Shown here: one piece after another, positions 1-64,000 of the stretch | Layout: every line of letters starts with the position of its first letter | Position numbering within the stretch: the stretch's first letter is position 1 | Assembly: GCA_035653615.1 (NCBI GenBank) | Contig: DASRBN010000037.1 | Location: forward strand, 63,736-127,735 | Reading direction: 5' to 3' | DNA: 64,000 bases | Source of the DNA: Ktedonobacteraceae bacterium | Lineage (GTDB): Bacteria; Chloroflexota; Ktedonobacteria; Ktedonobacterales; Ktedonobacteraceae | The notes under the pieces: model-generated | Told to the model about the DNA's origin: nothing | Database searches by the model: none | The model's input: the letters and a program-made list of their open reading frames with translations, nothing else | Program-made: the position numbers and the translations under genes

Positions 1-87
1 TTTGCGGTTTTTACGATCATGTTGTCGTGGTATGCGTGCAATTGACCTGGCCGGAGAAATAAGGGTGCAGGGCAACTTCCAATCTCA

Positions 88-115
88 TTGAACGTATTAC
101 TCCTTAGGATATAAT
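88..115 (+). promoter_or_regulatory. Sigma-70-type promoter for the rhomboid pair
   Basis: TTGAAC at 88-93 and a perfect TATAAT at 110-115 are separated by 16 bases. Transcription would start near 122, just before the first rhomboid gene. With a TTG start at 137 the leader would be only about 15 bases; with the ATG at 203 it would be about 80 bases. Confidence 0.55.
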
Positions 116-136
116 GGTTGGTACGAGTAGGGCGAA

Positions 137-1015
137 TTGCGCGCTGTTTATGAGGCTCTGGTGGAGAATACTCTTCTTACAAACGATAAAGATACTCGTA
201 CCATGCGGGTTCGAGCAAGCTACCGGGCCGCTATGCACGCAAACAGCAGGTTGTCAAAGTTCAAGCGTATCTCCTGGTTTACCTGGATTATTACGATTGG
301 AACCACCGGCTTCTGGTGTTTCACTGCGTATCAGGTAGCGCTGGCATCTGGCGCTTATGGCTTTCATGCTATCCTGGCAAACGTTTTTGCCGATACACAA
401 AACGCCGATGTGCTTATCCGGTATGGGGCAAAATATAATGAGGCGATTATCGCCGGACAATACTGGCGTTTTATTACGCCTATCTTTTTGCACGTCAATA
501 TTCTGCATGTGAGCCTGAATATGCTCAATTTCTTTATTCTGGGCCTATTCATCGAGCGCCTGTTCGGTCACCTGCGTTTCCTGTTGATCTACCTGCTGAC
601 GGGAGTTGTCAGCATTATCGCGAGTTTTTATTTCGCGCCGCAAGATGTCAGCGTCGGTGCGTCGGGCGCTATTTTCGGGCTGGTGGGCGCTTATAGCGTC
701 TTCATTCTGATACATCGCCGCGCGTTTAGCCATGGCGGTATCCCTGCCATCGCCTGGCTGGTGGTCATTATTGGCTTGAATCTTGGCATCGGACTGGTCA
801 TTCCTAACGTGGACAATTATGCTCATCTAGGCGGATTCGTGAGTGGCTGTCTGTTGGGATGTTTTTTCGCCCCGTTCTACGTTGTATTACCAGAAGAGGG
901 AAAATCGCAGTTGTTGGATATGCATAGCTTATCCCGCCGCTGGCCTCTTGCCCTGATAGCGATAGCAATCACGATATTTCTTGCAATTATCGCAGTACAT
1001 TTTAGTGGAGGATAA
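137..1015 (+). CDS. Rhomboid family intramembrane serine protease
   Basis: A polytopic membrane protease of about 290 residues predicted to cut substrate transmembrane helices within the bilayer. The rhomboid signature is clear: GASG with the catalytic serine at about residue 176, and an AHLGG segment with the partner histidine at about residue 230. The H-V-N-I-L-H-V-S-L-N-M stretch of helix 2, which carries the conserved His/Asn, is also present. About seven hydrophobic segments follow a short basic N-terminus. The start is uncertain. The longest frame begins at TTG 137, but ATG 203 in the same frame also fits (270 residues), and neither has a good ribosome binding site. The next rhomboid gene starts four bases after this stop codon, so the two are surely co-transcribed. 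Confidence 0.88.
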   Translation: MRAVYEALVENTLLTNDKDTRTMRVRASYRAAMHANSRLSKFKRISWFTWIITIGTTGFWCFTAYQVALASGAYGFHAILANVFADTQNADVLIRYGAKYNEAIIAGQYWRFITPIFLHVNILHVSLNMLNFFILGLFIERLFGHLRFLLIYLLTGVVSIIASFYFAPQDVSVGASGAIFGLVGAYSVFILIHRRAFSHGGIPAIAWLVVIIGLNLGIGLVIPNVDNYAHLGGFVSGCLLGCFFAPFYVVLPEEGKSQLLDMHSLSRRWPLALIAIAITIFLAIIAVHFSGG

Positions 1016-1019
1016 TCTT

Positions 1020-2276
1020 TTGGATGCACAAACAGATATTCAGACCTACCTGGAGCAAGGGAGGCGGGCACTTGCTCAGGGTCAGGGGCGGGAAGCAGCT
1101 ATCGCTTACGCGCATGCCGCTCAGATCGAGCCGAATAACCCGCTAGTTCACCTGGGTCTCGCCGAGGCAAATCTGGCCCTTGGTTCCTATGGCGTTGTCT
1201 ATATGGCCTGCCGCAAGGTGCAGGAGTTGCAGCCGGAGGGCGGCGTCGAGAGCGATATGGCAAAGACGCTGCTCGACCTGTTAGATCGCCGCTACGAACG
1301 CGCCTTGCAGGATGTCGACGCCGTAATTGCCGAGGACCCGGGCAATGCCTACGCGCATGCACTGCGCTCTTACCTGCTGCGTCTCAACCGGCAGGATTAC
1401 GATGCAGGTCTGGCGCGGGCGCGAGCTGCTCGCCTCTCGTATGGTGGAACCTTCGAAAACGTCTTTCCGCCCGTCGAGCCTGTCTATGCTGCCGGCTACA
1501 CCGGCGCACCCACTATACCCGGCGCCCCGGGGAAAAATATACCCAATGGACAGGCTATGAATGGATTTGCTCCGCCGAGAATTGAACGAGAGCAAGTACC
1601 AACATGGTCGCGCCCGAACCCTATGCAGCGCCAGGTTGTGCGCACCCGTTTCTGGATGAGCCAGAATCCGCGCTTTGTGACCAACATCTTAATTGCCATC
1701 AATGTGGTGATTTACCTGGTTCTGCTCGTGTTGAGTGCTACCATCGGACAGGGCATCGGTTCGCTGGGTGATATTGACCAGGGCGTGCTTATAAACGCAG
1801 GAGCGCAGGTTAACCTCTACGTGTCACAGGGGCAGGTATGGCGTATCTTCACTGCTATGTTCCTGCACTTCAACCTGATACACATTGGTCTGAACATGCT
1901 CTCGCTCTTCCTGATAGGGGTAGCAGTTGAAGTCTTCTTTGGCAAATGGCGCTACCTGGTGATTTACCTGGGATCTGGCATCGTGGGTGGCATTGTCACC
2001 TACTTCACGCTGCCATCGAATACTATAGCTGCTGGCGCTTCAGGAGCCATCTTCGGCGTCTTCGGTGCCCTGGGAGTCTTTTATATTGCGAACCGGCAGG
2101 CGCTGGGCAGGTATGGCACGGGCGCCATCATGAACTGGCTATTCTGGCTGGGCTTGAACCTGGTATTCGGCTTCGAGACGCCCGGCATCGGCATTCAGGA
2201 CCACATAGGTGGCCTGATTGCCGGTATAATCCTGGCCATCATCCTCATGCCCAGGAGAAGGCTCGGGCGATCATAA
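1020..2276 (+). CDS. TPR-domain rhomboid protease
   Basis: A second rhomboid protease (418 residues). It has a soluble N-terminal part of about 150 residues with TPR-like helical repeats, a Pro/Gly-rich linker, then a six-to-seven-helix rhomboid core. The catalytic serine is in GASG at residue 341 and the histidine in DHIGG at residue 395. The TTG at 1020 is chosen because GGAGG at 1007-1011 is well spaced before it; the frame is open upstream to 981 but that would overlap the first rhomboid. The TPR front end probably selects substrates or partners (inference). The pair may cut different substrates or work together, since the second carries a docking domain and the first does not. Confidence 0.88.
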   Translation: MDAQTDIQTYLEQGRRALAQGQGREAAIAYAHAAQIEPNNPLVHLGLAEANLALGSYGVVYMACRKVQELQPEGGVESDMAKTLLDLLDRRYERALQDVDAVIAEDPGNAYAHALRSYLLRLNRQDYDAGLARARAARLSYGGTFENVFPPVEPVYAAGYTGAPTIPGAPGKNIPNGQAMNGFAPPRIEREQVPTWSRPNPMQRQVVRTRFWMSQNPRFVTNILIAINVVIYLVLLVLSATIGQGIGSLGDIDQGVLINAGAQVNLYVSQGQVWRIFTAMFLHFNLIHIGLNMLSLFLIGVAVEVFFGKWRYLVIYLGSGIVGGIVTYFTLPSNTIAAGASGAIFGVFGALGVFYIANRQALGRYGTGAIMNWLFWLGLNLVFGFETPGIGIQDHIGGLIAGIILAIILMPRRRLGRS

Positions 2277-2960
2277 GGCGATCATCAAGAGCAAATATGA
2301 GTCATATTGAAGCTTGACGAACGGGGAGAGGAGGGCGTAGCCTGGTGGTCGCACTCTCCTCCTTGCCTGTTCCCCAATTCGGGATCCCTCATGTCCGCTC
2401 TTTATCCTGATAGAGATAAAGAAATATTCTGACGCTTAATGAAACGTGATCAGTCCGGTTTGGATGCTCTGGTACACTAGAGATAAGGAGTCGAGCATGC
2501 AATCTTGCTGTGACCCGGCTGAGTCACGAAGGATCCTATCCATGCCCTTTACCCCCCTTGCTCGACTCTTTTCCCCTTTCTTTCTGTGACTAGAACCATA
2601 ACTTGGCGCTGACGACACGATATGCTTCCAGTTGCGCGACATGCGGTAGCTGTATCCTGCAAACAGAGAATGGGCTTAATCGCAAAAGTGCGTGGAAAGG
2701 GTCATGATTTCATCGTGAGGGAATGCCGATGCCTCCGCTTGAGCCCTGCTCCAAACAAGGAAGTTGTCCTGTGAATATTTCACACGATTCCACACACTTT
2801 TACGAATACCCTTTTGTTGTGAATTGTTGCTCACGTCTCTCTATAGTGTCGAATGTGAAGATCTTTTCACAAACCCCAAAAAGCAAATGACATTAGGGTT
2901 TTTATCGTGTATGCTTCGACTTAGAATGAGTATGAATGGGTACAAAAACGGAGAGAATAG
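2277..2960. other. Long intergenic region, no convincing gene
   Basis: About 680 bases without a credible reading frame; the short frames here lack ribosome binding sites and family resemblance. The right third holds a cluster of TGTGAA/TTCACA dyads, listed separately. No convincing terminator or promoter is visible in the left part. Confidence 0.5.
2770..2871. promoter_or_regulatory. Cluster of TGTGAA/TTCACA dyads upstream of the MerR gene
   Basis: TGTGAA-TAT-TTCACA at 2770-2784 is a perfect inverted repeat. TGTGAA at 2854-2859 pairs with TTCACA at 2866-2871, and TGTGAA at 2818-2823 faces CTCAC at 2830-2834. Three related dyads within 100 bases look like binding sites for a dimeric regulator. 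They resemble CRP/FNR-type half-sites (TGTGA/TCACA), but the spacings of 5 and 8 bases between TGTGA and TCACA differ from the classic 6. Confidence 0.45.
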
Positions 2961-3425
2961 ATGGCATCTCACGTTTATACAACTGCTGAGGTTGTGCGGA
3001 CAACGGGCTTCTCTCATAAGCAACTGGATTATTGGGCCTCGACAGGGTTGCTTGTGCCTAGTGAGCAGCAATCGCATGGACCAGGTACCCGTAGACTGTA
3101 CTCTGTAGATGACCTGGTACAACTACAATTCATTCGCCATCTCAAAAGCTATGGGTGGTCAACACGCAAGATTGGGCAGGCAGCAAAAACACTGCGAGAG
3201 GTAATGAATGTATCTGATCCACTCAAGTATGCAATTTTGGTGAATGGGAAAAATATGCTCATTGCCCTCTGCAAAACAAAAGAAGGCGAACGAATCGCGA
3301 TTGATGCGCTGAGCGTCGGTGGACAACAAGTCATGGGCATTGTTGTAGAGATGCTAATAGAAGAAGCCTATCAGCTCACCAGTGAGATTAAAGAACCTGC
3401 GAGGGATGAGGAAGCGATCCGATGA
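2961..3425 (+). CDS. MerR-type DNA-binding regulator
   Basis: A 154-residue protein with an N-terminal winged helix-turn-helix of the MerR type. The order is Y-T-T-A-E-V, then the turn G-F-S-H-K-Q-L-D-Y-W, then G-L-L-x-P and the R-R-L-Y-S wing, followed by a helix R-H-L-K-S-Y-G-W-S. The C-terminal 80 residues match no effector domain I recognise and carry no conserved cysteine set, so the signal is unknown. GGAGAG just before ATG 2961 supports the start. The stop overlaps the next start (ATGA), so the small downstream protein is translationally coupled and probably works with it. The TGTGAA dyads upstream could control this unit. Confidence 0.78.
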   Translation: MASHVYTTAEVVRTTGFSHKQLDYWASTGLLVPSEQQSHGPGTRRLYSVDDLVQLQFIRHLKSYGWSTRKIGQAAKTLREVMNVSDPLKYAILVNGKNMLIALCKTKEGERIAIDALSVGGQQVMGIVVEMLIEEAYQLTSEIKEPARDEEAIR

Positions 3426-3613
3426 ATACCATCGACTTAAAAAATACGTTGCTAGAAGAGCTAGACTTCATCTTTATCAAAAACGGAATGAGCCATTGGG
3501 TGGAAGATATGATGCAGGATGTGCTTATTTATTCCCTAAATCATATCACGAAAAAAAGCAATCCTGGCCTACTTGTGCTCGATTGGAACACTTTAGGCCA
3601 GGAAATGCTCTGA
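3422..3613 (+). CDS. Small hypothetical protein coupled to the MerR-type regulator
   Basis: A 63-residue, weakly acidic protein beginning M-N-T-I-D-L-K. Its ATG overlaps the stop of the MerR gene by four bases, the normal sign of coupled translation, which is the main reason to believe it is real. It has no signal peptide, membrane segment, metal motif or recognised family. It may be a partner or anti-regulator of the upstream protein (inference). Confidence 0.5.
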   Translation: MNTIDLKNTLLEELDFIFIKNGMSHWVEDMMQDVLIYSLNHITKKSNPGLLVLDWNTLGQEML

Positions 3614-3648
3614 TCACTACAATCTTAAGACGCCTGTCACAATATTGC

Positions 3649-5550
3649 TTACACTGCCTCCTCCAGCAACGTTCGCCCTGTAAACTGGCTGTTATACAGG
3701 TCGGCGTAGAAGCCGTTCTTGGCCAGCAGTTCCTCGTGGGTTCCCTTCTCCACGATGGTGCCGTGATTCATGACCAGGATCAGGTCGGCGTCGCGAATGG
3801 TGGAGAGCCGGTGGGCAATCACAAAGCTCGTGCGGCCTTTCATCAGTTCGGTCATGGCCTTCTGAATCTGAATCTCGGTTCGCGTATCCACGCTGCTGGT
3901 CGCCTCATCCAGGATCAGGATTTCGGGATCGGCAAGGAACGCGCGAGCAATCGTCAGCAACTGCTTCTGGCCCTGTGAGATGTTCGAGGCCTCTTCGTTG
4001 AGAACGGTGTTATAGCCCTCAGGCAGCGTGCGAATGAAGTGATCGGCATTGGCCGCCTTCGCTGCCCGCACGATCTCATCTTCAGTAGCATTCTCGCGAC
4101 CGTAGGCGATATTGGCGCGGATGGTGTCGTTGAAGAGCCAGGTGTCCTGAAGCACCATACCGAACATGCGGCGTAACGCTCCACGCTTAATCTCCGTGAT
4201 ACCGACGCCATCGACCAGGATGCGCCCACCGTTGACCTCGTAGAAACGCATCAGCAGGTTGACCAGCGTTGTTTTTCCGGCGCCGGTCGGGCCGACAATG
4301 GCGATCATCTGCCCTGGCTGGACATCGATGTTCATATCCTGCATCAGGATGTTGTCCGGGCTATAGCCAAACCTGACATGCTCGAACTGCACCGCGCCCT
4401 CTGGATGCTCGATGACCTTCGCGTCAACGGCCTCTGGAACCTCTTCCTGCTCATCGAGTAGTTCAAAGAGGCGCTCCGCCGAGGCCATCGCCGACTGGAT
4501 AACGTTAGCGATGTTGGCCAGCATGGTAATCGGCTGCGTAAACTGCTGCGCGTACTGGATGAACGCCTGCACATCGCCAATCGCAATGGCATTCTTTGTC
4601 ACCATGATGCTGCCCACCACGGCTACGAAGACGTAGCCGATATTGCCGACGAAGCGCATCAATGGCATGATAATGCCCGAAACAAACTGCGCTCTCCAAC
4701 CTGCGTCATACAGCTTTTCGTTGCGCCGGTCGAATTCGTCGATGGCTTCGCGCTCGTGGCCGAATACTTTGACAATCTTGTGACCTGCAAGCATCTCTTC
4801 GACATGCCCATTCAGTTCACCAAGTGACCTCTGCTGCCTGCGGAAGTACTCCTGCGAGCGTTTCGCGATGCCCATGGTGATGAACAGGCTTAACGGGAAG
4901 GTCAGCAGGACGATCAGGCTGAGCAATGGGCTGATGGTTAGCATCAGCACCAGCACACCAACCAGCGTCACTGCCGAGCTAATCAACTGCGTGACACTCT
5001 GCTGGAGCGTGGTGCTGAGGTTATCCATGTCATTGACGATGCGGCTCATAATTTCGCCGTGCGTATGCGAATCAAAGTACTTCAGAGGAAGACGCGAGAG
5101 CTTCTCATCGACCTCTTTACGCAATTGATACATGGTGCGCTGTGCTACGCCCGCCATCACATACTGCTGGATGTACATGAAGATGGCGCTGATCACGTAC
5201 AATCCAAGCAAAATCAGCAGCACCGTCGCGATGTAATGGAAGTCGATCGAGGGTATGGGCAGGTGCCTCTGATACGCCTCGAACTTCGCGATTAAGCCTT
5301 CGAACAGCCTGGTTGTGGCTAATCCTAAAATTTTTGGGCCAACAATATTGAACACGGTGCCAATAATGGCCGTGATAAGCACGACGATCAACAGGAATCT
5401 CTGCGGCAGGAAGTAGCGGAGCAGGCGCAATGCCGTACCTTTAAAATCCTTGGCCTTCTCTACCGGCCTGCCCATGGCTCCCCAGCCACCTCTGCCCATC
5501 GGACCCGGCCCCATTGCGCCAGGTCGTTGTCCTCTATTTTGCATACTCAT
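3649..5550 (-). CDS. ABC exporter half-transporter, catalytically complete subunit
   Basis: A 633-residue type IV (ABCB-like) half-exporter: a Gly/Met/Pro-rich N-tail, six membrane segments (about residues 45-350), then a nucleotide-binding domain. Walker A is GPTGAGKTT (Lys426), the signature is ISQGQ, Walker B ends in L-D-E with the catalytic Glu549, and the switch histidine is His580 in IAHR. It therefore carries the consensus ATP-hydrolysing Glu/His pair. It follows the related gene at 5639-7378 on the same strand, and the two should form a heterodimer of the TM287/TM288 kind. GGGGGAAA before the ATG supports the start. A MarR gene heads the cluster, which suggests export of a toxic small molecule; the substrate cannot be read from sequence. 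Confidence 0.92.
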   Translation of the reverse strand: MSMQNRGQRPGAMGPGPMGRGGWGAMGRPVEKAKDFKGTALRLLRYFLPQRFLLIVVLITAIIGTVFNIVGPKILGLATTRLFEGLIAKFEAYQRHLPIPSIDFHYIATVLLILLGLYVISAIFMYIQQYVMAGVAQRTMYQLRKEVDEKLSRLPLKYFDSHTHGEIMSRIVNDMDNLSTTLQQSVTQLISSAVTLVGVLVLMLTISPLLSLIVLLTFPLSLFITMGIAKRSQEYFRRQQRSLGELNGHVEEMLAGHKIVKVFGHEREAIDEFDRRNEKLYDAGWRAQFVSGIIMPLMRFVGNIGYVFVAVVGSIMVTKNAIAIGDVQAFIQYAQQFTQPITMLANIANVIQSAMASAERLFELLDEQEEVPEAVDAKVIEHPEGAVQFEHVRFGYSPDNILMQDMNIDVQPGQMIAIVGPTGAGKTTLVNLLMRFYEVNGGRILVDGVGITEIKRGALRRMFGMVLQDTWLFNDTIRANIAYGRENATEDEIVRAAKAANADHFIRTLPEGYNTVLNEEASNISQGQKQLLTIARAFLADPEILILDEATSSVDTRTEIQIQKAMTELMKGRTSFVIAHRLSTIRDADLILVMNHGTIVEKGTHEELLAKNGFYADLYNSQFTGRTLLEEAV

Positions 5551-5588
5551 GCTATTTCCCCCGTGATTTTTTTATTATATAGGCAGCT

Positions 5589-5630
5589 GGCCGATGAATC
5601 GGCGGTGGGCGCGATGAATCGGCCCCTACG
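5589..5630. repeat. Dispersed palindromic repeat, family 2 copy
   Basis: Contains GGCCGATGAATCGGC followed by GGGCGCGATGAATCGG and CCCCTACG. Related copies lie at 20294-20347 and 38250-38338. It sits in the 88-base gap between the two ABC genes and would form a hairpin in their mRNA. Confidence 0.7.
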
Positions 5631-5638
5631 ATTTGCCT

Positions 5639-7378
5639 TCATGCTATTCCCTCCGCGATTTCCTCACTTGAAAGCTGCGAGAAGACGATTTCGCGATAGA
5701 CCTCGCTGGTCTGCAGCAGTTCGCGATGCGTGCCGAGGCCGGCGATTTTGCCCTCGTCCAGGACAATGATCTGGTCGGCATCCATTACGGTGCTGACGCG
5801 CTGGGCGACGATCAGAACGGTCGAATTCTGCGTCTCTTTTTTGAGCGCGGCTCGCAGTTTGGCATCGGTTTTAAAGTCCAACGCGGAGAAGGTATCGTCA
5901 AAAATGTATATTTCGGGTTTGCGAACCAGCGCGCGGGCTATCGAGAGGCGCTGCTTCTGCCCGCCGGATACGTTGGTACCACCCTGGGCAATCACCGAAT
6001 CGAAGCCATACTCCATTTTCTCGATGAACTCGCTCGCCTGCGCAACATCGGCGGCGTGCTGGATCTCTTCTTCGGTCGCATCCTCTTTGCCGTAGCGAAT
6101 GTTCTCGGCAATGGTGCCTGAGAACAGCACTGCTTTTTGTGGCACGAAGCCGATTTTCGAACGCAGGTGCTCCTGGGACATCTCACGCACATCCACGCCA
6201 TCAACCAGGATGCGGCCGCTGTCGATGTCATAGAAACGCGGGATGAGACTGACCAGCGTCGATTTGCCCGCGCCTGTTCCACCAATGATGGCGGTCACTT
6301 CGCCAGGACGCGCACTGAAGGAGATGTGCGACAGCGCCGGTTCCTCCGCACCCGGATAGCTGAAGGTCACGTCGTCGAACTCCACGTAGCCCCTCATCTC
6401 GTCCGCGCGTTTCACCTGTTCCGCATCATTGATCTCAGGCTCTATCTCCAGCACTTCATTGATGCGCGTGGCCGAGGCCGCGGAGCGTGGCAGCATGATG
6501 AACATCATCGAGATCATCAACAAGGCAAACAGAATCTGCATGGCATATTGCAGGAAAGCGATCATCGCCCCGACCTGCAAATCCCCATTATTGATACGGA
6601 TAGAGCCGAACCAGAGAATAGCGATGCTTGAAACGTTCAGTATGAACATCATGAGCGGCATCAGTGTGGCTACGATGCGGTTGACCCTGATGGAAATATC
6701 CGTCAGGTCGCGGTTCGCTACATCGAAACGCTGCTCCTCGTATTTCTGGCGATCAAACGCGCGCACAACGCGCACACCGGTCAGGCCCTCGTCCAGGATC
6801 AGGTTGAGTTTGTCTAGCTTCACCTGTATGAGTCGGAAGAGTGGAATAGCCTTGCTCATCAGGATAAGAATGGCGGCTACCAGGACAGGGATGTCCACTA
6901 CCAGAATCCAGGAGAGGCCAACGTCTTGATTGAGCGCCAGGATGATGCCGGCAACCATGGTAATCGGCGCCGTGATCATCATATTCAAGATGATCACCAG
7001 CATCTGCTGCACCTGCGTTGTATCGTTCGTCGTGCGGGTTATCAGGGAAGCAGTGCCGACAGTATCAAATTCATGCAGTGAAAATTTTTGTACATGCGTA
7101 AAAAGTTTGGCGCGGATAATCTTGCCAAAGCCGGTCGCGACCCGGGAAGAAATGAAAATGCCGATCACCGCACAAATCGTGCCACCGATGGCTACCAGCG
7201 CCATAATTCCCCCGGTGCGCCAGATGTAACCGATATCGTTTTTGATGATTCCGTTATCGATGATATCCGCCATCAAGGTTGGCAGGTACAGGTTAGCGAT
7301 GGCCTGCCCAAAGGCGAATAATACCACGAGAACGAGTAACCATCGATACGGCTTCATGAACCGCAACAATTTAATCAT
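5639..7378 (-). CDS. ABC exporter half-transporter, degenerate-site subunit
   Basis: A 579-residue half-exporter with six membrane segments and a C-terminal nucleotide-binding domain. Walker A is GGTGAGKST (Lys372) and the signature is VSGGQ. Walker B runs F-D-D with Asp495 where the catalytic Glu is expected, and the switch histidine is replaced by Gln526 (V-A-Q-R). The same Asp/Gln pair marks the TM287-type subunit of heterodimeric exporters, whose site binds but hardly hydrolyses ATP. It is thus the natural partner of the gene at 3649-5550. The ATG at 7378 follows a GGAG site. A promoter with two operator-like repeats lies immediately upstream, between this gene and the MarR gene. Confidence 0.92.
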   Translation of the reverse strand: MIKLLRFMKPYRWLLVLVVLFAFGQAIANLYLPTLMADIIDNGIIKNDIGYIWRTGGIMALVAIGGTICAVIGIFISSRVATGFGKIIRAKLFTHVQKFSLHEFDTVGTASLITRTTNDTTQVQQMLVIILNMMITAPITMVAGIILALNQDVGLSWILVVDIPVLVAAILILMSKAIPLFRLIQVKLDKLNLILDEGLTGVRVVRAFDRQKYEEQRFDVANRDLTDISIRVNRIVATLMPLMMFILNVSSIAILWFGSIRINNGDLQVGAMIAFLQYAMQILFALLMISMMFIMLPRSAASATRINEVLEIEPEINDAEQVKRADEMRGYVEFDDVTFSYPGAEEPALSHISFSARPGEVTAIIGGTGAGKSTLVSLIPRFYDIDSGRILVDGVDVREMSQEHLRSKIGFVPQKAVLFSGTIAENIRYGKEDATEEEIQHAADVAQASEFIEKMEYGFDSVIAQGGTNVSGGQKQRLSIARALVRKPEIYIFDDTFSALDFKTDAKLRAALKKETQNSTVLIVAQRVSTVMDADQIIVLDEGKIAGLGTHRELLQTSEVYREIVFSQLSSEEIAEGIA

Positions 7379-7403
7379 ACGTTTTCGTCTCCATTCAAAT
7401 TAC

Positions 7404-7454
7404 CGATATATCGTATTCTCCTTCTGATTATAACGATATATCGTATTCTGTCAA
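7404..7454 (-). promoter_or_regulatory. ABC-exporter promoter with two identical MarR-type operators
   Basis: On the minus strand TTGACA (7449-7454) and a perfect TATAAT (7427-7432) are 16 bases apart. The 16-mer CGATATATCGTATTCT occurs twice on the plus strand, at 7404-7419 and 7434-7449, 30 bases from start to start. Each contains the perfect palindrome CGATATATCG. One copy fills the promoter spacer and the other lies just downstream of the -10 box, the arrangement expected for repression by the adjacent MarR protein. Confidence 0.8.
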
Positions 7455-7487
7455 GGGAATAAAGGGAGCAATTTATCTGATGTCCGC

Positions 7488-7985
7488 TTATTTGCTACAT
7501 TCTTGCTCAGCCGGAATCTCCTGCCCAACTCGCACGAACTCTTCCAATCCGGTGAGCAGAGCCGCGCGCCCCTCCGCGCTCATAGCCAGGAAGATTGCCC
7601 GGATGCGCCTGATAAAGTGCTGGTGCGCTTCAATCAAAGCCGCGCGCCCGGTCTCGGTAAAGACGACGAAGACCTGGCGACGATCCTGCTTATCGCGGCG
7701 GCGCTCGACCAGCCCGCGTTTTTCCAGGCTATCGACCGTACGCACGACCGTGGCAGGATCGATTCCCAGCTTCCCTGCAATCGAACCGATGGTACAGGGT
7801 TCGTTCTCCTGCGCTCTCTCAACCAGCCCCAACACCATATATTGTGTCGTACTGAAGCCATGCTGGTGCGCATGTTTGAACCCGGCCCCCAATACTTTAC
7901 GCAGGTCTGAAAACGAAGTAATAAAGCGTTCGGCCTCCTCATCCACCACCCCTTGTTTCTGTGCAGTCACTATTGTATCTGTCAT
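7488..7985 (-). CDS. MarR family transcriptional regulator
   Basis: A 165-residue winged-helix regulator. The recognition region I-G-S-I-A-G-K-L-G-I-D-P-A-T-V-V-R-T-V and the wing R-R-x-D-K-Q-D-R-R are typical of MarR, with dimerisation helices on both sides. It lies directly upstream of the ABC exporter genes on the same strand, with a 110-base gap that contains the duplicated CGATATATCG palindrome. It most likely represses the exporter and releases it on binding a small hydrophobic ligand (inference from family and sites). A strong promoter at 8061-8089 drives it. No copy of the palindrome lies at its own promoter, so tight self-repression is not evident. Confidence 0.9.
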   Translation of the reverse strand: MTDTIVTAQKQGVVDEEAERFITSFSDLRKVLGAGFKHAHQHGFSTTQYMVLGLVERAQENEPCTIGSIAGKLGIDPATVVRTVDSLEKRGLVERRRDKQDRRQVFVVFTETGRAALIEAHQHFIRRIRAIFLAMSAEGRAALLTGLEEFVRVGQEIPAEQECSK

Positions 7986-8060
7986 TGTCCCTCCATATCT
8001 ACCACAAGCAACCCATTGATTCTAACAATCATTGCGAGTATCAATAATATGTACTAACAA

Positions 8061-8089
8061 AGAATATCCCAAAAGCAATGGTTTGTCAA
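8061..8089 (-). promoter_or_regulatory. Consensus sigma-70 promoter of the MarR gene
   Basis: On the minus strand TTGACA (8084-8089) is followed after 17 bases by TATTCT (8061-8066). The leader to the start at 7985 would be about 68 bases. Confidence 0.75.
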
Positions 8090-8116
8090 GGGTCAAAAGT
8101 CACTTGTAATGTGGCG

Positions 8117-8204
8117 GGGATTCTTCGTTGCACTCAGAATGACAGGCCCCGGAGACACCTGGCTGTATCCGGGGCCTGTCATTCTGAGTGCAACGAAGAA
8201 TCCC
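8117..8204. repeat. Perfect 37-bp inverted repeat, family 1 copy
   Basis: Arms at 8117-8153 and 8168-8204 are exact reverse complements around a 14-base loop. The arm contains GATTCTTCGTTGCACTCAG followed by AATGACA, the core of a repeat seen again at 14358-14493 and 36418-36476. It lies between divergent marR and padR genes and could act as a small mobile palindrome or a transcription barrier. Confidence 0.85.
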
Positions 8205-8263
8205 TGGCAAACTTCTGGAAAGCGCCAGGCAGAAATCACAAAGAAGACCCATTCAGAAAACCC

Positions 8264-8335
8264 TTGACATCTATACGTTTTTCTCGTATAGTATGTTCTA
8301 TTAGAATGTACTACTAGAACATACTATACGAGAAA
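8264..8335 (+). promoter_or_regulatory. padR promoter overlapped by a 21-bp-arm palindromic operator
   Basis: TTGACA (8264-8269), 17 bases, then TATAGT (8287-8292) make a near-consensus promoter. A perfect inverted repeat with 21-base arms (8280-8300 and 8315-8335) and a 14-base centre covers the -10 box and the start of the transcript. Each arm contains CTCGTATAGTATGTTCTA or its complement; ATGT...ACAT dyads are typical of PadR sites. This strongly suggests autorepression by the PadR protein. Confidence 0.8.
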
Positions 8336-8345
8336 GAGAAGCTTC

Positions 8346-8945
8346 ATGTATGAATTGCTGACGCTGGCCTTGCTCATGCATTGGCCGCTCTATGCGCAAC
8401 TCATTGTCGCTATGGCCAATAACATTATGGGACCGTGGGAGAAGATCAGCCGCGGCTCATTGTCGGCGCTCTTGAAGAAACTGGAACAGGATGGATTCAT
8501 CGAACCAGGCGATCCGGCACAGGTGCCATTTCCGTCTGCACGCGCGTCGCAGGTCTTCGCAATAACAGCGGCAGGACGAGAGCGTTTCTACCAACTGATG
8601 ATGGATACCAGCTCGAACCCGGGGACATACCAGCGCATCTTCCATATCAAGGCACTGCACCTGGAATTTATACCATCGCAAGATCAACTCTTCTTGATCG
8701 AGCATTACATGTATTACTGCCAGATGGGCATACGTTACATGAGGAACGAAGCGCAGGATATGGCGACTAATCCAACGAAAAAGGAACCAGTGAGCAAATT
8801 CTTTCTCACGACGGCACTTGACCTGATGAAGTTGACAGAGCAGGAGTGGGAATTAGAACTGAGTTGGGTACAACATCTGCGCGAACGAGTCATCACGCGC
8901 ATGAATGAGAACGAGCGAAACACTACGGAGGAAAACAATGCCTAA
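8346..8945 (+). CDS. PadR family transcriptional regulator
   Basis: A 199-residue PadR-type repressor. The N-terminal winged helix begins Y-E-L-L-T-L-A-L-L and contains I-S-R-G-S-L-S-A-L-L-K-K-L-E-Q-D-G-F, the usual PadR recognition helix and wing lead-in. The C-terminal half is helical and charged, as in Vir-type PadR dimerisation domains. Its own promoter is covered by a long palindrome, so it is probably autoregulated. The stop overlaps the downstream oxidoreductase start by 8 bases, so both are made together. The inducer is unknown. The ribosome site (AGAGAAG) is modest. Confidence 0.87.
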   Translation: MYELLTLALLMHWPLYAQLIVAMANNIMGPWEKISRGSLSALLKKLEQDGFIEPGDPAQVPFPSARASQVFAITAAGRERFYQLMMDTSSNPGTYQRIFHIKALHLEFIPSQDQLFLIEHYMYYCQMGIRYMRNEAQDMATNPTKKEPVSKFFLTTALDLMKLTEQEWELELSWVQHLRERVITRMNENERNTTEENNA

Positions 8946-9399
8946 AAAAGCGAACTACCTGCCGCGCGGGCAGCGTCTAATGAACGCAATTTTTGCTACG
9001 ATGGTGCGCCTGGGGATGATACCGGGTGCGCATTTGATGAGTGTGCCAGGGCGCAAGAGTGGGAAGATACAAACGATCCCGCTCTTTGTCCTGCATTATG
9101 AGGGGCAACGCTGGCTTGTCGCCGGGTTTGCAGGCTCCGATTGGGTGAAAAATATACGCGCGGCAGGATGGTGTGAGCTATTCCATGATCGCATGAGAGA
9201 AAAGGTACAGGTTATTGAAGTGGAGGATATGCAAGTTCGGGCTAGCGTGCTGCGAGAGTTTGTACGGAGAGCTCCGGGCGCGAGTAGAGGATACACAATT
9301 AGCCCGGATGCGCCTCTCGAAGAATATGCCGCTATTGCGCCGGAGCATCCGATTTTCCGCGTGATCGAACAGGAAAAAAACATACCCAGAAGGGCTTGA
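8938..9399 (+). CDS. Deazaflavin (F420)-dependent nitroreductase family protein
   Basis: A 153-residue split-barrel protein of the Ddn-like, F420-dependent oxidoreductase family. The N-terminal part A-H-L-M-S-V-P-G-R-K-S-G-K-I-Q-T-I-P-L, then L-V-A-G-F-A-G-S-D-W-V-K-N-I, is the typical cofactor-binding run in this family. The start is ATG 8938, with GGAGG at 8927-8931; the longer frame to 8905 has no support. It is co-transcribed with and overlaps padR, so it is likely induced by the PadR ligand and may reduce or detoxify it. The family link implies the organism makes F420. The stop TGA overlaps the -35 box of the next gene. Confidence 0.82.
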   Translation: MPKKANYLPRGQRLMNAIFATMVRLGMIPGAHLMSVPGRKSGKIQTIPLFVLHYEGQRWLVAGFAGSDWVKNIRAAGWCELFHDRMREKVQVIEVEDMQVRASVLREFVRRAPGASRGYTISPDAPLEEYAAIAPEHPIFRVIEQEKNIPRRA

Positions 9400-9426
9400 C
9401 TCTGACGTTACGTCACCCTTTATACT
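9396..9426 (+). promoter_or_regulatory. MerR-type promoter (19-bp spacer) with palindromic operator
   Basis: TTGACT (9396-9401) and TATACT (9421-9426) are separated by 19 bases, the overlong spacing that MerR activators correct by DNA distortion. Inside the spacer TGACGT-T-ACGTCA (9403-9415) is a perfect dyad. The downstream gene encodes a MerR/TipA regulator, so this is very probably its autoregulated promoter. Confidence 0.85.
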
Positions 9427-9452
9427 GCTGAATGTAAGAAAGGAGGAAGCAC

Positions 9453-10271
9453 CTGGGTCAACATTTTTATACGAGCGGCGAGTTTGCGCAGAAAGCGTCG
9501 GTATCGGTGCGCACGTTGCGCTTTTACGACAAAGTAGGGCTATTAACGCCTTCCCAATATACGGAAGCCGGATATCGCCTCTATACGGACGCCGACTTTT
9601 TCCGTCTCCAGCAAATTCTGGCCCTGAAGTTTCTTGGCTTCTCGCTGGAGGAGATCAAGTGTTGCCTGCAGGTCGGGCCGACCGCTTTGCAGGCATCGCT
9701 GGCCCTCCAGAAGGCGATGATGCAGGAGAAAAGGGAGCAGTTGAATGCCATCATCGCGGCGATTGATGAGACGGAAAAACTGCTGCGAACTCACAAAGAT
9801 GACTGGGAACCGATCATTCACGTGATCCAGGTGATGCAAATGACACAATCAAACGAGTGGCGTAACAAGTACTTTACTGATGAGCAGTTGCAGAAGATGC
9901 AGGAACTCAGTGAGAAGTCCTATACTCCTGAGCAAAGGCAGAAGCTGGCCGAGTGGGGCAAGAACTGGAGCGAGGAAGATCAGCGCGTTGCCAGCCAGAA
10001 ATGGAGTACCACGCTCGCGGAGCTACAACGCCTGCTGGCAACAGGCGCTGACCCGGCCAGCCCGGAGGCTCAAGATTTTATCGGGCGCTGGCTTGCCCTG
10101 ATCGGAGAGTTCACGCATGGAGACCCCGGCATCACCGAAGGCCTGAAAAAGTATTACGGAACCCTGAAAGAGATGCCTGCCAATGAAGCGCCGTTCGCCT
10201 ATCCATATAGTAAGGAAGGTGAGGCTTTTCTGGAGAAGGCGATAAAGCTTCATAATGAAAGGCAGGGGTGA
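9453..10271 (+). CDS. TipA-like MerR regulator with TipAS drug-binding domain
   Basis: A MerR activator of about 272 residues: an N-terminal winged helix (Y-T-S-G-E-F-A, then V-R-T-L-R-F-Y-D-K-V-G-L-L), a long coiled coil (about residues 90-125), and a C-terminal helical TipAS-type domain (about residues 130-265) that in relatives binds thiopeptide or other bulky antibiotics. The start is unusual. The first ATG/GTG/TTG choice (GTG 9507) would delete half of the DNA-binding helix, while the frame is closed by TAA at 9435-9437. The only start that preserves the domain is CTG 9453, six bases after a perfect AGGAGG (9441-9446). A MerR-type promoter lies at 9396-9426. Confidence 0.85.
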   Translation: MGQHFYTSGEFAQKASVSVRTLRFYDKVGLLTPSQYTEAGYRLYTDADFFRLQQILALKFLGFSLEEIKCCLQVGPTALQASLALQKAMMQEKREQLNAIIAAIDETEKLLRTHKDDWEPIIHVIQVMQMTQSNEWRNKYFTDEQLQKMQELSEKSYTPEQRQKLAEWGKNWSEEDQRVASQKWSTTLAELQRLLATGADPASPEAQDFIGRWLALIGEFTHGDPGITEGLKKYYGTLKEMPANEAPFAYPYSKEGEAFLEKAIKLHNERQG

Positions 10272-10303
10272 GTAACACGATTACCTGCTAACGGATAGTT
10301 TTT

Positions 10304-10339
10304 GAGGAGATAGTCGCAAATCGCTGTGGCTATCTCCTC
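10304..10339. terminator. Inverted repeat between convergent genes, likely terminator
   Basis: GAGGAGATAG (10304-10313) and CTATCTCCTC (10330-10339) form a perfect 10-bp stem with a 16-base loop. It separates the TipA-like gene from the minus-strand Rpn remnant. The flanks are only weakly T- or A-rich, so efficiency is uncertain. Confidence 0.5.
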
Positions 10340-10341
10340 AT

Positions 10342-10939
10342 TTATTCGTCCTCGTCTAGCGCAAGCAGGTAATCTTGCACCTCGTCCATGTTCCTGGCAA
10401 TGCTCATTTTGACGATCAAGAGCTGTAGGGTCTGGGGGTCCTTTACTCCGGCCACTTGCTTCTTTGCTAGCCGTTCCAATTTTGGAAAGTTTTCTCTCAC
10501 GATGGCTAGAACAGCCCCCCGAAGGGCCTCTAGACTGCCTTCCAGACGCCCTTTCTGAAGCCCCTCTTCACGACCTTCCTCACGACCTTCTTCACGCGCC
10601 CAACGAGTGAATTCCTGATAGACAGGAGTTTCCCGCAAAACATCATCCATTTCGCTTACCCTCCTTAAGAGCAAACGTTGGTCGAGGCTCCTCTCTTTTC
10701 CAAATGCTAACGAGGTTAACGTATATGCTGCAGCCAGAGAATCGCGCTTATCCTCCCGCTCAAGACCGCTGAAGATTTCATCGGCCAGTTCACGAGTGGC
10801 TCCTCCTTTTGTTAAGATCATAAAAGGCAATAACCCCGGTAGACCTAATAGCTTGAACTCATCTGATTAACCATGACGCAAAATCTTGCGCATTCTCACT
10901 GATAAAAATCTTGAACGTATCATCATACGGCGTCGCCAT
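10342..10939 (-). pseudogene. Decayed Rpn-like (recombination-promoting nuclease/transposase family) gene
   Basis: The minus strand carries an ATG at 10939 with a good GGGGGAAA site and a typical N-terminus, M-A-T-P-Y-D-D-T-F-K. This stops at TGA 10859-10861 after 26 codons. A second frame, open from just before (E-F-K-L-L-G-L-P-G-L-L), runs to 10342. It ends with the R-E-E-G-R-E-E-G-R-E-E-G repeat and helical tail characteristic of Rpn-like proteins in this kind of genome. Together only about 200 codons remain where full members have about 300, and the catalytic PD-(D/E)XK core is missing. It is therefore read as a frameshifted, internally deleted remnant. The 162-codon 3' part might still be translated from an internal ATG. 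Confidence 0.65.
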
Positions 10940-11024
10940 ACCTACGTTTCCCCCTATGGTATTCTGACAAAAGTGTAACATAGGGGAAGCTTGCTGTCGA
11001 GAGGTATGAGCTAACTTGACGATT

Positions 11025-11639
11025 TCATTTTAAACTGAGCAATGCAAGGATACCGAAGAGCAGAATGATACCTCCCGAAATCCTGTTGATCCACACCAGC
11101 CAGCGCGCCGTAAACCGCTTGCGCAGCAGGCTGATACCGCTTGTGAGGATACACCACCAGGAGATCGAGCCAAGGAAGACGCCGCAAACAACTAGCGCGG
11201 CGGAGAGGTAACTTTTGTTCGCTTCCCCTACTCCGATGCCGGCAAAGATGGCCGCGAACGAGAGGATAGTCAGCGGATTGGTCAGGGTCAGCAGGAATGT
11301 CGAGACATAGGCTCCGGCAAATCCGTCTGCTTTAGCCGATGCCGCTCGTTCGGCAGGCTTGCTCAATATGATTTTGATGCCAAGGTAGATCAGAAACAGG
11401 CCCCCGATCAAGCGAATCCACATTTGTTGGCTGACCAGGAAACCTGTTACGACGGTCAATCCGAAAGCTGCAATCGAGCCATACACGCCGTCAGCCGTTG
11501 CGATACCAAGTCCTGATACCAGTCCATAGAGTTGTCCTCGACGTAGCGTCCGGTTAATACAGAGAATGCACATCGGGCCAACGGTAGCCGCGATAGAAAA
11601 GCCGATAATCAGACCGCGCACAAGAAAACCTATGTCCAT
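11025..11639 (-). CDS. LysE/RhtB family amino-acid exporter
   Basis: A 204-residue inner-membrane protein with six hydrophobic segments. It begins M-D-I-G-F-L and has the LysE-family run S-I-A-A-T-V-G-P-M-C near helix 1, an alternating small-residue helix 2, and the N-P-L-T-I-L motif of the middle helix. Members export basic amino acids, threonine/homoserine or related compounds; the specific substrate is not readable. The start is ATG 11639 after AAGGAAG; the longer frame to 11690 enters the leader terminator. A structured leader with an intrinsic terminator lies upstream, so expression is probably controlled by attenuation rather than by an adjacent LysG-type activator, which is absent. Confidence 0.85.
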   Translation of the reverse strand: MDIGFLVRGLIIGFSIAATVGPMCILCINRTLRRGQLYGLVSGLGIATADGVYGSIAAFGLTVVTGFLVSQQMWIRLIGGLFLIYLGIKIILSKPAERAASAKADGFAGAYVSTFLLTLTNPLTILSFAAIFAGIGVGEANKSYLSAALVVCGVFLGSISWWCILTSGISLLRKRFTARWLVWINRISGGIILLFGILALLSLK

Positions 11640-11690
11640 TACTTCCTTCCTCTTTCCCCTGCATGGGCCAGGAACCGGTGTTATTTGCAC

Positions 11691-11729
11691 AAAAAAAGTC
11701 GCCAGACCTCTTGATTAAGGTCTGGCGAC
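11691..11729 (-). terminator. Intrinsic terminator inside the LysE-exporter leader
   Basis: On the minus strand GTCGCCAGACC, a 10-base loop and GGTCTGGCGAC form a perfect 11-bp stem (11698-11729), followed at once by seven T (11691-11697). It lies about 50 bases before the exporter start with no gene upstream to terminate, so it should act as an attenuator. Confidence 0.85.
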
Positions 11730-11941
11730 TAATACGTCTACGTTTGCTTATTTTCAGGTGCTGAAAGGCAAGCGAAGTAAACCAGACCTTCTCCAAGGCT
11801 GGTTTGCCTGCTGGTTTTGAACTAGCGCATAAAAGTTACGATGATGCTCAGCCACTGATAGAGTACCTTTTTGCTTTCAGGATTCCCATCCTGCTCTCAA
11901 ATTACCGGCTGCTCAACAGTACAATGCCGGACAGGATTGGC
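11730..11941 (-). promoter_or_regulatory. Candidate riboswitch/attenuator leader of the LysE-type exporter
   Basis: About 210 bases of non-coding leader precede the terminator. Near its 5' end ATCCTG and CAGGAT enclose CCGGC/GCCGG, a nested two-helix structure. Further on AAACCAG pairs with CTGGTTT around CCTT/AAGG. The inner AAGGTCTGG is exactly complementary to CCAGACCTT at the 5' side of the terminator, so it can serve as an antiterminator strand. A further TTTCAG-CAC-CTGAAA hairpin sits between. I do not recognise a known class: there is no T-box sequence and no clear lysine, glycine, guanidine or TPP core. Confidence 0.6.
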
Positions 11942-11947
11942 ACTTCA

Positions 11948-11976
11948 ATAATAGCATATGCCTGGTGGCTTCACAA
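11948..11976 (-). promoter_or_regulatory. Promoter of the LysE-exporter leader
   Basis: On the minus strand TTGTGA (11971-11976) and TATTAT (11948-11953) are 17 bases apart, placing the start of transcription near 11941 and leaving a leader of about 300 bases before the exporter ATG. Confidence 0.5.
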
Positions 11977-12062
11977 GAGACTATCAGCCGGCACCATAAT
12001 GTCATATACTAGTAGTGCCTGCATCTAGCAAACAACTATCATGGGAAAGAGAGGTAAAGTGT

Positions 12063-12749
12063 ATGGCATTGATATCGCAACAAGATCAGGAATCGTTGAA
12101 AAAGGTTTTTGCTGAAGAATTGCCAAATGATGTGACAATTACCTACTTTACGCAGCGCGAGTCTGTCCTGTTTGTCCCAGGGCAGGAGAAGTGTGCGTAT
12201 TGCAAGGAAACAGGCGAGCTACTTGAAGAAGTCGCGAATCTTTCGGAAAAACTGCACCTGGACGTGAAGGATATCGCGGATAATAAGCAGGAGGCGCAGG
12301 AACTGGGCATTACGCGCGTTCCCGCGTTCGTGCTTTCGGGGCAGGCTAAAGGCAAGGTGCGTTACTTCGGCATTCCGGCAGGATACGAGTTCTCGACCCT
12401 GGTCGAATCACTGCTCGATGTCTCTCGCGGAAAGACAGAGTTGAGCGAACAAACGCGCAAGGCCCTGGCTGGGGTCGATTCAGACCTGCATATTCAGGTC
12501 TTTGTCACCCCTACCTGACCCTATTGTCCAAGAGCAGCCAGTTTGGCTCACAGATTAGCCGTTGAGAACGAGCATATTACCGCCGATGTGATAGAGGCAT
12601 CCGAGTTTATGGACCTCTCACAGCGTTACCACGTCCACGGTGTGCCCAAAACCATCATCAATGATCGCGTCGAGTTTACCGGAGCATTGCCGGAACCGCG
12701 CTTTGTCCAGCAGGTCTTGCAGGCGCTCGATCAAGAGACACAAAAATAA
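12063..12749 (+). CDS. Two-thioredoxin-fold disulfide oxidoreductase with in-frame TGA (probable selenocysteine)
   Basis: Read through one internal TGA, this is a 228-residue protein of the PDO / AhpF N-terminal-domain type, with two thioredoxin folds. Domain 1 has C44-A-Y-C47 and a cis-proline in R-V-P-A-F. Domain 2 begins I-Q-V-F-V-T-P-T, then TGA (12516-12518, codon 152), then P-Y-C155-P-R-A, and has the cis-proline segment H-G-V-P-K-T-I-I-N. Family members have CPYC here, so TGA exactly replaces the redox-active first cysteine codon and the frame after it is intact to 12749. The simplest reading is selenocysteine (U-P-Y-C). A nonsense mutation or sequencing error is the alternative, in which case the truncated product ends at residue 151. 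ATG 12063 follows GAGAGG. The protein likely reduces disulfides or peroxiredoxins in the cytoplasm. Confidence 0.7.
12516..12549 (+). other. Possible bacterial SECIS-like hairpin after the in-frame TGA
   Basis: Downstream of TGA 12516-12518, AGCC (12536-12539) and GGCT (12545-12548) can close a five-base loop AGTTT (12540-12544). An alternative is GAGC (12532-12535) with GCTC (12546-12549). The loop contains GU at about the distance seen in bacterial SECIS elements (about 20-25 bases after UGA), but the stem is short, so the evidence is modest. Confidence 0.35.
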
Positions 12750-12777
12750 CAGCAGATGCTACGGCTATCCGAGATAA

Positions 12778-12802
12778 GGGGCGGAGCAAGCTCCTCCGCC
12801 CC
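12778..12802. repeat. Short GC-rich hairpin between convergent genes
   Basis: GGGGCGGAG (12778-12786) and CTCCGCCCC (12794-12802) form a perfect 9-bp stem with a 7-base loop. It lies between the redox gene and the minus-strand lipoprotein gene. It lacks a T-run and may be a weak terminator or a small repeat. Confidence 0.45.
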
Positions 12803-12843
12803 TACTGTAAATCCAATTATTGATAGAACCATAGCGGCACCGG

Positions 12844-14172
12844 CTATACTACCGAATGCGCAATCTCCTGCCATGTTTTCCCTCCATCAGTAGTTTTAAG
12901 CATAGCGATAGTATCGCCCTTACGAAGATTAATGCTTCCCGGCGGACCAGTCCTCGTGATGTTGTTGGCAAGTGCCCACCCGAGAGTGGGTGAGACAAAG
13001 CTGAAATTATACACAAGTTGAAACGGCGCATTAAGATGAAGTTGCGTCCAATGATGCCAACCATCGCTGGTTGTATAGACCATTTTACTCCTCGAATCAG
13101 AAGCCATTGCCAGGGCATGATTCATATCGATAAAATCGGCGCTGGTCACATCGAAAGGCACGGCCGTTTGAGTCCATGTCTTGCCTCCATCGTGGGTCGT
13201 ATAAAGTGCCGTCCCACTGGAGTTCGGACCGGAGGTGAGAACTGAAAGCAGGCCATCTTGCTCGGTGAAAAACTGCGGCGGCCACACGATAAGGCTGCCA
13301 GGTGGAAAAGGGAGCGTTACCGGCTGCCAGGTAGCACCGGAATCGTGTGTGACATAGAGCCAGGAGTAATCGGAAGAATCCTGGTGAGAGGAAGTGCCAG
13401 TAAGCCACCCTGTCGCTGGCGTGACGAATTGCATCCTGGTGCTGGCGGTAAGCGGGGGTATGCCATATGCATCATCACTGGTTACCGGCAATTGCGAAGT
13501 CGATGGACCCCCTGCTATCTTTTGCCACGTTCTCCCGCCGTCGTTGGTATGAAAGAGTGCGATTTCTTTGCCGATGTAGGCGCTACCGGGGTCAGGGCCG
13601 GGGAAGTTATCGGTGACAAGTTCCCAGCCGTGTAATGCATCGACAAACACGGGCGATGTTTCCAGGTCACGCGCCTTGATTACGGCACTCTGCCAGTTCT
13701 GTCCGCCATCGCTGCTGTGAAAGATGCGCAATTGAGATACCTGGGTTTTGCTGTCATACTCCGGCTGCACGACGGTGGCAATCGATGCTGAACGAAAGTT
13801 GGTTGAACAGCCTTCAACATATCCCATGCCTAGACTCTCGGTAGGCTTGCACTTTAATGTGGTACTCCAATGGCTCCCGCCGTCGGTTGTTCTCAGGATG
13901 GTGTATGCACCGGAGCCGAGAGCATCCCAACTGACTGCCCATCCGACCATTGCATTGATCATATGCAGTCCGGTCAAATCACCTGCCGGTGTATTTGTAC
14001 CTGGCTGATTATTTCCTTGCGTAGATGATTGGCTCCCCGTCTTATTCTGATAACCACAACTTGCGAGTATGAAAGGAACGAGCAGGCAGAGGGAGAGCAT
14101 TATCATTGAAACGGAGATGATGCGACGTTGCTTCAGGCGATTGCTCCTGATAAATACTTGGGGATTGTTCAT
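12844..14172 (-). CDS. Lipoprotein with BNR/YCF48-like beta-propeller
   Basis: A 442-residue exported protein. The N-terminus has a basic stretch, a hydrophobic helix and a lipobox F-I-L-A-S-C with the lipidated cysteine at residue 39, then a Ser/Thr/Gly/Asn-rich linker. The rest carries at least six repeats ending in T-T-D-G-G-S-H-W, S-S-D-G-G-Q-N-W, T-N-D-G-G-R-T-W, T-H-D-S-G-A-T-W, T-H-D-G-G-K-T-W and similar, the BNR/Asp-box pattern of a YCF48/sialidase-like propeller. No sialidase active-site set is evident, so an enzymatic role should not be assumed; extracellular binding is more likely. The ATG at 14172 follows AAAGAGG; the longer frame to 14238 is less likely. Confidence 0.82.
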   Translation of the reverse strand: MNNPQVFIRSNRLKQRRIISVSMIMLSLCLLVPFILASCGYQNKTGSQSSTQGNNQPGTNTPAGDLTGLHMINAMVGWAVSWDALGSGAYTILRTTDGGSHWSTTLKCKPTESLGMGYVEGCSTNFRSASIATVVQPEYDSKTQVSQLRIFHSSDGGQNWQSAVIKARDLETSPVFVDALHGWELVTDNFPGPDPGSAYIGKEIALFHTNDGGRTWQKIAGGPSTSQLPVTSDDAYGIPPLTASTRMQFVTPATGWLTGTSSHQDSSDYSWLYVTHDSGATWQPVTLPFPPGSLIVWPPQFFTEQDGLLSVLTSGPNSSGTALYTTHDGGKTWTQTAVPFDVTSADFIDMNHALAMASDSRSKMVYTTSDGWHHWTQLHLNAPFQLVYNFSFVSPTLGWALANNITRTGPPGSINLRKGDTIAMLKTTDGGKTWQEIAHSVV

Positions 14173-14357
14173 GTCGCGCCTCTTTCTTTGCTGCTGGAAT
14201 GCAGTATGTATTCTTTTTAAGAAAGATGCACAAAGCATGAGAATAGTTCCGACTTTAGCAGCAACGGCTCATAGTTCCTCTAGAGACAATCGAAGCAGCT
14301 TGAGAATTTGTGGGTAAACGTCAGCGCCTCTTGCTTGCTCTGAAAAAGCCTTCCTCG

Positions 14358-14493
14358 CATGTCATTCTGAGCGGAGCGAAGAATCTGAAGCAAGCCCCTG
14401 ATCGATCCGGCTCCTTTTGGATTCTTCGCTCTGCTCAGAATGACATGCCTGAGTTCTTCCGGTTGGATTCTTCGCTGCGCTCAGAATGACATG
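14358..14493. repeat. Three copies of the family 1 repeat
   Basis: Copies at 14358-14385 (inverted), 14420-14447 and 14466-14493 share the 28-base unit that begins GATTCTTCGCT and ends CAGAATGACATG, with one or two differences. The first two face each other and form a hairpin. They lie between the divergent lipoprotein and epimerase genes; nothing else is visible in 14239-14614. Confidence 0.85.
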
Positions 14494-14614
14494 TCCGAAC
14501 TGGCTTTCAGTGGCTTGCCATTGGTGTGGTTAAGTGATAGCATAGGCAAAACAAATCATATTCACACTCCCGCATGAGGATGAATCGAGGGAGCCGATAG
14601 ATAGGGAAAAGTAC

Positions 14615-15640
14615 ATGCTGCATATCGATGCCAAACCGGTTGATCTCAAACTGACAACGCCTTTTCGTATTTCGAGAGGTGTGCAACATACCGCCCCTAA
14701 TGTGGTTGTGCAAATACATCATAATGACCATGTAGGCTACGGTGAAGCCGCCCCCGATGAGTTTTACGGGGAAAACCAGGAGACGGTGCTGGCATGCATT
14801 GCGACCTTCGCGGGCAATCTGGGCGATGATCCTTTTCTGATAGAGGATATTATGAGCAACCTTGATCATCTTATTCGCTTTCACCCGGCCGCAAAAGCCG
14901 CCGTCGATATGGCACTCTATGACCTGATCGGCAAAATGCTGAATGTGCCGGTGTATAAACTACTGGGCCTGAACCCGAAGCATACGCCGCATACTTCTTT
15001 TACCATCGGCATCGATACGCCTGAGAACATGGCCAAAAAGGCACTTGCTGCGCGTGATTACCCAATCCTCAAGGTAAAAGTGGGCACCAAGCATGACCTT
15101 GAGAACCTGAAAGCCATTCGCGAAGTATCCTCAGCAACCATCCGCGTCGATGCCAACACTGCCTGGACACCCAAAGAAGCCATTAAAATGATCAACGCGC
15201 TCGCGCCTTACAACATTGAGTTCGTTGAACAGCCAGTCGCGCCGCGCGACCTCGCGGGCCTGAAACTTGTGCGCGAAAATGTGCCGCTGCCGATTATCGC
15301 GGATGAAAGCTGTGTGGCTATCGAAGACATTCCCAGGCTGGCGGAGTGCGTCGACGGAGTGAACTTCAAGCTGATGAAAAGTAACGGCATGACCAATGTG
15401 CTGAAGATGATCCACGTTGCGCGTGCCTGCAACCTGCGCGTGATGATCGGCTGCATGATCGAAAGCTCGCTGGCGATTACGGCCGCGGCCCACCTGACGC
15501 CGCTCACCGATTACGCCGACCTGGACGGCCACCTGCTCATCGACAATGACCCTTATGAGGGTGTGAGGGTTGTGAATGGGAAACTGGTGCTGCCGGATAG
15601 GCCGGGATTGGGAGTACAGAAGACGCAGAGCAAGGGATAG
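14615..15640 (+). CDS. Enolase-superfamily dipeptide epimerase (L-Ala-D/L-Glu epimerase-like)
   Basis: A 341-residue enzyme of the muconate-lactonizing subgroup. Catalytic lysines are in K153-V-K155. Metal ligands are Asp179 (V-D-A-N-T), Glu205 (V-E-Q-P) and Asp230 (A-D-E-S), and the opposing base is Lys252 (F-K-L-M-K). The late D-L-D-G segment is typical of dipeptide epimerases, which bind the substrate amino group with an Asp-x-Asp motif. It probably converts L-Ala-D-Glu or a similar dipeptide from murein turnover. The next gene, an S9 peptidase, starts 13 bases after the stop, so the two form a peptide-use operon. ATG 14615 follows AGGGAAA. Confidence 0.85.
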
Positions 15641-15653
15641 GAGGAGAACAATC

Positions 15654-17579
15654 ATGCCCCAGATAGCGCCATACGGCTCATGGAAGTCACCGATTACTTC
15701 CGACCTGATCGTCGCGGAGACAATTAAATTAGAGCAGGTCGTACTCGATGGTTCAGATATCTATTGGATTGAAAGGCGTCCGGCAGAAGGCGGTCGTTAT
15801 GTGATCGTGCGTAGAACGCCGGATGGAACCATAACTGATATGCTGCCAGCGCCATACAATGCGCGCACAACCGTCCATGAATACGGTGGTGGCAGCTATA
15901 CCGTCAGCGATGGTGTCATCTATTTTTCAAATTTCTCGGACCAGCACCTCTACCGCTTGACGGCAGGCTCCGTTCCTAAGCCAATCGCTTTCATGGATCA
16001 GATGCGGTATGCCGACTACATCATCGACCAGCGCCATAACCGTATCATCTGTGTGCGCGAGGATCACACGCGTTCTGGTCATGAGCCGGTGAACACGCTG
16101 GTCAGCATCGCGCTTGATGGCAGCAGGAATAACCGGGTACTCGTTTCAGGCAATGATTTTTATGCTTCGCCGCGTCTCAGTCCTGACGGATCGCGCCTGG
16201 CATGGTTGACCTGGAATCATCCGAATATGCCCTGGGATGGCACGGAACTATGGATTGGGAAAATCGCAGAGGATGGCTCAATAATCGAAGCACAGCACGT
16301 CGCCGGGAGCGAGAGCGAATCCATCTTCCAGCCAGAATGGTCTCCCGACGGTGTCTTACATTTTGTTTCGGATAAGACGGACTGGTGGAATCTCTATCGC
16401 TGGCAAGATGGCAATATTGTAGCCCTGCACCCGATGGAAGCGGAGTTCGGTGTGCCACAATGGGCATTTGCCTATTCTACCTATGCTTTCGCCTCATCCG
16501 ATATGCTTATTTGCAGCTATTTCGAAGAGGGAATTGCTAACCTGGCACGTCTCAATATAACAACGGGCAAATTTGAAGTCATTGATACTTTTGCTTCCAG
16601 AATTGAGTGGGTAAGGGCGACGCCGGAATACGCCATTTATATCTCCAGTGCGCCACTTGAATATTCATCGGTCAAAAAGCTAGATCTGGATACATTATCC
16701 ATACATGTGCTCCGCCGGTCCAGCAAGACCCGCATAGAAACACATTATCTCACGGTACCCGATCTTATCGAGTTTCCGACGGAACATGGGCTGACCGCCT
16801 ACGCTTTCTTCTATCCGCCAAGAAACAGCGATTATGAAGCACCGCGAGGCGAACTTCCTCCCCTGCTGGTTATGAGCCATGGCGGACCAACGGGGATGGC
16901 CTATAGCGAGCTCGATCTGGAAACTCAATACTGGACAAGCCGCGGTATAGCCGTCCTCGACGTAAATTATGGCGGCAGTACGGGTTTTGGCCGCGCCTAT
17001 CGCCGGCGACTCGAGGGACAATGGGGCATTGTTGATGTGGATGATTGCGTGAATGGCGCGCTCTACCTGGTGGAACTTGGCCTGGTGGATGGAGACCGAC
17101 TGGCCATTACAGGAGGGAGCGCGGGCGGTTATACCACGCTCTGCGCGCTCACCTTCCGCGATGTCTTCAAGGCTGGCGCCAGTCACTTTGGTATCAGTGA
17201 CCTGGAAGCGCTGGAGGGCGAAGATCACAAATTCGAATCGCGGTATAACTATCGCCTGGTTGGTCCCTATCCTGAGCGACGCGACCTCTATCGCGAGCGC
17301 TCACCGATCAATTATGTGGACCGCCTCTCCTGTCCGATTATCTTCTTTCAGGGACTTGAGGACAAAGTTGTGCCTCCTCAACAGTCCGAGTTAATGGTAG
17401 CGGCCCTGCGCGCCAAAAAATTACCCGTTGCCTATATCGCATTCGAGGGCGAACAACATGGCTTCCGGCAGGCAAAGAACATCAAGCGCGCTCTGGACGG
17501 CGAGTTTTACTTTTACTCGCGCGTCTTTCATTTCACGCCCGCCGATGCGATAGCGCCGGTGCATATCGAGAACCTGTAA
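15654..17579 (+). CDS. S9 (prolyl oligopeptidase) family serine peptidase
   Basis: A 641-residue peptidase with an N-terminal beta-propeller (about residues 40-370) and a C-terminal alpha/beta hydrolase. The triad is readable: Ser489 in G-G-S-A-G-G-Y, Asp570 in L-E-D-K-V-V-P, and His602 in E-Q-H-G-F. There is no signal peptide, so it acts in the cytoplasm on short peptides as an acylaminoacyl/dipeptidyl peptidase-like enzyme. The start at ATG 15654 has a very strong AGGAGGAG site; the open frame to 15576 only overlaps the upstream gene. It is co-transcribed with the dipeptide epimerase and probably acts on the same peptide pool. Confidence 0.9.
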
Positions 17580-17824
17580 CAGGCTCACAGCTACTATCGC
17601 CCTTTATGTAAATCAGCAGTCCATCTGGAACGGCCAGGATAGCAACTACTTCGACGGTTCGATAGGTGCTCTCGCGAAAACGTTCGATCCTGCCAGGGCG
17701 AGTGAGGTTGCGTTCAGTAACGCGACTGTATGGAAATTGTAGGCAGAGGAACTCGCTCGATTTCCTATTTACTTCTGCGGTCATCTGTGGTAATATAAGC
17801 TACACATAATACTATGGCATAAAA

Positions 17825-18106
17825 GCGAGCCATGTCCCTCCCCGGAGGTATGCAGAGAGGATGCGCCGGTGGCTGAAAGCGCACCTGCCAGCAAGGAGAT
17901 GGATACCCCTCGCCAGCCTGTACTTGTAGGGACTCGCCTGGAGGCGTCCAGAAGGTACACGTTTTGACTACGTTAGCGGTCAGTAGAGCGCGTTCTCCAT
18001 GCATTGACACATCTGTTTTTGCATATCGGAGATGCGGAATGCGGGTGGAACCACGAAGAGTTTATCTGACCTTTTCGTCCCAATGAGGGATGAAAAGGTT
18101 TTTTTA
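17825..18106 (+). promoter_or_regulatory. T-box leader (threonine) of thrS copy 1
   Basis: A tRNA-sensing leader. The antiterminator T-box GCGGGTGGAACCACG lies at 18041-18055. The competing terminator (ACCTTTTCGTCCC / GGGATGAAAAGGT, then a T-run) lies at 18069-18106. Stem I appears to begin with GCGAG (17825-17829) and close with CTCGC near 17909-17913; on its 3' side ACC (17905-17907) occupies the specifier position, a Thr codon. Uncharged tRNA-Thr should open expression. A weak promoter (TTTACT 17768-17773, TAATAT 17791-17796) may drive it. Confidence 0.88.
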
Positions 18107-18139
18107 TTATTCTCAATGAATGAGGAGGAATGTAGTCTT

Positions 18140-19936
18140 ATGCCTGATGAAGCAGTATTGCAAGAGCAAGAAACGATCAATTATACGCCAATCCAGCGCA
18201 TGCGGCACTCCGCGGCGCATGTCATGGCGGAGGCGGTGCTGGAAATTTTCCCTGATGCCAAACTGGCCATCGGACCGGCGATTGAAGATGGCTTCTATTA
18301 TGATTTCGATCTGCCGCGCACGCTGACACCGGAAGATTTGCCGGATATCGAGCGGCGCATGGCGCGTATTATCGCCGGAAAATACCCGTTTATTCGCGAC
18401 CGATGGCCGCGAGAAAAGGCTCTCGAATACTTCCGCGAGCGCGGCCAGGTGTATAAGGTTGAACTTATCGAAAACCTGCCTGATGAGGAAGTGGGCATTT
18501 ACCAGCAAGACACGTTCCTTGACCTGTGCCGCGGGCCGCATGTCGAGAATACCGGCCAGATCGGGCCGTTCAAGCTGATGCGTGTTGCTGGAGCTTACTG
18601 GCGCGGGGACGAGAATCGCCCCATGCTCCAGCGCATTTACGGTACGGCCTGGTTCACGCAGGAAGAACTCGACCAGTACCTGTGGCGGCTGGAAGAGGCG
18701 CTTAAACGCGACCACCGCAAACTTGGCCGCGAATTGAAACTCTTCGTCATCAGCGACGAGGTACCGGCGGGTGTGCCCTTGTTCCTGCCGAACGGCGAGA
18801 TGCTACGACACCTGATGGAGAGCTATGTACGCGAGACGCAAGAAAAATATGGCTACCAGCATGTCTGGACATCGCACCTGGGCAAGGTGAGGCTGTACAA
18901 GACTTCAAAGCACTGGTACAACTATCGCGAGAACATGTTCCCGATTATGCAGGGCGAGCAGGAGCTATCGGAGGACGATGCCTATGTGCTGAAACCGATG
19001 AACTGCCCGCACCACATCACGCTCTACAAGTCGCAGATGCATAGCTATCGCGAACTGCCCATTCGCTATGCCGAGTTTGCCACGCTCTATCGCTATGAGA
19101 AAGCGGGTACTTTGACCGGTCTCGCGCGTGTGCGCAGCCTGACACAGGATGACGCCCATGTCTTCATGCGCCCCGACCAGATTCAGGAGGAATTTAATCG
19201 CGCTATCGACCTCACGCTGGAGGTGTTCAACACTTATGGCCTGACGGACTACTGGATTTCGCTTTCCCTGCGCGACCCGAACAAAAAAGAGGATTACGCG
19301 GGCAGCGACGAGGTCTGGGAGCGAGCCGAAAGCGCATTACGCGAGGCGGTGGAGAACAAAGGTATCAAGTATCGCGAGATGATCGGTGAGGCCGCTTTCT
19401 ATGGCCCCAAGACGGACTTTATGGTACGTGACGCCCTGGGTCGCGATTGGCAATGTTCGACGGTGCAGCTTGACTTCGTGCAACCTGAGAACTTCCAGCT
19501 TGAATATATCGGCGAGGATGGCCAGCCGCATCGCCCGGTGATGATCCACCGCGCGGTTACCGGCTCGACGGAACGCTTCATGGCGATGCTGATCGAGCAT
19601 TATGCCGGCGCATTCCCGGTCTGGCTGGCGCCCGTGCAGGCGATGATTATCCCCATCGCCGACCGGCATATAGAGTATGCCAACAAGGTCCTGGCGGAGT
19701 TGAAAGCGGCGGGCATTCGCGCGGAGGTAGACACGCGCAGCGAGCGCATGAACGCCAAGGTGCGTGACGCGCAGTTGCAGAAAATTCCGTACATGCTCGT
19801 TGTAGGCGACAAGGAGGCCGAGGCAAACGCCGTCGCCGTCCGCCTGCGCACCAACGAGAACCTCGGGGCAAAACCGCTGCAGGAGTTCATCGAACATATA
19901 AAGAATATTGTTCAGACGAAAAGCCGGGAACTGTAA
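18140..19936 (+). CDS. thrS: Threonyl-tRNA synthetase, copy 1 (lacks TGS domain)
   Basis: A class II synthetase of 598 residues. It starts directly with the editing (SAD) domain: His23 and His27 of H-S-A-A-H, and Cys130 in L-C-R-G-P-H. The N-terminal TGS domain found in most bacterial ThrRS is missing, which explains the length of about 600 instead of 640. Catalytic-core features are present: M-N-C-P-H-H (zinc Cys), motif 2 Y-R-Y-E-K-A-G-T-L, D-D-A-H (zinc His), and I-H-R-A of motif 3 (zinc His), then an anticodon-binding domain. ATG 18140 follows GAGGAGG; an in-frame ATG at 18116 is possible. A Thr T-box precedes it. A second thrS lies downstream. Confidence 0.92.
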   Translation: MPDEAVLQEQETINYTPIQRMRHSAAHVMAEAVLEIFPDAKLAIGPAIEDGFYYDFDLPRTLTPEDLPDIERRMARIIAGKYPFIRDRWPREKALEYFRERGQVYKVELIENLPDEEVGIYQQDTFLDLCRGPHVENTGQIGPFKLMRVAGAYWRGDENRPMLQRIYGTAWFTQEELDQYLWRLEEALKRDHRKLGRELKLFVISDEVPAGVPLFLPNGEMLRHLMESYVRETQEKYGYQHVWTSHLGKVRLYKTSKHWYNYRENMFPIMQGEQELSEDDAYVLKPMNCPHHITLYKSQMHSYRELPIRYAEFATLYRYEKAGTLTGLARVRSLTQDDAHVFMRPDQIQEEFNRAIDLTLEVFNTYGLTDYWISLSLRDPNKKEDYAGSDEVWERAESALREAVENKGIKYREMIGEAAFYGPKTDFMVRDALGRDWQCSTVQLDFVQPENFQLEYIGEDGQPHRPVMIHRAVTGSTERFMAMLIEHYAGAFPVWLAPVQAMIIPIADRHIEYANKVLAELKAAGIRAEVDTRSERMNAKVRDAQLQKIPYMLVVGDKEAEANAVAVRLRTNENLGAKPLQEFIEHIKNIVQTKSREL

Positions 19937-19971
19937 CCCGTCTCGAACAAATAAATATAAATGGCAAACAC

Positions 19972-20271
19972 GCGAGCCATGTCCCTCCCCGGAGGTATGC
20001 AGAGAGGAAACGCCGGCGGCTGAAAGCGTTCCTACCAGCAAGGAGATGGATACCCCTCGCCAGCCTGTACCTGTAAGGGCCGAAATATTGACACAAAGGT
20101 ACACGTCCTGACCGCGTTACGGTCGTTAGAGCGCGTTCTGACTTGAATGAGAGCAAATTTTTGCTTGCGTATCAAATTTTTGCTTGCGTATCAAAAGGAA
20201 ACGCGGAATGTGGGTGGAACCACGGAAAGTTAGAGCCTTTTCGTCCCAGTTTGGGATGAAAAGGCTTTTTT
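19972..20271 (+). promoter_or_regulatory. T-box leader (threonine) of thrS copy 2
   Basis: It closely resembles the first T-box: the same GCGAGCCATGTCCCTCCCC start (19972 on), the same GGATACCCCTCGCC block with ACC (20052-20054) at the specifier position, the T-box GTGGGTGGAACCACGG (20210-20225) and a terminator at 20234-20271 ending in a T-run. The two leaders are clearly duplicates. No strong promoter is visible in the 35 bases after thrS copy 1, so read-through from the first gene may feed this leader. Confidence 0.88.
20155..20192 (+). repeat. Tandem 19-bp duplication inside T-box 2
   Basis: AAATTTTTGCTTGCGTATC occurs twice back to back (20155-20173 and 20174-20192), just before the antiterminator. 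The first T-box has no such duplication. It lengthens the linker between Stem I and the antiterminator. Confidence 0.85.
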
Positions 20272-20293
20272 CTTGTTTGTCGTCGTCGCAGGG

Positions 20294-20347
20294 GGCCGAT
20301 GAATCGGCGCTGGGCGCGATCAATCGGCCCCTACGGCAGAGCCGTAG
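20294..20347. repeat. Dispersed palindromic repeat, family 2 copy
   Basis: GGCCGATGAATCGGC, GGGCGCGATCAATCGGC and CCCCTACGGC, ending in the hairpin CTACGGC-AGA-GCCGTAG (20331-20347). Related CTACGACAGAGCCGTAG continues near 20391-20407. It lies between the T-box 2 terminator and thrS copy 2. Confidence 0.7.
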
Positions 20348-20435
20348 TATAGCTGGGCTTGCTGATCGGGCAAGAACGGGTCATCAAGCCCTACGACAGA
20401 GCCGTAGCATTGGTTTCGAGAAGGAGGATTATCCT

Positions 20436-22274
20436 ATGTTGAACGGAGCAGAGTTGCAAGCAGAGGGACAATATTCAGCGTTGCAGCGTATGCGCCATTC
20501 CGCGGCGCACGTGATGGCGGAAGCGATCCTGGAGATGTTTCCTGATGCTAAATTTGGTATCGGGCCGGCCATTGAAGATGGTTTTTACTATGATTTCGAT
20601 CTGCCGCGTTCGCTCACGCCGGATGATTTTCCTGAAATTGAGCGGCGCATGGCACGCATCATCGCCGGGAAGTACCCTTTCGAGCATGACTACTGGTCAT
20701 ACGAGAAAGCGTTGAACTACTTCCGAGACCGGGGACAGAACTATAAGGTGGAGATTATAGAAAATCTGCCCGCGGAAGAGCAGCATGTTTCTGAGCAGCA
20801 CAAGGGACTTCCCGAACTCTGCCGCGCTCAGGACGAGGGCAATTGGCCGCGTGAGGTCTCAATCTATCGCCAGCACAACTTTCTAGACCTGTGTCGCGGG
20901 CCGCATATAGAGCATACGGGTCAAATCGGGCCGTTCAAGCTATTGCGAGTCGCGGGGGCATACTGGCGTGGCGACGAAAACCGTCCCATGTTGCAACGTG
21001 TCTATGGCACGGCCTGGTTTACGCAAGAGGAACTTGACCGGTACCTGTGGCAGCTGGAAGAGGCGCAGAAACGCGATCACCGCAGGCTGGGCAAAGAATT
21101 GGAGTTGTTCCAGTTCGATTCATCGGCGCCGGGTATGCCGTACTGGCTGCCGAAAGGACTTAAGCTGCTCTCGCAATTCATGGACTTCTGGCGCGAGGAA
21201 CATGAGAAGCGTGGCTACCAGGAAATCGCAACGCCTTTAATCAACGACAGGCGCATCTGGGAGATTTCCGGGCACTGGGAGCATTATCGCGAGGATATGT
21301 TTCTCGTTCCGGGCGACGAACACACGGAGTACGGCATCAAACCCATGAACTGTCCCAACGCCATGATTTTGTTCAATTTCAAGACGCGCAGCTATCGCGA
21401 TCTGCCGATGCGCCTTGCTGATGTCAGCGTCTTGCACCGTAACGAGCGGGCGGGAACGCTGCACGGATTAATGCGCGCGCAAAAATTCCAGCAGGATGAC
21501 GCCCACATCTTCGTCGCGGAAGAGCAGATAGAGCAAGAATTCGACAGCATTTTCGAACTTGCTCAGGAATTCTACAAACTCTTCAATTTGAATTTCGTGC
21601 TGCGGCTTGGTACGAGGCCGGAGGGATACATCGGAGACCTGGAGACGTGGAATCGGGCCGAGGCAACGATACGCGGCATCCTGGATAGGTACCTGGGAGC
21701 GGGAAACTACGCGGTTGAAGAGGGTGGCGGCGCATTCTACGGGCCGAAAATCGACATCGTGATGGAAGACGCGCTGGGAAGATCGTGGCAGACGGGTACG
21801 ATACAGCTTGATTTCCAGCTGCCGCGCCGCTTCAACTGCAAGTACATCGATAGGGATGGTCAGGAGAAGACGCCAATCGTCATCCATCGCGCCATCTTCG
21901 GCTCATTTGAACGCTTCATCGGCATTTTGATCGAGCAGACGGCAGGAGCGTTTCCCGCCTGGCTCGCGCCTGTGCAGGCCATCCTTATTCCCATTTCTGA
22001 TCGCCATGCTGACTATGCTGGCAAGGTGATGGAAGCGCTGAAAGTAGAGGGCATACGAGTCGAAGCCGATATGCGCAGCGAGCGTATGAACGCCAAGATA
22101 CGCGATGCACAGCTTCAGAAGATTCCCTACATGCTGGTCGTAGGGGATAAGGAGCAGGCGGAAAATGCGGTCTCTGTGCGGCTGAGAACGAACGAGAATC
22201 TGGGCATGATGCCGGTAGAGAATTTTGTCGAGCGGCTACGGGGGATTATTCGGGCGAAAAGTTGGCAATTGTGA
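20436..22274 (+). CDS. thrS: Threonyl-tRNA synthetase, copy 2 (lacks TGS domain)
   Basis: A 612-residue paralogue of the upstream gene, also without a TGS domain. It keeps the editing-site H-S-A-A-H and L-C-R-G-P-H. Relative to copy 1 it has an insertion of about 25 residues in the editing domain (Q-H-V-S-E-Q-H-K-G-L-P). Core motifs are M-N-C-P-N, L-H-R-N-E-R-A-G-T-L-H-G-L-M-R, D-D-A-H and I-H-R-A. Its motif 2 region is closer to typical bacterial ThrRS than that of copy 1. ATG 20436 follows AAGGAGG. Its own Thr T-box lies upstream. Two T-box-controlled thrS genes may give stress or inhibitor backup (as with thrS/thrZ in Bacillus), which is inference. Confidence 0.92.
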   Translation: MLNGAELQAEGQYSALQRMRHSAAHVMAEAILEMFPDAKFGIGPAIEDGFYYDFDLPRSLTPDDFPEIERRMARIIAGKYPFEHDYWSYEKALNYFRDRGQNYKVEIIENLPAEEQHVSEQHKGLPELCRAQDEGNWPREVSIYRQHNFLDLCRGPHIEHTGQIGPFKLLRVAGAYWRGDENRPMLQRVYGTAWFTQEELDRYLWQLEEAQKRDHRRLGKELELFQFDSSAPGMPYWLPKGLKLLSQFMDFWREEHEKRGYQEIATPLINDRRIWEISGHWEHYREDMFLVPGDEHTEYGIKPMNCPNAMILFNFKTRSYRDLPMRLADVSVLHRNERAGTLHGLMRAQKFQQDDAHIFVAEEQIEQEFDSIFELAQEFYKLFNLNFVLRLGTRPEGYIGDLETWNRAEATIRGILDRYLGAGNYAVEEGGGAFYGPKIDIVMEDALGRSWQTGTIQLDFQLPRRFNCKYIDRDGQEKTPIVIHRAIFGSFERFIGILIEQTAGAFPAWLAPVQAILIPISDRHADYAGKVMEALKVEGIRVEADMRSERMNAKIRDAQLQKIPYMLVVGDKEQAENAVSVRLRTNENLGMMPVENFVERLRGIIRAKSWQL

Positions 22275-22350
22275 ACAGAGTAACTTGAGCAGAAAATACG
22301 ATCTCAAAGGCAGGACTTCGATCAACTGCTATAAATCAGCTGTACATGAG

Positions 22351-22393
22351 GATAGGAAAAGAGGCGCATACCCTGCCAGCCCCCTTTCCTATC
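22351..22393. terminator. Inverted repeat between convergent thrS and aceB
   Basis: GATAGGAAA (22351-22359) and TTTCCTATC (22385-22393) form a perfect 9-bp stem with a long loop between the convergent stops. There is no T-run on either side, so its role as a terminator is uncertain. Confidence 0.35.
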
Positions 22394-22426
22394 TCTCCCT
22401 AAGTTCCATCAAGAAACGCACGCGGG

Positions 22427-24028
22427 CTATTCCAGGTACTTATACGCGGGCAGTGTCAAAAACTCCACAAACTGATCGTCTGTAATGATCGAGTCCAGAA
22501 TCTCCGCAACCACCTGGTATTTTCCCCCGGCGAATCGCTCTTCACCAACCCTTGACCGGATTTTCTCAAGCTCGTCCTTCGCAAGTTCGCGGAAGAGTTC
22601 GACCGTCACTTTTCTGCCATCTGATAAGATGCCCTTGGGATGATGAATCCATTGCCAGATCTGCGCGCGCGAGATTTCGACCGTGGCAGCATCCTCCATC
22701 AGATTGTTGATGGGAACGCAGCCGGAACCGCGCAGCCACGATTCGAGGTACTGGAGGCTGACGCTGATGTTGTTGCGGAGTCCGGCCTCGGTAATCGTGC
22801 CTTCGGGCACTTTCAACAGGTCGGCAGCTGTGACATGCACGTCTTCGCGCTTCCTATAGATCTGGTTCGGGGTCTTCATCACGGCGTCAAATTCTTCCAT
22901 CGCGATTGGCACCAGTCCTGGATGCGCTACCCAGGTGCCATCATGACCGTCGGTAGCCTCGCGCCGCTTATCGGCCCGCACGCGTTCAAGCGCCTCTTCG
23001 TTCGCCTTTGGATCGTTTTTGATGGGAATCTGCGCCGCCATGCCGCCGATGGCGTGCGCGTTGCGGCGGTGACAGGTCTTGATGGTAAGCAAGGAGTAGG
23101 AGCGCATGAAGTGCGTTGTCATTGTTACCTGGGCGCGGTCAGGGAAGATGTAGTCGGGAATGTTGCGGAACTTCTTAATCGCGCTGAAGATGTAATCCCA
23201 GCGCCCGCAATTCAAGCCGGACGAGTGCTCGCGCAGTTCGTAAAGAATTTCGTCCATCTCGAACGTCGCCAGGATGGTTTCGATCAGCACGGTGGCTTTG
23301 ATAGTTCCCTGGGGAATGCCGAGATCTTTTTGCGCCAGCACGAATACATCATTCCACAGGCGGGCCTCTAGATGGCTTTCGAGCTTGGGCAGGTAAAAGT
23401 AGGGGCCGGTGCCTTTCGCGAGCAGCGTTTTGACGTTATGGAAGAAGTACAGGCCAAAATCGAAGATGCCGCCGGAGACAGGCCTGCCATCGATCAGCAC
23501 GTGCTTTTCTACCAGGTGCCAGCCACGCGGGCGTACCAGCAGCGTCGCAATCTCGTCATTGAGTGCGTATTGTTTGCCCTCCGGGCTGGTATAGGTAATC
23601 GTGCGATTGACGGCATCGCGCACGTTGATCTGTCCCTGAATGGTTCCCTCCCATGTTGGGGAGAAGGCATCTTCAAAGTCGGCCATGAATACCTTCGCGC
23701 CCGAATTCAACGCATTGATGATCATTTTGCGCTCGACCGGTCCGGTGATCTCTACGCGCCGATCTTGCAGGTCTGGCGGAACAGGCGCAATCGTCCACTC
23801 GCTATTGCGAATATGCTCGGTTTCGGGCAGGAAATCCGGCAAATTGCCGGCATCGAGTTCGGCCTGCCGCCGTGCTCTTCTCTGCAACAATTCCTCGCGT
23901 CTGTCGCGGAAAGCGCGCACCAGGGTAGCGACAAATCGCAAGGCATCGGGGGACAATATTTCGGCAAATTCTGGGGTAACCGGTTCCGTAATTTCGATAC
24001 CTTCTACCGGGGATTTGTAGGTAGTCAT
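22427..24028 (-). CDS. aceB: Malate synthase A
   Basis: A 533-residue malate synthase, the normal length of the A isoform. It condenses glyoxylate with acetyl-CoA to malate in the glyoxylate shunt. Diagnostic segments are [11 protein letters not shown] early, [13 protein letters not shown] in the middle, and [18 protein letters not shown] 24028 follows AAGGAAG; the frame is open to 24091 but without a good site. It lies 124 bases downstream of aceA on the same strand and is very likely co-transcribed, giving growth on acetate or fatty acids. Confidence 0.95.
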
Positions 24029-24152
24029 GGGGGCTTCCTTTCCTGGCTTAGATGAAATGGCGACAACATCTATAGGGGCGAAGGTGGACATGACCCTCGC
24101 CCTTGTGATCCATCCTGTTTACCAAGATTCACCTGAGAAGATGATATATCAA

Positions 24153-25505
24153 TTAGCGGAATTGTGCCACTTCCGTCGATTCTGCCAGGGCGGTTGTCGA
24201 GGACATGCCATGGGAAATGACCTGTGCGACCTCATCGAAGTACCCGGTGCCTACCTCGCGCTGGTGTTTGGTCGCGGTGTATCCAAAGTCCTCAAGCTCG
24301 AACTCCGCCTCTTGCAGCTTCGAGTAGCCGGTCATGCCATGTGTACGGTACTCGTGCGCCAGCTTGAACATGCTGTAGTTGAGGGCATGGAAACCGGCCA
24401 GGGTGATGAACTGGAACCTGTATCCCATCTTTGCCAGTTCCTTCTGGAAGACGGCGATGGTCTCGGGATCGAGCTTCTTGCGCCAGTTGAAGGAGGGAGA
24501 GCAGTTATAGGCCAGCATCTTGCCGGGAAATTGTTCGTGAATGGCTTCAGCGAAACGGCGTGCCTCATCCAGGTTTGGTTCTGAGGTCTCGCACCACAGA
24601 AGGTCCGCGTATGGAGCATATGAGAGGCCTCGCGCGATGGCCGTTTCCAGACCGCTGCGCATCCTGTAGAACCCTTCGGGGGTGCGCTCTCCGGTGAGAA
24701 ATTGCTGATCGGCGGGGTCGATATCGCTGGTAATCAGTTTAGCTGCGTTAGCATCGGTACGGGCGATGAGTATGGTTGGGACGCCCAGCACATCTGCTGC
24801 CAGGCGCGCGGCGACCAGGTTTTTAATCGCGCTTTGCGTTGGCACGAGTACTTTGCCACCCATGTGCCCGCATTTTTTCTCAGACGAGAGTTGATCTTCA
24901 AAATGCACGCCTGCCGCACCCGCTTCGATCATTGCTTTCATGAGTTCGAACACGTTCAGAGGGCCACCGAAGCCTGCCTCGGCATCCGCCACGATAGGCG
25001 CAAACCAGTAGATATCCTGCTTACCCTCTGTATAATGAATCTGGTCGGCTCGCTGGAGCGCGTGGTTAATCCTGCGCACAACCTCTGGCACGCTGTTCGA
25101 GGGGTACAGGCTCTGGTCGGGGTACATCTGCCCGGCGAGGTTGGCATCTGCGGCAACCTGCCAGCCGCTGAGATAGATCGCCTTCAATCCGGCCTTGACC
25201 TGCTGCACTGCCTGATTGCCGGTCATTGCGCCCAGGGCCGCGACGTAGGGTTCCGAGTTCAAGAGGTTCCACAGCCGCTCGGCGCCCATGCGCGCCAGCG
25301 TATATTCGATTTGAACAGACCCGCGTAATCGGAGTACATCTTCCGCACGATATGGACGAACGATTCCGTGCCAACGCAAGTTGCCCTGCCAATCGGCCTC
25401 TAGCGTTGATGCAGAAAATTTCTTCATTCCATGTTTGGAATGACCATTCATGGTATGCCGGCCATTTCCATTCGCGTTCCCATTCATCCCATTATGTTCG
25501 CTCAT
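24153..25505 (-). CDS. aceA: Isocitrate lyase
   Basis: A 450-residue isocitrate lyase that splits isocitrate to glyoxylate and succinate. The signature K-K-C-G-H-M-G-G-K with the catalytic cysteine is present, as are V-H-F-E-D-Q (metal region), A-R-T-D-A and the late Y-N-C-S-P-S-F-N-W. An unusual N-terminal tail of about 26 residues is made almost only of Asn, Gly, His, Met and Ser before M-K-K-F-S-A-S, where a second start could lie. ATG 25505 follows AGGAAAGGA. It is the first gene of the aceA-aceB unit. No aceK or regulator gene is adjacent. Confidence 0.95.
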
Positions 25506-26024
25506 GATGATGTCCTTTCCTCTGGAGGCTAACGCAGGTTAATCATTGAGACACCGTTGTCTATACTTTACCTGCTATCTTCTACAGAAAGCGTACCATG
25601 CTACTTGTCATAACGTCCAGGAAAAGGCTTCGAAGGATTTGAGGTTATATATAAGTCGATAGTTATATATGGAAAAAGGGCTACTGCCTTGTATCGCTTA
25701 TTGGAACTTTGTGTTTACCACCAGCAGACAGGACGGTATCATAATGTAGTGAAATTACTTGCTCTTCTTCGATTGCTGTGTTATGCTATCATCCAATACA
25801 TGCAGTTTATAATTTCAAGGATAAATCCTTCCAGTGCGATTTTTTATTTATGCTTGTAATGAGAGATACAGGCATAGGATCAGTAGCATGTAGTTTGTAT
25901 CTTTTTCTTCAGAGCCAACCCTGGTAGTGTAGCCGTTCACGAGAGCGTTTCTTTTAGTTCGCGGACACATCATCTTATTCGCAGTTGGTCATGCAATCGT
26001 ATTTCTTTAGAAGAGGAATGGGGG
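25506..26024. other. Divergent intergenic region between aceA and nurA
   Basis: An AT-rich spacer of about 520 bases with no credible gene. A possible plus-strand promoter is TTGCTC (25759-25764), 17 bases, TATGCT (25782-25787). An AT-rich direct repeat (TTATATAT about 20 bases apart, near 25646-25671) is visible. No operator for aceA can be named with confidence. Confidence 0.4.
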
Positions 26025-27317
26025 ATGGCATCATTTACGGATCTGGTTGCCGAGCGAATTCGCTTACGGAAAGAAGAATTCCTGGCCGGGTTATCGAGCA
26101 AGCCAGGTGATGAGATTGAGCAGCTTCTTGCTCAGGCAATTCAATCGCACTGGCACCCTTTCGAGCTTGAAAAGATCAGGGGTGCGGATCAAAGTAGATC
26201 ACTGGCAGCGGCGATAGATGGCTCGAGCGCGATACGGGCTCTAAATAGTGGAGCGGATTGGGTGATTGCACAGGCCTTGCTGATTGGCCCGAACGGCCTT
26301 CGCAGGTCTGATGTCGAGACCCATTTGTTACGTGGTGAGACCGAACGCCCGGCTGTGGCGCGCTACGCTGCGCTCATGATGCGGTCGCTCGAATTGGACC
26401 TGGCCCTGAAATTTGTCGAGAGCGGAGAAGGTCATATCCTGATCCTTGATGGTTCGCTCTATGCTAATCTTCCTTACCTGCTCTACAGGCTCGCGATACG
26501 TGGTTACGAAGATGTACCCTTGCAAGTACTGGAGCAATATCTTGAGCTTTTCGATCTTTGCCAGAAACGTGGAGTCCTGCTCTTAGGCATTTCAAAAAGC
26601 GCCCGCTCGGCAGTTTTAGGTCACGCCCTGCTTGATGAACATTCCACTTCTCAGTCCCTGATCGCGCAACAACCAGCATCCGGGACCCCAGAGCCGTTAG
26701 ATGCGGATGTCCAGGAAAATGAGGAAGTGGCTCCTGGCGATGCGGTGAATGGGAAAGGCAGGCGACGAGGTGTAAGATCGGGCATGAATGGGATTCCAAC
26801 CGATGGAGAAATCATGCACCGTTGGACGAAAGGTGCGGGCCTCACCGATCCTGTGTTGCTGGGATCATCTTCTTTTGGGCGTGCCGGGGTAATAGCGGAT
26901 GAGAAATTAACGCTACAAATAGAGGAAGCTTTGCGTGAACCACAGGTATCTCCTGATCTGCAGGCGCTACTGAGACGGCTTTCTTATGCTCCCGCGATTG
27001 GCACGTTTTATGTACGTCTTGCTCCAGGCGATGAAGTTCTGCGGGTGGATGCGTTGGCAAGCACGTTTGGTAGAGATGATCTTCACCTGCTTGGGTTTAC
27101 GCGGATGCTGGTTCCTTTTACTACAGCTTTGCCACACGTCCAGTATCTTTTGGGCGAATATGGAGGCCTTTCGGTTTATAACGCGGCGCTTTACGTCGTG
27201 GATAAAGAGGTTCGCCTGCATGCCGCAACGGTAGATCATGTATATCTTCCCGTGCTGCGGCGCCAGCTTGGGCAGACGGTAGAGTATGACCGGTCGACCC
27301 GCCGCTTTATCCGGTAA
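26025..27317 (+). CDS. nurA: NurA-domain nuclease
   Basis: A 430-residue protein with the NurA fold, a toroidal 5'-3' nuclease that works with the HerA translocase in resecting DNA ends. Metal-binding acidic residues sit where expected: Asp65 in A-I-D-G-S-S and Asp142 in I-L-D-G-S-L. The C-terminal strand Y-V-V-D-K-E-V and T-V-D-H-V-Y match the last NurA motifs. A variable insert rich in Pro, Glu and Gly lies at about residues 215-275. It heads a four-gene run with herA, an Mre11-like and a Rad50-like gene. ATG 26025 has a weak site (AGAGGAATGGGGG). Confidence 0.85.
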   Translation: MASFTDLVAERIRLRKEEFLAGLSSKPGDEIEQLLAQAIQSHWHPFELEKIRGADQSRSLAAAIDGSSAIRALNSGADWVIAQALLIGPNGLRRSDVETHLLRGETERPAVARYAALMMRSLELDLALKFVESGEGHILILDGSLYANLPYLLYRLAIRGYEDVPLQVLEQYLELFDLCQKRGVLLLGISKSARSAVLGHALLDEHSTSQSLIAQQPASGTPEPLDADVQENEEVAPGDAVNGKGRRRGVRSGMNGIPTDGEIMHRWTKGAGLTDPVLLGSSSFGRAGVIADEKLTLQIEEALREPQVSPDLQALLRRLSYAPAIGTFYVRLAPGDEVLRVDALASTFGRDDLHLLGFTRMLVPFTTALPHVQYLLGEYGGLSVYNAALYVVDKEVRLHAATVDHVYLPVLRRQLGQTVEYDRSTRRFIR

Positions 27318-27454
27318 TGGTTCAATCCCATTTCATCTCAATCCCAACCGGGCGAGCCAGCCTGAGCGTTCGCGTCGCCTGTGCGGAAAGGATACCTCTT
27401 CAATCCGAAAAGGTCAAAAGGAATAGTCTAATGTGAGGACAGAGGGACAGAATC

Positions 27455-29203
27455 ATGCAAAACTCGCTTTCATCTATTTGCGGACGTGAGGCAGGCTTCA
27501 TCGTGGGTGAAACGAGCCCGCTGGAATTTACTTTCGTCAGCAGCCAGGAATTGCTTCCCCCACGATTGGAATACCTGGTAGTTCCAGGAGTCGAAGAAAA
27601 GGGCGGAACAGTTCCTTCAAGTGAAGCTCCCAGCACCCATGTAGATGTTCTCGCTCAGGTTGTCGAAATTGGCGTTGGTTCGGCTATTCTTTCGGATGCC
27701 CTGACTTACGATGAGACGATGGCGATACTGCGAGGCTCGTATGCTCCCCAGCCAAAGATGTACGGAAAGGCGCGTGTGATCGGCTACCTGCTTCATGGAG
27801 TGGTACGTACTCCGCGCTGCGCCGCTATTCCCGGAAGTACCGTCTATATTGCCTCTGATGCGCTTTTACAGCAATTTTTCAGCGCGGATGTAGAGGAAGG
27901 AGTGGAGGTTGGGACGCTGATCAATCGCCAGCATGTGCCTGTTCTGTTAGACCCCAATGGACTGCGTCGCCACCTGGCAATCATTGCGCAAACCGGCGCG
28001 GGCAAATCTTATCTGGCCGGCAAATTTTTCGAGAGCCTCTTACAACTTGGCGCAACGATCCTGGTTTTTGATCCAAATTCTGATTACGTGCAGATTCGCA
28101 AGAAAGCGGGTCAGCAAGAACGCCCCTATCACAACGCGGAGAAAACAGCCTTTGCCGACGATGTCAGAATCTATCGTATACCCGAAATTCAGGGCAGGCG
28201 TTTCCCGGACGAGCTCATCGGCAATGTGCTGCCTTTTACTGTGCGCTTTGCAGACCTGAGCCATGATGAGATCGCCGAGCTTGCCGGAATCTCCGAAAGG
28301 GCCACGAATCAGCGCAGGGCTATCGAACTGGCCTGCGAGCGGCTGCAGCGAGAGGGAGTGGATTACCGGCCCGGTGAATTGATTACCGCCCTGAAAGACC
28401 TCGCGGCTGCCGATAACGGCAATAAAACAACCGCGCAGGCCCAAAAATTGGAGGCTGGTAGTGGACAAAACCAGGAGGATGCGCCGGAAGAAATATTAGG
28501 GAGTGATGAACGGCGGGCGGCTCGTAAGGCAGCACAATATATTGAAGACCTGCGCCGCTTCTCGATCTGGAATTATCAGGATATTCGTATGCAAGATGTA
28601 CTGCAACCACAACGGCTCACCGTGCTTGATCTGGCCGGCGCCGATAAGCTGGTCGCGGCCTACGCCGCAGAGCGCATGTTACGGGATATCTGGAAGCGCG
28701 CGATAACCGGGCAATTACATCAACCTGTTTTTATTGTACTTGAGGAAGCCCATAACTTGATTCCGGCAAACAGCCAGACACGCGCCAGCCGCATCATCAA
28801 TACCATTGCCGCCGAAGGACGTAAATTTCGCGTATTTCTCACCCTGATTACGCAGCGGCCCAGCAAGATCAATCCCGATACGCTTTCACAATGTGGGAGC
28901 CAGATTATCATGCAATTGACCAATCCCGATGATCAGCGCGCGGTGCAAAGGGCTTCTGAGGCGATATCGGCGGAACTGCTGAATGATTTGCCGGGTCTGA
29001 ACAAAGGTGAGGCGATTGTGTTGGGGCAATTGACACGCATTCCAGTAATGGTGCGCATCACCGGGCGCGCATCGGCTGAGGGTGGCAGCGATGTCGATAT
29101 AGTTGACGCGCTGAAACGTGCCAGGCGGGATGTACAGACCAGTCGTATGGCGGAGAAGTTGCACTACCAGGCCACAGCACCACGACAGCAAGAGGAGTGG
29201 TAA
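27455..29203 (+). CDS. herA: HerA-family DNA translocase (bipolar helicase)
   Basis: A 582-residue hexameric ATPase of the HerA/FtsK superfamily. An N-terminal HAS-barrel (about residues 1-160) precedes the ATPase. Walker A is A-Q-T-G-A-G-K-S with Lys184; the Walker B strand ends in I-V-L-E-E-A-H with Glu430/Glu431. The arginine finger and sensor are near A-S-R-I-I-N-T-I-A-A-E-G-R-K-F and I-T-Q-R-P. Residue 430 is Glu where many relatives have Asp. It lies 137 bases after nurA and should form the HerA-NurA translocase-nuclease, fed by the Mre11/Rad50-like proteins encoded next. ATG 27455 has a G-rich purine site upstream. Confidence 0.88.
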   Translation: MQNSLSSICGREAGFIVGETSPLEFTFVSSQELLPPRLEYLVVPGVEEKGGTVPSSEAPSTHVDVLAQVVEIGVGSAILSDALTYDETMAILRGSYAPQPKMYGKARVIGYLLHGVVRTPRCAAIPGSTVYIASDALLQQFFSADVEEGVEVGTLINRQHVPVLLDPNGLRRHLAIIAQTGAGKSYLAGKFFESLLQLGATILVFDPNSDYVQIRKKAGQQERPYHNAEKTAFADDVRIYRIPEIQGRRFPDELIGNVLPFTVRFADLSHDEIAELAGISERATNQRRAIELACERLQREGVDYRPGELITALKDLAAADNGNKTTAQAQKLEAGSGQNQEDAPEEILGSDERRAARKAAQYIEDLRRFSIWNYQDIRMQDVLQPQRLTVLDLAGADKLVAAYAAERMLRDIWKRAITGQLHQPVFIVLEEAHNLIPANSQTRASRIINTIAAEGRKFRVFLTLITQRPSKINPDTLSQCGSQIIMQLTNPDDQRAVQRASEAISAELLNDLPGLNKGEAIVLGQLTRIPVMVRITGRASAEGGSDVDIVDALKRARRDVQTSRMAEKLHYQATAPRQQEEW

Positions 29204-29256
29204 ATTCCTGAAAGACTTCAAAAAGCGCGATACCGAAGAACCAGGAGGGAAAAACA

Positions 29257-30606
29257 TTGGATCGGCAGCATACTTTTTCTACCTCTAATGGCGGCCCTGA
29301 CAGTACAAGCGCCCGCGAGGAGGGTATTGTACGAGTAATACTGACGGCGGATAATCACCTCTCAGCGTATAGCCCGAGGCTTTCCCCTGCTCGCCTGGCT
29401 CAACGCAGGCGACGATTGGGATTGGCATTCAGACAAGTGGTGGATACCGCAATTGAGCGCCGCGCGCACCTGTTTATCCAGGCTGGAGACCTTTTTGATA
29501 CTGTTGACCCGCGCAACCTGGAGCGCGATTTTGTCGCGGAACAACTCAGGCGTTTACAGTCGGCAGGCATTCATGCCTTTGGTGTAAGCGGCAATCACGA
29601 TACTCCTCGCCAGAGGACTGAGCAAGGCGGCTATGCCCCCCAAAACATTTACCATCGATTGAATGGCATGCACTTTTTTGCCTCATCCGATGAGTTACTA
29701 CCGGTGGCAGTGAATGTAGCCGGATTGCGAGTGGCTCTTGCCGGATTGAGTTACCATCCAGGTGTCGTTCCGGGTGGTGACCCATTAGATCATGTGCAAA
29801 TTGTCGATCCTGAACATATTCTGGCGGAGTCTGACCTGGGAATACTGATCTTGCACGCGGCAATCGAGGGCCATGCGTTTCCGGGCGAAAAGGAAATATT
29901 CGTGCGGCGCAGCAGCCTGACCAGATTTGAAGGTTTTCGTGTCATACTCTCCGGACATGTTCATGCCTATGACCGTTTCTCAATAGAGGACAGGGCGGTA
30001 GTGGTTTGTGGTGCTACAGAACGCATGGATTTTGGCCAGAGCGAGGATAGAACGGGCTTCGTGTATCTTGAACTCACGCACGATGGACTGCGACATGCTG
30101 AACATGTGCCGATCAAGCCGCAGCCGCGCCATGTCATCACGATTCGTACCACCGAACTCTGGCCTCACCAGCAGCCCAATGTTGTGGCTCCCCCTGTGTC
30201 TTCACCTGCGCGGGATGATGAGGTGCCGGCACTCCCCGTAACAGAACGAATCATCCAAAAAATAGACCCGTATTGCAGCGAGGATGCTATGGTACGGCTG
30301 AATGTGGAGGGGCCGGTTACACGCGAGCAATATCACGCGCTGGATTTGCGCAGCGTCTGGTTATATGGACAACAGCGCGCATTTGCTTTCGAGATAGATG
30401 AGGGCAGCTTGTTCTTAACCACTGATCTTTCTCAGGCAACCGTGGAACGCGGCGAACGCATCGCCCCACGTGAGATGCTGGAGGCCATTGCCCAGGAATG
30501 GATGGCAAAGACTGAAATGCCGGACGGTCGAGCCATTCTGACTAAAACCCGCCAACGAGTTCTTGACCGCTACGATGAGCTTTCTGGAAGGGAGAGCAAT
30601 CAATGA
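29257..30606 (+). CDS. Mre11/SbcD-like DNA repair phosphoesterase
   Basis: A 449-residue calcineurin-like nuclease. All five metal motifs are visible: Asp32-Asn-His34, Gly-Asp78, Gly-Asn113-His114-Asp115, the I-L-H-A-A-I-E-G-H strand, and Gly-His234-Val-His236. The C-terminal 150 residues form the capping and ATPase-docking part. Family members nick and trim DNA ends with a Rad50/SbcC partner. The start is TTG 29257, seven bases after AGGAGGG. The stop overlaps the Rad50-like start (ATGA), so the two are translationally coupled. In architecture it is also close to YhaO of Bacillus. Confidence 0.9.
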   Translation: MDRQHTFSTSNGGPDSTSAREEGIVRVILTADNHLSAYSPRLSPARLAQRRRRLGLAFRQVVDTAIERRAHLFIQAGDLFDTVDPRNLERDFVAEQLRRLQSAGIHAFGVSGNHDTPRQRTEQGGYAPQNIYHRLNGMHFFASSDELLPVAVNVAGLRVALAGLSYHPGVVPGGDPLDHVQIVDPEHILAESDLGILILHAAIEGHAFPGEKEIFVRRSSLTRFEGFRVILSGHVHAYDRFSIEDRAVVVCGATERMDFGQSEDRTGFVYLELTHDGLRHAEHVPIKPQPRHVITIRTTELWPHQQPNVVAPPVSSPARDDEVPALPVTERIIQKIDPYCSEDAMVRLNVEGPVTREQYHALDLRSVWLYGQQRAFAFEIDEGSLFLTTDLSQATVERGERIAPREMLEAIAQEWMAKTEMPDGRAILTKTRQRVLDRYDELSGRESNQ

Positions 30607-33600
30607 TTACTTTGATACGACTGCAAGCAAGTAACTTCAAAAGTCTGCGTTCGGTCACTCTGGTTTTCCCTGAACAGGGAGCGATGCTGATTGAAGGGCA
30701 TAACGAGGCAGGGAAATCGACCCTTTTTGAAGCAGTATATGTTGCGCTCTACGGGAAGCCTCTGGTGGGAGAAGACAAACAGGCCAGGCAGGAGGAAGTG
30801 ATCCAGTTTGGTCAATCACATGCGTTTGTTGAATTGACATTCAATGTAAACCAGCAGGAAATGACGGTCAGCCGGCACTTTGAGCGAGGAAAGTCGCAAC
30901 AGGCGAAACTTGTGATCGTGCGACCTGGCGCGCAACCCGAGGAGATCAGCCGTGTCAGGGCAGTGGACGAGCGTATTCTCAAAGAATTGGGAAACCTCGA
31001 TGGAGATAGCCTGCGCAACTCCTGTTTTGTCGAGCAGAAAGAACTGGGTCGCATTGAGGATTTGTCCCTCGAGCAGCGAAAGCAAGCCATTCAAAAGCTG
31101 CTGGGGTTGGAAAAGCTAACCCAGCTTATAGAGCAGTTCAAATTCAGGCGCGAACAGGAACGCGAGCTGGTCATGGCACAGGGTCTTTTGCGCCTGGCGA
31201 AATTGCAGGATGAAGTGCGCACGGCTTCTGCTCGGGAGGCTGAATTGGCCGAGCGACTTGACGCCGTGAAAGTTGCCGGCCAGTTGAGTCGCCTTGCTAT
31301 GCTGGAAAAGCAAGAACAGGATTTTCACAAACTATTAGCAGCATGCAAGGCCCGCGCGCAAGAGGCCAGCGATCGCCTGGCTCTCTGTTCCCAGCTGAAA
31401 GACCATGTGAGCCAGTGCGATAGGATCGATCACCAGATTACGGCTATTGCTCATACACGCGCTGAACTACAGCGCATTGCCGGTGAACTTAAACGCCTGG
31501 ATGCTATCGAGCGGATCGAACTTCCCCAGGCACGCGCCTATTTGAATGATGTTCGCGCAGCGGCAGATGCTGCTGACCAGGTGCTGGAGGCTCGCAAGCG
31601 GGCACAGGCAGCGGAAGAGGCCTGCCGTGAGGCAGAGCGAAGCATAAAGGTGCTTGAGCAGGCCGAAGCGGACCTGCGGCAGAAAGAAAATGATTGCACC
31701 TTCGCCCAGAATCGTGTCGTTCAACGTCGTGCAGAGACTGAAAAGGAACAGCGAGACTTCCTGGAGAGGTTAAGCCAGCTGAAAGCTAGAGAAGGCTATC
31801 TGGAAGATGCACTTGCTTCAGTCAAGCAATGGGAGGATGCAAGTAAGACTTTGCAGGCTCTTCAGCAGGAAATAAGCGCGGCTGAAGAAAGGCAGCAGAG
31901 ATTCCTCGAACTTGAGAGCGAAATACGACAGCAAGAGGAAATAGTACGAAACTTAGAGCATGCCATAACTGTTGCTGAAAAGGAAATGCGGCAGGCAAAT
32001 GAGGCTGTGCGCCTGGCAGCAGCAAATGAGGCGTTAACTACCTGGATGCGATTAAAGGAGGTTGAACTGGCCCTGGGAGGATATGTACCGCAGCAGGCAG
32101 AACTGAGTGCCAGGCGCCAGGAGGCCGAGAAATCTCTGGCAACTGCTCGCGCTAAAACGCGCATACCTTTGATGGCCGGAGCCATTCTCACTGCATTGAC
32201 AATAGTAACAATAGTTTTGGGATTCCTATGGCATCCCGCGTTCGTTCTCGCCGTCATTTCCTTCGTTGGGGCTATCTTCGCCTGGTTACGATACTCCCGT
32301 ACCAGAAAGGATGTGCAACGACATTCCGCGACCTGGTCACATTTAACGCAAGAATTGCAGCAGTTGGATATGCGGCGCCAGGCGGCAATCCAGGTAGGAG
32401 GGGATCCCGCTACATTACACCAGTATGAACAGCAGATTCGCGCAAGCGGCCTGGCCATACCTTCAAATCTTGAAGCCGCTCATGACCTTCAAAACACGCT
32501 TCGCCAACAGCTCGACAACATGCAGGAACAGCGAACTTTGCAAGTAACTGCTCAAGCGGCTCGAGACAAGCATATACGCCTTGCTGAACAACTTAAACTG
32601 GTTCGCTCTAGTATCGATGAGAAAAGGAAAGGCCTGTATCCCTTTCAGCAATCAGGTAATCTGGTGGAACAACTGACTCAATTGAGGGCACGGGCGGCAG
32701 CGCAAGAAAAAGTTGAGGCATCATGTGAGGAAATTGCCAGGAAGTCGCTGGCAGGAGTCGCGCAATGGCCGGTCGATAGCAATACCATTCAGGCCTGGCT
32801 TTCAGCGTGCCAGGCCGAACTGCGCACTACCGCAGAGGAGCAGAAGCAACGAGAACTGGCATCGGCTCGCCTGATCCAGGAGGCCGAAGTTGATAAGCAG
32901 AAGGCAGAAGATGCCTTGCGGCAAGCGCGAGAATTAGTCGCTGCGAAAAAGACTCTTGATCCTGCTTCACAATTATCCAGGGCGCGGGAAATGCTGGCAG
33001 GGGTGAAGGCAATTTGTCATCAACAAGAGGAAGCGCTTCTCCCACTTTTAAACATGATTCATCTGCATGATGAATCGGAAGTAGAGCCGGAACGAGGACG
33101 GACAGAAGCAAAAATACAGGCGTTAGAAAACGCGCTGAAGGCTCGTCCGCAATACCAGGAGGACTATAAAACTTATTGGGCCAGTCTTACCAATTACCTG
33201 GCTGCTACCTCAACTTCGATCAAGAATCTCTTAGCAACGTTGAACCGCTTACCTGTTTCAGGATTGCCATCTCTACCATCATTGCCGGAAGAGGACGATA
33301 GTTCTTTTCCTTACGAGGAGAGGTTCGGTACCACAATTCACGCAACCAGAAAGGCGCTGCAAGCTACGCTGGAAGAGTTGGATGAGCAGGGCACGAGTGA
33401 GAAACTTAAAGCAGCTCATAAAGAACAAGGACAACTCGAGCAGCAACTGGATGGTGTGGAGGGTCAGATGAGGGAGAGCCGGCAGATGATAGATGTGATT
33501 ATAGCATCGCGCGGCATTACCGCTCCGGGAACCTATACATATGACAGGATGGTTGCCTGCTGGCCTCTGTTAGCGATGGTATCTCCTGATGAGCAGCGCC

Positions 33601-34334
33601 AGGCCACCGAACTTCTGAATGTTGCCAGACAACGCCTTTATGCAGCGCAGCAACAAGAAAGCCTGCTGGCGGAGGAATTGCAGCATCCCAATACCCCCTT
33701 GAGTATTGAAGAGTGCCAGCAAAAAGTTACAGAGCTACTGGAGGAACGTGAGATATGCAGGCTGGCAACGCAGCTGCTCAAAGAGGCGCATGATCGCATT
33801 GCTCGTCGCGTACTGCCGGTTACGGAGCGCAACATGGCGCCACTTTTGGAGCAACTGACAGTAAGGCGCTATCGTGACGTGCGATTGACGCCGGAAGACA
33901 AAGATGGTCAGCAGGAGGCAATGGATTATCGTATTCGAGTCTGGGACCCTGCCGCCGGTCGTTATATCGCTAAAAATCTCTTTTCGGGTGGCACGCGTGA
34001 TCAATGTTCGCTGGCGCTGCGCCTGGCCTTTGCGCTCGCCACTCTTCCACAAGAGTTGGGCGTAGCCCCAGGATTTATCTTCCTGGATGAGCCGCTCAGC
34101 GCATTTGATGCTGCGCGAGCTCAGGCTCTCGTGCAACTCGTCACAACCGGAACGATTGCCCAGCAGTTCAACCAGGTGATCTTAATTTCACATCAACATG
34201 CCTTTGACCGCGAGGCTTTCCAGTATCATGTTAAGATGGACTCCGGTCAGATTATCGAATCTGATCTGCCAGCTTCGGCAATGGCTGCTGTTGATAGCGA
34301 AGTATTGCAGCCGGCCAATGCTATGAGTGATTAA
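30603..34334 (+). CDS. Rad50/SbcC-like SMC ATPase with central membrane hairpin
   Basis: A 1243-residue SMC-type ATPase. The N-terminal lobe has Walker A G-H-N-E-A-G-K38-S, and the C-terminal lobe has the signature F-S1128-G-G-T-R-D-Q and Walker B F-L-D1162-E-P. Two long coiled-coil arms lie between. At the apex (about residues 521-573) there is no CxxC zinc hook. Instead two hydrophobic helices (I-P-L-M-A-G-A-I-L-T-A-L, then F-V-L-A-V-I-S-F-V-G-A-I-F-A-W) are joined by a short turn and flanked by Arg/Lys. This predicts a membrane hairpin, as in YhaN-type proteins. It overlaps the Mre11-like gene by four bases and should form its complex, possibly tethered to the membrane. Confidence 0.88.
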   Translation: MITLIRLQASNFKSLRSVTLVFPEQGAMLIEGHNEAGKSTLFEAVYVALYGKPLVGEDKQARQEEVIQFGQSHAFVELTFNVNQQEMTVSRHFERGKSQQAKLVIVRPGAQPEEISRVRAVDERILKELGNLDGDSLRNSCFVEQKELGRIEDLSLEQRKQAIQKLLGLEKLTQLIEQFKFRREQERELVMAQGLLRLAKLQDEVRTASAREAELAERLDAVKVAGQLSRLAMLEKQEQDFHKLLAACKARAQEASDRLALCSQLKDHVSQCDRIDHQITAIAHTRAELQRIAGELKRLDAIERIELPQARAYLNDVRAAADAADQVLEARKRAQAAEEACREAERSIKVLEQAEADLRQKENDCTFAQNRVVQRRAETEKEQRDFLERLSQLKAREGYLEDALASVKQWEDASKTLQALQQEISAAEERQQRFLELESEIRQQEEIVRNLEHAITVAEKEMRQANEAVRLAAANEALTTWMRLKEVELALGGYVPQQAELSARRQEAEKSLATARAKTRIPLMAGAILTALTIVTIVLGFLWHPAFVLAVISFVGAIFAWLRYSRTRKDVQRHSATWSHLTQELQQLDMRRQAAIQVGGDPATLHQYEQQIRASGLAIPSNLEAAHDLQNTLRQQLDNMQEQRTLQVTAQAARDKHIRLAEQLKLVRSSIDEKRKGLYPFQQSGNLVEQLTQLRARAAAQEKVEASCEEIARKSLAGVAQWPVDSNTIQAWLSACQAELRTTAEEQKQRELASARLIQEAEVDKQKAEDALRQARELVAAKKTLDPASQLSRAREMLAGVKAICHQQEEALLPLLNMIHLHDESEVEPERGRTEAKIQALENALKARPQYQEDYKTYWASLTNYLAATSTSIKNLLATLNRLPVSGLPSLPSLPEEDDSSFPYEERFGTTIHATRKALQATLEELDEQGTSEKLKAAHKEQGQLEQQLDGVEGQMRESRQMIDVIIASRGITAPGTYTYDRMVACWPLLAMVSPDEQRQATELLNVARQRLYAAQQQESLLAEELQHPNTPLSIEECQQKVTELLEEREICRLATQLLKEAHDRIARRVLPVTERNMAPLLEQLTVRRYRDVRLTPEDKDGQQEAMDYRIRVWDPAAGRYIAKNLFSGGTRDQCSLALRLAFALATLPQELGVAPGFIFLDEPLSAFDAARAQALVQLVTTGTIAQQFNQVILISHQHAFDREAFQYHVKMDSGQIIESDLPASAMAAVDSEVLQPANAMSD

Positions 34335-34492
34335 CAGAGCATGAAAGCCAAAAACATCTTAATGGATGCCAGGAAAAAGGGTCTCTTGCATGTTTATACT
34401 CGCATGTTGTGGAGCTTCCATATCCATAATGGAAGCCCCATGAACAACGAGCTAATACTAACTATCGCAGGCACGCGGTAGTAAAAAATCTC

Positions 34493-36283
34493 CTAATCCG
34501 TCGTCGCCGTCACCGGCTCGATCTCCGTTCCCGCTCCATTCAACCCCGTTTTAGCCCTCTCCTGCCCGTAGGTGTAGCGTTTCCCGCGCAGGAACGAGGC
34601 TACGGCAGCAATGAAGCACATGCCCGCGGAAAGGTAGAAGACGCCGTGCAACCCGATCATGAACGGCTGTGAAATCAGGTTCGGGAAGAAGCTATGTCCA
34701 AGCAGGTTGACCTGTTTTGCCAGCGGCAGGGCGTGCAAAACCGGTGCCGGTATCAGCGTGGCCATGGGATTGTAGCCAAGGAAGGCCGCGAAAAGCGCCG
34801 CGGTCGGTGGCAGGTGCGCGATGGTATTGGCCGTTGTGGTCGGCACGCCCGCCTGCGTCAGCCCGCTGAACAGTGTCGTTGGTAGGGACGAGGCCAGGCC
34901 GATGGTGACGATGCTGAAGAAAATGCCGATGCTCACCAGCGAACCAGAGTTCTGGAAGGTGGCGCGCATACCGGAGGCCGCGCCGCGCTGTTCCGCGGGT
35001 ACACTCCCCATAATTGAGGATGTGTTGGGCGATGAAAACATGCCCTGGCCAATGCCCAGCATAAAGAGTAGGAGCGCGAACCAGATGTAGTTGAAGTTGG
35101 TCGGCAGGATGGTCAGCAGGAGAAAGCCTGCCGTCTGGATCAGCATGCCGGTGGTCGAGAAGATGCGCGCGCCGAAGCGGTCCGAGAGCCAGCCGCTCAT
35201 AGGCCCCATCAACACGAAGCCGATCAAGAGCGGCAGCAGGTAGATGCCGGCCCATAGCGGTGTCACATCGTAGTTGTAACCGTGCAGCGGCAGCCAGATA
35301 CCTTGCAACCAGATAACGAGCATGAATTGCAGCCCGCCGCGCGCGATACTCGCCAGGAAACCGCTGGCGTTTCCGGCGGCAAACATGCGAATCTTGAAGA
35401 GTCGCAGGTGAAACATGGAGTCCTCAACGTGCAATTCGATCCAGATGAAGAGCGCGAGCAAAAGGATGCCAAGCGAAATTGCACCCAACACAAAAGGATT
35501 GCCCCAGCCGGTCGGGGCGCCGCCATAGGGCTGGATGCCGTAGGTGATGCCGAGCAGCAGGATGGTCGCGCCAAAAGCAAAGGTGATGTTACCGGCCCAG
35601 TCGATCTTCTGATGGCCGCGAATTGAGGCGATCTCGCGCAGCATCAGGTAGGCCCAGACCGTCCCCACAATGCCTACCGGGACACTGACCAGGAAGACCA
35701 GCCGCCAGCTGAAGTACGAGAGTATGCCGCCCAGGATCAGGCCAATCACGGAGCCGAGAATTGCCGCGACCTGGTTAATGCCAAGGGCCAGCCCGCGCTG
35801 GTTGGCAGGAAAGGCATCGGTGAGAATGGCGGCGCTGTTCGAAAAAAGGAATCCAGCACCCACGCCCTGAATCAGTCGGAAGAGGATCAGTTCGAGTGCG
35901 CCCGTATTTCCCGTTCCCGGCGTTAGCCAGAGCAGGATGCTGCCAACGGTGAAGATCGCGAACCCCAGGTTGTAAAAGCGCACGCGCCCGAACATGTCAG
36001 AGATGCGTCCAAATGTGACCAGCAGCGTCGCCGTGACGACCATATAGCCGAGTAGTATCCATAGGAAATAGTCCGTTTCGCCCGGCGCAAGTGGATTTAC
36101 ATGAATACCATTGAAGATGGCAGGCAAGGAGATCAGGACGATACTGGCATCGATACTCGCCATCAATACGCCAAGCGTAGTATTGGTCAGCGCGATCCAT
36201 TTATAATGGGGGCCAACGGGCAGCCTGGCGCGTGAAGTACGGCGTGTGATAGGCTTCGCTTCATTGCGCTCAGTGGTTTTCAT
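34493..36283 (-). CDS. MFS drug:H+ antiporter (DHA2 family, EmrB/QacA type)
   Basis: A 596-residue multidrug exporter with about 14 membrane helices. Features include A-S-I-D-A-S-I-V near helix 1, [11 protein letters not shown] in the first cytoplasmic loop (motif A), the R-x-x-Q-G-x-G-A-G motif in helix 4 (R-L-I-Q-G-V-G-A-G) and [11 protein letters not shown] in the central loop. The true start is probably the second of two adjacent ATGs (36283), five bases after AAGGAG; a longer frame reaches 36304. A MerR-like promoter lies upstream but no regulator gene is adjacent. The substrate is unknown. Confidence 0.9.
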
Positions 36284-36350
36284 CATTACTCCTTCATCAT
36301 TCATATTGCATACCTTTAGCTCACCATCGCTTATAATCCGTCCGTTAAGA

Positions 36351-36380
36351 AGTATATACTATCGTTTACGTGAACGTCAA
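36351..36380 (-). promoter_or_regulatory. MFS exporter promoter with ACGT-rich dyad
   Basis: On the minus strand TTGACG (36375-36380) and TATACT (36351-36356) are 18 bases apart. The spacer starts TTCACGTAAACG, making GACGTTCACGT across the -35 box, which resembles MerR-family operators. The overlong spacer fits activation by an unlinked MerR-type protein. Confidence 0.5.
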
Positions 36381-36417
36381 TGTTAGTTAACCGGTGAATC
36401 TCTAGAAGATGGGCAGA

Positions 36418-36476
36418 GATTCTTCGCTGCGCTCAGAATGACATGCTCCGGGGCTCCTTTCGCTCAGAATGACATG
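36418..36476. repeat. Family 1 repeat, one full and one partial copy
   Basis: A full 28-base copy (36418-36445) is followed by a truncated copy (about 36458-36476, TTTCGCTCAGAATGACATG). It lies in the divergent gap between the MFS gene and the acyl-CoA synthetase; the rest of 36284-36623 holds only the MFS promoter. Confidence 0.75.
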
Positions 36477-36623
36477 CCCCGGGGGCACTTTCCCGTGATA
36501 TAATTCTGTTGTTCCACAGTATTCCATGATAGTTCAGCAGGGATAGTTCAGGCCTTTCTGACCGCATTGTGTTGTTCGAACTCGTTAGCGACCCCTGAAG
36601 CGGGGGAGACAGGAGAAGGTGCT

Positions 36624-38204
36624 ATGACAACATCAAATAGGCCAGCGGGAGCGACTTCGCAACCATCTTCAACAGCTGCTCCGGCGCCTCATTATCTTGA
36701 CGCGCATGCACAGGTTCGCCCCAATAAGACTGCACTTATATGTGGAGAGCGTTCGCTGACCTATGCCGAATTGAATGCTCGCGCCCGGCGCGTTGCCAAT
36801 GCCTTGAGCAGCCTGGGCGTGAAGGCCAATGACCGTGTGGCTGTGATGTCTCACAACTCCATCGAGTTGCTTGAGATAACCTGTGGCCTGTCGAAGCTTT
36901 CGGCTACCGGCGTGCTGCTCAATTATCGCCTGCGCGAACATGAAGTGGCCTACATTGTCAATGACTGCCAGGCAAAGGTGGTGATAGCCGGGCCGGGGAT
37001 GGTCGAGGTCGTCGATAAAGCGCGTGCTGAAGTTGAGGGTGAGGTCGTCTATATAACAATCGGGAAAGAATTCAGGCCAGGTTGGCGGTGCTATGAAGAG
37101 CTGCTTGCCGGTGCCGGCGAGGATTTGCCTGGCAGTGAAGGCGGGATAGGTTCCACTATGAGCTACACATCCGGTACGACGGGCAAACCCAAGGGGGCCT
37201 ATCGCCCGCATGGAGTGCCGGTCGCTGACATCATACGAATCATACAGGCGTTTGAGCTGGTCGAGTCGGATGTGCATTTGCTGGCCGGACCATATTATCA
37301 TAGCGCTCCCAGCTTCTTTGTCTCATTGCATGTGCTTCTGGGATCGACGATTGTGATCCAGCCGCGCTATGACCCTGTTGAGGCTTTGCAATTGATCGAG
37401 CGGCATAAGGTGACGACGACTTTCATGGCTCCGACACTGTTGCAGCGTCTTTGCGATGTGCCTGAAGAAATCTTTTCGCGCTATAATGTTCGCTCTTTGC
37501 GCTCTATTATCCTGGCCGGAGCGCCGTGTCCCTATGTATTGAAAGTGCGGGCTACGGAGCGTTTTGGCCCAATTCTCTGGGAGTTCTACGGGGCCACCGA
37601 GACGGGAGTTGTGACACTGCTCAGGCCCGAAGATCAACTGCGCAAGCCAGGATCATGTGGCAAGGCCGGGCCAGGACAGGAGATACGCCTGCTCGATGCC
37701 GAAGGTCATGAGGTTCCTACTGGCGTACCCGGCGAAATGTGGTCGCGCAATTCGTGGCTGGCCGAATATTATAACAAGCCTGACTCGACTGCTGGCAATA
37801 TGCGGGATGGCTTCTTTTCGGTCGGAGACATCGCCTATCGCGACGAAGAGGGCTATTATTATATCTGTGACCGCAAGATCGATATGATTATTTCCGGTGG
37901 TGTCAATATCTACCCGGCGGAAGTCGAAGCGGCTTTGTCCGCGCATCCTGCCGTGGCCGATGTAGCCGTGATCGGCGTTCCCGATGCTCAATGGGGCGAA
38001 TCTGTGAAAGCGGTAGTCCAGCTCAAGCCGGGGGTCAGCGCCAGTGCCGAGGAGCTGATCGCTTTTAGCGGCGAGTTGCTGGCCGATTACAAGAAGCCAC
38101 GCTCCATAGATTTTGTCGACGAATTGCCGCGCAATCCGGCGGGCAAGCTGCTCAAGACGGAGATCCGCGAGCCATATTGGAAGGATGTTGGAAGGAAGAT
38201 TTAG
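36624..38204 (+). CDS. AMP-forming acyl-CoA synthetase / ligase
   Basis: A 526-residue adenylate-forming enzyme that activates a carboxylic acid with ATP and CoA. Signature motifs are Y-T-S-G-T-T-G-K-P-K-G (P-loop), Y-G-A-T-E-T-G, G-E-M-W-S-R, the G-D-I-A-Y-R-D-E-E-G hinge region and the catalytic lysine in N-P-A-G-K-L. Substrate specificity (medium or long fatty acid, aromatic acid) cannot be read. ATG 36624 follows AGGAGAAGG; the open frame to 36567 is not needed. It stands alone between the divergent MFS gene and the convergent arg operon; with the glyoxylate shunt nearby it would support growth on fatty acids (inference). Confidence 0.88.
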   Translation: MTTSNRPAGATSQPSSTAAPAPHYLDAHAQVRPNKTALICGERSLTYAELNARARRVANALSSLGVKANDRVAVMSHNSIELLEITCGLSKLSATGVLLNYRLREHEVAYIVNDCQAKVVIAGPGMVEVVDKARAEVEGEVVYITIGKEFRPGWRCYEELLAGAGEDLPGSEGGIGSTMSYTSGTTGKPKGAYRPHGVPVADIIRIIQAFELVESDVHLLAGPYYHSAPSFFVSLHVLLGSTIVIQPRYDPVEALQLIERHKVTTTFMAPTLLQRLCDVPEEIFSRYNVRSLRSIILAGAPCPYVLKVRATERFGPILWEFYGATETGVVTLLRPEDQLRKPGSCGKAGPGQEIRLLDAEGHEVPTGVPGEMWSRNSWLAEYYNKPDSTAGNMRDGFFSVGDIAYRDEEGYYYICDRKIDMIISGGVNIYPAEVEAALSAHPAVADVAVIGVPDAQWGESVKAVVQLKPGVSASAEELIAFSGELLADYKKPRSIDFVDELPRNPAGKLLKTEIREPYWKDVGRKI

Positions 38205-38249
38205 ACATATCATGACGGGTGTTTACAAAATCATGTGGTAGTGGACGCG

Positions 38250-38338
38250 TGGCCGATCAATCGGCCCCTACGGCTCCGCCGTGGGGGAGCATTGCTCGTA
38301 GGCCCCGATTGATCGCGCCCAGCGCCGATTGATCGGCC
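38250..38338. repeat. Dispersed palindromic repeat, family 2, large hairpin copy
   Basis: GGCCGATCAATCGG and CCCCTACGGC (38250-38277) are mirrored by GTAGG, CCCCGATTGATCG, then CGCCGATTGATCGGCC (38298-38338). This gives a long imperfect hairpin between the convergent acyl-CoA synthetase and argF genes. It may double as a terminator. Confidence 0.75.
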
Positions 38339-38386
38339 TGTGTGGTTTTGCCGAACTGTTTGTTAAACCGCGGTATCTAAGATTCG

Positions 38387-39418
38387 TTACTCCCCAAGAG
38401 TCGCGACAAGCACGGCCTTGATGGTGTGCAGGCGGTTTTCGGCCTGGTCGAAGACAATGGAGGCGCCTGACTCGAATATCTCGTCTGTGACCTCCAATGC
38501 TTCCAGGCCATATTGCTCGTGGATTTGTCGTCCCAGCTTTGTCTCTGTATTGTGTAGCGCGGGCAGGCAATGCATGAATTTTGTCCTGGGATTATTGGTC
38601 ATGGCCATTAGCGCACTGTTCACCTGATAAGGGAGCATCAGGCGGATGCGCTCGCCCCAGAGCTGGTATGGTTCGCCCATCGATACCCAGACATCGGTAT
38701 AGAGGAAATCGCAGCCCTGTACTGCTGCTCCGGCATCTTCAGTCAGCGTGATATGCGCTCCCGTTTCCTGTGCAATTGCCTGCGCCAGCTCGATGCGCGA
38801 CCAGTGAGGCCAGCATTGTTTGGGACCGGCCAGCCGCATATCCATGCCCATCTTCGCCGCTCCGATCATCAGCGAATCGCCTACATTGGAGCCGATATCT
38901 CCCAGGAAGCAGCATGAGATATTCTCAAGTGACTTGTTGGAATGTTCTTGCATGGTCAGCAGGTCGGCCAGCACCTGCGTCGGATGGGCCTCATTGGTCA
39001 GGCCGTTCCAGACGGGTACACCGGCGTAGTTCGCCAGTTCTTCCACCTTCGCCTGCTCGAAGCCACGATAGGCGATGCCATCATACAGGCGCCCAAGCAC
39101 GCGCGCCGTATCCTTCATCGTTTCCTTGCTGCCGATATGCGAGCCGGTTGATCCTATATAGCTGACATTGGCTCCCTGGTCGAATGCCGCGACCTCGAAG
39201 CTGCTGCGAGTTCGGGTCGAGTCTTTTTCAAAGATCAGGGCGATGCGTTTGCCTTTCAGGTGCTGTTTCTCAGTTCCGGTATATTTGGCCGTTTTCAGTT
39301 CAGTTGACAGGTGCAGGAGATAAGCTATCTCCCGCGGTGTGAAGTCTTCCAATTTCAAAAAAGACCGATTTTTCAGTACCACGGTGGCATTGTCGACGGT
39401 CATTTCTTGCAATAACAT
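38387..39418 (-). CDS. argF: Ornithine carbamoyltransferase
   Basis: A 343-residue carbamoyltransferase that makes citrulline from ornithine and carbamoyl phosphate. The carbamoyl-phosphate site S-T-R-T-R and the ornithine-site loop H-C-L-P-A are both present, with [10 protein letters not shown] following as usual for OTC. ATG 39418 follows AAAGGAG. It is the last gene of the argH-argG-argF operon, 18 bases after argG. Confidence 0.94.
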
Positions 39419-39436
39419 GTGTGGCTCCTTTCTCGT

Positions 39437-40702
39437 TTATTGCTTTCCTGCTGGTAGGGGCGTACTCTTGTGAATGCCCGCGCTTCCTTGCAGCAAATTT
39501 TCCTCGCTGCTCATGGATGGTAAAAGCTGCGCCTGGGCCTGAGTGGTCAGCGGCAGGCTCCAGAGCTTGATGAAGCCAAGGGCGGCATTGTGATCGAATT
39601 GATCGCCGGTATCGTAGGTCGCCAGGCTGTGGTTGTACAGGGAATAGTCGGATTTGCGCCCAACCACTGCGCAATGCCCGCTGGCTAACTTCACGCGCAC
39701 GGCACCGCTGACGAAACGCTGCGTGCTTTGCACATACGCGGCCAGATCTTGATGCAATGCGCTGTACCACTGGCCGTTATAAATGAGGCGTGAATATTCG
39801 GCTGCCACCAGTTCTTTGAAACGCGCCTGGTCGCGGCTCAAGGTCAGACCTTCCAGCGCACTGTGTGCCGTGTGCAATACGACGGCGGCGGGAGCCTCGT
39901 AGACCTCGCGTGATTTGATGCCGACCAGCCGGTTCTCGATATGGTCGATGCGCCCGATGCCATACTCCCCGGCCAGTTTATTCAGTGTCTCGAGCAGCGT
40001 CACACCGTCTATCTCTTCGCCATTCAATGCAGTGGGTATGCCGTTTTGAAAGGTGATCTCCACGTATGCTGGCTCAGAGGGTCCGCTGCTTCTCGTCCAT
40101 TCGTAGACCTCTTCCGGCGGCTCGGCCCAGGGGTCTTCCAGGATGCCGCACTCGACGCTGCGACCCCACAGATTTTGATCGACAGAATAGGGGCTGGCAT
40201 TCGTCACCTGGATGGGAATGCCATGTTCGGCGGCGTAGGCTATCTCGTTATCGCGCGTCATGCTCCACTCGCGAACGGGCGCGATGATCTTCAGGTCGGG
40301 CGCGAGCGTATGGATCGAGACATCGAAGCGTACCTGGTCGTTGCCCTTGCCCGTGCAGCCATGCGCTACGGCAATGGCTCCTTCCGCGCGTGCCACCTCG
40401 ACCAGCAGGCGCGCGATCAACGGGCGCGCCAGGGCCGTCGCCAGCGGGTATTGTCCTTCATAAATTGCGCCTGCCTGCAGCGCGGGCCAGACGAAGTAAC
40501 GCACGAAATCGGCCCGCCCATCGATAACAACTGTTTTTACAGCGCCGATCTGTTCTGCACGAGCTGCGATGGCCGGCAGATCACGCGCGTTGCCGACATC
40601 AGCCGTCAGCGTAATCACATCCAGACCATATTGTTCTTTAATCCAGCGAATGGCGACCGATGTATCAAGACCGCCCGAATAAGCAAGCACCACTGTTGCC
40701 AT
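39437..40702 (-). CDS. argG: Argininosuccinate synthase
   Basis: A 421-residue enzyme joining citrulline and aspartate with ATP. The N-terminal P-loop A-Y-S-G-G-L-D-T-S, the A-H-G-C-T-G-K-G-N-D-Q-V-R-F segment and the N-A-S-P-Y-S-V-D-Q-N-L-W run are diagnostic. The C-terminal tail of about 25 residues is Ser/Leu/Pro-rich and variable. ATG 40702 follows AAGGAGG. It lies 14 bases downstream of argH and 18 bases upstream of argF in one transcription unit. Confidence 0.95.
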   Translation of the reverse strand: MATVVLAYSGGLDTSVAIRWIKEQYGLDVITLTADVGNARDLPAIAARAEQIGAVKTVVIDGRADFVRYFVWPALQAGAIYEGQYPLATALARPLIARLLVEVARAEGAIAVAHGCTGKGNDQVRFDVSIHTLAPDLKIIAPVREWSMTRDNEIAYAAEHGIPIQVTNASPYSVDQNLWGRSVECGILEDPWAEPPEEVYEWTRSSGPSEPAYVEITFQNGIPTALNGEEIDGVTLLETLNKLAGEYGIGRIDHIENRLVGIKSREVYEAPAAVVLHTAHSALEGLTLSRDQARFKELVAAEYSRLIYNGQWYSALHQDLAAYVQSTQRFVSGAVRVKLASGHCAVVGRKSDYSLYNHSLATYDTGDQFDHNAALGFIKLWSLPLTTQAQAQLLPSMSSEENLLQGSAGIHKSTPLPAGKQ

Positions 40703-40716
40703 GGTAGTATTCCTCC

Positions 40717-42102
40717 TTATGCATTTCCAATCAGTCTTTGTATGGCGACATTAAACGTTTCTGTTCGTTGCTGCCAGGTTTCTTTGACCTTTTCGAGCTG
40801 GCTGTGAACCTGCGCCAGTCCCAGGTTTCCGCTGCCTCCCAGGTGGATGCGGGCGGCCAGGCGCTGAACAAGCTGTTCCTGACTCTCTACCGGCAGGGGC
40901 TGGCCGCTATCGAGGAGCGCGGTTATTTCTGTGCCGACGATGCGGTAGGCGTCGCGGAAAGGCAGCTTGCCTTCGAGCGCGAGTTCGTAGGCGCGGTCGG
41001 TGGCGAAGAGTTCGTAGCTACAGGCCGCTGCCAGGCGATCAGTGTTCACGTGCAGCGAACTGATCACAAGCGCGCATATCTGAAGGCACTCCGAGGCTAT
41101 ATCCAGCGCTTCCATAAAGGGGCGCTTCGTCTCCTGGTAGTCCATGTTGTAGCCGGATGGCAGGCCATTCCCTATAGCCATGATTTGTTGTTGCAGTGCC
41201 AGCATCGTTTGCGCGCGCGCCCGCACCAGTTCCATCACGCCTACGTTGCGCTTCTGCGGCATGATACTGCTGCCCGAACTCAGTTCTTGCGGTATCTGGA
41301 AGAAGCCGTATTCGGTCGTTGTGAAGAGCAGGATATCCTGTGCGAGCTTGCTCAGATCGAGTAGAATCTGCGCCAGCGCCTGCACGATAGCGCCCTCTAT
41401 TTTGCCACGGCTGTTCTGTACGTAGATCACATTGTTCTGCACACGCGAGAAGCCGAGCAGGTCGGCACAGTATTGCCGGTCAATGGGAATGGGGACGCCG
41501 TACCCGGCAGCGGAACCGAGCGGCGACTGGTCGTTGAGCATGTAGGCCGCCGAGAGCAATCGCTCATCATCCAGCAGTGCCTCTGCGAAGCTAGCGACCC
41601 ATAAACCAACCGATGAAAGCATGGCGCGCTGCATATGTGTATAACCGGGCATGGGTGTGTTGGCATGCGTACCCGCGAACTCCAATAATGCCATACAGAG
41701 ATCGCACAGGTCGGCGGCGACTGTATGCAGCTGCTCCTTGCCATAGAGACGCAAGTCTACCAGCACCTGGTCATTGCGCGAGCGGGCCAGGTGAATCTTC
41801 TTCCCGACCTCACCGGCTACCTCGACCAGGTAATTTTCGATGCGCGTGTGTACATCCTCGTCGGCAAGTGGGATAGTGAACTCGCCTGCCGCCTCGAGTT
41901 CCAGGATGCCACGCAGGGCATCGCTCACTTTCCGGTGCTCCTCCTGCGTAAGCAGGCCGATTTTCGCGAGCATGGCGGCGTGCGCGAGCGATCCCCATAT
42001 GTCGTGGCGGATCAGGCGCGTGTCGAGGATGCTGTTTTGCGCGGCCTCGAAGCGTTCCACCCGCTCGTTGACTGTGTAGCCTTTTTGCCAGAGTTTGGTC
42101 AC
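40717..42102 (-). CDS. argH: Argininosuccinate lyase
   Basis: A 461-residue lyase of the fumarase/aspartase superfamily that releases arginine and fumarate. The signature G-S-S-I-M-P-Q-K-R-N is present, with A-R-S-R-N-D-Q and Y-T-H-M-Q-R as the other two conserved regions. The start is GTG 42102, nine bases after AGGAGG (42112-42117). It is the first gene of the arg operon and follows a T-box leader, so arginine supply appears to be set by tRNA charging rather than by an adjacent ArgR. Confidence 0.95.
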   Translation of the reverse strand: MTKLWQKGYTVNERVERFEAAQNSILDTRLIRHDIWGSLAHAAMLAKIGLLTQEEHRKVSDALRGILELEAAGEFTIPLADEDVHTRIENYLVEVAGEVGKKIHLARSRNDQVLVDLRLYGKEQLHTVAADLCDLCMALLEFAGTHANTPMPGYTHMQRAMLSSVGLWVASFAEALLDDERLLSAAYMLNDQSPLGSAAGYGVPIPIDRQYCADLLGFSRVQNNVIYVQNSRGKIEGAIVQALAQILLDLSKLAQDILLFTTTEYGFFQIPQELSSGSSIMPQKRNVGVMELVRARAQTMLALQQQIMAIGNGLPSGYNMDYQETKRPFMEALDIASECLQICALVISSLHVNTDRLAAACSYELFATDRAYELALEGKLPFRDAYRIVGTEITALLDSGQPLPVESQEQLVQRLAARIHLGGSGNLGLAQVHSQLEKVKETWQQRTETFNVAIQRLIGNA

Positions 42103-42170
42103 AACTCTTCACCTCCTGAAACAATGCTCACATGGTGAGCATTGGAACGGAAGGAAGGGCGAGGACAAAT

Positions 42171-42500
42171 AAAAAAGCCCTCGTCCCTTCCTGACGAACA
42201 ACGTTGAAGGGACGAGAGCTATTATGCTACTCCCGTGGTGCCACCCTGATTGTCACTACCCGCTCCATCGCATTTTCCGCACACCGTTGTGAGAAATGAG
42301 AGTGACCGCTTGATTGCCGGTTATTGTGTACATGGGAACCACCCACCTGATCCTACTTGCCTGCGCCCGAAATGCGTTTTGCTCGCTTTCTTTCATTTCA
42401 GGGACAGACTTTCTTCGGCCAGCCGCTTCCGAAGGCGTTCTGAGAGGGCAAATCCATTCCGAACTTTCACCATGCATCGGATCGCTGTTGGCTGCCTGCA
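42171..42500 (-). promoter_or_regulatory. T-box leader of the argH-argG-argF operon
   Basis: On the minus strand the T-box sequence AGGGTGGCACCACGG lies near 42235-42250. It is followed by a terminator whose arms are 42206-42220 and 42176-42190 (GCTCTCGTCCCTTC / GAAGGGACGAGGGC), ending in a T-run at 42171-42175. Structured sequence continues upstream to about 42500. Arginine specificity is expected from the genes, but I could not fix the specifier codon; candidate Arg codons (CGC, CGG) occur near 42405-42440. A promoter TTGACC (42526-42531) with TATGAG or TAGTAT 15-17 bases on lies just before. Confidence 0.85.
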
Positions 42501-42837
42501 TCTCATACTATGTTCGTTCAACGCGGGTCAATTTTTACTCATTTGTTTACCCTTACTAAGGATACCAGCAGTTTCAGGAAATGTCAATGCGAATTGAATC
42601 GCGATGCTGAACCGAAAGGTGAGCCGGCATCATACTCATCTGATCAGGCCAGGGGAAGTTCTATTTAAACCACGCGGTGGAGCGTAAAAAAAGTGATTGA
42701 ACGGTGAAAAGTGATCGAAATCTTGCAAAAAAAACCAGCACCGGGTGTAACCTGCTAGCGTATAGATATATGTATGGTATCTTGAAGGCATCTTGAAGGC
42801 ACGCTTGTGGTTTTATTCAAAGAAAGGAAGTATTACT

Positions 42838-43062
42838 GTGGCCAGAAAAACAAACGTTCACAAAGACAAACGCGCCTGGCGACTCTCCCATGAAGCATTT
42901 CTCACGTTTCAGGAACTTGCCCGCCAACAAGGACTACAAACTCCCGCCTTTTTAGAAGTCATCAGCCGCGAGCTGGCCCAGCAACGCCTTTCTGAGGAGC
43001 AGCGCGCCAGCATAAGAGCCCAGGCAGAACGCATCGCTACCGAACGCGCAGATGCGATATAG
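42838..43062 (+). CDS. Small basic hypothetical protein
   Basis: A 74-residue, mostly helical and strongly charged protein (many Arg, Lys, Gln, Glu). GTG 42838 is chosen because AAAGGAAG precedes it; the frame is open to 42793. The N-terminal basic part (A-R-K-T-N-V-H-K-D-K-R-A-W-R-L) and the later helices could form a small DNA- or RNA-associated protein, but I recognise no family. A tandem 11-base repeat (ATCTTGAAGGC at 42779-42800) lies just upstream. The stop is 37 bases from the convergent gene's stop. Confidence 0.5.
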   Translation: MARKTNVHKDKRAWRLSHEAFLTFQELARQQGLQTPAFLEVISRELAQQRLSEEQRASIRAQAERIATERADAI

Positions 43063-43099
43063 TATATTCTCCCGTTGATGGAGTAGAGGTGGTAGCTGA

Positions 43100-44974
43100 T
43101 CAGGGTAAGCGAACTGTTGCCCTGGCGAGCTTTCTCTGCCTCAGCAATACCTCTATCCCAATCGCCGCAAGTGGCAGCGCCCAGATCGACATTCCGGCAA
43201 AGTAATCCCAGCGGAAATGATACAGTAGCGGAAAATACCCATTCCAATACAGCCATTTCAAATTGGATAGCAAGGGTAGAGAGCTCTGGCCGGGCTTCCA
43301 CGCGCCGATGATGCAGAGAGTGGACATGCTGATCGTCAACACGCGTGCGAACGTCCCGAGAGGGAAGGCGCGCAAGAAGGGCACAAGGCGGATATGTATG
43401 CTGCCATCGGCCTCAATCACCGTCAGCAGCCCAATCAGTGGAATAGCGTACCAGGGCCAGAACCAGGGCGAACCAACCACACAGTACAGTAATTCGGCCA
43501 GAGCCAACCAACGGATCAGCGCCGGCACTGTATTCACATAACGCGGCCTCAGCAACGACCATATGCAGAGTCCCCCATAAGCGAGCCCAAAAAGTGTCAT
43601 ACTCACCAGGTGCGAAATTGCTTCCAACTGCGAGCCTGGCTCCAGCACTGCGGGAACAGGTATGCCCTTTAAGCTGGCGATAACGCAGACAACAAACTGG
43701 TAGGGGCTATTAACGTCGTGAGTTATCACAGGACTCACGCGCACTATTTGTAAGAGCGCGCCATGCTGCCAGAATGGTGTATAGAGCAATACGATCACTC
43801 CTATATATACCCCCGTTGCAGTCAAAACATCTCGAAAACGATGCTTGCCGGATGCGCCAGCAATTCGTCGTGTCCATAGGTACAGCAAAAATCCTGGTAG
43901 CAATAACAGCAAGGTGATCTTAATACATGCCGCAATCGCCAGCATAAGCGCTGCTATCTGAATATTGCCTCGTCTCCACCTGGACCGCCGAGAATCCTGT
44001 TGAATTTTGACGACCGATTGGGGCAATGGGAACAGGTCCTGTTGGGACAGCGGCTTGTCCCTGTCCGCGTACACTATGGTTTCCCTGGCTGCCCTTGCCG
44101 GCGCCCTATCCAGCAGCATCCAGAGAGCCAGCAGTACAAAAAAGAGAATAGTGAAGTCGGTATGGGCATTGACACATGCCTCGAACAGCAGGAATGGATT
44201 CCAGGCGAACGCAAGCATTGCCCTACGTCTCTGACGCTCTCCAGAGAATGTTCCGCCCAATTTCCCCTGTAATTGCCCGCTGATTGACCAGATCAACTGT
44301 GTTGACCCAAGCAGCATCGACAGCCCAAGCAGGCGTAAGAGTAGTTCCATTGACAACAGGTGCCGCAATCCCAACAGCAAAGCAATCCATTGCAGCGAGC
44401 AGCTTATCATAGTCCATGCCGGGCCATAGGCCGACGGCTGCTTCGTCCAATAGAGGAGTGTATAGACCGGGTCAGACGCAATTTTGGTAGGCAACGTCGT
44501 TAGGGGATTCAGGTGGTAGATAATACCCATGCGCGCATAGGCGATATAAGAAAATATATCTTGTGACGTGACGATTGGAATACATACATAAGCTATTCCT
44601 GATAGCAGCGTAGAGACCAGCACAAAACGATGTGATACAAGACGGGGCAGGGAACGCACGGCGAGCAAGTAAAGCGCGAAAACTCCTACCAGCATCCCTA
44701 TCAATATACCCGTTCCTGTTGCGTTTGTAAGCAGAGAAAGTGACTCCGGCATTGCTCCAGCCGCGGATGTCCCCGCGAAAAGTACCTGCTCTAGCAATAC
44801 AGCAGGTAACCAGAAAACCCTGCTCGTGAAAGACAAAAGAACACCCCCTGCCAGTACAACTAGCAGTATGAGAGATACCATCATCAATGGTTTTCGCGCT
44901 GATATTCCCCTGGAGTAAAGGCTATCTTCCCGATCATTCTTCGCACCCGTGCCAGTCCCTACCTTGAGCGCCAC
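43100..44974 (-). CDS. Polytopic membrane glycosyltransferase-like protein (GT-C fold, mannosyltransferase-like)
   Basis: A 624-residue membrane protein with about 12-13 helices. After the second or third helix an extracytoplasmic loop contains S-Q-D-I-F-S-Y-I-A-Y-A-R-M-G, the acidic motif typical of GT-C enzymes using lipid-phosphate sugars. N-P-F-L-L-F-E and H-T-D-F later in the protein fit polyprenol-phosphomannose-dependent alpha-mannosyltransferases (MptA/MptB-like) and the GT87 group. The likely role is adding sugars to a lipid-linked glycan outside the membrane. A basic loop of about 60 residues lies mid-protein. GTG 44974 follows AAGGAAAGGAAG. It stands alone. Confidence 0.6.
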   Translation of the reverse strand: MALKVGTGTGAKNDREDSLYSRGISARKPLMMVSLILLVVLAGGVLLSFTSRVFWLPAVLLEQVLFAGTSAAGAMPESLSLLTNATGTGILIGMLVGVFALYLLAVRSLPRLVSHRFVLVSTLLSGIAYVCIPIVTSQDIFSYIAYARMGIIYHLNPLTTLPTKIASDPVYTLLYWTKQPSAYGPAWTMISCSLQWIALLLGLRHLLSMELLLRLLGLSMLLGSTQLIWSISGQLQGKLGGTFSGERQRRRAMLAFAWNPFLLFEACVNAHTDFTILFFVLLALWMLLDRAPARAARETIVYADRDKPLSQQDLFPLPQSVVKIQQDSRRSRWRRGNIQIAALMLAIAACIKITLLLLLPGFLLYLWTRRIAGASGKHRFRDVLTATGVYIGVIVLLYTPFWQHGALLQIVRVSPVITHDVNSPYQFVVCVIASLKGIPVPAVLEPGSQLEAISHLVSMTLFGLAYGGLCIWSLLRPRYVNTVPALIRWLALAELLYCVVGSPWFWPWYAIPLIGLLTVIEADGSIHIRLVPFLRAFPLGTFARVLTISMSTLCIIGAWKPGQSSLPLLSNLKWLYWNGYFPLLYHFRWDYFAGMSIWALPLAAIGIEVLLRQRKLARATVRLP

Positions 44975-45495
44975 AAAAACTTCCTTTCCTTACAATCCGT
45001 CCCTACAGGCTTCCCCTATCCGGTTTTCAATTTCCATAAGAGGTGTCCCCCATCCATCTCGTCCCCCCTTGTTCCGGCATCGTCATGTACATACGGCCAT
45101 AAGCCAGGAGAAGTCACAATATTTCCTTAGAATTACATGAACATTATAATGTAGAGTACACTATGATAGTAGAGGTTCGCGATGAAACCATTTGTTGCCG
45201 CGGTACGTGCCTTCAATTGTAGGGGCTATACTCCTTCATAGGAAGCTGCCAGCCCGTGATCGTTGGTACATTGTGTTCGCGGCCTTCATCAGCGAAGCGC
45301 ATTTCGATCCGCGAGCTTTGAAAATACATTTCAATAAAGCAGGGTGTATCGGGGAGAAACCCGGGCGACCGCAAGAGTTCATAAGATGTCGTCCCTACCC
45401 TGGATGGGCTTTCCGCGGGCGCTTCGGGCAGGGTAGGGGCGGCATCTTGCTGTCGTCCGGTGGGGTCGCGATCCTTAAGAAAGGGATAGAAGTGA
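44975..45495. other. Divergent intergenic region, palindrome only
   Basis: About 520 bases between the membrane protein and the histidine kinase. The only clear element is the perfect palindrome ACATTATAATGT (45141-45152), which holds TATAAT on both strands and might be a bidirectional -10 region or an operator. No -35 box of good quality is visible. Short frames here lack ribosome sites. Confidence 0.4.
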
Positions 45496-46644
45496 ATGTC
45501 AACTTCAGACCAGCCGATTGTTGGTATCTCTGTTGAGAGGAGAGAAGAAACACCTGCACCAATAGATGTCATACTGCGTGATATGCAGGAATTGACCGAG
45601 GGAATTGTTGAAACCGTCCGGCACTCGTTGGTCGTGCTGGATGGCGAGATGCGCATTATCAAGGCGAATAACTACTTCTATGAAACCTTCAAAGTCTTTC
45701 CGCGCGAAACCGAAGGCTTATTCATCTACGAACTTGGCAATGGTCAATGGAATATACCTCGCTTGAAAGAACTGCTCGAACGCATCTTGCCCGCTAATAA
45801 CCCATTTGATAATTTCGAGGTCGAGCATGATTTCCCGCATATCGGCAGGAGAATCATGCTGCTCAATGCCCGCGAGATTCACTTGCGCGGCACCAGGCTG
45901 AAGCGAATCCTGCTCGCCATTGAAGATATCACCGAGCAGCGCGAAAACGAGCGCCGCAAAGATGACTTCATCGTCATGGCCAGCCACGAACTCCGCACAC
46001 CCGTCACCAGCATTAAAGGCTTCACCCAGATTTTGCAGCATCGCCTGCAAAAACAGGGCGACCAGTCGTCGCTGCACTTTCTCATCAAAATTGATAGCCA
46101 GCTCACCAGGCTCATGCGCTTGATCAAAGACATGCTGGATCTTTCTCGTATACAAACAGGCACGTTTCCACTAGAAGAACAGACATTTGATCTGTATGAA
46201 CTGCTTCATGAAACCATCCAGGCTATTCAAGGTAGTTTAACGCAGCATACCATCCTGCTTGATGCCCCCCGGCACTTACCCATCTATGGTGACCGCGGCC
46301 GCCTTGAACAGGTCTTCGTCAACCTGCTCACCAACGCCGCCAAATTTTCGCCTGGTGCCGACCGCATTCTCGTTCATATCCTGCAGGACGGGGATTCCGC
46401 CATCGTCAGTGTCCAGGATTTTGGCATCGGCATCGCCGAAGCGCACCAGGAAAGAATCTTCGAGCGCTTTTACCAGGTCAGCGACACCACACAGAAACCA
46501 TTCTCCGGCCTCGGCATTGGCCTCTATCTTGCCAATGAAATCGTCAAACGTCATAATGGGCATATGGCCGTACAGAGCCGGCCAGATCAAGGGGCCACCT
46601 TTTTTGTCATTCTACCCCTTGCAAGAGAAAAGGAACATCTATGA
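45496..46644 (+). CDS. Soluble PAS-domain sensor histidine kinase
   Basis: A 382-residue kinase with no membrane segment: an N-terminal PAS-like sensor (about residues 30-145), a HisKA dimerisation domain with phospho-acceptor His164 in A-S-H-E-L-R-T-P, and a HATPase domain. The N box is V-F-V-N-L-L-T-N-A-A-K-F, G1 is D-F-G-I-G-I-A and G2 is G-L-G-I-G-L-Y-L-A. The sensor is cytoplasmic, so it probably reads an internal redox, ligand or energy cue; no haem, flavin or Fe-S motif is obvious. It overlaps the response regulator (ATGA), the standard sign of a cognate pair. Confidence 0.92.
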   Translation: MSTSDQPIVGISVERREETPAPIDVILRDMQELTEGIVETVRHSLVVLDGEMRIIKANNYFYETFKVFPRETEGLFIYELGNGQWNIPRLKELLERILPANNPFDNFEVEHDFPHIGRRIMLLNAREIHLRGTRLKRILLAIEDITEQRENERRKDDFIVMASHELRTPVTSIKGFTQILQHRLQKQGDQSSLHFLIKIDSQLTRLMRLIKDMLDLSRIQTGTFPLEEQTFDLYELLHETIQAIQGSLTQHTILLDAPRHLPIYGDRGRLEQVFVNLLTNAAKFSPGADRILVHILQDGDSAIVSVQDFGIGIAEAHQERIFERFYQVSDTTQKPFSGLGIGLYLANEIVKRHNGHMAVQSRPDQGATFFVILPLAREKEHL

Positions 46645-47018
46645 AGAAAATCCTCATCGTCGAAGATGAGCCAGATATCGTCGAAATCATGCAGGTCATG
46701 CTAGAAGATGCTGGCTACCTCATTGAAACAAGCAATCAGGGCAACGAACTGCAACAACTCGACGCCCATCTCCTGCCGGACCTGATTATCCTGGATGTCC
46801 TCATCTATGGCAAAGATGGGCGTGAGCTTGCCCGCTATCTCAAAAGCCAGCCGCAGACAATGCATATCCCTATCCTTATGGTCTCCGCCCATCCCATGGC
46901 CAAAGCGGAAGCAGAGGCCCTCGGCGTCGAAGACTTCCTGGACAAACCATTCGAAATGGAAGACTTCTTATCAAAAGTCGCCTACCACCTGCAAGAGAAT
47001 GGCGCCACTGGAGCGTAG
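46641..47018 (+). CDS. Single-domain response regulator
   Basis: A 125-residue receiver domain without an output domain. The acidic pocket is E-D-E near the N-terminus, the phosphorylated residue is Asp52 (I-I-L-D-V-L), and the conserved Lys lies in L-D-K-P-F. It is translationally coupled to the upstream histidine kinase. Without a DNA-binding or enzymatic output it may pass phosphate on, or act by protein binding as CheY-like regulators do. Confidence 0.92.
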   Translation: MKKILIVEDEPDIVEIMQVMLEDAGYLIETSNQGNELQQLDAHLLPDLIILDVLIYGKDGRELARYLKSQPQTMHIPILMVSAHPMAKAEAEALGVEDFLDKPFEMEDFLSKVAYHLQENGATGA

Positions 47019-47033
47019 GGGCCGCCAATTCGT

Positions 47034-47088
47034 GTCATGCTGAGCGCAAGATGCCGAAGCCGTGAGCGGAGCGAATGGGGAAGAATCT
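47034..47088. repeat. Degenerate family 1 repeat copy
   Basis: GTCATGCTGAGCG (47034-47046) and GAGCGAATGGGGAAGAATC (47070-47088) are a diverged, interrupted version of the inverted 28-base unit. It lies in the gap after the response regulator gene. Confidence 0.4.
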
Positions 47089-47241
47089 TTCTAAGCAGGC
47101 TCTTCGGCATTGAAATAGACTGGCCGGTGTATGTGTTCTTCATGATAGAATGATTTGTCTGCAAATGAGCTTGTATAAATGAATGCGGCCCCGGCAGCCG
47201 GGTTTATTCGTTTAAGCTTTGTCCTACAAGGAGCAACAACA

Positions 47242-48225
47242 ATGCAATTAGGTGGCATTCACCACGTGACGGCGGTAACCGGCAACGCTTCCCGCAACGT
47301 CGCGTTCTATACACAGGTGCTTGGCATGCGCCTGACCAAGAAGACCGTCAATCAGGACGATGTCTCTGCCTATCACCTCTTCTACGGCGACGAACTTGGT
47401 CGTCCTGGCACCGACCTTACTTTCTTTGAATGGCCCGATATCGGATTTCAACGCCCCGGCGCGGGAACAATCTCAACTCTATCTCTTGGCGTTACCGGTC
47501 GCGACGCGCTCGAATGGTGGGTCAGACGTTTTGAGAATTTCCAGGTTTCTCATGATGGTATTCAGACGCGCGGGGACGGTGATCAGCTGGTGCTGCCATT
47601 TCGCGACCCCGAAGGGCAGCGTCTCGAACTGGTCGACGATGGCGGAAAGCTGGTAAGCACGCCCTGGCGTAAGAGTCCCGTTCCTGCCGAGATGGCGATT
47701 CGTGGCTTCTATGCCGTGCGGCTCACGTTGCGTTCGCTCGAATCCTCGGAGCGTTTTCTGACCGGAGTGCTTGGTTTCCGGCGCGCCGGCTCGTATTCCA
47801 CCCCCCAGCAAACGCCTGTCACTATCTTCGAGGTCGGCCCCGGAGGAGCGGGCGCCGAGGTGCATGTGGAGGTCGATCCCCAGGCTCCTTTCCATCGCTT
47901 CGTCGGGATTGGAGGCGTTCACCACGTCGCATTCCGCACCCCAAATTATGAAGAGCATCGCCAGTGGAGGGAGCGCATCGCCAGAGTTCATCCAGGCGTG
48001 ACTCCTGTCATCGATCGTTTCTACTTCCGCTCCATCTACTTCCGCGAGCCGGGAGGGGTACTCTTCGAAATTGCCACCGATGAGCCAGGTTTTACCATTG
48101 ATGAAGATGTCGATACGCTCGGAGAAAGGCTCTCGCTGCCGCCTTTCCTGGAGCCGAAACGCCAGCTTATCGAGGCCCATTTGAAGCCGATCACACCTGT
48201 TGATCTGACGCCTCTCAGCCGGTAA
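47242..48225 (+). CDS. VOC-family ring-cleaving dioxygenase-like protein
   Basis: A 327-residue protein with two tandem glyoxalase/extradiol (VOC) modules. Metal-ligand positions are readable as His in G-G-I-H-H-V near the N-terminus, His in G-V-H-H-V-A-F in the second half and Glu in L-F-E-I-A-T-D-E-P-G. It resembles MhqA/MhqO proteins, which open hydroquinone or catechol rings and respond to quinone stress. ATG 47242 follows AAGGAG; the frame to 47179 is not needed. A strong terminator follows at 48244-48282, so this is a single-gene unit. Confidence 0.85.
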   Translation: MQLGGIHHVTAVTGNASRNVAFYTQVLGMRLTKKTVNQDDVSAYHLFYGDELGRPGTDLTFFEWPDIGFQRPGAGTISTLSLGVTGRDALEWWVRRFENFQVSHDGIQTRGDGDQLVLPFRDPEGQRLELVDDGGKLVSTPWRKSPVPAEMAIRGFYAVRLTLRSLESSERFLTGVLGFRRAGSYSTPQQTPVTIFEVGPGGAGAEVHVEVDPQAPFHRFVGIGGVHHVAFRTPNYEEHRQWRERIARVHPGVTPVIDRFYFRSIYFREPGGVLFEIATDEPGFTIDEDVDTLGERLSLPPFLEPKRQLIEAHLKPITPVDLTPLSR

Positions 48226-48243
48226 TGCTGAACTTCCACAAGG

Positions 48244-48282
48244 CGGGCAATGGTGAGACCAGTTCCACCATTGCCCGTTTTT
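48244..48282 (+). terminator. Rho-independent terminator after the VOC dioxygenase gene
   Basis: CGGGCAATGGTG (48244-48255) and CACCATTGCCCG (48266-48277) form a perfect 12-bp stem followed by TTTTT. Confidence 0.9.
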
Positions 48283-48516
48283 CATGTCCTTTCTGCAATG
48301 GAACTGTACAGACGTTTCCCCTTGCATTCCTCACCCGCGCTTTGTATAATCTCCTTATGATAGGAGACATGCTATCCGAATCTCAGCTATTGGCCAGCGA
48401 ATGCGACGAATTCTCTTCTTTTTTCGTTAAAATGAATAGGTGATACTGCCTGCCTGATGCCTGAGCAGGTGGGGATAACGAATCATTTCGCTCTTGCTCT
48501 CAGAAAGGGAACATGT

Positions 48517-49170
48517 ATGTACGGGGTAGTCAAAACACTGGATATCGACCAACAAAAACAGCTTCTGCAGGATTGTAGCAGCCTCATCAGCGCCGCGCCT
48601 CTCTACAGCAACTACGCGCCTCGCAGAGGCATAGGCAGGCGTGACTGTAGTGGCAACTGTGAAAGCTGTTTCGCAGGGGGAAACGTCATACAGGCCACCT
48701 ACAAAAACACCAACTTTGGGCGCTGGGGATATTATGCACCCCCTTGCGGTTCCAGGTACGTTGAGAAGCATCCCACAACAGGAGAGCCATTTCCGCCCAT
48801 CCCTGCAAGCATTCTCGCTGTTTGCAAAGAAGTTGCAGATGCCTACGGATTTGAGTATGAGGCACAGTCGGCCTACCTGTCTTACTACCCCCCTGGCGCA
48901 TCCATTGGACGCCACCAGGACTATGAAGAGAAAATCAACCGGCCTGTCATCTCTATTAGCTTTGGCGAAGACGGCATCTTCGAATTTGGCGGCCTTGAGC
49001 GTTTCGGGCCGTATGAGGAAATCGTGCTTCATTCCGGTGACGTATTCATCTTTGGCGGAGAGCATCGCTACTGCTATCACAGCGTCAAGAAAATCATTCC
49101 AGATACCAGGCCTGCTGAGCTTGGCCTCGACCCCGTCAGGATCAGTATCACCATCAGGCAATATGAATAA
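48517..49170 (+). CDS. alkB: AlkB-like 2-oxoglutarate/Fe(II) dioxygenase
   Basis: A 217-residue dioxygenase that likely removes methyl or other alkyl lesions from DNA or RNA bases. Iron ligands are in G-R-H-Q-D-Y (His-x-Asp) and C-Y-H-S-V. The 2-oxoglutarate-binding arginines are in R-I-S-I-T-I-R near the end, and Y-L-S-Y-Y-P-P-G-A precedes the iron motif as in AlkB. ATG 48517 follows AAAGGGA and gives nearly the length of the E. coli enzyme; an in-frame ATG at 48457 adds 20 residues. A Cys-rich patch (D-C-S-G-N-C-E-S-C) at about residues 44-52 is unusual. A small gene follows about 40 bases on. Confidence 0.87.
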   Translation: MYGVVKTLDIDQQKQLLQDCSSLISAAPLYSNYAPRRGIGRRDCSGNCESCFAGGNVIQATYKNTNFGRWGYYAPPCGSRYVEKHPTTGEPFPPIPASILAVCKEVADAYGFEYEAQSAYLSYYPPGASIGRHQDYEEKINRPVISISFGEDGIFEFGGLERFGPYEEIVLHSGDVFIFGGEHRYCYHSVKKIIPDTRPAELGLDPVRISITIRQYE

Positions 49171-49210
49171 TTTCCCAAAAAAGGCTGTCGCGGGCAGAAA
49201 GGAAATGCAC

Positions 49211-49549
49211 ATGCTCCAGGAACTCCAAAGCAAACTCATAGCAGCCCGGAACTTTGAACTGGTCGCGCAGTTCGGGGACTGGTACTTTCTCCTGCGCAAA
49301 GGCGGCCTGAAAGGCAGGATTACCTGCTACTGGGATCAGGATCAAGATTGCCTGGGATATGCCGCGCCGGAACGCCTCTGGGAGGTGGCAGAGGACATCT
49401 TGAAACTTGAGGAGCAGATGCAGGAGCGCGGGCATCCTCTCTCCGCCATTCCCCTGGAGCTATGGCATGAAGAAACCAGGCCGGACGCCGAGGTACGGCG
49501 CCTGGAGAAGGTGTTGAGCCAGCATCAGCGCAGCGCCACCTCTCGCTGA
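49211..49549 (+). CDS. Hypothetical protein downstream of alkB
   Basis: A 112-residue soluble protein beginning M-L-Q-E-L-Q-S-K-L. The frame extends far upstream but overlaps alkB. ATG 49211 with GAAAGGA eight bases before it is the best start (ATG 49205 is also possible). It has a mixed beta region (F-G-D-W-Y-F-L-L-R-K-G, I-T-C-Y-W-D-Q) and a charged helical tail. No family is recognised. It is probably co-transcribed with alkB. Confidence 0.6.
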   Translation: MLQELQSKLIAARNFELVAQFGDWYFLLRKGGLKGRITCYWDQDQDCLGYAAPERLWEVAEDILKLEEQMQERGHPLSAIPLELWHEETRPDAEVRRLEKVLSQHQRSATSR

Positions 49550-49555
49550 TAGCTT

Positions 49556-49750
49556 TCAGGACTCTTCATCGCCATCGTCGTCTTCGGGAGAGCAATTGAT
49601 GGTCACAATATCGACAGGCACCATCTCGAAAACCTGCAATAATGCCCTACCCACGATATCCTCGATCATGAGCTCATTGCGCTGCTCATCACCTGCAAGC
49701 AGCTCTGAGTTCCTATCGGCGCAGTGGACGCGCACCTGGACCGTTCGCAT
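49556..49750 (-). CDS. Small acidic-tailed hypothetical protein
   Basis: A 64-residue protein starting M-R-T-V-Q-V-R-V-H-C at ATG 49750, which has a strong GGGGAAGGAAAGG site. A beta-strand start and helix are followed by a tail ending E-D-D-D-G-D-E-E-S. It has no recognised family. Its stop lies 7 bases from the convergent gene's stop. The frame is open to 49870 but without support. Confidence 0.55.
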   Translation of the reverse strand: MRTVQVRVHCADRNSELLAGDEQRNELMIEDIVGRALLQVFEMVPVDIVTINCSPEDDDGDEES

Positions 49751-49934
49751 AGCCTTTCCTTCCCCTCTCTGTTGCGATCTTTCACCTCTACGATGAATTG
49801 AGACCGCGTACAAAACAACGTCTCTCTGATAAGAGAGAGCTATTGCGTTGGCGCGCGAGTACCGGTACAATGGGAAGCAAGAAACGTAGTAGCCATCTGG
49901 GAACTCGCCATGCCAACTCTATACGAAGTATGCG

Positions 49935-49986
49935 CTATCTGATTGCTAGCAACCAGTCGTATTTTTATCAAAAATTTATCAGATAG
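49935..49986. other. Inverted repeat upstream of the NB-ARC/TPR gene
   Basis: CTATCTGAT (49935-49943) and ATCAGATAG (49978-49986) are perfect complements around 34 AT-rich bases. It lies about 80 bases before the ATG of the XRE/NB-ARC/TPR gene and could be an operator pair or leader structure. Confidence 0.4.
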
Positions 49987-50067
49987 ATCTCGATAGCAGC
50001 GGATACAGGTTCCAGGTGTTGCTTCCCACTCGCAAAACGGGCGCAATTTGTAAGGAGGCAGGGAGCG

Positions 50068-52332
50068 ATGACAGATGACAGGATATCCTCCGTGAATACT
50101 CGCCTGCGTAAGGCTCGCGCAGAGCAAGGCTGGACGCAGAAGGATCTGGCCAGGGAGTTGGGTACGACAGACGTCAATGTCAGCCGCTGGGAAAAAAACA
50201 AAACCTCTCCCAGCGCTTATTATCAGCGGAAACTCAGCGAACTCTTCGGCAAAACACCTGCCGAGCTTGGTTTAGTATCTCCACCATCATCCGATGACAG
50301 GATAGTGGATATCCCCATTGCCCAGAGTCCCTATTTCACGGGCCGCGAAAAGCTGCTAGAAACGCTGAACAAACGGCTCTCGACCACGCGTGTGGCCGCG
50401 TTGACTCAGGCACAGGCGCTCTATGGGCTCGGCGGCATCGGCAAAACTCAGACAGCGGCTGAATACGCCTTTCGCTATAGCCACGAGTATACTCATGTCT
50501 TCTGGGTGCTGGCCGCCAGCAGCGACACCCTCATCGCCGACTTTGTGAAACTGGCCAACTCGCTCAAGCTGCCGGAAAAAGACTCGCAGCATCAACACCA
50601 GATCGTAAACGCCGTCAAGCGCTGGCTGGCGACCCACGAAGGCTGGCTGATGATCCTGGACAACGCTGATGACCTGCCGCAGGCACGACAGTTTCTGCCT
50701 GCCAACCACAAAGGCTTTGTGCTCTACACCACCCGTGCCCAGGCTTCGGGCGGCATTGCCGCCAGCATCGAAGTGCAGCAATTGAACCAGCAGGATGGCT
50801 CCCTGCTGCTGCTGCATTGCGCTAAACTGCTGGAGATAGAGGACACCCTCGATCAAGCGCAGCCGCAGGATCGTGCCGCCGCCGAGCGCATCGTCAAAGA
50901 GGTCGAGGGATTGCCGCTGGCCATCGTGCAGGCCGGCGCCTATATCGAAGAAACCGGGTGCAGCCTGCAGGATTACCTGAGCATCTATGCAGTCAACCGC
51001 AAAGCATTACTGGAGCATCGCAGCGAGCTCTTGCTCGGCTATCCCGGTACGGTTGCCACCACCTGGACGCTCTCCTTTGAGCAGGTCAAAAAGGAGAGCG
51101 CTGCCGCTGCCGATGTATTGTGCGTATGCACGTTCCTGGCCCCGGATGTCATCCCCGAAGAGATGCTGGCGCGAGGCGCATCTGAACTGGGTCCCATCCT
51201 CGAAGCTACCGCCATCAGCCCCTCGAAGTTGAACGAAGCCCTGCGCGTGCTGCGCCGCTACTCCCTGCTGCGCCGCAACGCAAGCACCCACACGCTCTCT
51301 ATTCATCGCCTCGTGCAAATCGTCCACCGCGACAGCATGGATCAGCAGACGCAACGCACCTGGGCCGAGCGCGCCGTGCGAGCGATGAATAGAGCTTTTC
51401 CTGAGATCGACTATAGCACCGACAAAAACTATCAGTATGATGTACAGTATTACCTGCCCCATATCGAGCAATGTGCCGCTCTCATCGCACAATACGAACT
51501 CCACTTCCCGCAGTCAGCACAACTACTGTACCAGGCCGGAGCTTTTCTGTATGTTCATGGATTCCATGCTCAATCTCAGGCCTTGCATCAGCAAAGCCTC
51601 GCCATTCGCGAACGACTCTTCGGAACCAATCATATAGCCGTTGCTGAAAGCCTCAACGCCCTCGCCATGCTTGCACGTCTTCAAGACAACTACCAGCAAG
51701 CAGAAAAATACCACCGGCAGGCCCTGCTCATTCGCGAAAAGATGCTTGGGCCAGAGCACCCCGCGACAGCCGAAAGTCTGAATAATCTCGGCGTGCTTTA
51801 CCGTAATCAGGGAAAGTATGAGCAAGCCGAGTCTTGTCTGCGACAGGCGCTCAGAATCCGTGAAAAGATGCTCGGCCAGCAGAACGCTAAAACCTGGATT
51901 ACCTTCGTCAACCTGGCAAAGCTGTATGTAGACCAGCGAAAGCATCAACAGGCCGAACAGCTTTTACTGCAAGCGCAACGAACCGCACAACAGGCTCTAC
52001 CGCCTGAGCATCCTTTCATTGCCCAAATTTTTAGTCTCTTCGCCAGCCTCTCTCAGCAACAGGGAAACAACACGCAGGCTGAAAACTTCTGGAAGCAGTC
52101 TATTGTGATCCTTGAAAAAGCGTTTGGCTCAGAGCATCCTACCGTCGCCGAGCAGCTCAACAACCTGGCAGAACTCTATGCTCTACAGGGCCGCAACTCA
52201 GAAGCCCAATCCTTTTGCCAGAGGGCCATCATGATTTGCGACAAGATGCTCTGGCCAGAACATCCTGATTCGATTGCCTATCGTAAGCATTTACACAGGA
52301 TTGTGAGCAAAAGAGAAGGTGGAGCTGGATGA
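50068..52332 (+). CDS. XRE-NB-ARC-TPR (STAND) regulator
   Basis: A 754-residue STAND protein. An XRE helix-turn-helix lies at about residues 10-65 (Q-K-D-L-A-R-E-L-G-T-T-D-V-N-V-S-R-W-E). The NB-ARC ATPase follows, with P-loop L-Y-G-L-G-G-I-G-K-T near residue 115 and L-M-I-L-D-N-A-D as Walker B. The C-terminal half has kinesin-light-chain-like TPRs of 42 residues (A-E-S-L-N-N-L-G-V-L-Y and similar). Such proteins switch when a ligand or partner binds the repeats and ATP drives assembly. Here the DNA-binding end suggests transcription control. ATG 50068 follows AAGGAGG. It has no obvious target next to it. Confidence 0.9.
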   Translation: MTDDRISSVNTRLRKARAEQGWTQKDLARELGTTDVNVSRWEKNKTSPSAYYQRKLSELFGKTPAELGLVSPPSSDDRIVDIPIAQSPYFTGREKLLETLNKRLSTTRVAALTQAQALYGLGGIGKTQTAAEYAFRYSHEYTHVFWVLAASSDTLIADFVKLANSLKLPEKDSQHQHQIVNAVKRWLATHEGWLMILDNADDLPQARQFLPANHKGFVLYTTRAQASGGIAASIEVQQLNQQDGSLLLLHCAKLLEIEDTLDQAQPQDRAAAERIVKEVEGLPLAIVQAGAYIEETGCSLQDYLSIYAVNRKALLEHRSELLLGYPGTVATTWTLSFEQVKKESAAAADVLCVCTFLAPDVIPEEMLARGASELGPILEATAISPSKLNEALRVLRRYSLLRRNASTHTLSIHRLVQIVHRDSMDQQTQRTWAERAVRAMNRAFPEIDYSTDKNYQYDVQYYLPHIEQCAALIAQYELHFPQSAQLLYQAGAFLYVHGFHAQSQALHQQSLAIRERLFGTNHIAVAESLNALAMLARLQDNYQQAEKYHRQALLIREKMLGPEHPATAESLNNLGVLYRNQGKYEQAESCLRQALRIREKMLGQQNAKTWITFVNLAKLYVDQRKHQQAEQLLLQAQRTAQQALPPEHPFIAQIFSLFASLSQQQGNNTQAENFWKQSIVILEKAFGSEHPTVAEQLNNLAELYALQGRNSEAQSFCQRAIMICDKMLWPEHPDSIAYRKHLHRIVSKREGGAG

Positions 52333-52389
52333 GAAGTCACTATCCAGCCCCGCCCGTGCATCAAGGGAGCCAGAACCTATCGTTTTACA

Positions 52390-52596
52390 CTAGCAATCAT
52401 CCGTCGCATACCCTGGACATTGTCCGTCAGGATTGGCGCCCGATCCCGTTGGCTTCCCCATCGCCAGCGCGTACCTGGCGGAACCCACCTGGTGGCTCGA
52501 AGCCATATGAGCGATTGACCCCATTCCCAGCGAAAGCCCGCTTAGCAACGTTACTCCCAACGCAATTGCCACAAAGATAGAACGTACCTTCTTCAT
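52390..52596 (-). CDS. Small secreted peptide
   Basis: A 68-residue protein with a clear signal peptide: M-K-K-V-R, then about 20 hydrophobic residues, with likely cleavage near residues 28-33. The mature part is about 35-40 residues, rich in Gly, Ala and Ser, ending G-Q-C-P-G-Y-A-T-D-D-C with two cysteines. ATG 52596 follows AGAAGGAG, and a promoter lies at 52709-52737, so it is very likely real despite its size. It sits between two STAND regulator genes. A role as an extracellular signal or small disulfide peptide is possible but not shown. Confidence 0.65.
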   Translation of the reverse strand: MKKVRSIFVAIALGVTLLSGLSLGMGSIAHMASSHQVGSARYALAMGKPTGSGANPDGQCPGYATDDC

Positions 52597-52708
52597 CGTT
52601 ACTCCTTCTGCTTTTCAAGCATGTGAAATCCATTTCGTCCCTCCCTTGCCATTGCTCGGGATGGGTTCTCGGTCGAGCGGGCCCTGTGTCGTTCCGATGT
52701 ACATGAGA

Positions 52709-52737
52709 AGTATAAGTTGAAAAGAGAGGCAGGTAAA
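52709..52737 (-). promoter_or_regulatory. Promoter of the small secreted peptide
   Basis: On the minus strand TTTACC (52732-52737) and TATACT (52709-52714) are separated by 17 bases. The leader to ATG 52596 would be about 105 bases. Confidence 0.55.
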
Positions 52738-52865
52738 CACCATTTATGTAACACTTGAAGGACAATAAAGGGATACTAGAGGGTCATTTAGGGGACATTA
52801 CTTTTTGTGGGGAGGATGGCCAGGTTGTAACAATTGATTTGGATGCTGAACAGGGGATGGCTGGT

Positions 52866-52907
52866 AAAAAAGAGAGCGAAGCGGCACTTTCTAGTGCCGC
52901 TTCGCTC
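52866..52907 (-). terminator. Rho-independent terminator of the NB-ARC/WD40 gene
   Basis: GAGCGAAGCGGCACT (52874-52888) and AGTGCCGCTTCGCTC (52893-52907) form a perfect 15-bp stem with a 4-base loop. On the minus strand it is followed by TCTTTTTT, about 60 bases after the stop of the gene ending at 52966. Confidence 0.9.
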
Positions 52908-52965
52908 GTTTTGGTTCGATTGAGATTGTAGGCCAATCAGGAGATGCAAGGAAGGAGCCTGCCGA

Positions 52966-55218
52966 TTATTCCTCTTCGATTGCTCCCAGTACGCGCAGGT
53001 TGGCTTTTTGGGTTTCCGTTAATCCCTGGGCGTGGCTGATGTTCATGCGCTCGTAGGGTCTTTCCGCGATCAAGGTATGGAGGCAGCGGTAGCTTTGCGT
53101 GTCCCAACTGCGTATCGTTCCATCGTCGCTGCTGCTGCTGAGCATGTGCCCATCGGGGCTGAAGGCTACCCACCTTATGCGCTGTGTATGGCCCTGAAGC
53201 GTCTGAAAACAACGGCCGGAGCGCGTATCCCAGATGCGAATCGCCTGATCATCGCTGCCACTGGCCAGCTTGCTTCCGTCGGGACTGAAGGCGATGCTCC
53301 TGGCGCGGTTGGTATGACCCTGTAAAAGGCTAAGGCATTCGCCCGAAGCGCTATCCCATAATCGCACGTTCGCGTCATCGCTACTGCTTGCCAGTAAACT
53401 GCCATCAGGAGAGAATGCCAGGGACCAGACGCCATCACTATGCCCGCGGCAGGTAAGGCACAATGTCCCGCTAAGGCTGTCGTAGACCAGAATATCCCCA
53501 CTGCTTGTACCGGCGGCAGTATGACCAATCGGGCTGCATGCGACCGAGAGGATATTGCCGAAGGTATTGGAGAAGATGGGCGAGATGAAATGCGCGTGGG
53601 CAAAATTGACTTCAGGGAGCATCACGCCCTGTACATAGGCCTGGCGTATCACAGGGTGAGAAAAGTCCATGCCGCGTAGATCACTATGCAGATGGCTCAG
53701 GAGATTGAGGAGATTGCCTGCCAGGTAGCCAGGTTGCTGCGCGTTGCGCCGGCGCTGGGCGTCCAGCATATTTCTTGCTCTCTGCGCGATGTCCTCTTTA
53801 CCGGATTTCGCAAGCAGGCGCTGCGCTATGGGCGCGAGCAGGAGACGTACCTGGCTGTCACGCACGTAATCTTTTGCCTGCGCCTTGCATAAAGCAAACT
53901 GGGTCCATGTTTCGGGCACTTCCGCATCGAAATCCTCACAGGTGCGCTCGACCAGGCGCATGGTAACATATTCTAGTATCACCGGCTGCAGAGTGAATTG
54001 GGTCGGTCCGCGCGGCTCTATTAAGGAGCGGCGGCGCAAGGAACTAAGCGTCTCGAATACTATACCTCTCGATATCGGACGCGCCAGGTTCGTGTGCAGG
54101 TCGTCTAGCGATACTGGCTCTCGCTCAATCGCCAGCCAGTACATAATGTCGCGCTCTTGTGCTGACAGGCGCTCAAATTGTTGTGCCAGCATATCGTTGA
54201 TGCCACCAAATGCCAGCGTTTCCTCCTCTAAGAAGCTGCTGATATTGCCGGCGAAGAGTTCCTGGATGGGCTCCGAGACGAGACGCAGCGCCAGCGGATT
54301 GCCCGAATAGCGCTCGACGAGGGCTTGCCACTGGGCATCTGAGCCGGACAGGTCTTTGTCTTGCAGTACCTGTTGTCCCACTTCCGGGGGCAGGCCGGAA
54401 AGCGGCAGAGACCGGACGGGCGATTTGCTTCCCTCCAATTGAGCCACTTCTTTCGGCTTCTCCCGGCTTGTAATGAGCAGGCAGCTTGTGTGCCTTGCCT
54501 CTCCCACTCGCTGCAACAATCTGCCATAAGCATTATATCCGTCGCGAAAGCGGCCCGCGCTCTGCCCTGCCGCAAGGACGGAGTCGAAGTTATCCAGCAC
54601 CAGCAGGCAGCGGTGATCGCGCATGAGGGAAATCAGCAAAGATATCTCGTCATCGCTATTTCCTGGCAGATTGGCATAATGTTGGTGCGAAATGAACGCT
54701 ATGCACTGGCGCAAGAAGATTTCCGGCGGAGGAGCGTTTTGCAGGGAGCGCCAGAAGACATACTCCAAATCCTGCTTTGCCTGCCTGGCAACTGTGGCTG
54801 CAACGGCAGTTTTACCCACGCCCCCCACGCCCACAATAGCCACAACCCGGCTGCGCAAAACTTTTATCCAGTGCGCCAGGACAGCCTGCTCTTCCTCTCG
54901 TCCATAAAGAGGAACAACATCGGGTGCTTCGCCCCAATCTTCTCGCGAGAACGAGGATGATGCGATAGGATGGTCCGGCAGCGGTGCCGGCAAGGTCTTT
55001 GTGGAGTTTTCTCCGACCAACCCTAGCTCTTCGACATCCTTCCCAAACAGCTTAGCAAGGTGCTGGCGATGGTATGGGCGCGGGATGCCTTCACCTCTTT
55101 CCCAGCGACCAATAGTTTTCTGATCGCATGCTATCTTTTCAGCAAGGTCGGCCTGCGACCAGCCGCGCAATTCCCGTTCGTAGCGCAACTGCTTAGAAAA
55201 AGGTCGGTCACCGGTCAC
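52966..55218 (-). CDS. XRE-NB-ARC-WD40 (STAND) regulator
   Basis: A 750-residue STAND protein: an XRE helix-turn-helix (about residues 8-60, Q-A-D-L-A-E-K-I-A-C-D-Q-K-T-I-G-R-W-E), an NB-ARC domain with P-loop V-G-V-G-G-V-G-K-T and Walker B L-L-V-L-D-N-F-D, a helical winged region, and C-terminal WD40 repeats (three full S-F-S-P-D-G type blades plus one divergent blade). The tail R-P-Y-E-R-M-N-I followed by G-L-T-E-T-Q-K resembles an ending I associate with Ktedonobacterial NB-ARC/WD40 proteins. Three to four blades are too few for one closed propeller. The start is GTG 55218 with GGAGG five bases before it; a consensus promoter at 55279-55307 lies inside the longer frame and excludes it. Confidence 0.88.
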   Translation of the reverse strand: MTGDRPFSKQLRYERELRGWSQADLAEKIACDQKTIGRWERGEGIPRPYHRQHLAKLFGKDVEELGLVGENSTKTLPAPLPDHPIASSSFSREDWGEAPDVVPLYGREEEQAVLAHWIKVLRSRVVAIVGVGGVGKTAVAATVARQAKQDLEYVFWRSLQNAPPPEIFLRQCIAFISHQHYANLPGNSDDEISLLISLMRDHRCLLVLDNFDSVLAAGQSAGRFRDGYNAYGRLLQRVGEARHTSCLLITSREKPKEVAQLEGSKSPVRSLPLSGLPPEVGQQVLQDKDLSGSDAQWQALVERYSGNPLALRLVSEPIQELFAGNISSFLEEETLAFGGINDMLAQQFERLSAQERDIMYWLAIEREPVSLDDLHTNLARPISRGIVFETLSSLRRRSLIEPRGPTQFTLQPVILEYVTMRLVERTCEDFDAEVPETWTQFALCKAQAKDYVRDSQVRLLLAPIAQRLLAKSGKEDIAQRARNMLDAQRRRNAQQPGYLAGNLLNLLSHLHSDLRGMDFSHPVIRQAYVQGVMLPEVNFAHAHFISPIFSNTFGNILSVACSPIGHTAAGTSSGDILVYDSLSGTLCLTCRGHSDGVWSLAFSPDGSLLASSSDDANVRLWDSASGECLSLLQGHTNRARSIAFSPDGSKLASGSDDQAIRIWDTRSGRCFQTLQGHTQRIRWVAFSPDGHMLSSSSDDGTIRSWDTQSYRCLHTLIAERPYERMNISHAQGLTETQKANLRVLGAIEEE

Positions 55219-55278
55219 ACATGCCTCCGTAAACAGACGCGTCTTGCATGCATAGCAGGAAATGCTACATCTAGAGCT

Positions 55279-55307
55279 ACTATACGATACATCCATCCCT
55301 TTTTCAA
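55279..55307 (-). promoter_or_regulatory. Promoter of the NB-ARC/WD40 gene
   Basis: On the minus strand TTGAAA (55302-55307) and TATAGT (55279-55284) are exactly 17 bases apart. Transcription would start near 55272, about 54 bases before GTG 55218. Confidence 0.7.
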
Positions 55308-55547
55308 CTGGCGGCCATATAATTGTTTGATCAGCGCCCGCTCCCGCCTTCTCTCCCTGCTCGCTCAACCAGGCAGCCTCTCTTTCCCTCTATCCTCCGT
55401 ATCTCCCCCTCTTTCCTTGCCTATCGCGCACTTCTGCGGTACCATGATGACGTGCCTGTTCATAACAGGCAACCATCAGCAGGCTTCCTGCCGTCCAGTT
55501 TCCTATCAGTTTCACGCTTTGCACAACAGAAAGGTGGGCAATAGTCC

Positions 55548-56063
55548 ATGCAGGTACGCATCTTGGACACGAACGACGCCGAGGCATTCTGGAACCTCCG
55601 CCTGCGCGCATTGCACGAAAATCCAGAGTCCTTCGGCGCCTCATACGAGGAAATCCTTGCACGAGGCATCGCCGGTACCGCTCAAGGCCTCGCCAGGCGC
55701 GAGGGCGCGCCAGAACATGTCACCTTCGGCGCCTTCGACGAGCACGCCCAGCTGCTGGGCATCGCCGGCTTCCGGCGCGAGGAGGAGACGAAAAAACGCC
55801 ACAAAGGCTTGATCTGGGGTATGTATGTGCCACAGGAATTGCGCGGGCATGGCATCGGCAAAGCCCTGCTGGAGGCCGCTGTCGAGTATGCGAAATCGCT
55901 GCCCGGCCTGGAGAGGATCAACCTCGCCGTCGTGTTGACCAGTAAAGAGGCGCGCCTGCTCTTTGTGGCGCATGGCTTCCAGTCATACGGCGTCGAGCGA
56001 CATGCCCTCAAACTGCACGACCGCTACTTTGACCAGGAACTGATGGTATTGCCCCTCAAGTAG
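55548..56063 (+). CDS. GNAT family N-acetyltransferase
   Basis: A 171-residue acetyltransferase of the RimI-like GNAT fold. The acetyl-CoA pyrophosphate loop R-G-H-G-I-G-K-A-L follows G-M-Y-V-P-Q-E-L (motif A), and the late R-L-L-F-V-A-H-G-F-Q-S-Y-G segment is motif B. The acceptor (amine, peptide N-terminus or drug) is unknown. ATG 55548 follows AGGTGGG. It stands alone between divergent and convergent neighbours. Confidence 0.88.
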   Translation: MQVRILDTNDAEAFWNLRLRALHENPESFGASYEEILARGIAGTAQGLARREGAPEHVTFGAFDEHAQLLGIAGFRREEETKKRHKGLIWGMYVPQELRGHGIGKALLEAAVEYAKSLPGLERINLAVVLTSKEARLLFVAHGFQSYGVERHALKLHDRYFDQELMVLPLK

Positions 56064-56190
56064 CGGCGGGGCAGCCTGCCCGGCCTGGGTAGCGCGGGAG
56101 CCATAGTTCGCGCGCTGGCCTCCTGCTCCAGCCGCTCGCTACCCCTCGTCATCCGGGGGCTTTTCGTCCTATGGGCAGCGCGCGCAGCCT

Positions 56191-57732
56191 CTATGGGCCA
56201 GCCAGCTCGCCCTCAGCGGCCAGCGCTTCCAGCGCCTCAACCAGCTCGAAGGCCGACGCGTAGCGCTCCGCCGGGTCGAGAGCCAGCGCGCGTAGCAGCA
56301 GCTCCTCCACTGCCGCGGCAATGCCATCATTGAGCAGATGCGGCGCGATCAACGCCATGCCACCGCCAGCGCAGTCGCGCGAAGCGGCGCGGCCATGGCG
56401 CGTGCCGGCCTCTTTCCCCCGCCTGCCGCCTGGCGCGTCCCCCTGTTCGGCGCGCTGGCGCAACGCGGCCCGCACGGGGGCATAGTGCGTCAGCAAGAGG
56501 TAGAGCATCGCCCCCAGCGAATAGACATCCGAGCGTTCATCGTATCTTCCTGCCAGCGTCTCAGGCGCCGCGAAGGCGCTGCTCGCGTCGGTGTTGCCGC
56601 CGGCCGCCGGCGCCAGCGGAAAAACGCGCGTGTAGAGTTCCCGCGCGGACGCGCCATCTTTAGCCGGCCAGAATTGCGCAGCGGGCGGCCAGCAGGCAAG
56701 CAGCACGGGCGCCCATTCCGCCGCCCCCCTGGCATCCACCAGCACCATAGCAGGATTCACATCTCCCAGCACCGCGCCCAGGCGATGCAGGCGCGCAACG
56801 ATACGACCGAGCTGCGCCCCCCATTCCAGCGCCCTCTCCATATCCAGCCACGCCGGCCATTGCCGCCGCAGCAGCAGTTCGGCAAGCGTCATCGCCACGG
56901 CAGGCTCCTGTCCGCGCGCCGGGCGCAGTTGCATAACGAGATAGTGACGCTCGTTTTCGACACCAACGCGCTCGCCGCCTCCCGGCAGGCGTGGCGACCC
57001 GGGCAACACAGGAGAGACAAATTCTTCGAAAGCGGCGCGCTCAATTTGCCGGCGCACCTGCCATGGTAAGCCCGCGAGCACCAGCTCTCGCACAGCCACG
57101 AGCGACTGCCGTTCTCGTTCAGCAGCTCCTTCTCCAGAACCATTCCCTGCTTCAATGGGTAGCGCCCCCGCGTTGGGCAGGCGTTGCGCCAGGTACAGGT
57201 GCAAACGCGGGCGCGCGTGCAGCAATTGCACCACGCGGTATTTCCCCTGCAGAATGAGCGTGCCACCCGGTAAGGGTGAGTGGCTCGCGTTCTCCGTAGA
57301 GAGAGCAGCCGGCGAAGCCTCCATAGCCGATGCCGGGCGACCAGCAGCGTTTTCTCCCGGTATTGCTGGTTGAATGAGTGGCGGGCGAGCGCAAGGGTTC
57401 TCTCCCCGCGCCCTCGCATCCTCCGCCCCTACGGCAGTAGTATGGGCAGCCAGTAATTGCAGGCCGGTGCTTGTTGCTTCCAGCGCGTCGCTGAGCAGGG
57501 CATTGGTGGCCTGCGCTCGTTGCGCCAGCCGTGCGGCAGTTTCTAGCGCCTGGTGCAACCGGCGCGCCGTTTCGCCATCCTGCCGGGCGCCTTCAAACCA
57601 GCGCTCCTCGCCTCCGGTATCTCGCTCCAGTTGATCCATCAGCGTTTCGACCTCGTCTGCGGCAGCTTCATACGCCACTGCCAGGCGTTCGAGTTCTGCC
57701 AGCCATGCATGTATGTGAGAAAAGCGTATCAT
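56191..57732 (-). CDS. Protein-kinase-fold protein lacking key catalytic residues (probable pseudokinase)
   Basis: A 513-residue protein: an N-terminal coiled coil (about residues 5-95), an Ala/Pro-rich linker, then a Ser/Thr kinase-like domain. The C-lobe is clear: F-A-A-P-E-T-L-A-G-R-Y, then D-E-R-S-D-V-Y-S-L-G-A-M-L-Y-L-L-L-T, matching the APE and helix F regions. The catalytic loop reads L-G-D-V-N-P-A-M-V-L-V: Asp is kept, but the usual Lys and Asn are Asn and Met. No DFG motif follows, and the glycine-rich loop is poor. It is therefore probably a regulatory pseudokinase. ATG 57732 is chosen over the longer frame to 57882. Local GC is notably high. Confidence 0.72.
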   Translation of the reverse strand: MIRFSHIHAWLAELERLAVAYEAAADEVETLMDQLERDTGGEERWFEGARQDGETARRLHQALETAARLAQRAQATNALLSDALEATSTGLQLLAAHTTAVGAEDARARGENPCARPPLIQPAIPGENAAGRPASAMEASPAALSTENASHSPLPGGTLILQGKYRVVQLLHARPRLHLYLAQRLPNAGALPIEAGNGSGEGAAERERQSLVAVRELVLAGLPWQVRRQIERAAFEEFVSPVLPGSPRLPGGGERVGVENERHYLVMQLRPARGQEPAVAMTLAELLLRRQWPAWLDMERALEWGAQLGRIVARLHRLGAVLGDVNPAMVLVDARGAAEWAPVLLACWPPAAQFWPAKDGASARELYTRVFPLAPAAGGNTDASSAFAAPETLAGRYDERSDVYSLGAMLYLLLTHYAPVRAALRQRAEQGDAPGGRRGKEAGTRHGRAASRDCAGGGMALIAPHLLNDGIAAAVEELLLRALALDPAERYASAFELVEALEALAAEGELAGP

Positions 57733-57911
57733 AGTGCAATCGTTTCCCGCGGCATAGGTAATCAGCGTATGCTCATAGTGTACTCGTACAATAGAACGGT
57801 TCGCGGAAAGCGGTTTAACATGCCGCGGCGAACATTGAGCGAGTTCGATTGCGAAGACTATGATAGAATGAGTACCACACACTAATTTCCGAAGAAAGTG
57901 GAGTATCTATC

Positions 57912-59225
57912 ATGGCAGATGTGCAACCCTTGCGCGGCATACGCTATGCCGGTGAAATCGCTGGCGACCTGGCCCGGATCGTAACGCCCCCGTATGATGT
58001 GATTTCCGAGCAGGCGCAGGCGAGCTATTACGAGCGCAGCCCGTACAATGTTATTCGCCTGGAGCTATCCCGCGATGAGCCTGGAGATGACTCGCTCAAC
58101 AACCGCTATACGCGAGCGGCGGAGACATTGGCGGAATGGCGCTTGCAAGAAGTTTTGCGCCAGGATGCCTTGCCCGCCTGTTACCTGTATCAACAGAGAT
58201 TTACACACAACGGGCAGAACTATACGCGGACGAGCTTGCTGGCGCGCGTGCGATTGGAACCGTGGAGCGCGCGCGTCGTGCTACCTCACGAGCAGACGCT
58301 ATCGAAGCCTAAATTGGATCGCTTGCAGTTGATGCGCGCCACGGCAATGAACCTGAGTCCCTTGATGAGCCTGTACAATGATCCGCAGGGGCGCATACGC
58401 AAATTGCTCAATTCCTCTGCCACCAACCCGGAAGTAAAGATTACCGATGAAGTGGGCGAGGAGCATGTGCTGCGTGCCATTACGGACCGCCAGCACATCG
58501 CGCTTATCCAGGATTTCTTTGCCGGGCGTCAACTCTTTATAGCCGATGGGCATCATCGCTATGAGACGGCGCTGAATTATCGCGAGGAAGTACTCGAACA
58601 ACGGCGGCAACTACGCCCGGATGACGCCGTCAATTTCGTCCTGATGGCGCTGATTGATATCGACGATCCCGGCCTGGTGGTCTTGCCTACGCATCGACTG
58701 GTATTCGGCCTGGGGCAAGACGCCCTTGATGCGCTGGCAGCCGGGCGGCTGGCGGACTATTTCACGGTGCGTACACTCGGACAGGCAGGCGAGGCGAACG
58801 CGGACGCGCTTTTGCAGGAACTGGCGGCAGCTGGAACGTCCGTGCCATCGCTGATCGTGCAAACGGCGAATCAGGCGTGGCTATTGAGCTTGAATGAGCA
58901 GGGGCGGGCGCGAATGGCCCACAGCGGGCATTCGGACGCCTGGAATGAGCTGGATGTTGCCGTAGCGCATACACTGGTATTGGAGCACCTGTTGGGACTG
59001 CGCGCCGAGGATGTGACGGCAGGAACGCATATTCGCTATACGCGTGACGCGCAGCAAGCGTTGGCGGCAGTGCGAAAAGGCGATGCGCAACTGGCGCTGC
59101 TGCTGAATCCGACACGTGTAAGGCAGGTATGCGAGGTCGCTGGCGCCGGCGATAAGATGCCCCAGAAATCAACCTACTTTTATCCCAAACTGATCACGGG
59201 ACTGGTGATGAACCCGTTGTGGTGA
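57912..59225 (+). CDS. DUF1015 family protein
   Basis: A 437-residue protein of the DUF1015 family, recognised by R-I-V-T-P-P-Y-D-V-I near the N-terminus, S-P-Y-N-V-I-R-L-E, and the central I-A-D-G-H-H-R-Y-E-T-A-L motif. The function of the family is not well established; its His/Asp-rich centre suggests an enzyme. It is soluble with no signal peptide. ATG 57912 follows GTGGAG. It starts 180 bases from the divergent kinase-like gene and ends 18 bases before the convergent sigma-factor gene. Confidence 0.85.
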   Translation: MADVQPLRGIRYAGEIAGDLARIVTPPYDVISEQAQASYYERSPYNVIRLELSRDEPGDDSLNNRYTRAAETLAEWRLQEVLRQDALPACYLYQQRFTHNGQNYTRTSLLARVRLEPWSARVVLPHEQTLSKPKLDRLQLMRATAMNLSPLMSLYNDPQGRIRKLLNSSATNPEVKITDEVGEEHVLRAITDRQHIALIQDFFAGRQLFIADGHHRYETALNYREEVLEQRRQLRPDDAVNFVLMALIDIDDPGLVVLPTHRLVFGLGQDALDALAAGRLADYFTVRTLGQAGEANADALLQELAAAGTSVPSLIVQTANQAWLLSLNEQGRARMAHSGHSDAWNELDVAVAHTLVLEHLLGLRAEDVTAGTHIRYTRDAQQALAAVRKGDAQLALLLNPTRVRQVCEVAGAGDKMPQKSTYFYPKLITGLVMNPLW

Positions 59226-59243
59226 GAAGAGTGAGTTGAAGTT

Positions 59244-59963
59244 TCACACCAGTGCCAGGTCCTCTTGACGCGTACCGGGAAGGTCATAGCCAGAGCGTTT
59301 GCCAAGCAGATCGGCATTGCGGCGCAGGCGATCAATGATATTGCGGCGCAGGCGATAAATCTCCTGCACGTCGTCGAACTCCTGGCCGCAGAACTGCACG
59401 ATCTCGCGTGGTTTGAGACCACAGTGATAGAGCAGGTAGGCCACGCGGTACTGGCGCTCATCCACGAGTAAATGACCGATGATCTGCCAGAGGTCGCTCG
59501 TATCGTACTCGTCTTCGCAAGCAAGCGTTCCCGGTTCATCGTCGGCGGGCAGCGCGACAATCGTTGATCGTGAATAGGTGCGCAACGTGTCGATGATGAT
59601 GGCGTGCAGGCTGACGTGCAGATACTTCAACGCGGAGCCCAGCGAAAGGAAAGTAATGTTCTGGTTACCAATCGTCGCCTGCCAGAAGCGGGCAAAGCCC
59701 TGGGCGATATAGTTCTCGTCGCTTTCAAAACGACACGCCATTTTGTATAAGGAATGACAATACAACCACTGGTACATTAACTGGGTAAAGCATTGCTGCA
59801 CGCCCTCCCAGGCCAGGACATCCTGTTGTATGAGGGCACGGTGGAGCAGTTCCAGGCTGTAATGCTCATTGGATGGCTCTCCGCGCCTATATTTTTGTAG
59901 CTCCCTGATGCAGCCTTCTACCAGGGTCGATGTGCTCATAGCTTGTAAGGTATCTAATAACAT
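59244..59963 (-). CDS. ECF-like RNA polymerase sigma factor
   Basis: A 239-residue protein with sigma-70 region 2-like helices (Y-I-A-Q-G-F-A-R-F-W-Q-A-T resembling the D-x-x-Q-E-x-F-x-R-x-W core) and a C-terminal helix-turn-helix like region 4 (Y-H-C-G-L-K-P-R-E-I-V-Q-F, then V-Q-E-I-Y-R-L-R-R-N-I). The match is diverged, so promoter recognition is unknown. No anti-sigma gene is adjacent. ATG 59963 follows GGAGGAG. A general sigma-like or phage-type regulator is the alternative. Confidence 0.68.
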   Translation of the reverse strand: MLLDTLQAMSTSTLVEGCIRELQKYRRGEPSNEHYSLELLHRALIQQDVLAWEGVQQCFTQLMYQWLYCHSLYKMACRFESDENYIAQGFARFWQATIGNQNITFLSLGSALKYLHVSLHAIIIDTLRTYSRSTIVALPADDEPGTLACEDEYDTSDLWQIIGHLLVDERQYRVAYLLYHCGLKPREIVQFCGQEFDDVQEIYRLRRNIIDRLRRNADLLGKRSGYDLPGTRQEDLALV

Positions 59964-60140
59964 ATGCGAAGTCTCCTCCGGCTAACGTATTATTCTGCTT
60001 TCCTGCTTCCAGTCTACACGGCAAAGCATAAGCAAGGCATCGCTCAAACTTGCTATTTATGAGGAAGACTTTTTCTGGTATCTCAGGCGCGGGATAGCTA
60101 GAACTAACGATATGAGTTGAGAACGAGACCCGGAATCTGG

Positions 60141-62867
60141 TCAGGTGAGGTGGTGTTCGATGGCAAAGCGAGTCGCGGCGTTACGCGAGTTCACATCCAG
60201 TTTGTTGAAGATGGAGCGCACGTGGGCATTGACGGTATGCGGGCTGATAATGAGTTGTTCGGCGATCTGCGCGTTGGTCTGGCCCTGAGCTACGAGGCGC
60301 AGCACCTCTACCTCGCGCTCAGTCAGGCCTGCCGGATAACTGGACGGCGCCTGCTCAATGGCTCCTTGCTGTAAAACTTGCTCAAGCTCTGTGAGGAGCG
60401 GATCTGGTTGTTTTGGTGGGGAGAAGACCTCTTCAAGTGACATGCCTCGCCCTTCGGTGCGCGCCTGGGCAAAGGCCTCTTCACCCAATCGCGAACGGGC
60501 CGAGGCAATGGTTCGCTCGCAAGCGTCCCGTTCTATGGGCGGCAGCGGTGTGCCCATCTTTTCCCGTAAGGATTCCGCCATACCACACAATCTAGATGCC
60601 CACAGGACATTCAGAGGAACTGAGGTCTCATCATTTCCGGCAGACGCCGAATTTTCCGGGACCCATCGAATCGCGATAGATTCTTCTACAAGCACGCTTG
60701 CCAATCCCTCTAGAGACGAGATCATATCCTCTTTATCGCCCAATGTTTGATACAACTCCAGGCTGTCCTGGTAAAGGGCGCCTGCTTTCACGTAATCGCC
60801 TTGAGTAGTGGCGGCCTCTGCCAGCAAGCGGAGATATTCGGCTATGCTGGCTTTATTACCGAGCTGCCTCGCTGTTAGCAGGGAGTCTTCGATCAGTACA
60901 CGAGCCCTTGCGACATCGCCTTGCAGGAGCGCTAACCGCCCGGCAAGAGCGATACAGAAAGATTCGCCGTCTTTATCGTCCAGTTCCCGCATGCAGACCA
61001 GGCCTTCTTTGAGCAGGGAACGCACCTGGTCGAGATCATCCAGTGAGATAAGGAGCATCTCTACCAGGCGAAGCAGTGTATAGGCGATGCCTTCCTTGTA
61101 TTCAAGCTCGCGAAAGATTGCCAGGCTCTCTTCAAAAAGGTGGCGCGCTTCGGCGTACTCGGCTTGCTGAGTAAGCTGGCGCGCAAGACGAAAAAGCGAC
61201 CATCCGATGCGTTGCCTGTTACCCAGATTCGTCCAAAGCTCCAGCGATTCCTCGATGCGAGAACGGGCCGCCTTCAGGTCCCCTTTTGTCCTGGCGACTC
61301 TTTCTAAATGGTGAAGAGATAATGCGATGCCCTTTGTATTCTCAAGTTCCCTGTAGAGTCTGAGGCTCTCTTCGGCCAGCTCTTCCGCCAGGTCGTTTTT
61401 ATCCTGTATGTAGGCCATGTGTGTAGCTGCGCTGAGAGCGTTTGCCACTACGTGTGGCGCGATGCCCTGACTTCTGGCAAGCGCTCGTTCCAGGAAATTT
61501 AGCGCCTCAAGCGAGTAGTTCTGCTTACTCCAGAACTCGCGCAGGGCTGCTCCCAACTGCAAAGCCATCTCGATAGCACGCGCCGAATCCTCTGTTTCTC
61601 CCTTTTCTAACAACCACTGCATGACTGAGCGCATGTTGTCATGTTCGCTTTCCAATCGCTCCAACCATGCCGTTTGCTCAGGCCCGCCGAACTTCGACTT
61701 CGTCTCCTCTGCCAGCCGCAGGTAGTACCCGGCCTGAGCCTGGCGCGTGGCTTCCATCTCGCCGCTCGCGATCAATTGCTCCAGCGCGTATTCGCGAATC
61801 GTCTCCAGGAACAGCAGGCGCGGCTCATTCCCCTCTCGCTCGACCTGTTGCAGCAGGCTCTTATCGACAAGGGAAGTCACCCGATTCAAAATCTCGGTGG
61901 TTTTATCGTCAGGGGCTGTGGAGATGGCCTCTATTGCCTCGAGCGTGCAACCACCCACAAAAACCGAAAGCCGGCGAAAGAGACGCTGCTCCTCGACACT
62001 GAGCAAATCGTAACTCCATGCGATCGTATTGCGCAACGTGCGCTGGCGCGGCGGCAGATTGCGCGGCCCATCCGTTAAGATCGAGAGGCGATGTTCTAGC
62101 CGCTGCAACAGCGTTTTTGGTGGCAGTAACTTGATACGAGATGCCGCGAGAACGAGAGCCAGCGGCAGTCCATCCAGGCGCACGCAGATCTCGGCAATCG
62201 TTGCAGCGTTCGCTGAGGTGATCCGAAAATCTGGCTTGATCGCCTGGGCTTGCTGCATGAAGAGCGCCACCGCCTCATATTGCAAAAGTTCTTCGATAGC
62301 CGGAAGGTGCTGGAGATCTGGCACTGCCAGCGTTGGCACAACATATTCATGCTCCCCATTGAGATGAAGCGCCTCCCGGCTTGTGACCAGGATGTTCAAC
62401 TCAGGACAGCTCTCTAGCAGTTCTACTACGGAAAGGCTCGCCTCCACGACCTGCTCAAAATTGTCGAGCAGCAAAAGCAGCCGGCGGTTGCGCAAGTACG
62501 ATTTCAGCAGGAGCGTACCCTTATGGTCGCCCGCCTCCACTTCCCACAAATCGAGGGTATGTGCGATGGTGGGGATGACCAGTTCAGGGTCGCTGATAGG
62601 AGCCAGGGAAACGAAGAAGACGCCATCAGGGTAATCGGGCAAGAATTGGCCGGCGACCTCCAGAGCCAGGCGCGTCTTACCGACGCCGCCCGTCCCGGTC
62701 AGCGTCAGCAGACGCACCTCTGCTCGCCGCAACAGTGTGCTGACAGTTGCTATCTCCGACTCACGCCCGATGAACGATGTGAGTTGTACCGGTAGATTGT
62801 TTGGCGTTGCCAGCCCTGGTTCGGCAGGAGTGCGTCTCGTGGGAAGAAAGGATATATTGTCCTGCAT
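60141..62867 (-). CDS. NB-ARC-TPR-LuxR (STAND) transcriptional regulator
   Basis: A 908-residue regulator. The N-terminal ATPase has P-loop T-G-T-G-G-V-G-K-T-R (about residues 57-66) after the S-F-I-G-R-E-S-E-I entry motif, and L-L-L-L-D-N-F-E-Q-V as Walker B. The middle 450 residues are helical TPR-like repeats. The C-terminus is a LuxR/GerE helix-turn-helix (L-T-E-R-E-V-E-V-L-R-L-V-A-Q-G, then I-S-P-H-T-V-N-A-H-V). Such proteins integrate a ligand or partner signal and bind DNA when assembled. ATG 62867 has a G-rich site (GGGGGTGT). No target can be named. Confidence 0.9.
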   Translation of the reverse strand: MQDNISFLPTRRTPAEPGLATPNNLPVQLTSFIGRESEIATVSTLLRRAEVRLLTLTGTGGVGKTRLALEVAGQFLPDYPDGVFFVSLAPISDPELVIPTIAHTLDLWEVEAGDHKGTLLLKSYLRNRRLLLLLDNFEQVVEASLSVVELLESCPELNILVTSREALHLNGEHEYVVPTLAVPDLQHLPAIEELLQYEAVALFMQQAQAIKPDFRITSANAATIAEICVRLDGLPLALVLAASRIKLLPPKTLLQRLEHRLSILTDGPRNLPPRQRTLRNTIAWSYDLLSVEEQRLFRRLSVFVGGCTLEAIEAISTAPDDKTTEILNRVTSLVDKSLLQQVEREGNEPRLLFLETIREYALEQLIASGEMEATRQAQAGYYLRLAEETKSKFGGPEQTAWLERLESEHDNMRSVMQWLLEKGETEDSARAIEMALQLGAALREFWSKQNYSLEALNFLERALARSQGIAPHVVANALSAATHMAYIQDKNDLAEELAEESLRLYRELENTKGIALSLHHLERVARTKGDLKAARSRIEESLELWTNLGNRQRIGWSLFRLARQLTQQAEYAEARHLFEESLAIFRELEYKEGIAYTLLRLVEMLLISLDDLDQVRSLLKEGLVCMRELDDKDGESFCIALAGRLALLQGDVARARVLIEDSLLTARQLGNKASIAEYLRLLAEAATTQGDYVKAGALYQDSLELYQTLGDKEDMISSLEGLASVLVEESIAIRWVPENSASAGNDETSVPLNVLWASRLCGMAESLREKMGTPLPPIERDACERTIASARSRLGEEAFAQARTEGRGMSLEEVFSPPKQPDPLLTELEQVLQQGAIEQAPSSYPAGLTEREVEVLRLVAQGQTNAQIAEQLIISPHTVNAHVRSIFNKLDVNSRNAATRFAIEHHLT

Positions 62868-62908
62868 ACACCCCCTATTGCTTTTCCATTTGACTTTTTC
62901 GGATGTAA

Positions 62909-62926
62909 CCGGTGGGTGGCCACCGG
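62909..62926. repeat. Small GC hairpin between the LuxR gene and its neighbour
   Basis: CCGGTGG and CCACCGG around GTGG form a perfect 7-bp stem, followed by GGTTCGCCCCTAC, which resembles the CCCCTACG edge of the family 2 repeats. It has no T-run. Confidence 0.4.
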
Positions 62927-63010
62927 GGTTCGCCCCTACATGCCCATGGAGAAGCGGCAGGAACCAGGCCCTTTCCCGACCTCCCGGCGGAGATTGAAAC
63001 GCGATCGAAA

Positions 63011-64000
63011 CTAAAAGTAAAAATCATCCTCCTCGGACAGAAGATTGAGCGGTGCCGGGAATGGGCCTGATTCCATCGCCTCGGCCATGAGACGAATAAA
63101 GCCGTTTTCGAGCGTATAATGCATCATGGCACGCAGAAATGGCTGCTGTTGTGGAGGCAGACCAGAATCAGGGTGCAGCGCCGATGCCGTCGCGCTTGCC
63201 AGGTGCGCATCTTTTGCGCGCCCGGCAAGCTGGAAAAGCATACCCTGGCGGCGCAGGCGAGTTTCATAGCGCAGGCGCCATTTGTCGTCTATCACTTTTT
63301 CAAGAGCTTCTGTGACGATAGCTTCTTGCTGCGCCTTCGAATCCTCGTCCGTTCGCCGTGGCGTCTTACGCTTGCGGCTACGAGAAGGATGCGTCTCGCC
63401 CTTGCTCATCAGGTAGGGATTGATGTAGGGTTTCACGCTGTCGAATGGGTCGAAGTACCAGGAATCGAATTCGCTGAGTTGATACAATTCGTCGCCATGT
63501 TGCGCGATCTTTTCCACCTCTATGGTGAAAGGGAGCGGCTCAAGCTTGATGGAAACGCCGGGGGCCTGCTTGTGCTGGAAGCCACCCTCGATCAGAGGGC
63601 GCCAGACGGTATAGGCAACGGGCACCTTATGGCGGGTGCGTTTATTGACCGCACGTGCCTCGCTAATCAAGGCGTAGCAGTACTCCAGCGAGACGCGGAA
63701 ACTACCGAAGCCCTGCCCCTCCATGCTCTCGATTAATTCTGTCCAGCGCTCGACCTCCATTTCATCTGTGCCATAGCAATCTTTGATGCCCCATTCGTCC
63801 TGGTAAAGGACGTTAACGCCTTTCAATAGTCCATCGGAGCGTTGCCAGGCGAGCATGATCATTTGAGTTCCCGCGCCATCGACAAAGCTGGCGCGTGCCT
63901 CATATAAAGGGAGTTGGTATTGATGCGCTTCAGCCATAGCCGCATCTTCCGCGCCCGGAATAGATTGCATGGTCAGGCGTCCTAAGACCGTGCGGGCCTG
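63011..64000 (-). CDS. Hypothetical protein, 5' end beyond the window
   Basis: At least 329 codons are open. The first ATG inside the window (63970) has no ribosome binding site and the frame stays open without a stop to the right edge, so the true start probably lies outside. The visible part has an N-terminal mixed domain (I-M-L-A-W-Q-R-S-D-G-L-L-K-G), a basic linker (S-R-S-R-K-R-K-T-P-R-R) at about residue 205, and a helical C-terminal part ending E-E-D-D-F-Y-F. I recognise no family. Confidence 0.6.
   Translation of the reverse strand, partial: QARTVLGRLTMQSIPGAEDAAMAEAHQYQLPLYEARASFVDGAGTQMIMLAWQRSDGLLKGVNVLYQDEWGIKDCYGTDEMEVERWTELIESMEGQGFGSFRVSLEYCYALISEARAVNKRTRHKVPVAYTVWRPLIEGGFQHKQAPGVSIKLEPLPFTIEVEKIAQHGDELYQLSEFDSWYFDPFDSVKPYINPYLMSKGETHPSRSRKRKTPRRTDEDSKAQQEAIVTEALEKVIDDKWRLRYETRLRRQGMLFQLAGRAKDAHLASATASALHPDSGLPPQQQPFLRAMMHYTLENGFIRLMAEAMESGPFPAPLNLLSEEDDFYF

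Follow-up and report, generated by a model that had tools for sequence, protein, structure and literature searches.

A PDO-type gene in a Ktedonobacteraceae bacterium with an in-frame UGA very probably decoded as selenocysteine

Results

A two-thioredoxin-fold frame with a single internal TGA

The DNA analysed (the window, 64,000 nt of contig DASRBN010000037.1 from a Ktedonobacteraceae bacterium) carries at positions 12063–12749 of the plus strand a complete coding sequence for a protein disulfide oxidoreductase (PDO) of 228 residues, with its TGA taken as selenocysteine (Sec). The frame comprises 228 codons (12063–12746) and a TAA stop (12747–12749), and its sole internal stop is a TGA at 12516–12518, codon 152, followed by 76 sense codons before the TAA. 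In translation, the TGA falls between VFVTPT and PYCPRA (QVFVTPT, stop, PYCPRAAS), and the protein ends in QETQK. Retranslation reproduced the frame coordinates, the single TGA and the length of the tail given by an earlier sequence-only reading, and the homologue alignment confirmed its claim that the TGA falls on the first redox Cys of a CPYC motif, every Cys homologue and the PDOs of solved structure having at that position the Cys that opens CPYC, CPWC or CPHC. Sec152 thus opens a U-P-Y-C redox motif in the second thioredoxin fold, which is completed by the resolving Cys155 (TGT, 12525–12527). The redox motif of the N-terminal domain is C-A-Y-C (Cys44–Cys47, 12192–12203); Cys44, Cys47 and Cys155 are invariant in the alignment. 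Downstream of the TGA, at 12536–12548 of the same strand, lies a bacterial SECIS-like hairpin core, AGCC-AGUUU-GGCU, with 21 nt from the UGA to the apical loop. The neighbouring genes in the window encode LysE and a BNR-repeat protein, with no conserved redox neighbour, and no operon partner of the PDO was common to all loci compared. The read-through list for the window contained no convincing second TGA-interrupted gene with a redox motif, most entries being short tails past normal stops.

The NCBIfam model TIGR02187 ('PDO_seleno_TRX') matched the protein with 269.2 bits (cut-off 185) over model positions 2–209 of 209, and phmmer matched residues 1–222 to the Pyrococcus furiosus PDO 1A8L (E 3e-45), upholding the assignment to PDO-type proteins that had been made from the letters of the DNA. 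The AlphaFold model (pLDDT 91.7) shows two thioredoxin folds and places UPYC between strand 142–148 and helix 155–168; the predicted model and the PDB matches agree on two folds with the sites Cys44/Cys47 and Sec152/Cys155, the columns of which are invariant. The best solved match of the predicted structure was 1A8L (TM 0.89, 38% identity), followed by P. horikoshii 1J08, Aquifex 2YWM and 2AYT, and then AhpF N-terminal domains. PfPDO (1A8L), PhGrx (1J08), AaPDO (2AYT) and ApPDO (2HLS) share with the window protein the two thioredoxin folds and two CxxC sites, at TM 0.80–0.90 and 29–38% identity to the window model. However, PfPDO and PhGrx contain Cys where the window protein has Sec, and all four originate from hyperthermophiles. 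The AhpF N-terminal domain (1ZYN, 5H29) has the same double thioredoxin-like fold (TM about 0.77–0.82) but is part of a flavoprotein and only 22–24% identical, whereas the window protein has no fused reductase. The link to AhpF N-terminal domains drawn in the initial reading was right, both the literature and the structural matches upholding it. Phage relatives appeared only as distant matches of <30% identity among the matches listed.

A Sec form of the PDO family, which the name of the NCBIfam model also reflects, was published in 2006, where it is listed in Carboxydothermus and Symbiobacterium, and a 2024 report describes Sec PDOs in some Asgard archaea (PMC11227280). Like the window protein, the known Sec PDO family lies above the same model cut-off, has a motif of the UxxC type and has Cys homologues in other species. 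The known Sec PDO ABB15282.1 belongs to another lineage and is likened to the window protein through the family model. Among the papers searched, none was found to name Ktedonobacteria-like Chloroflexota or Acidobacteriota as carriers of a Sec PDO; for Sec in Thermogemmatispora the search returned no paper, and for Ktedonobacter incidental mentions only. Thus, of the initial proposal of a probable new selenoprotein, the selenoprotein part is supported, while novelty holds only for the member and its lineage: the gene is a further member, from another lineage, of a selenoprotein family known since 2006, and not a new family.

Recurrence of the TGA and selection on both sides of it

TGA stands at the same PDO codon in eleven genomes beyond the source genome, which belong to two phyla, Chloroflexota and Acidobacteriota (homologues L009, identical to G042 L046, L014, L015, L020, L026, L043, L044, L045, L053, L054 and L055; apart from those of the first five, the genomes are G001, G013, G015, G048, G052 and G060, L009 and G042 apparently being one genome). 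Codon 152 is likewise TGA in close relatives belonging to several genera, so the outcome that would have spoken against the initial proposal, TGC or TGT here in all close relatives, was not obtained. In comparisons with the four nearest relatives, dN was 0.20–0.33 before the TGA and 0.18–0.28 after it, with synonymous sites near saturation. The low dN/dS, alike on both sides, indicated that the part after the TGA has been kept as protein. Recurrence in eleven genomes and purifying selection past the TGA agree with the original argument that a random nonsense mutation is unlikely.

Selenocysteine machinery of the source genome and its relatives

The source genome (6.59 Mb, 95% complete) encodes all the Sec machinery searched for: a tRNA-Sec with the anticodon TCA (UCA) at 65.8 bits (gathering score 47), SelA at 577 bits, SelD at 381 bits, and SelB as one 676-aa frame (362 bits with neighbours, cut-off 242). 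The possibility, raised with the initial proposal, that the genome would lack such machinery altogether was thereby removed. Its own selD (L038; C33:206603–207526, minus strand) has a TGA at the active site (CAG-U-ASKMGPEAL), and for this reason the selenophosphate synthetase SelD is likely a second selenoprotein of this genome.

In a survey of 31 genome entries, one genome apparently being counted twice, tRNA-Sec was above the cut-off in every genome with a TGA-type PDO, and SelA was above its cut-off in all of these except G015 (76% complete; none) and G062 (a fragment). No tRNA-Sec above the cut-off was found in the six Micrarchaeota/Marsarchaeota genomes with a Cys-type PDO. Archaea use a route other than SelA, so the absence of SelA provides no test in these six.

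A SECIS-like hairpin at a fixed distance from the UGA

The published model of bacterial SECIS elements specifies an apical loop of 3–9 nt, a stem of 4–16 bp, a UGA-loop spacing of 16–37 nt, a G within the first two nucleotides of the loop, often as N-G-[G/U]-N-N, and an MFE of at most −7.5 kcal/mol (PMC13188914). The window hairpin, with the loop AGUUU, a 4-bp core stem and a spacing of 21 nt, fits this model. Its folding energy was −9.1 kcal/mol for a 55-nt and −6.8 kcal/mol for a 45-nt fold, and dinucleotide shuffles folded equally well, the window RNA alone showing no extra stability (z about 0). Compared with synonymous recodings of this single sequence, its energy was not significant (fraction 0.20), no Rfam match was found in 12400–12700, and in the 4-bp stem one pair varied, with covariation not beyond that of shuffles (185/500).

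The comparison among genes was more telling. The fixed-site hairpin is found in 9/9 TGA genes of one clade (the window gene, L009, L014, L015, L026, L043, L044, L045 and L053), all with a loop AG[G/U]NU at the same place, whereas synonymous recoding yields such a hairpin in 4–6% of cases for each, figures that are not to be multiplied since the rows are mutually related. The six Cys genes of Thermogemmatispora, the sister group, lack the fixed-site hairpin, and hairpins of the bacterial model at any site were present in 12/12 TGA rows versus 2/15 Cys rows. Codons seldom used in the window are retained in the loop: AGG makes up 11% of the window's Arg codons, AGT 9% of those for Ser and TTG 16% of those for Leu. 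Because the energy of the single sequence is near that of shuffles and Rfam gave no match, the assignment of a putative SECIS-like element 3′ of the UGA draws on the cross-gene comparison, which argues for it strongly, the window sequence alone arguing for it weakly.

Probable exchange of selenocysteine and cysteine within the family

On a 26-protein tree, the Sec/Cys label requires four changes, at least three of which are forced by well supported branches. The Thermogemmatispora PDO has Cys despite tRNA-Sec and SelA in the genome. L016 (TGC) and L020 (TGA) encode almost identical PDO proteins (dN 0.009 upstream of the codon and 0.006 downstream), and both genomes keep tRNA-Sec and SelA. Over 51 nt from the codon (L016:2240–2290, L020:3427–3477), two bases differ, one in the Sec/Cys codon and one in a synonymous CGC (L016)/CGA (L020) within the SECIS stem. 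As these segments differ only at the codon and the stem base, the sequences suggest that gain or loss of the hairpin went along with that of the Sec codon. L016 and L020 form a nearly clean natural pair for Sec/Cys exchange.

Close Sec forms of the PDO occur in L014, L015 and L026, Acidobacteria gp5 MAGs named after samples from 30–40 cm depth, apparently soil; a review describes PDOs as exclusive to thermophiles (PMC7465337). A Tepidibacillus decaturensis MAG has two tandem Cys-type PDO genes (L023:2287 and L023:2980). The Cys-type PDO of Thermogemmatispora (L010:1219–2760, L011:735–2764) is located downstream, on the same strand, of a rhodanese and a metallo-beta-lactamase/rhodanese fusion resembling persulfide dioxygenases, an arrangement that hints at a connection with sulfane sulfur metabolism in Thermogemmatispora; this neighbourhood was not seen around the window gene.

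Discussion

We conclude with high confidence that the gene encodes a 228-residue PDO of the TIGR02187 family, in which UGA152 would be decoded as Sec by the organism's own SelA, SelB, SelD and tRNA-Sec with the help of a downstream SECIS. A pseudogene, or a sequencing or assembly error, would require a nonsense change from TGC or TGT to TGA at the catalytic codon, a distance of one base, and Thermogemmatispora does have Cys there; nevertheless, this explanation is extremely improbable given the complete Sec machinery and is refuted by the recurrence of the TGA in eleven other genomes of two phyla and by the selection past it, independent assemblies with the same codon ruling out an error in sequencing. 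Insertion of another amino acid at the UGA, by near-cognate suppression or through a reassigned code, draws on the fact that a frame open across TGA does not by itself name the residue. This reading is also highly improbable: a tRNA-Sec with a TCA anticodon is present, the TGA occurs only at the Cys nucleophile in a classic Cys/Sec exchange, and a SECIS-like hairpin follows it. Reassignment of the code is ruled out by the normal use of TGA as a stop in the source genome, where it ends 16 of the 40 long ORFs of the window.

A further reading accepts Sec but supposes two products by design, a 151-residue N-terminal thioredoxin-fold form under low selenium and the complete selenoprotein under an ample supply. 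The UGA indeed comes after a complete first thioredoxin fold (elements 6–122 of the predicted model), so the short form would possibly be a folded domain with CAYC. However, truncated products of known selenoprotein genes are by-products, and the short form bears no sign of selection for it, which makes such a design unlikely.

For the selenoprotein itself, we propose that the UGA at codon 152 would be decoded as Sec under the guidance of the mRNA hairpin just downstream, that Sec152 would take the place of the nucleophilic Cys in the C-terminal CPYC motif, pairing with Cys155 as a selenenylsulfide, and that the N-terminal CAYC (Cys44, Cys47) would act as an ordinary thiol pair. In the Sulfolobus solfataricus PDO (SsPDO), thiol transfer takes place mainly at the C-terminal site (PMC7465337), isomerase activity requires both sites, and electrons pass from NADPH through thioredoxin reductase and the PDO to peroxiredoxins (PMC7465337; PMC7278568). 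By analogy with such archaeal PDOs, the window protein would most likely be a cytosolic disulfide reductase or relay that is reduced by the organism's own thioredoxin reductase and may in turn reduce peroxiredoxins or further disulfide substrates, and Sec would be expected to speed nucleophilic attack. As the genes flanking the PDO in the window offer no conserved redox candidate, we infer the redox partner from this analogy; a thioredoxin reductase above its family cut-off is encoded on the same contig of the source genome (G000 C37:368008–368904).

Ordinary annotation pipelines would call this PDO gene truncated or broken, although it would be an intact selenoenzyme gene. With this finding, Ktedonobacteria-like Chloroflexota and Acidobacteriota join a selenoprotein family that has been little studied. 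It appears fairly probable that in a Chloroflexota/Acidobacteriota lineage that includes soil bacteria the PDO became a Sec enzyme, and that Sec and Cys were exchanged several times at this one codon, the SECIS being gained or lost through synonymous changes. The relatives offer natural Sec/Cys pairs in which the contribution of Sec at this site, and the gain and loss of SECIS elements, may be measured.
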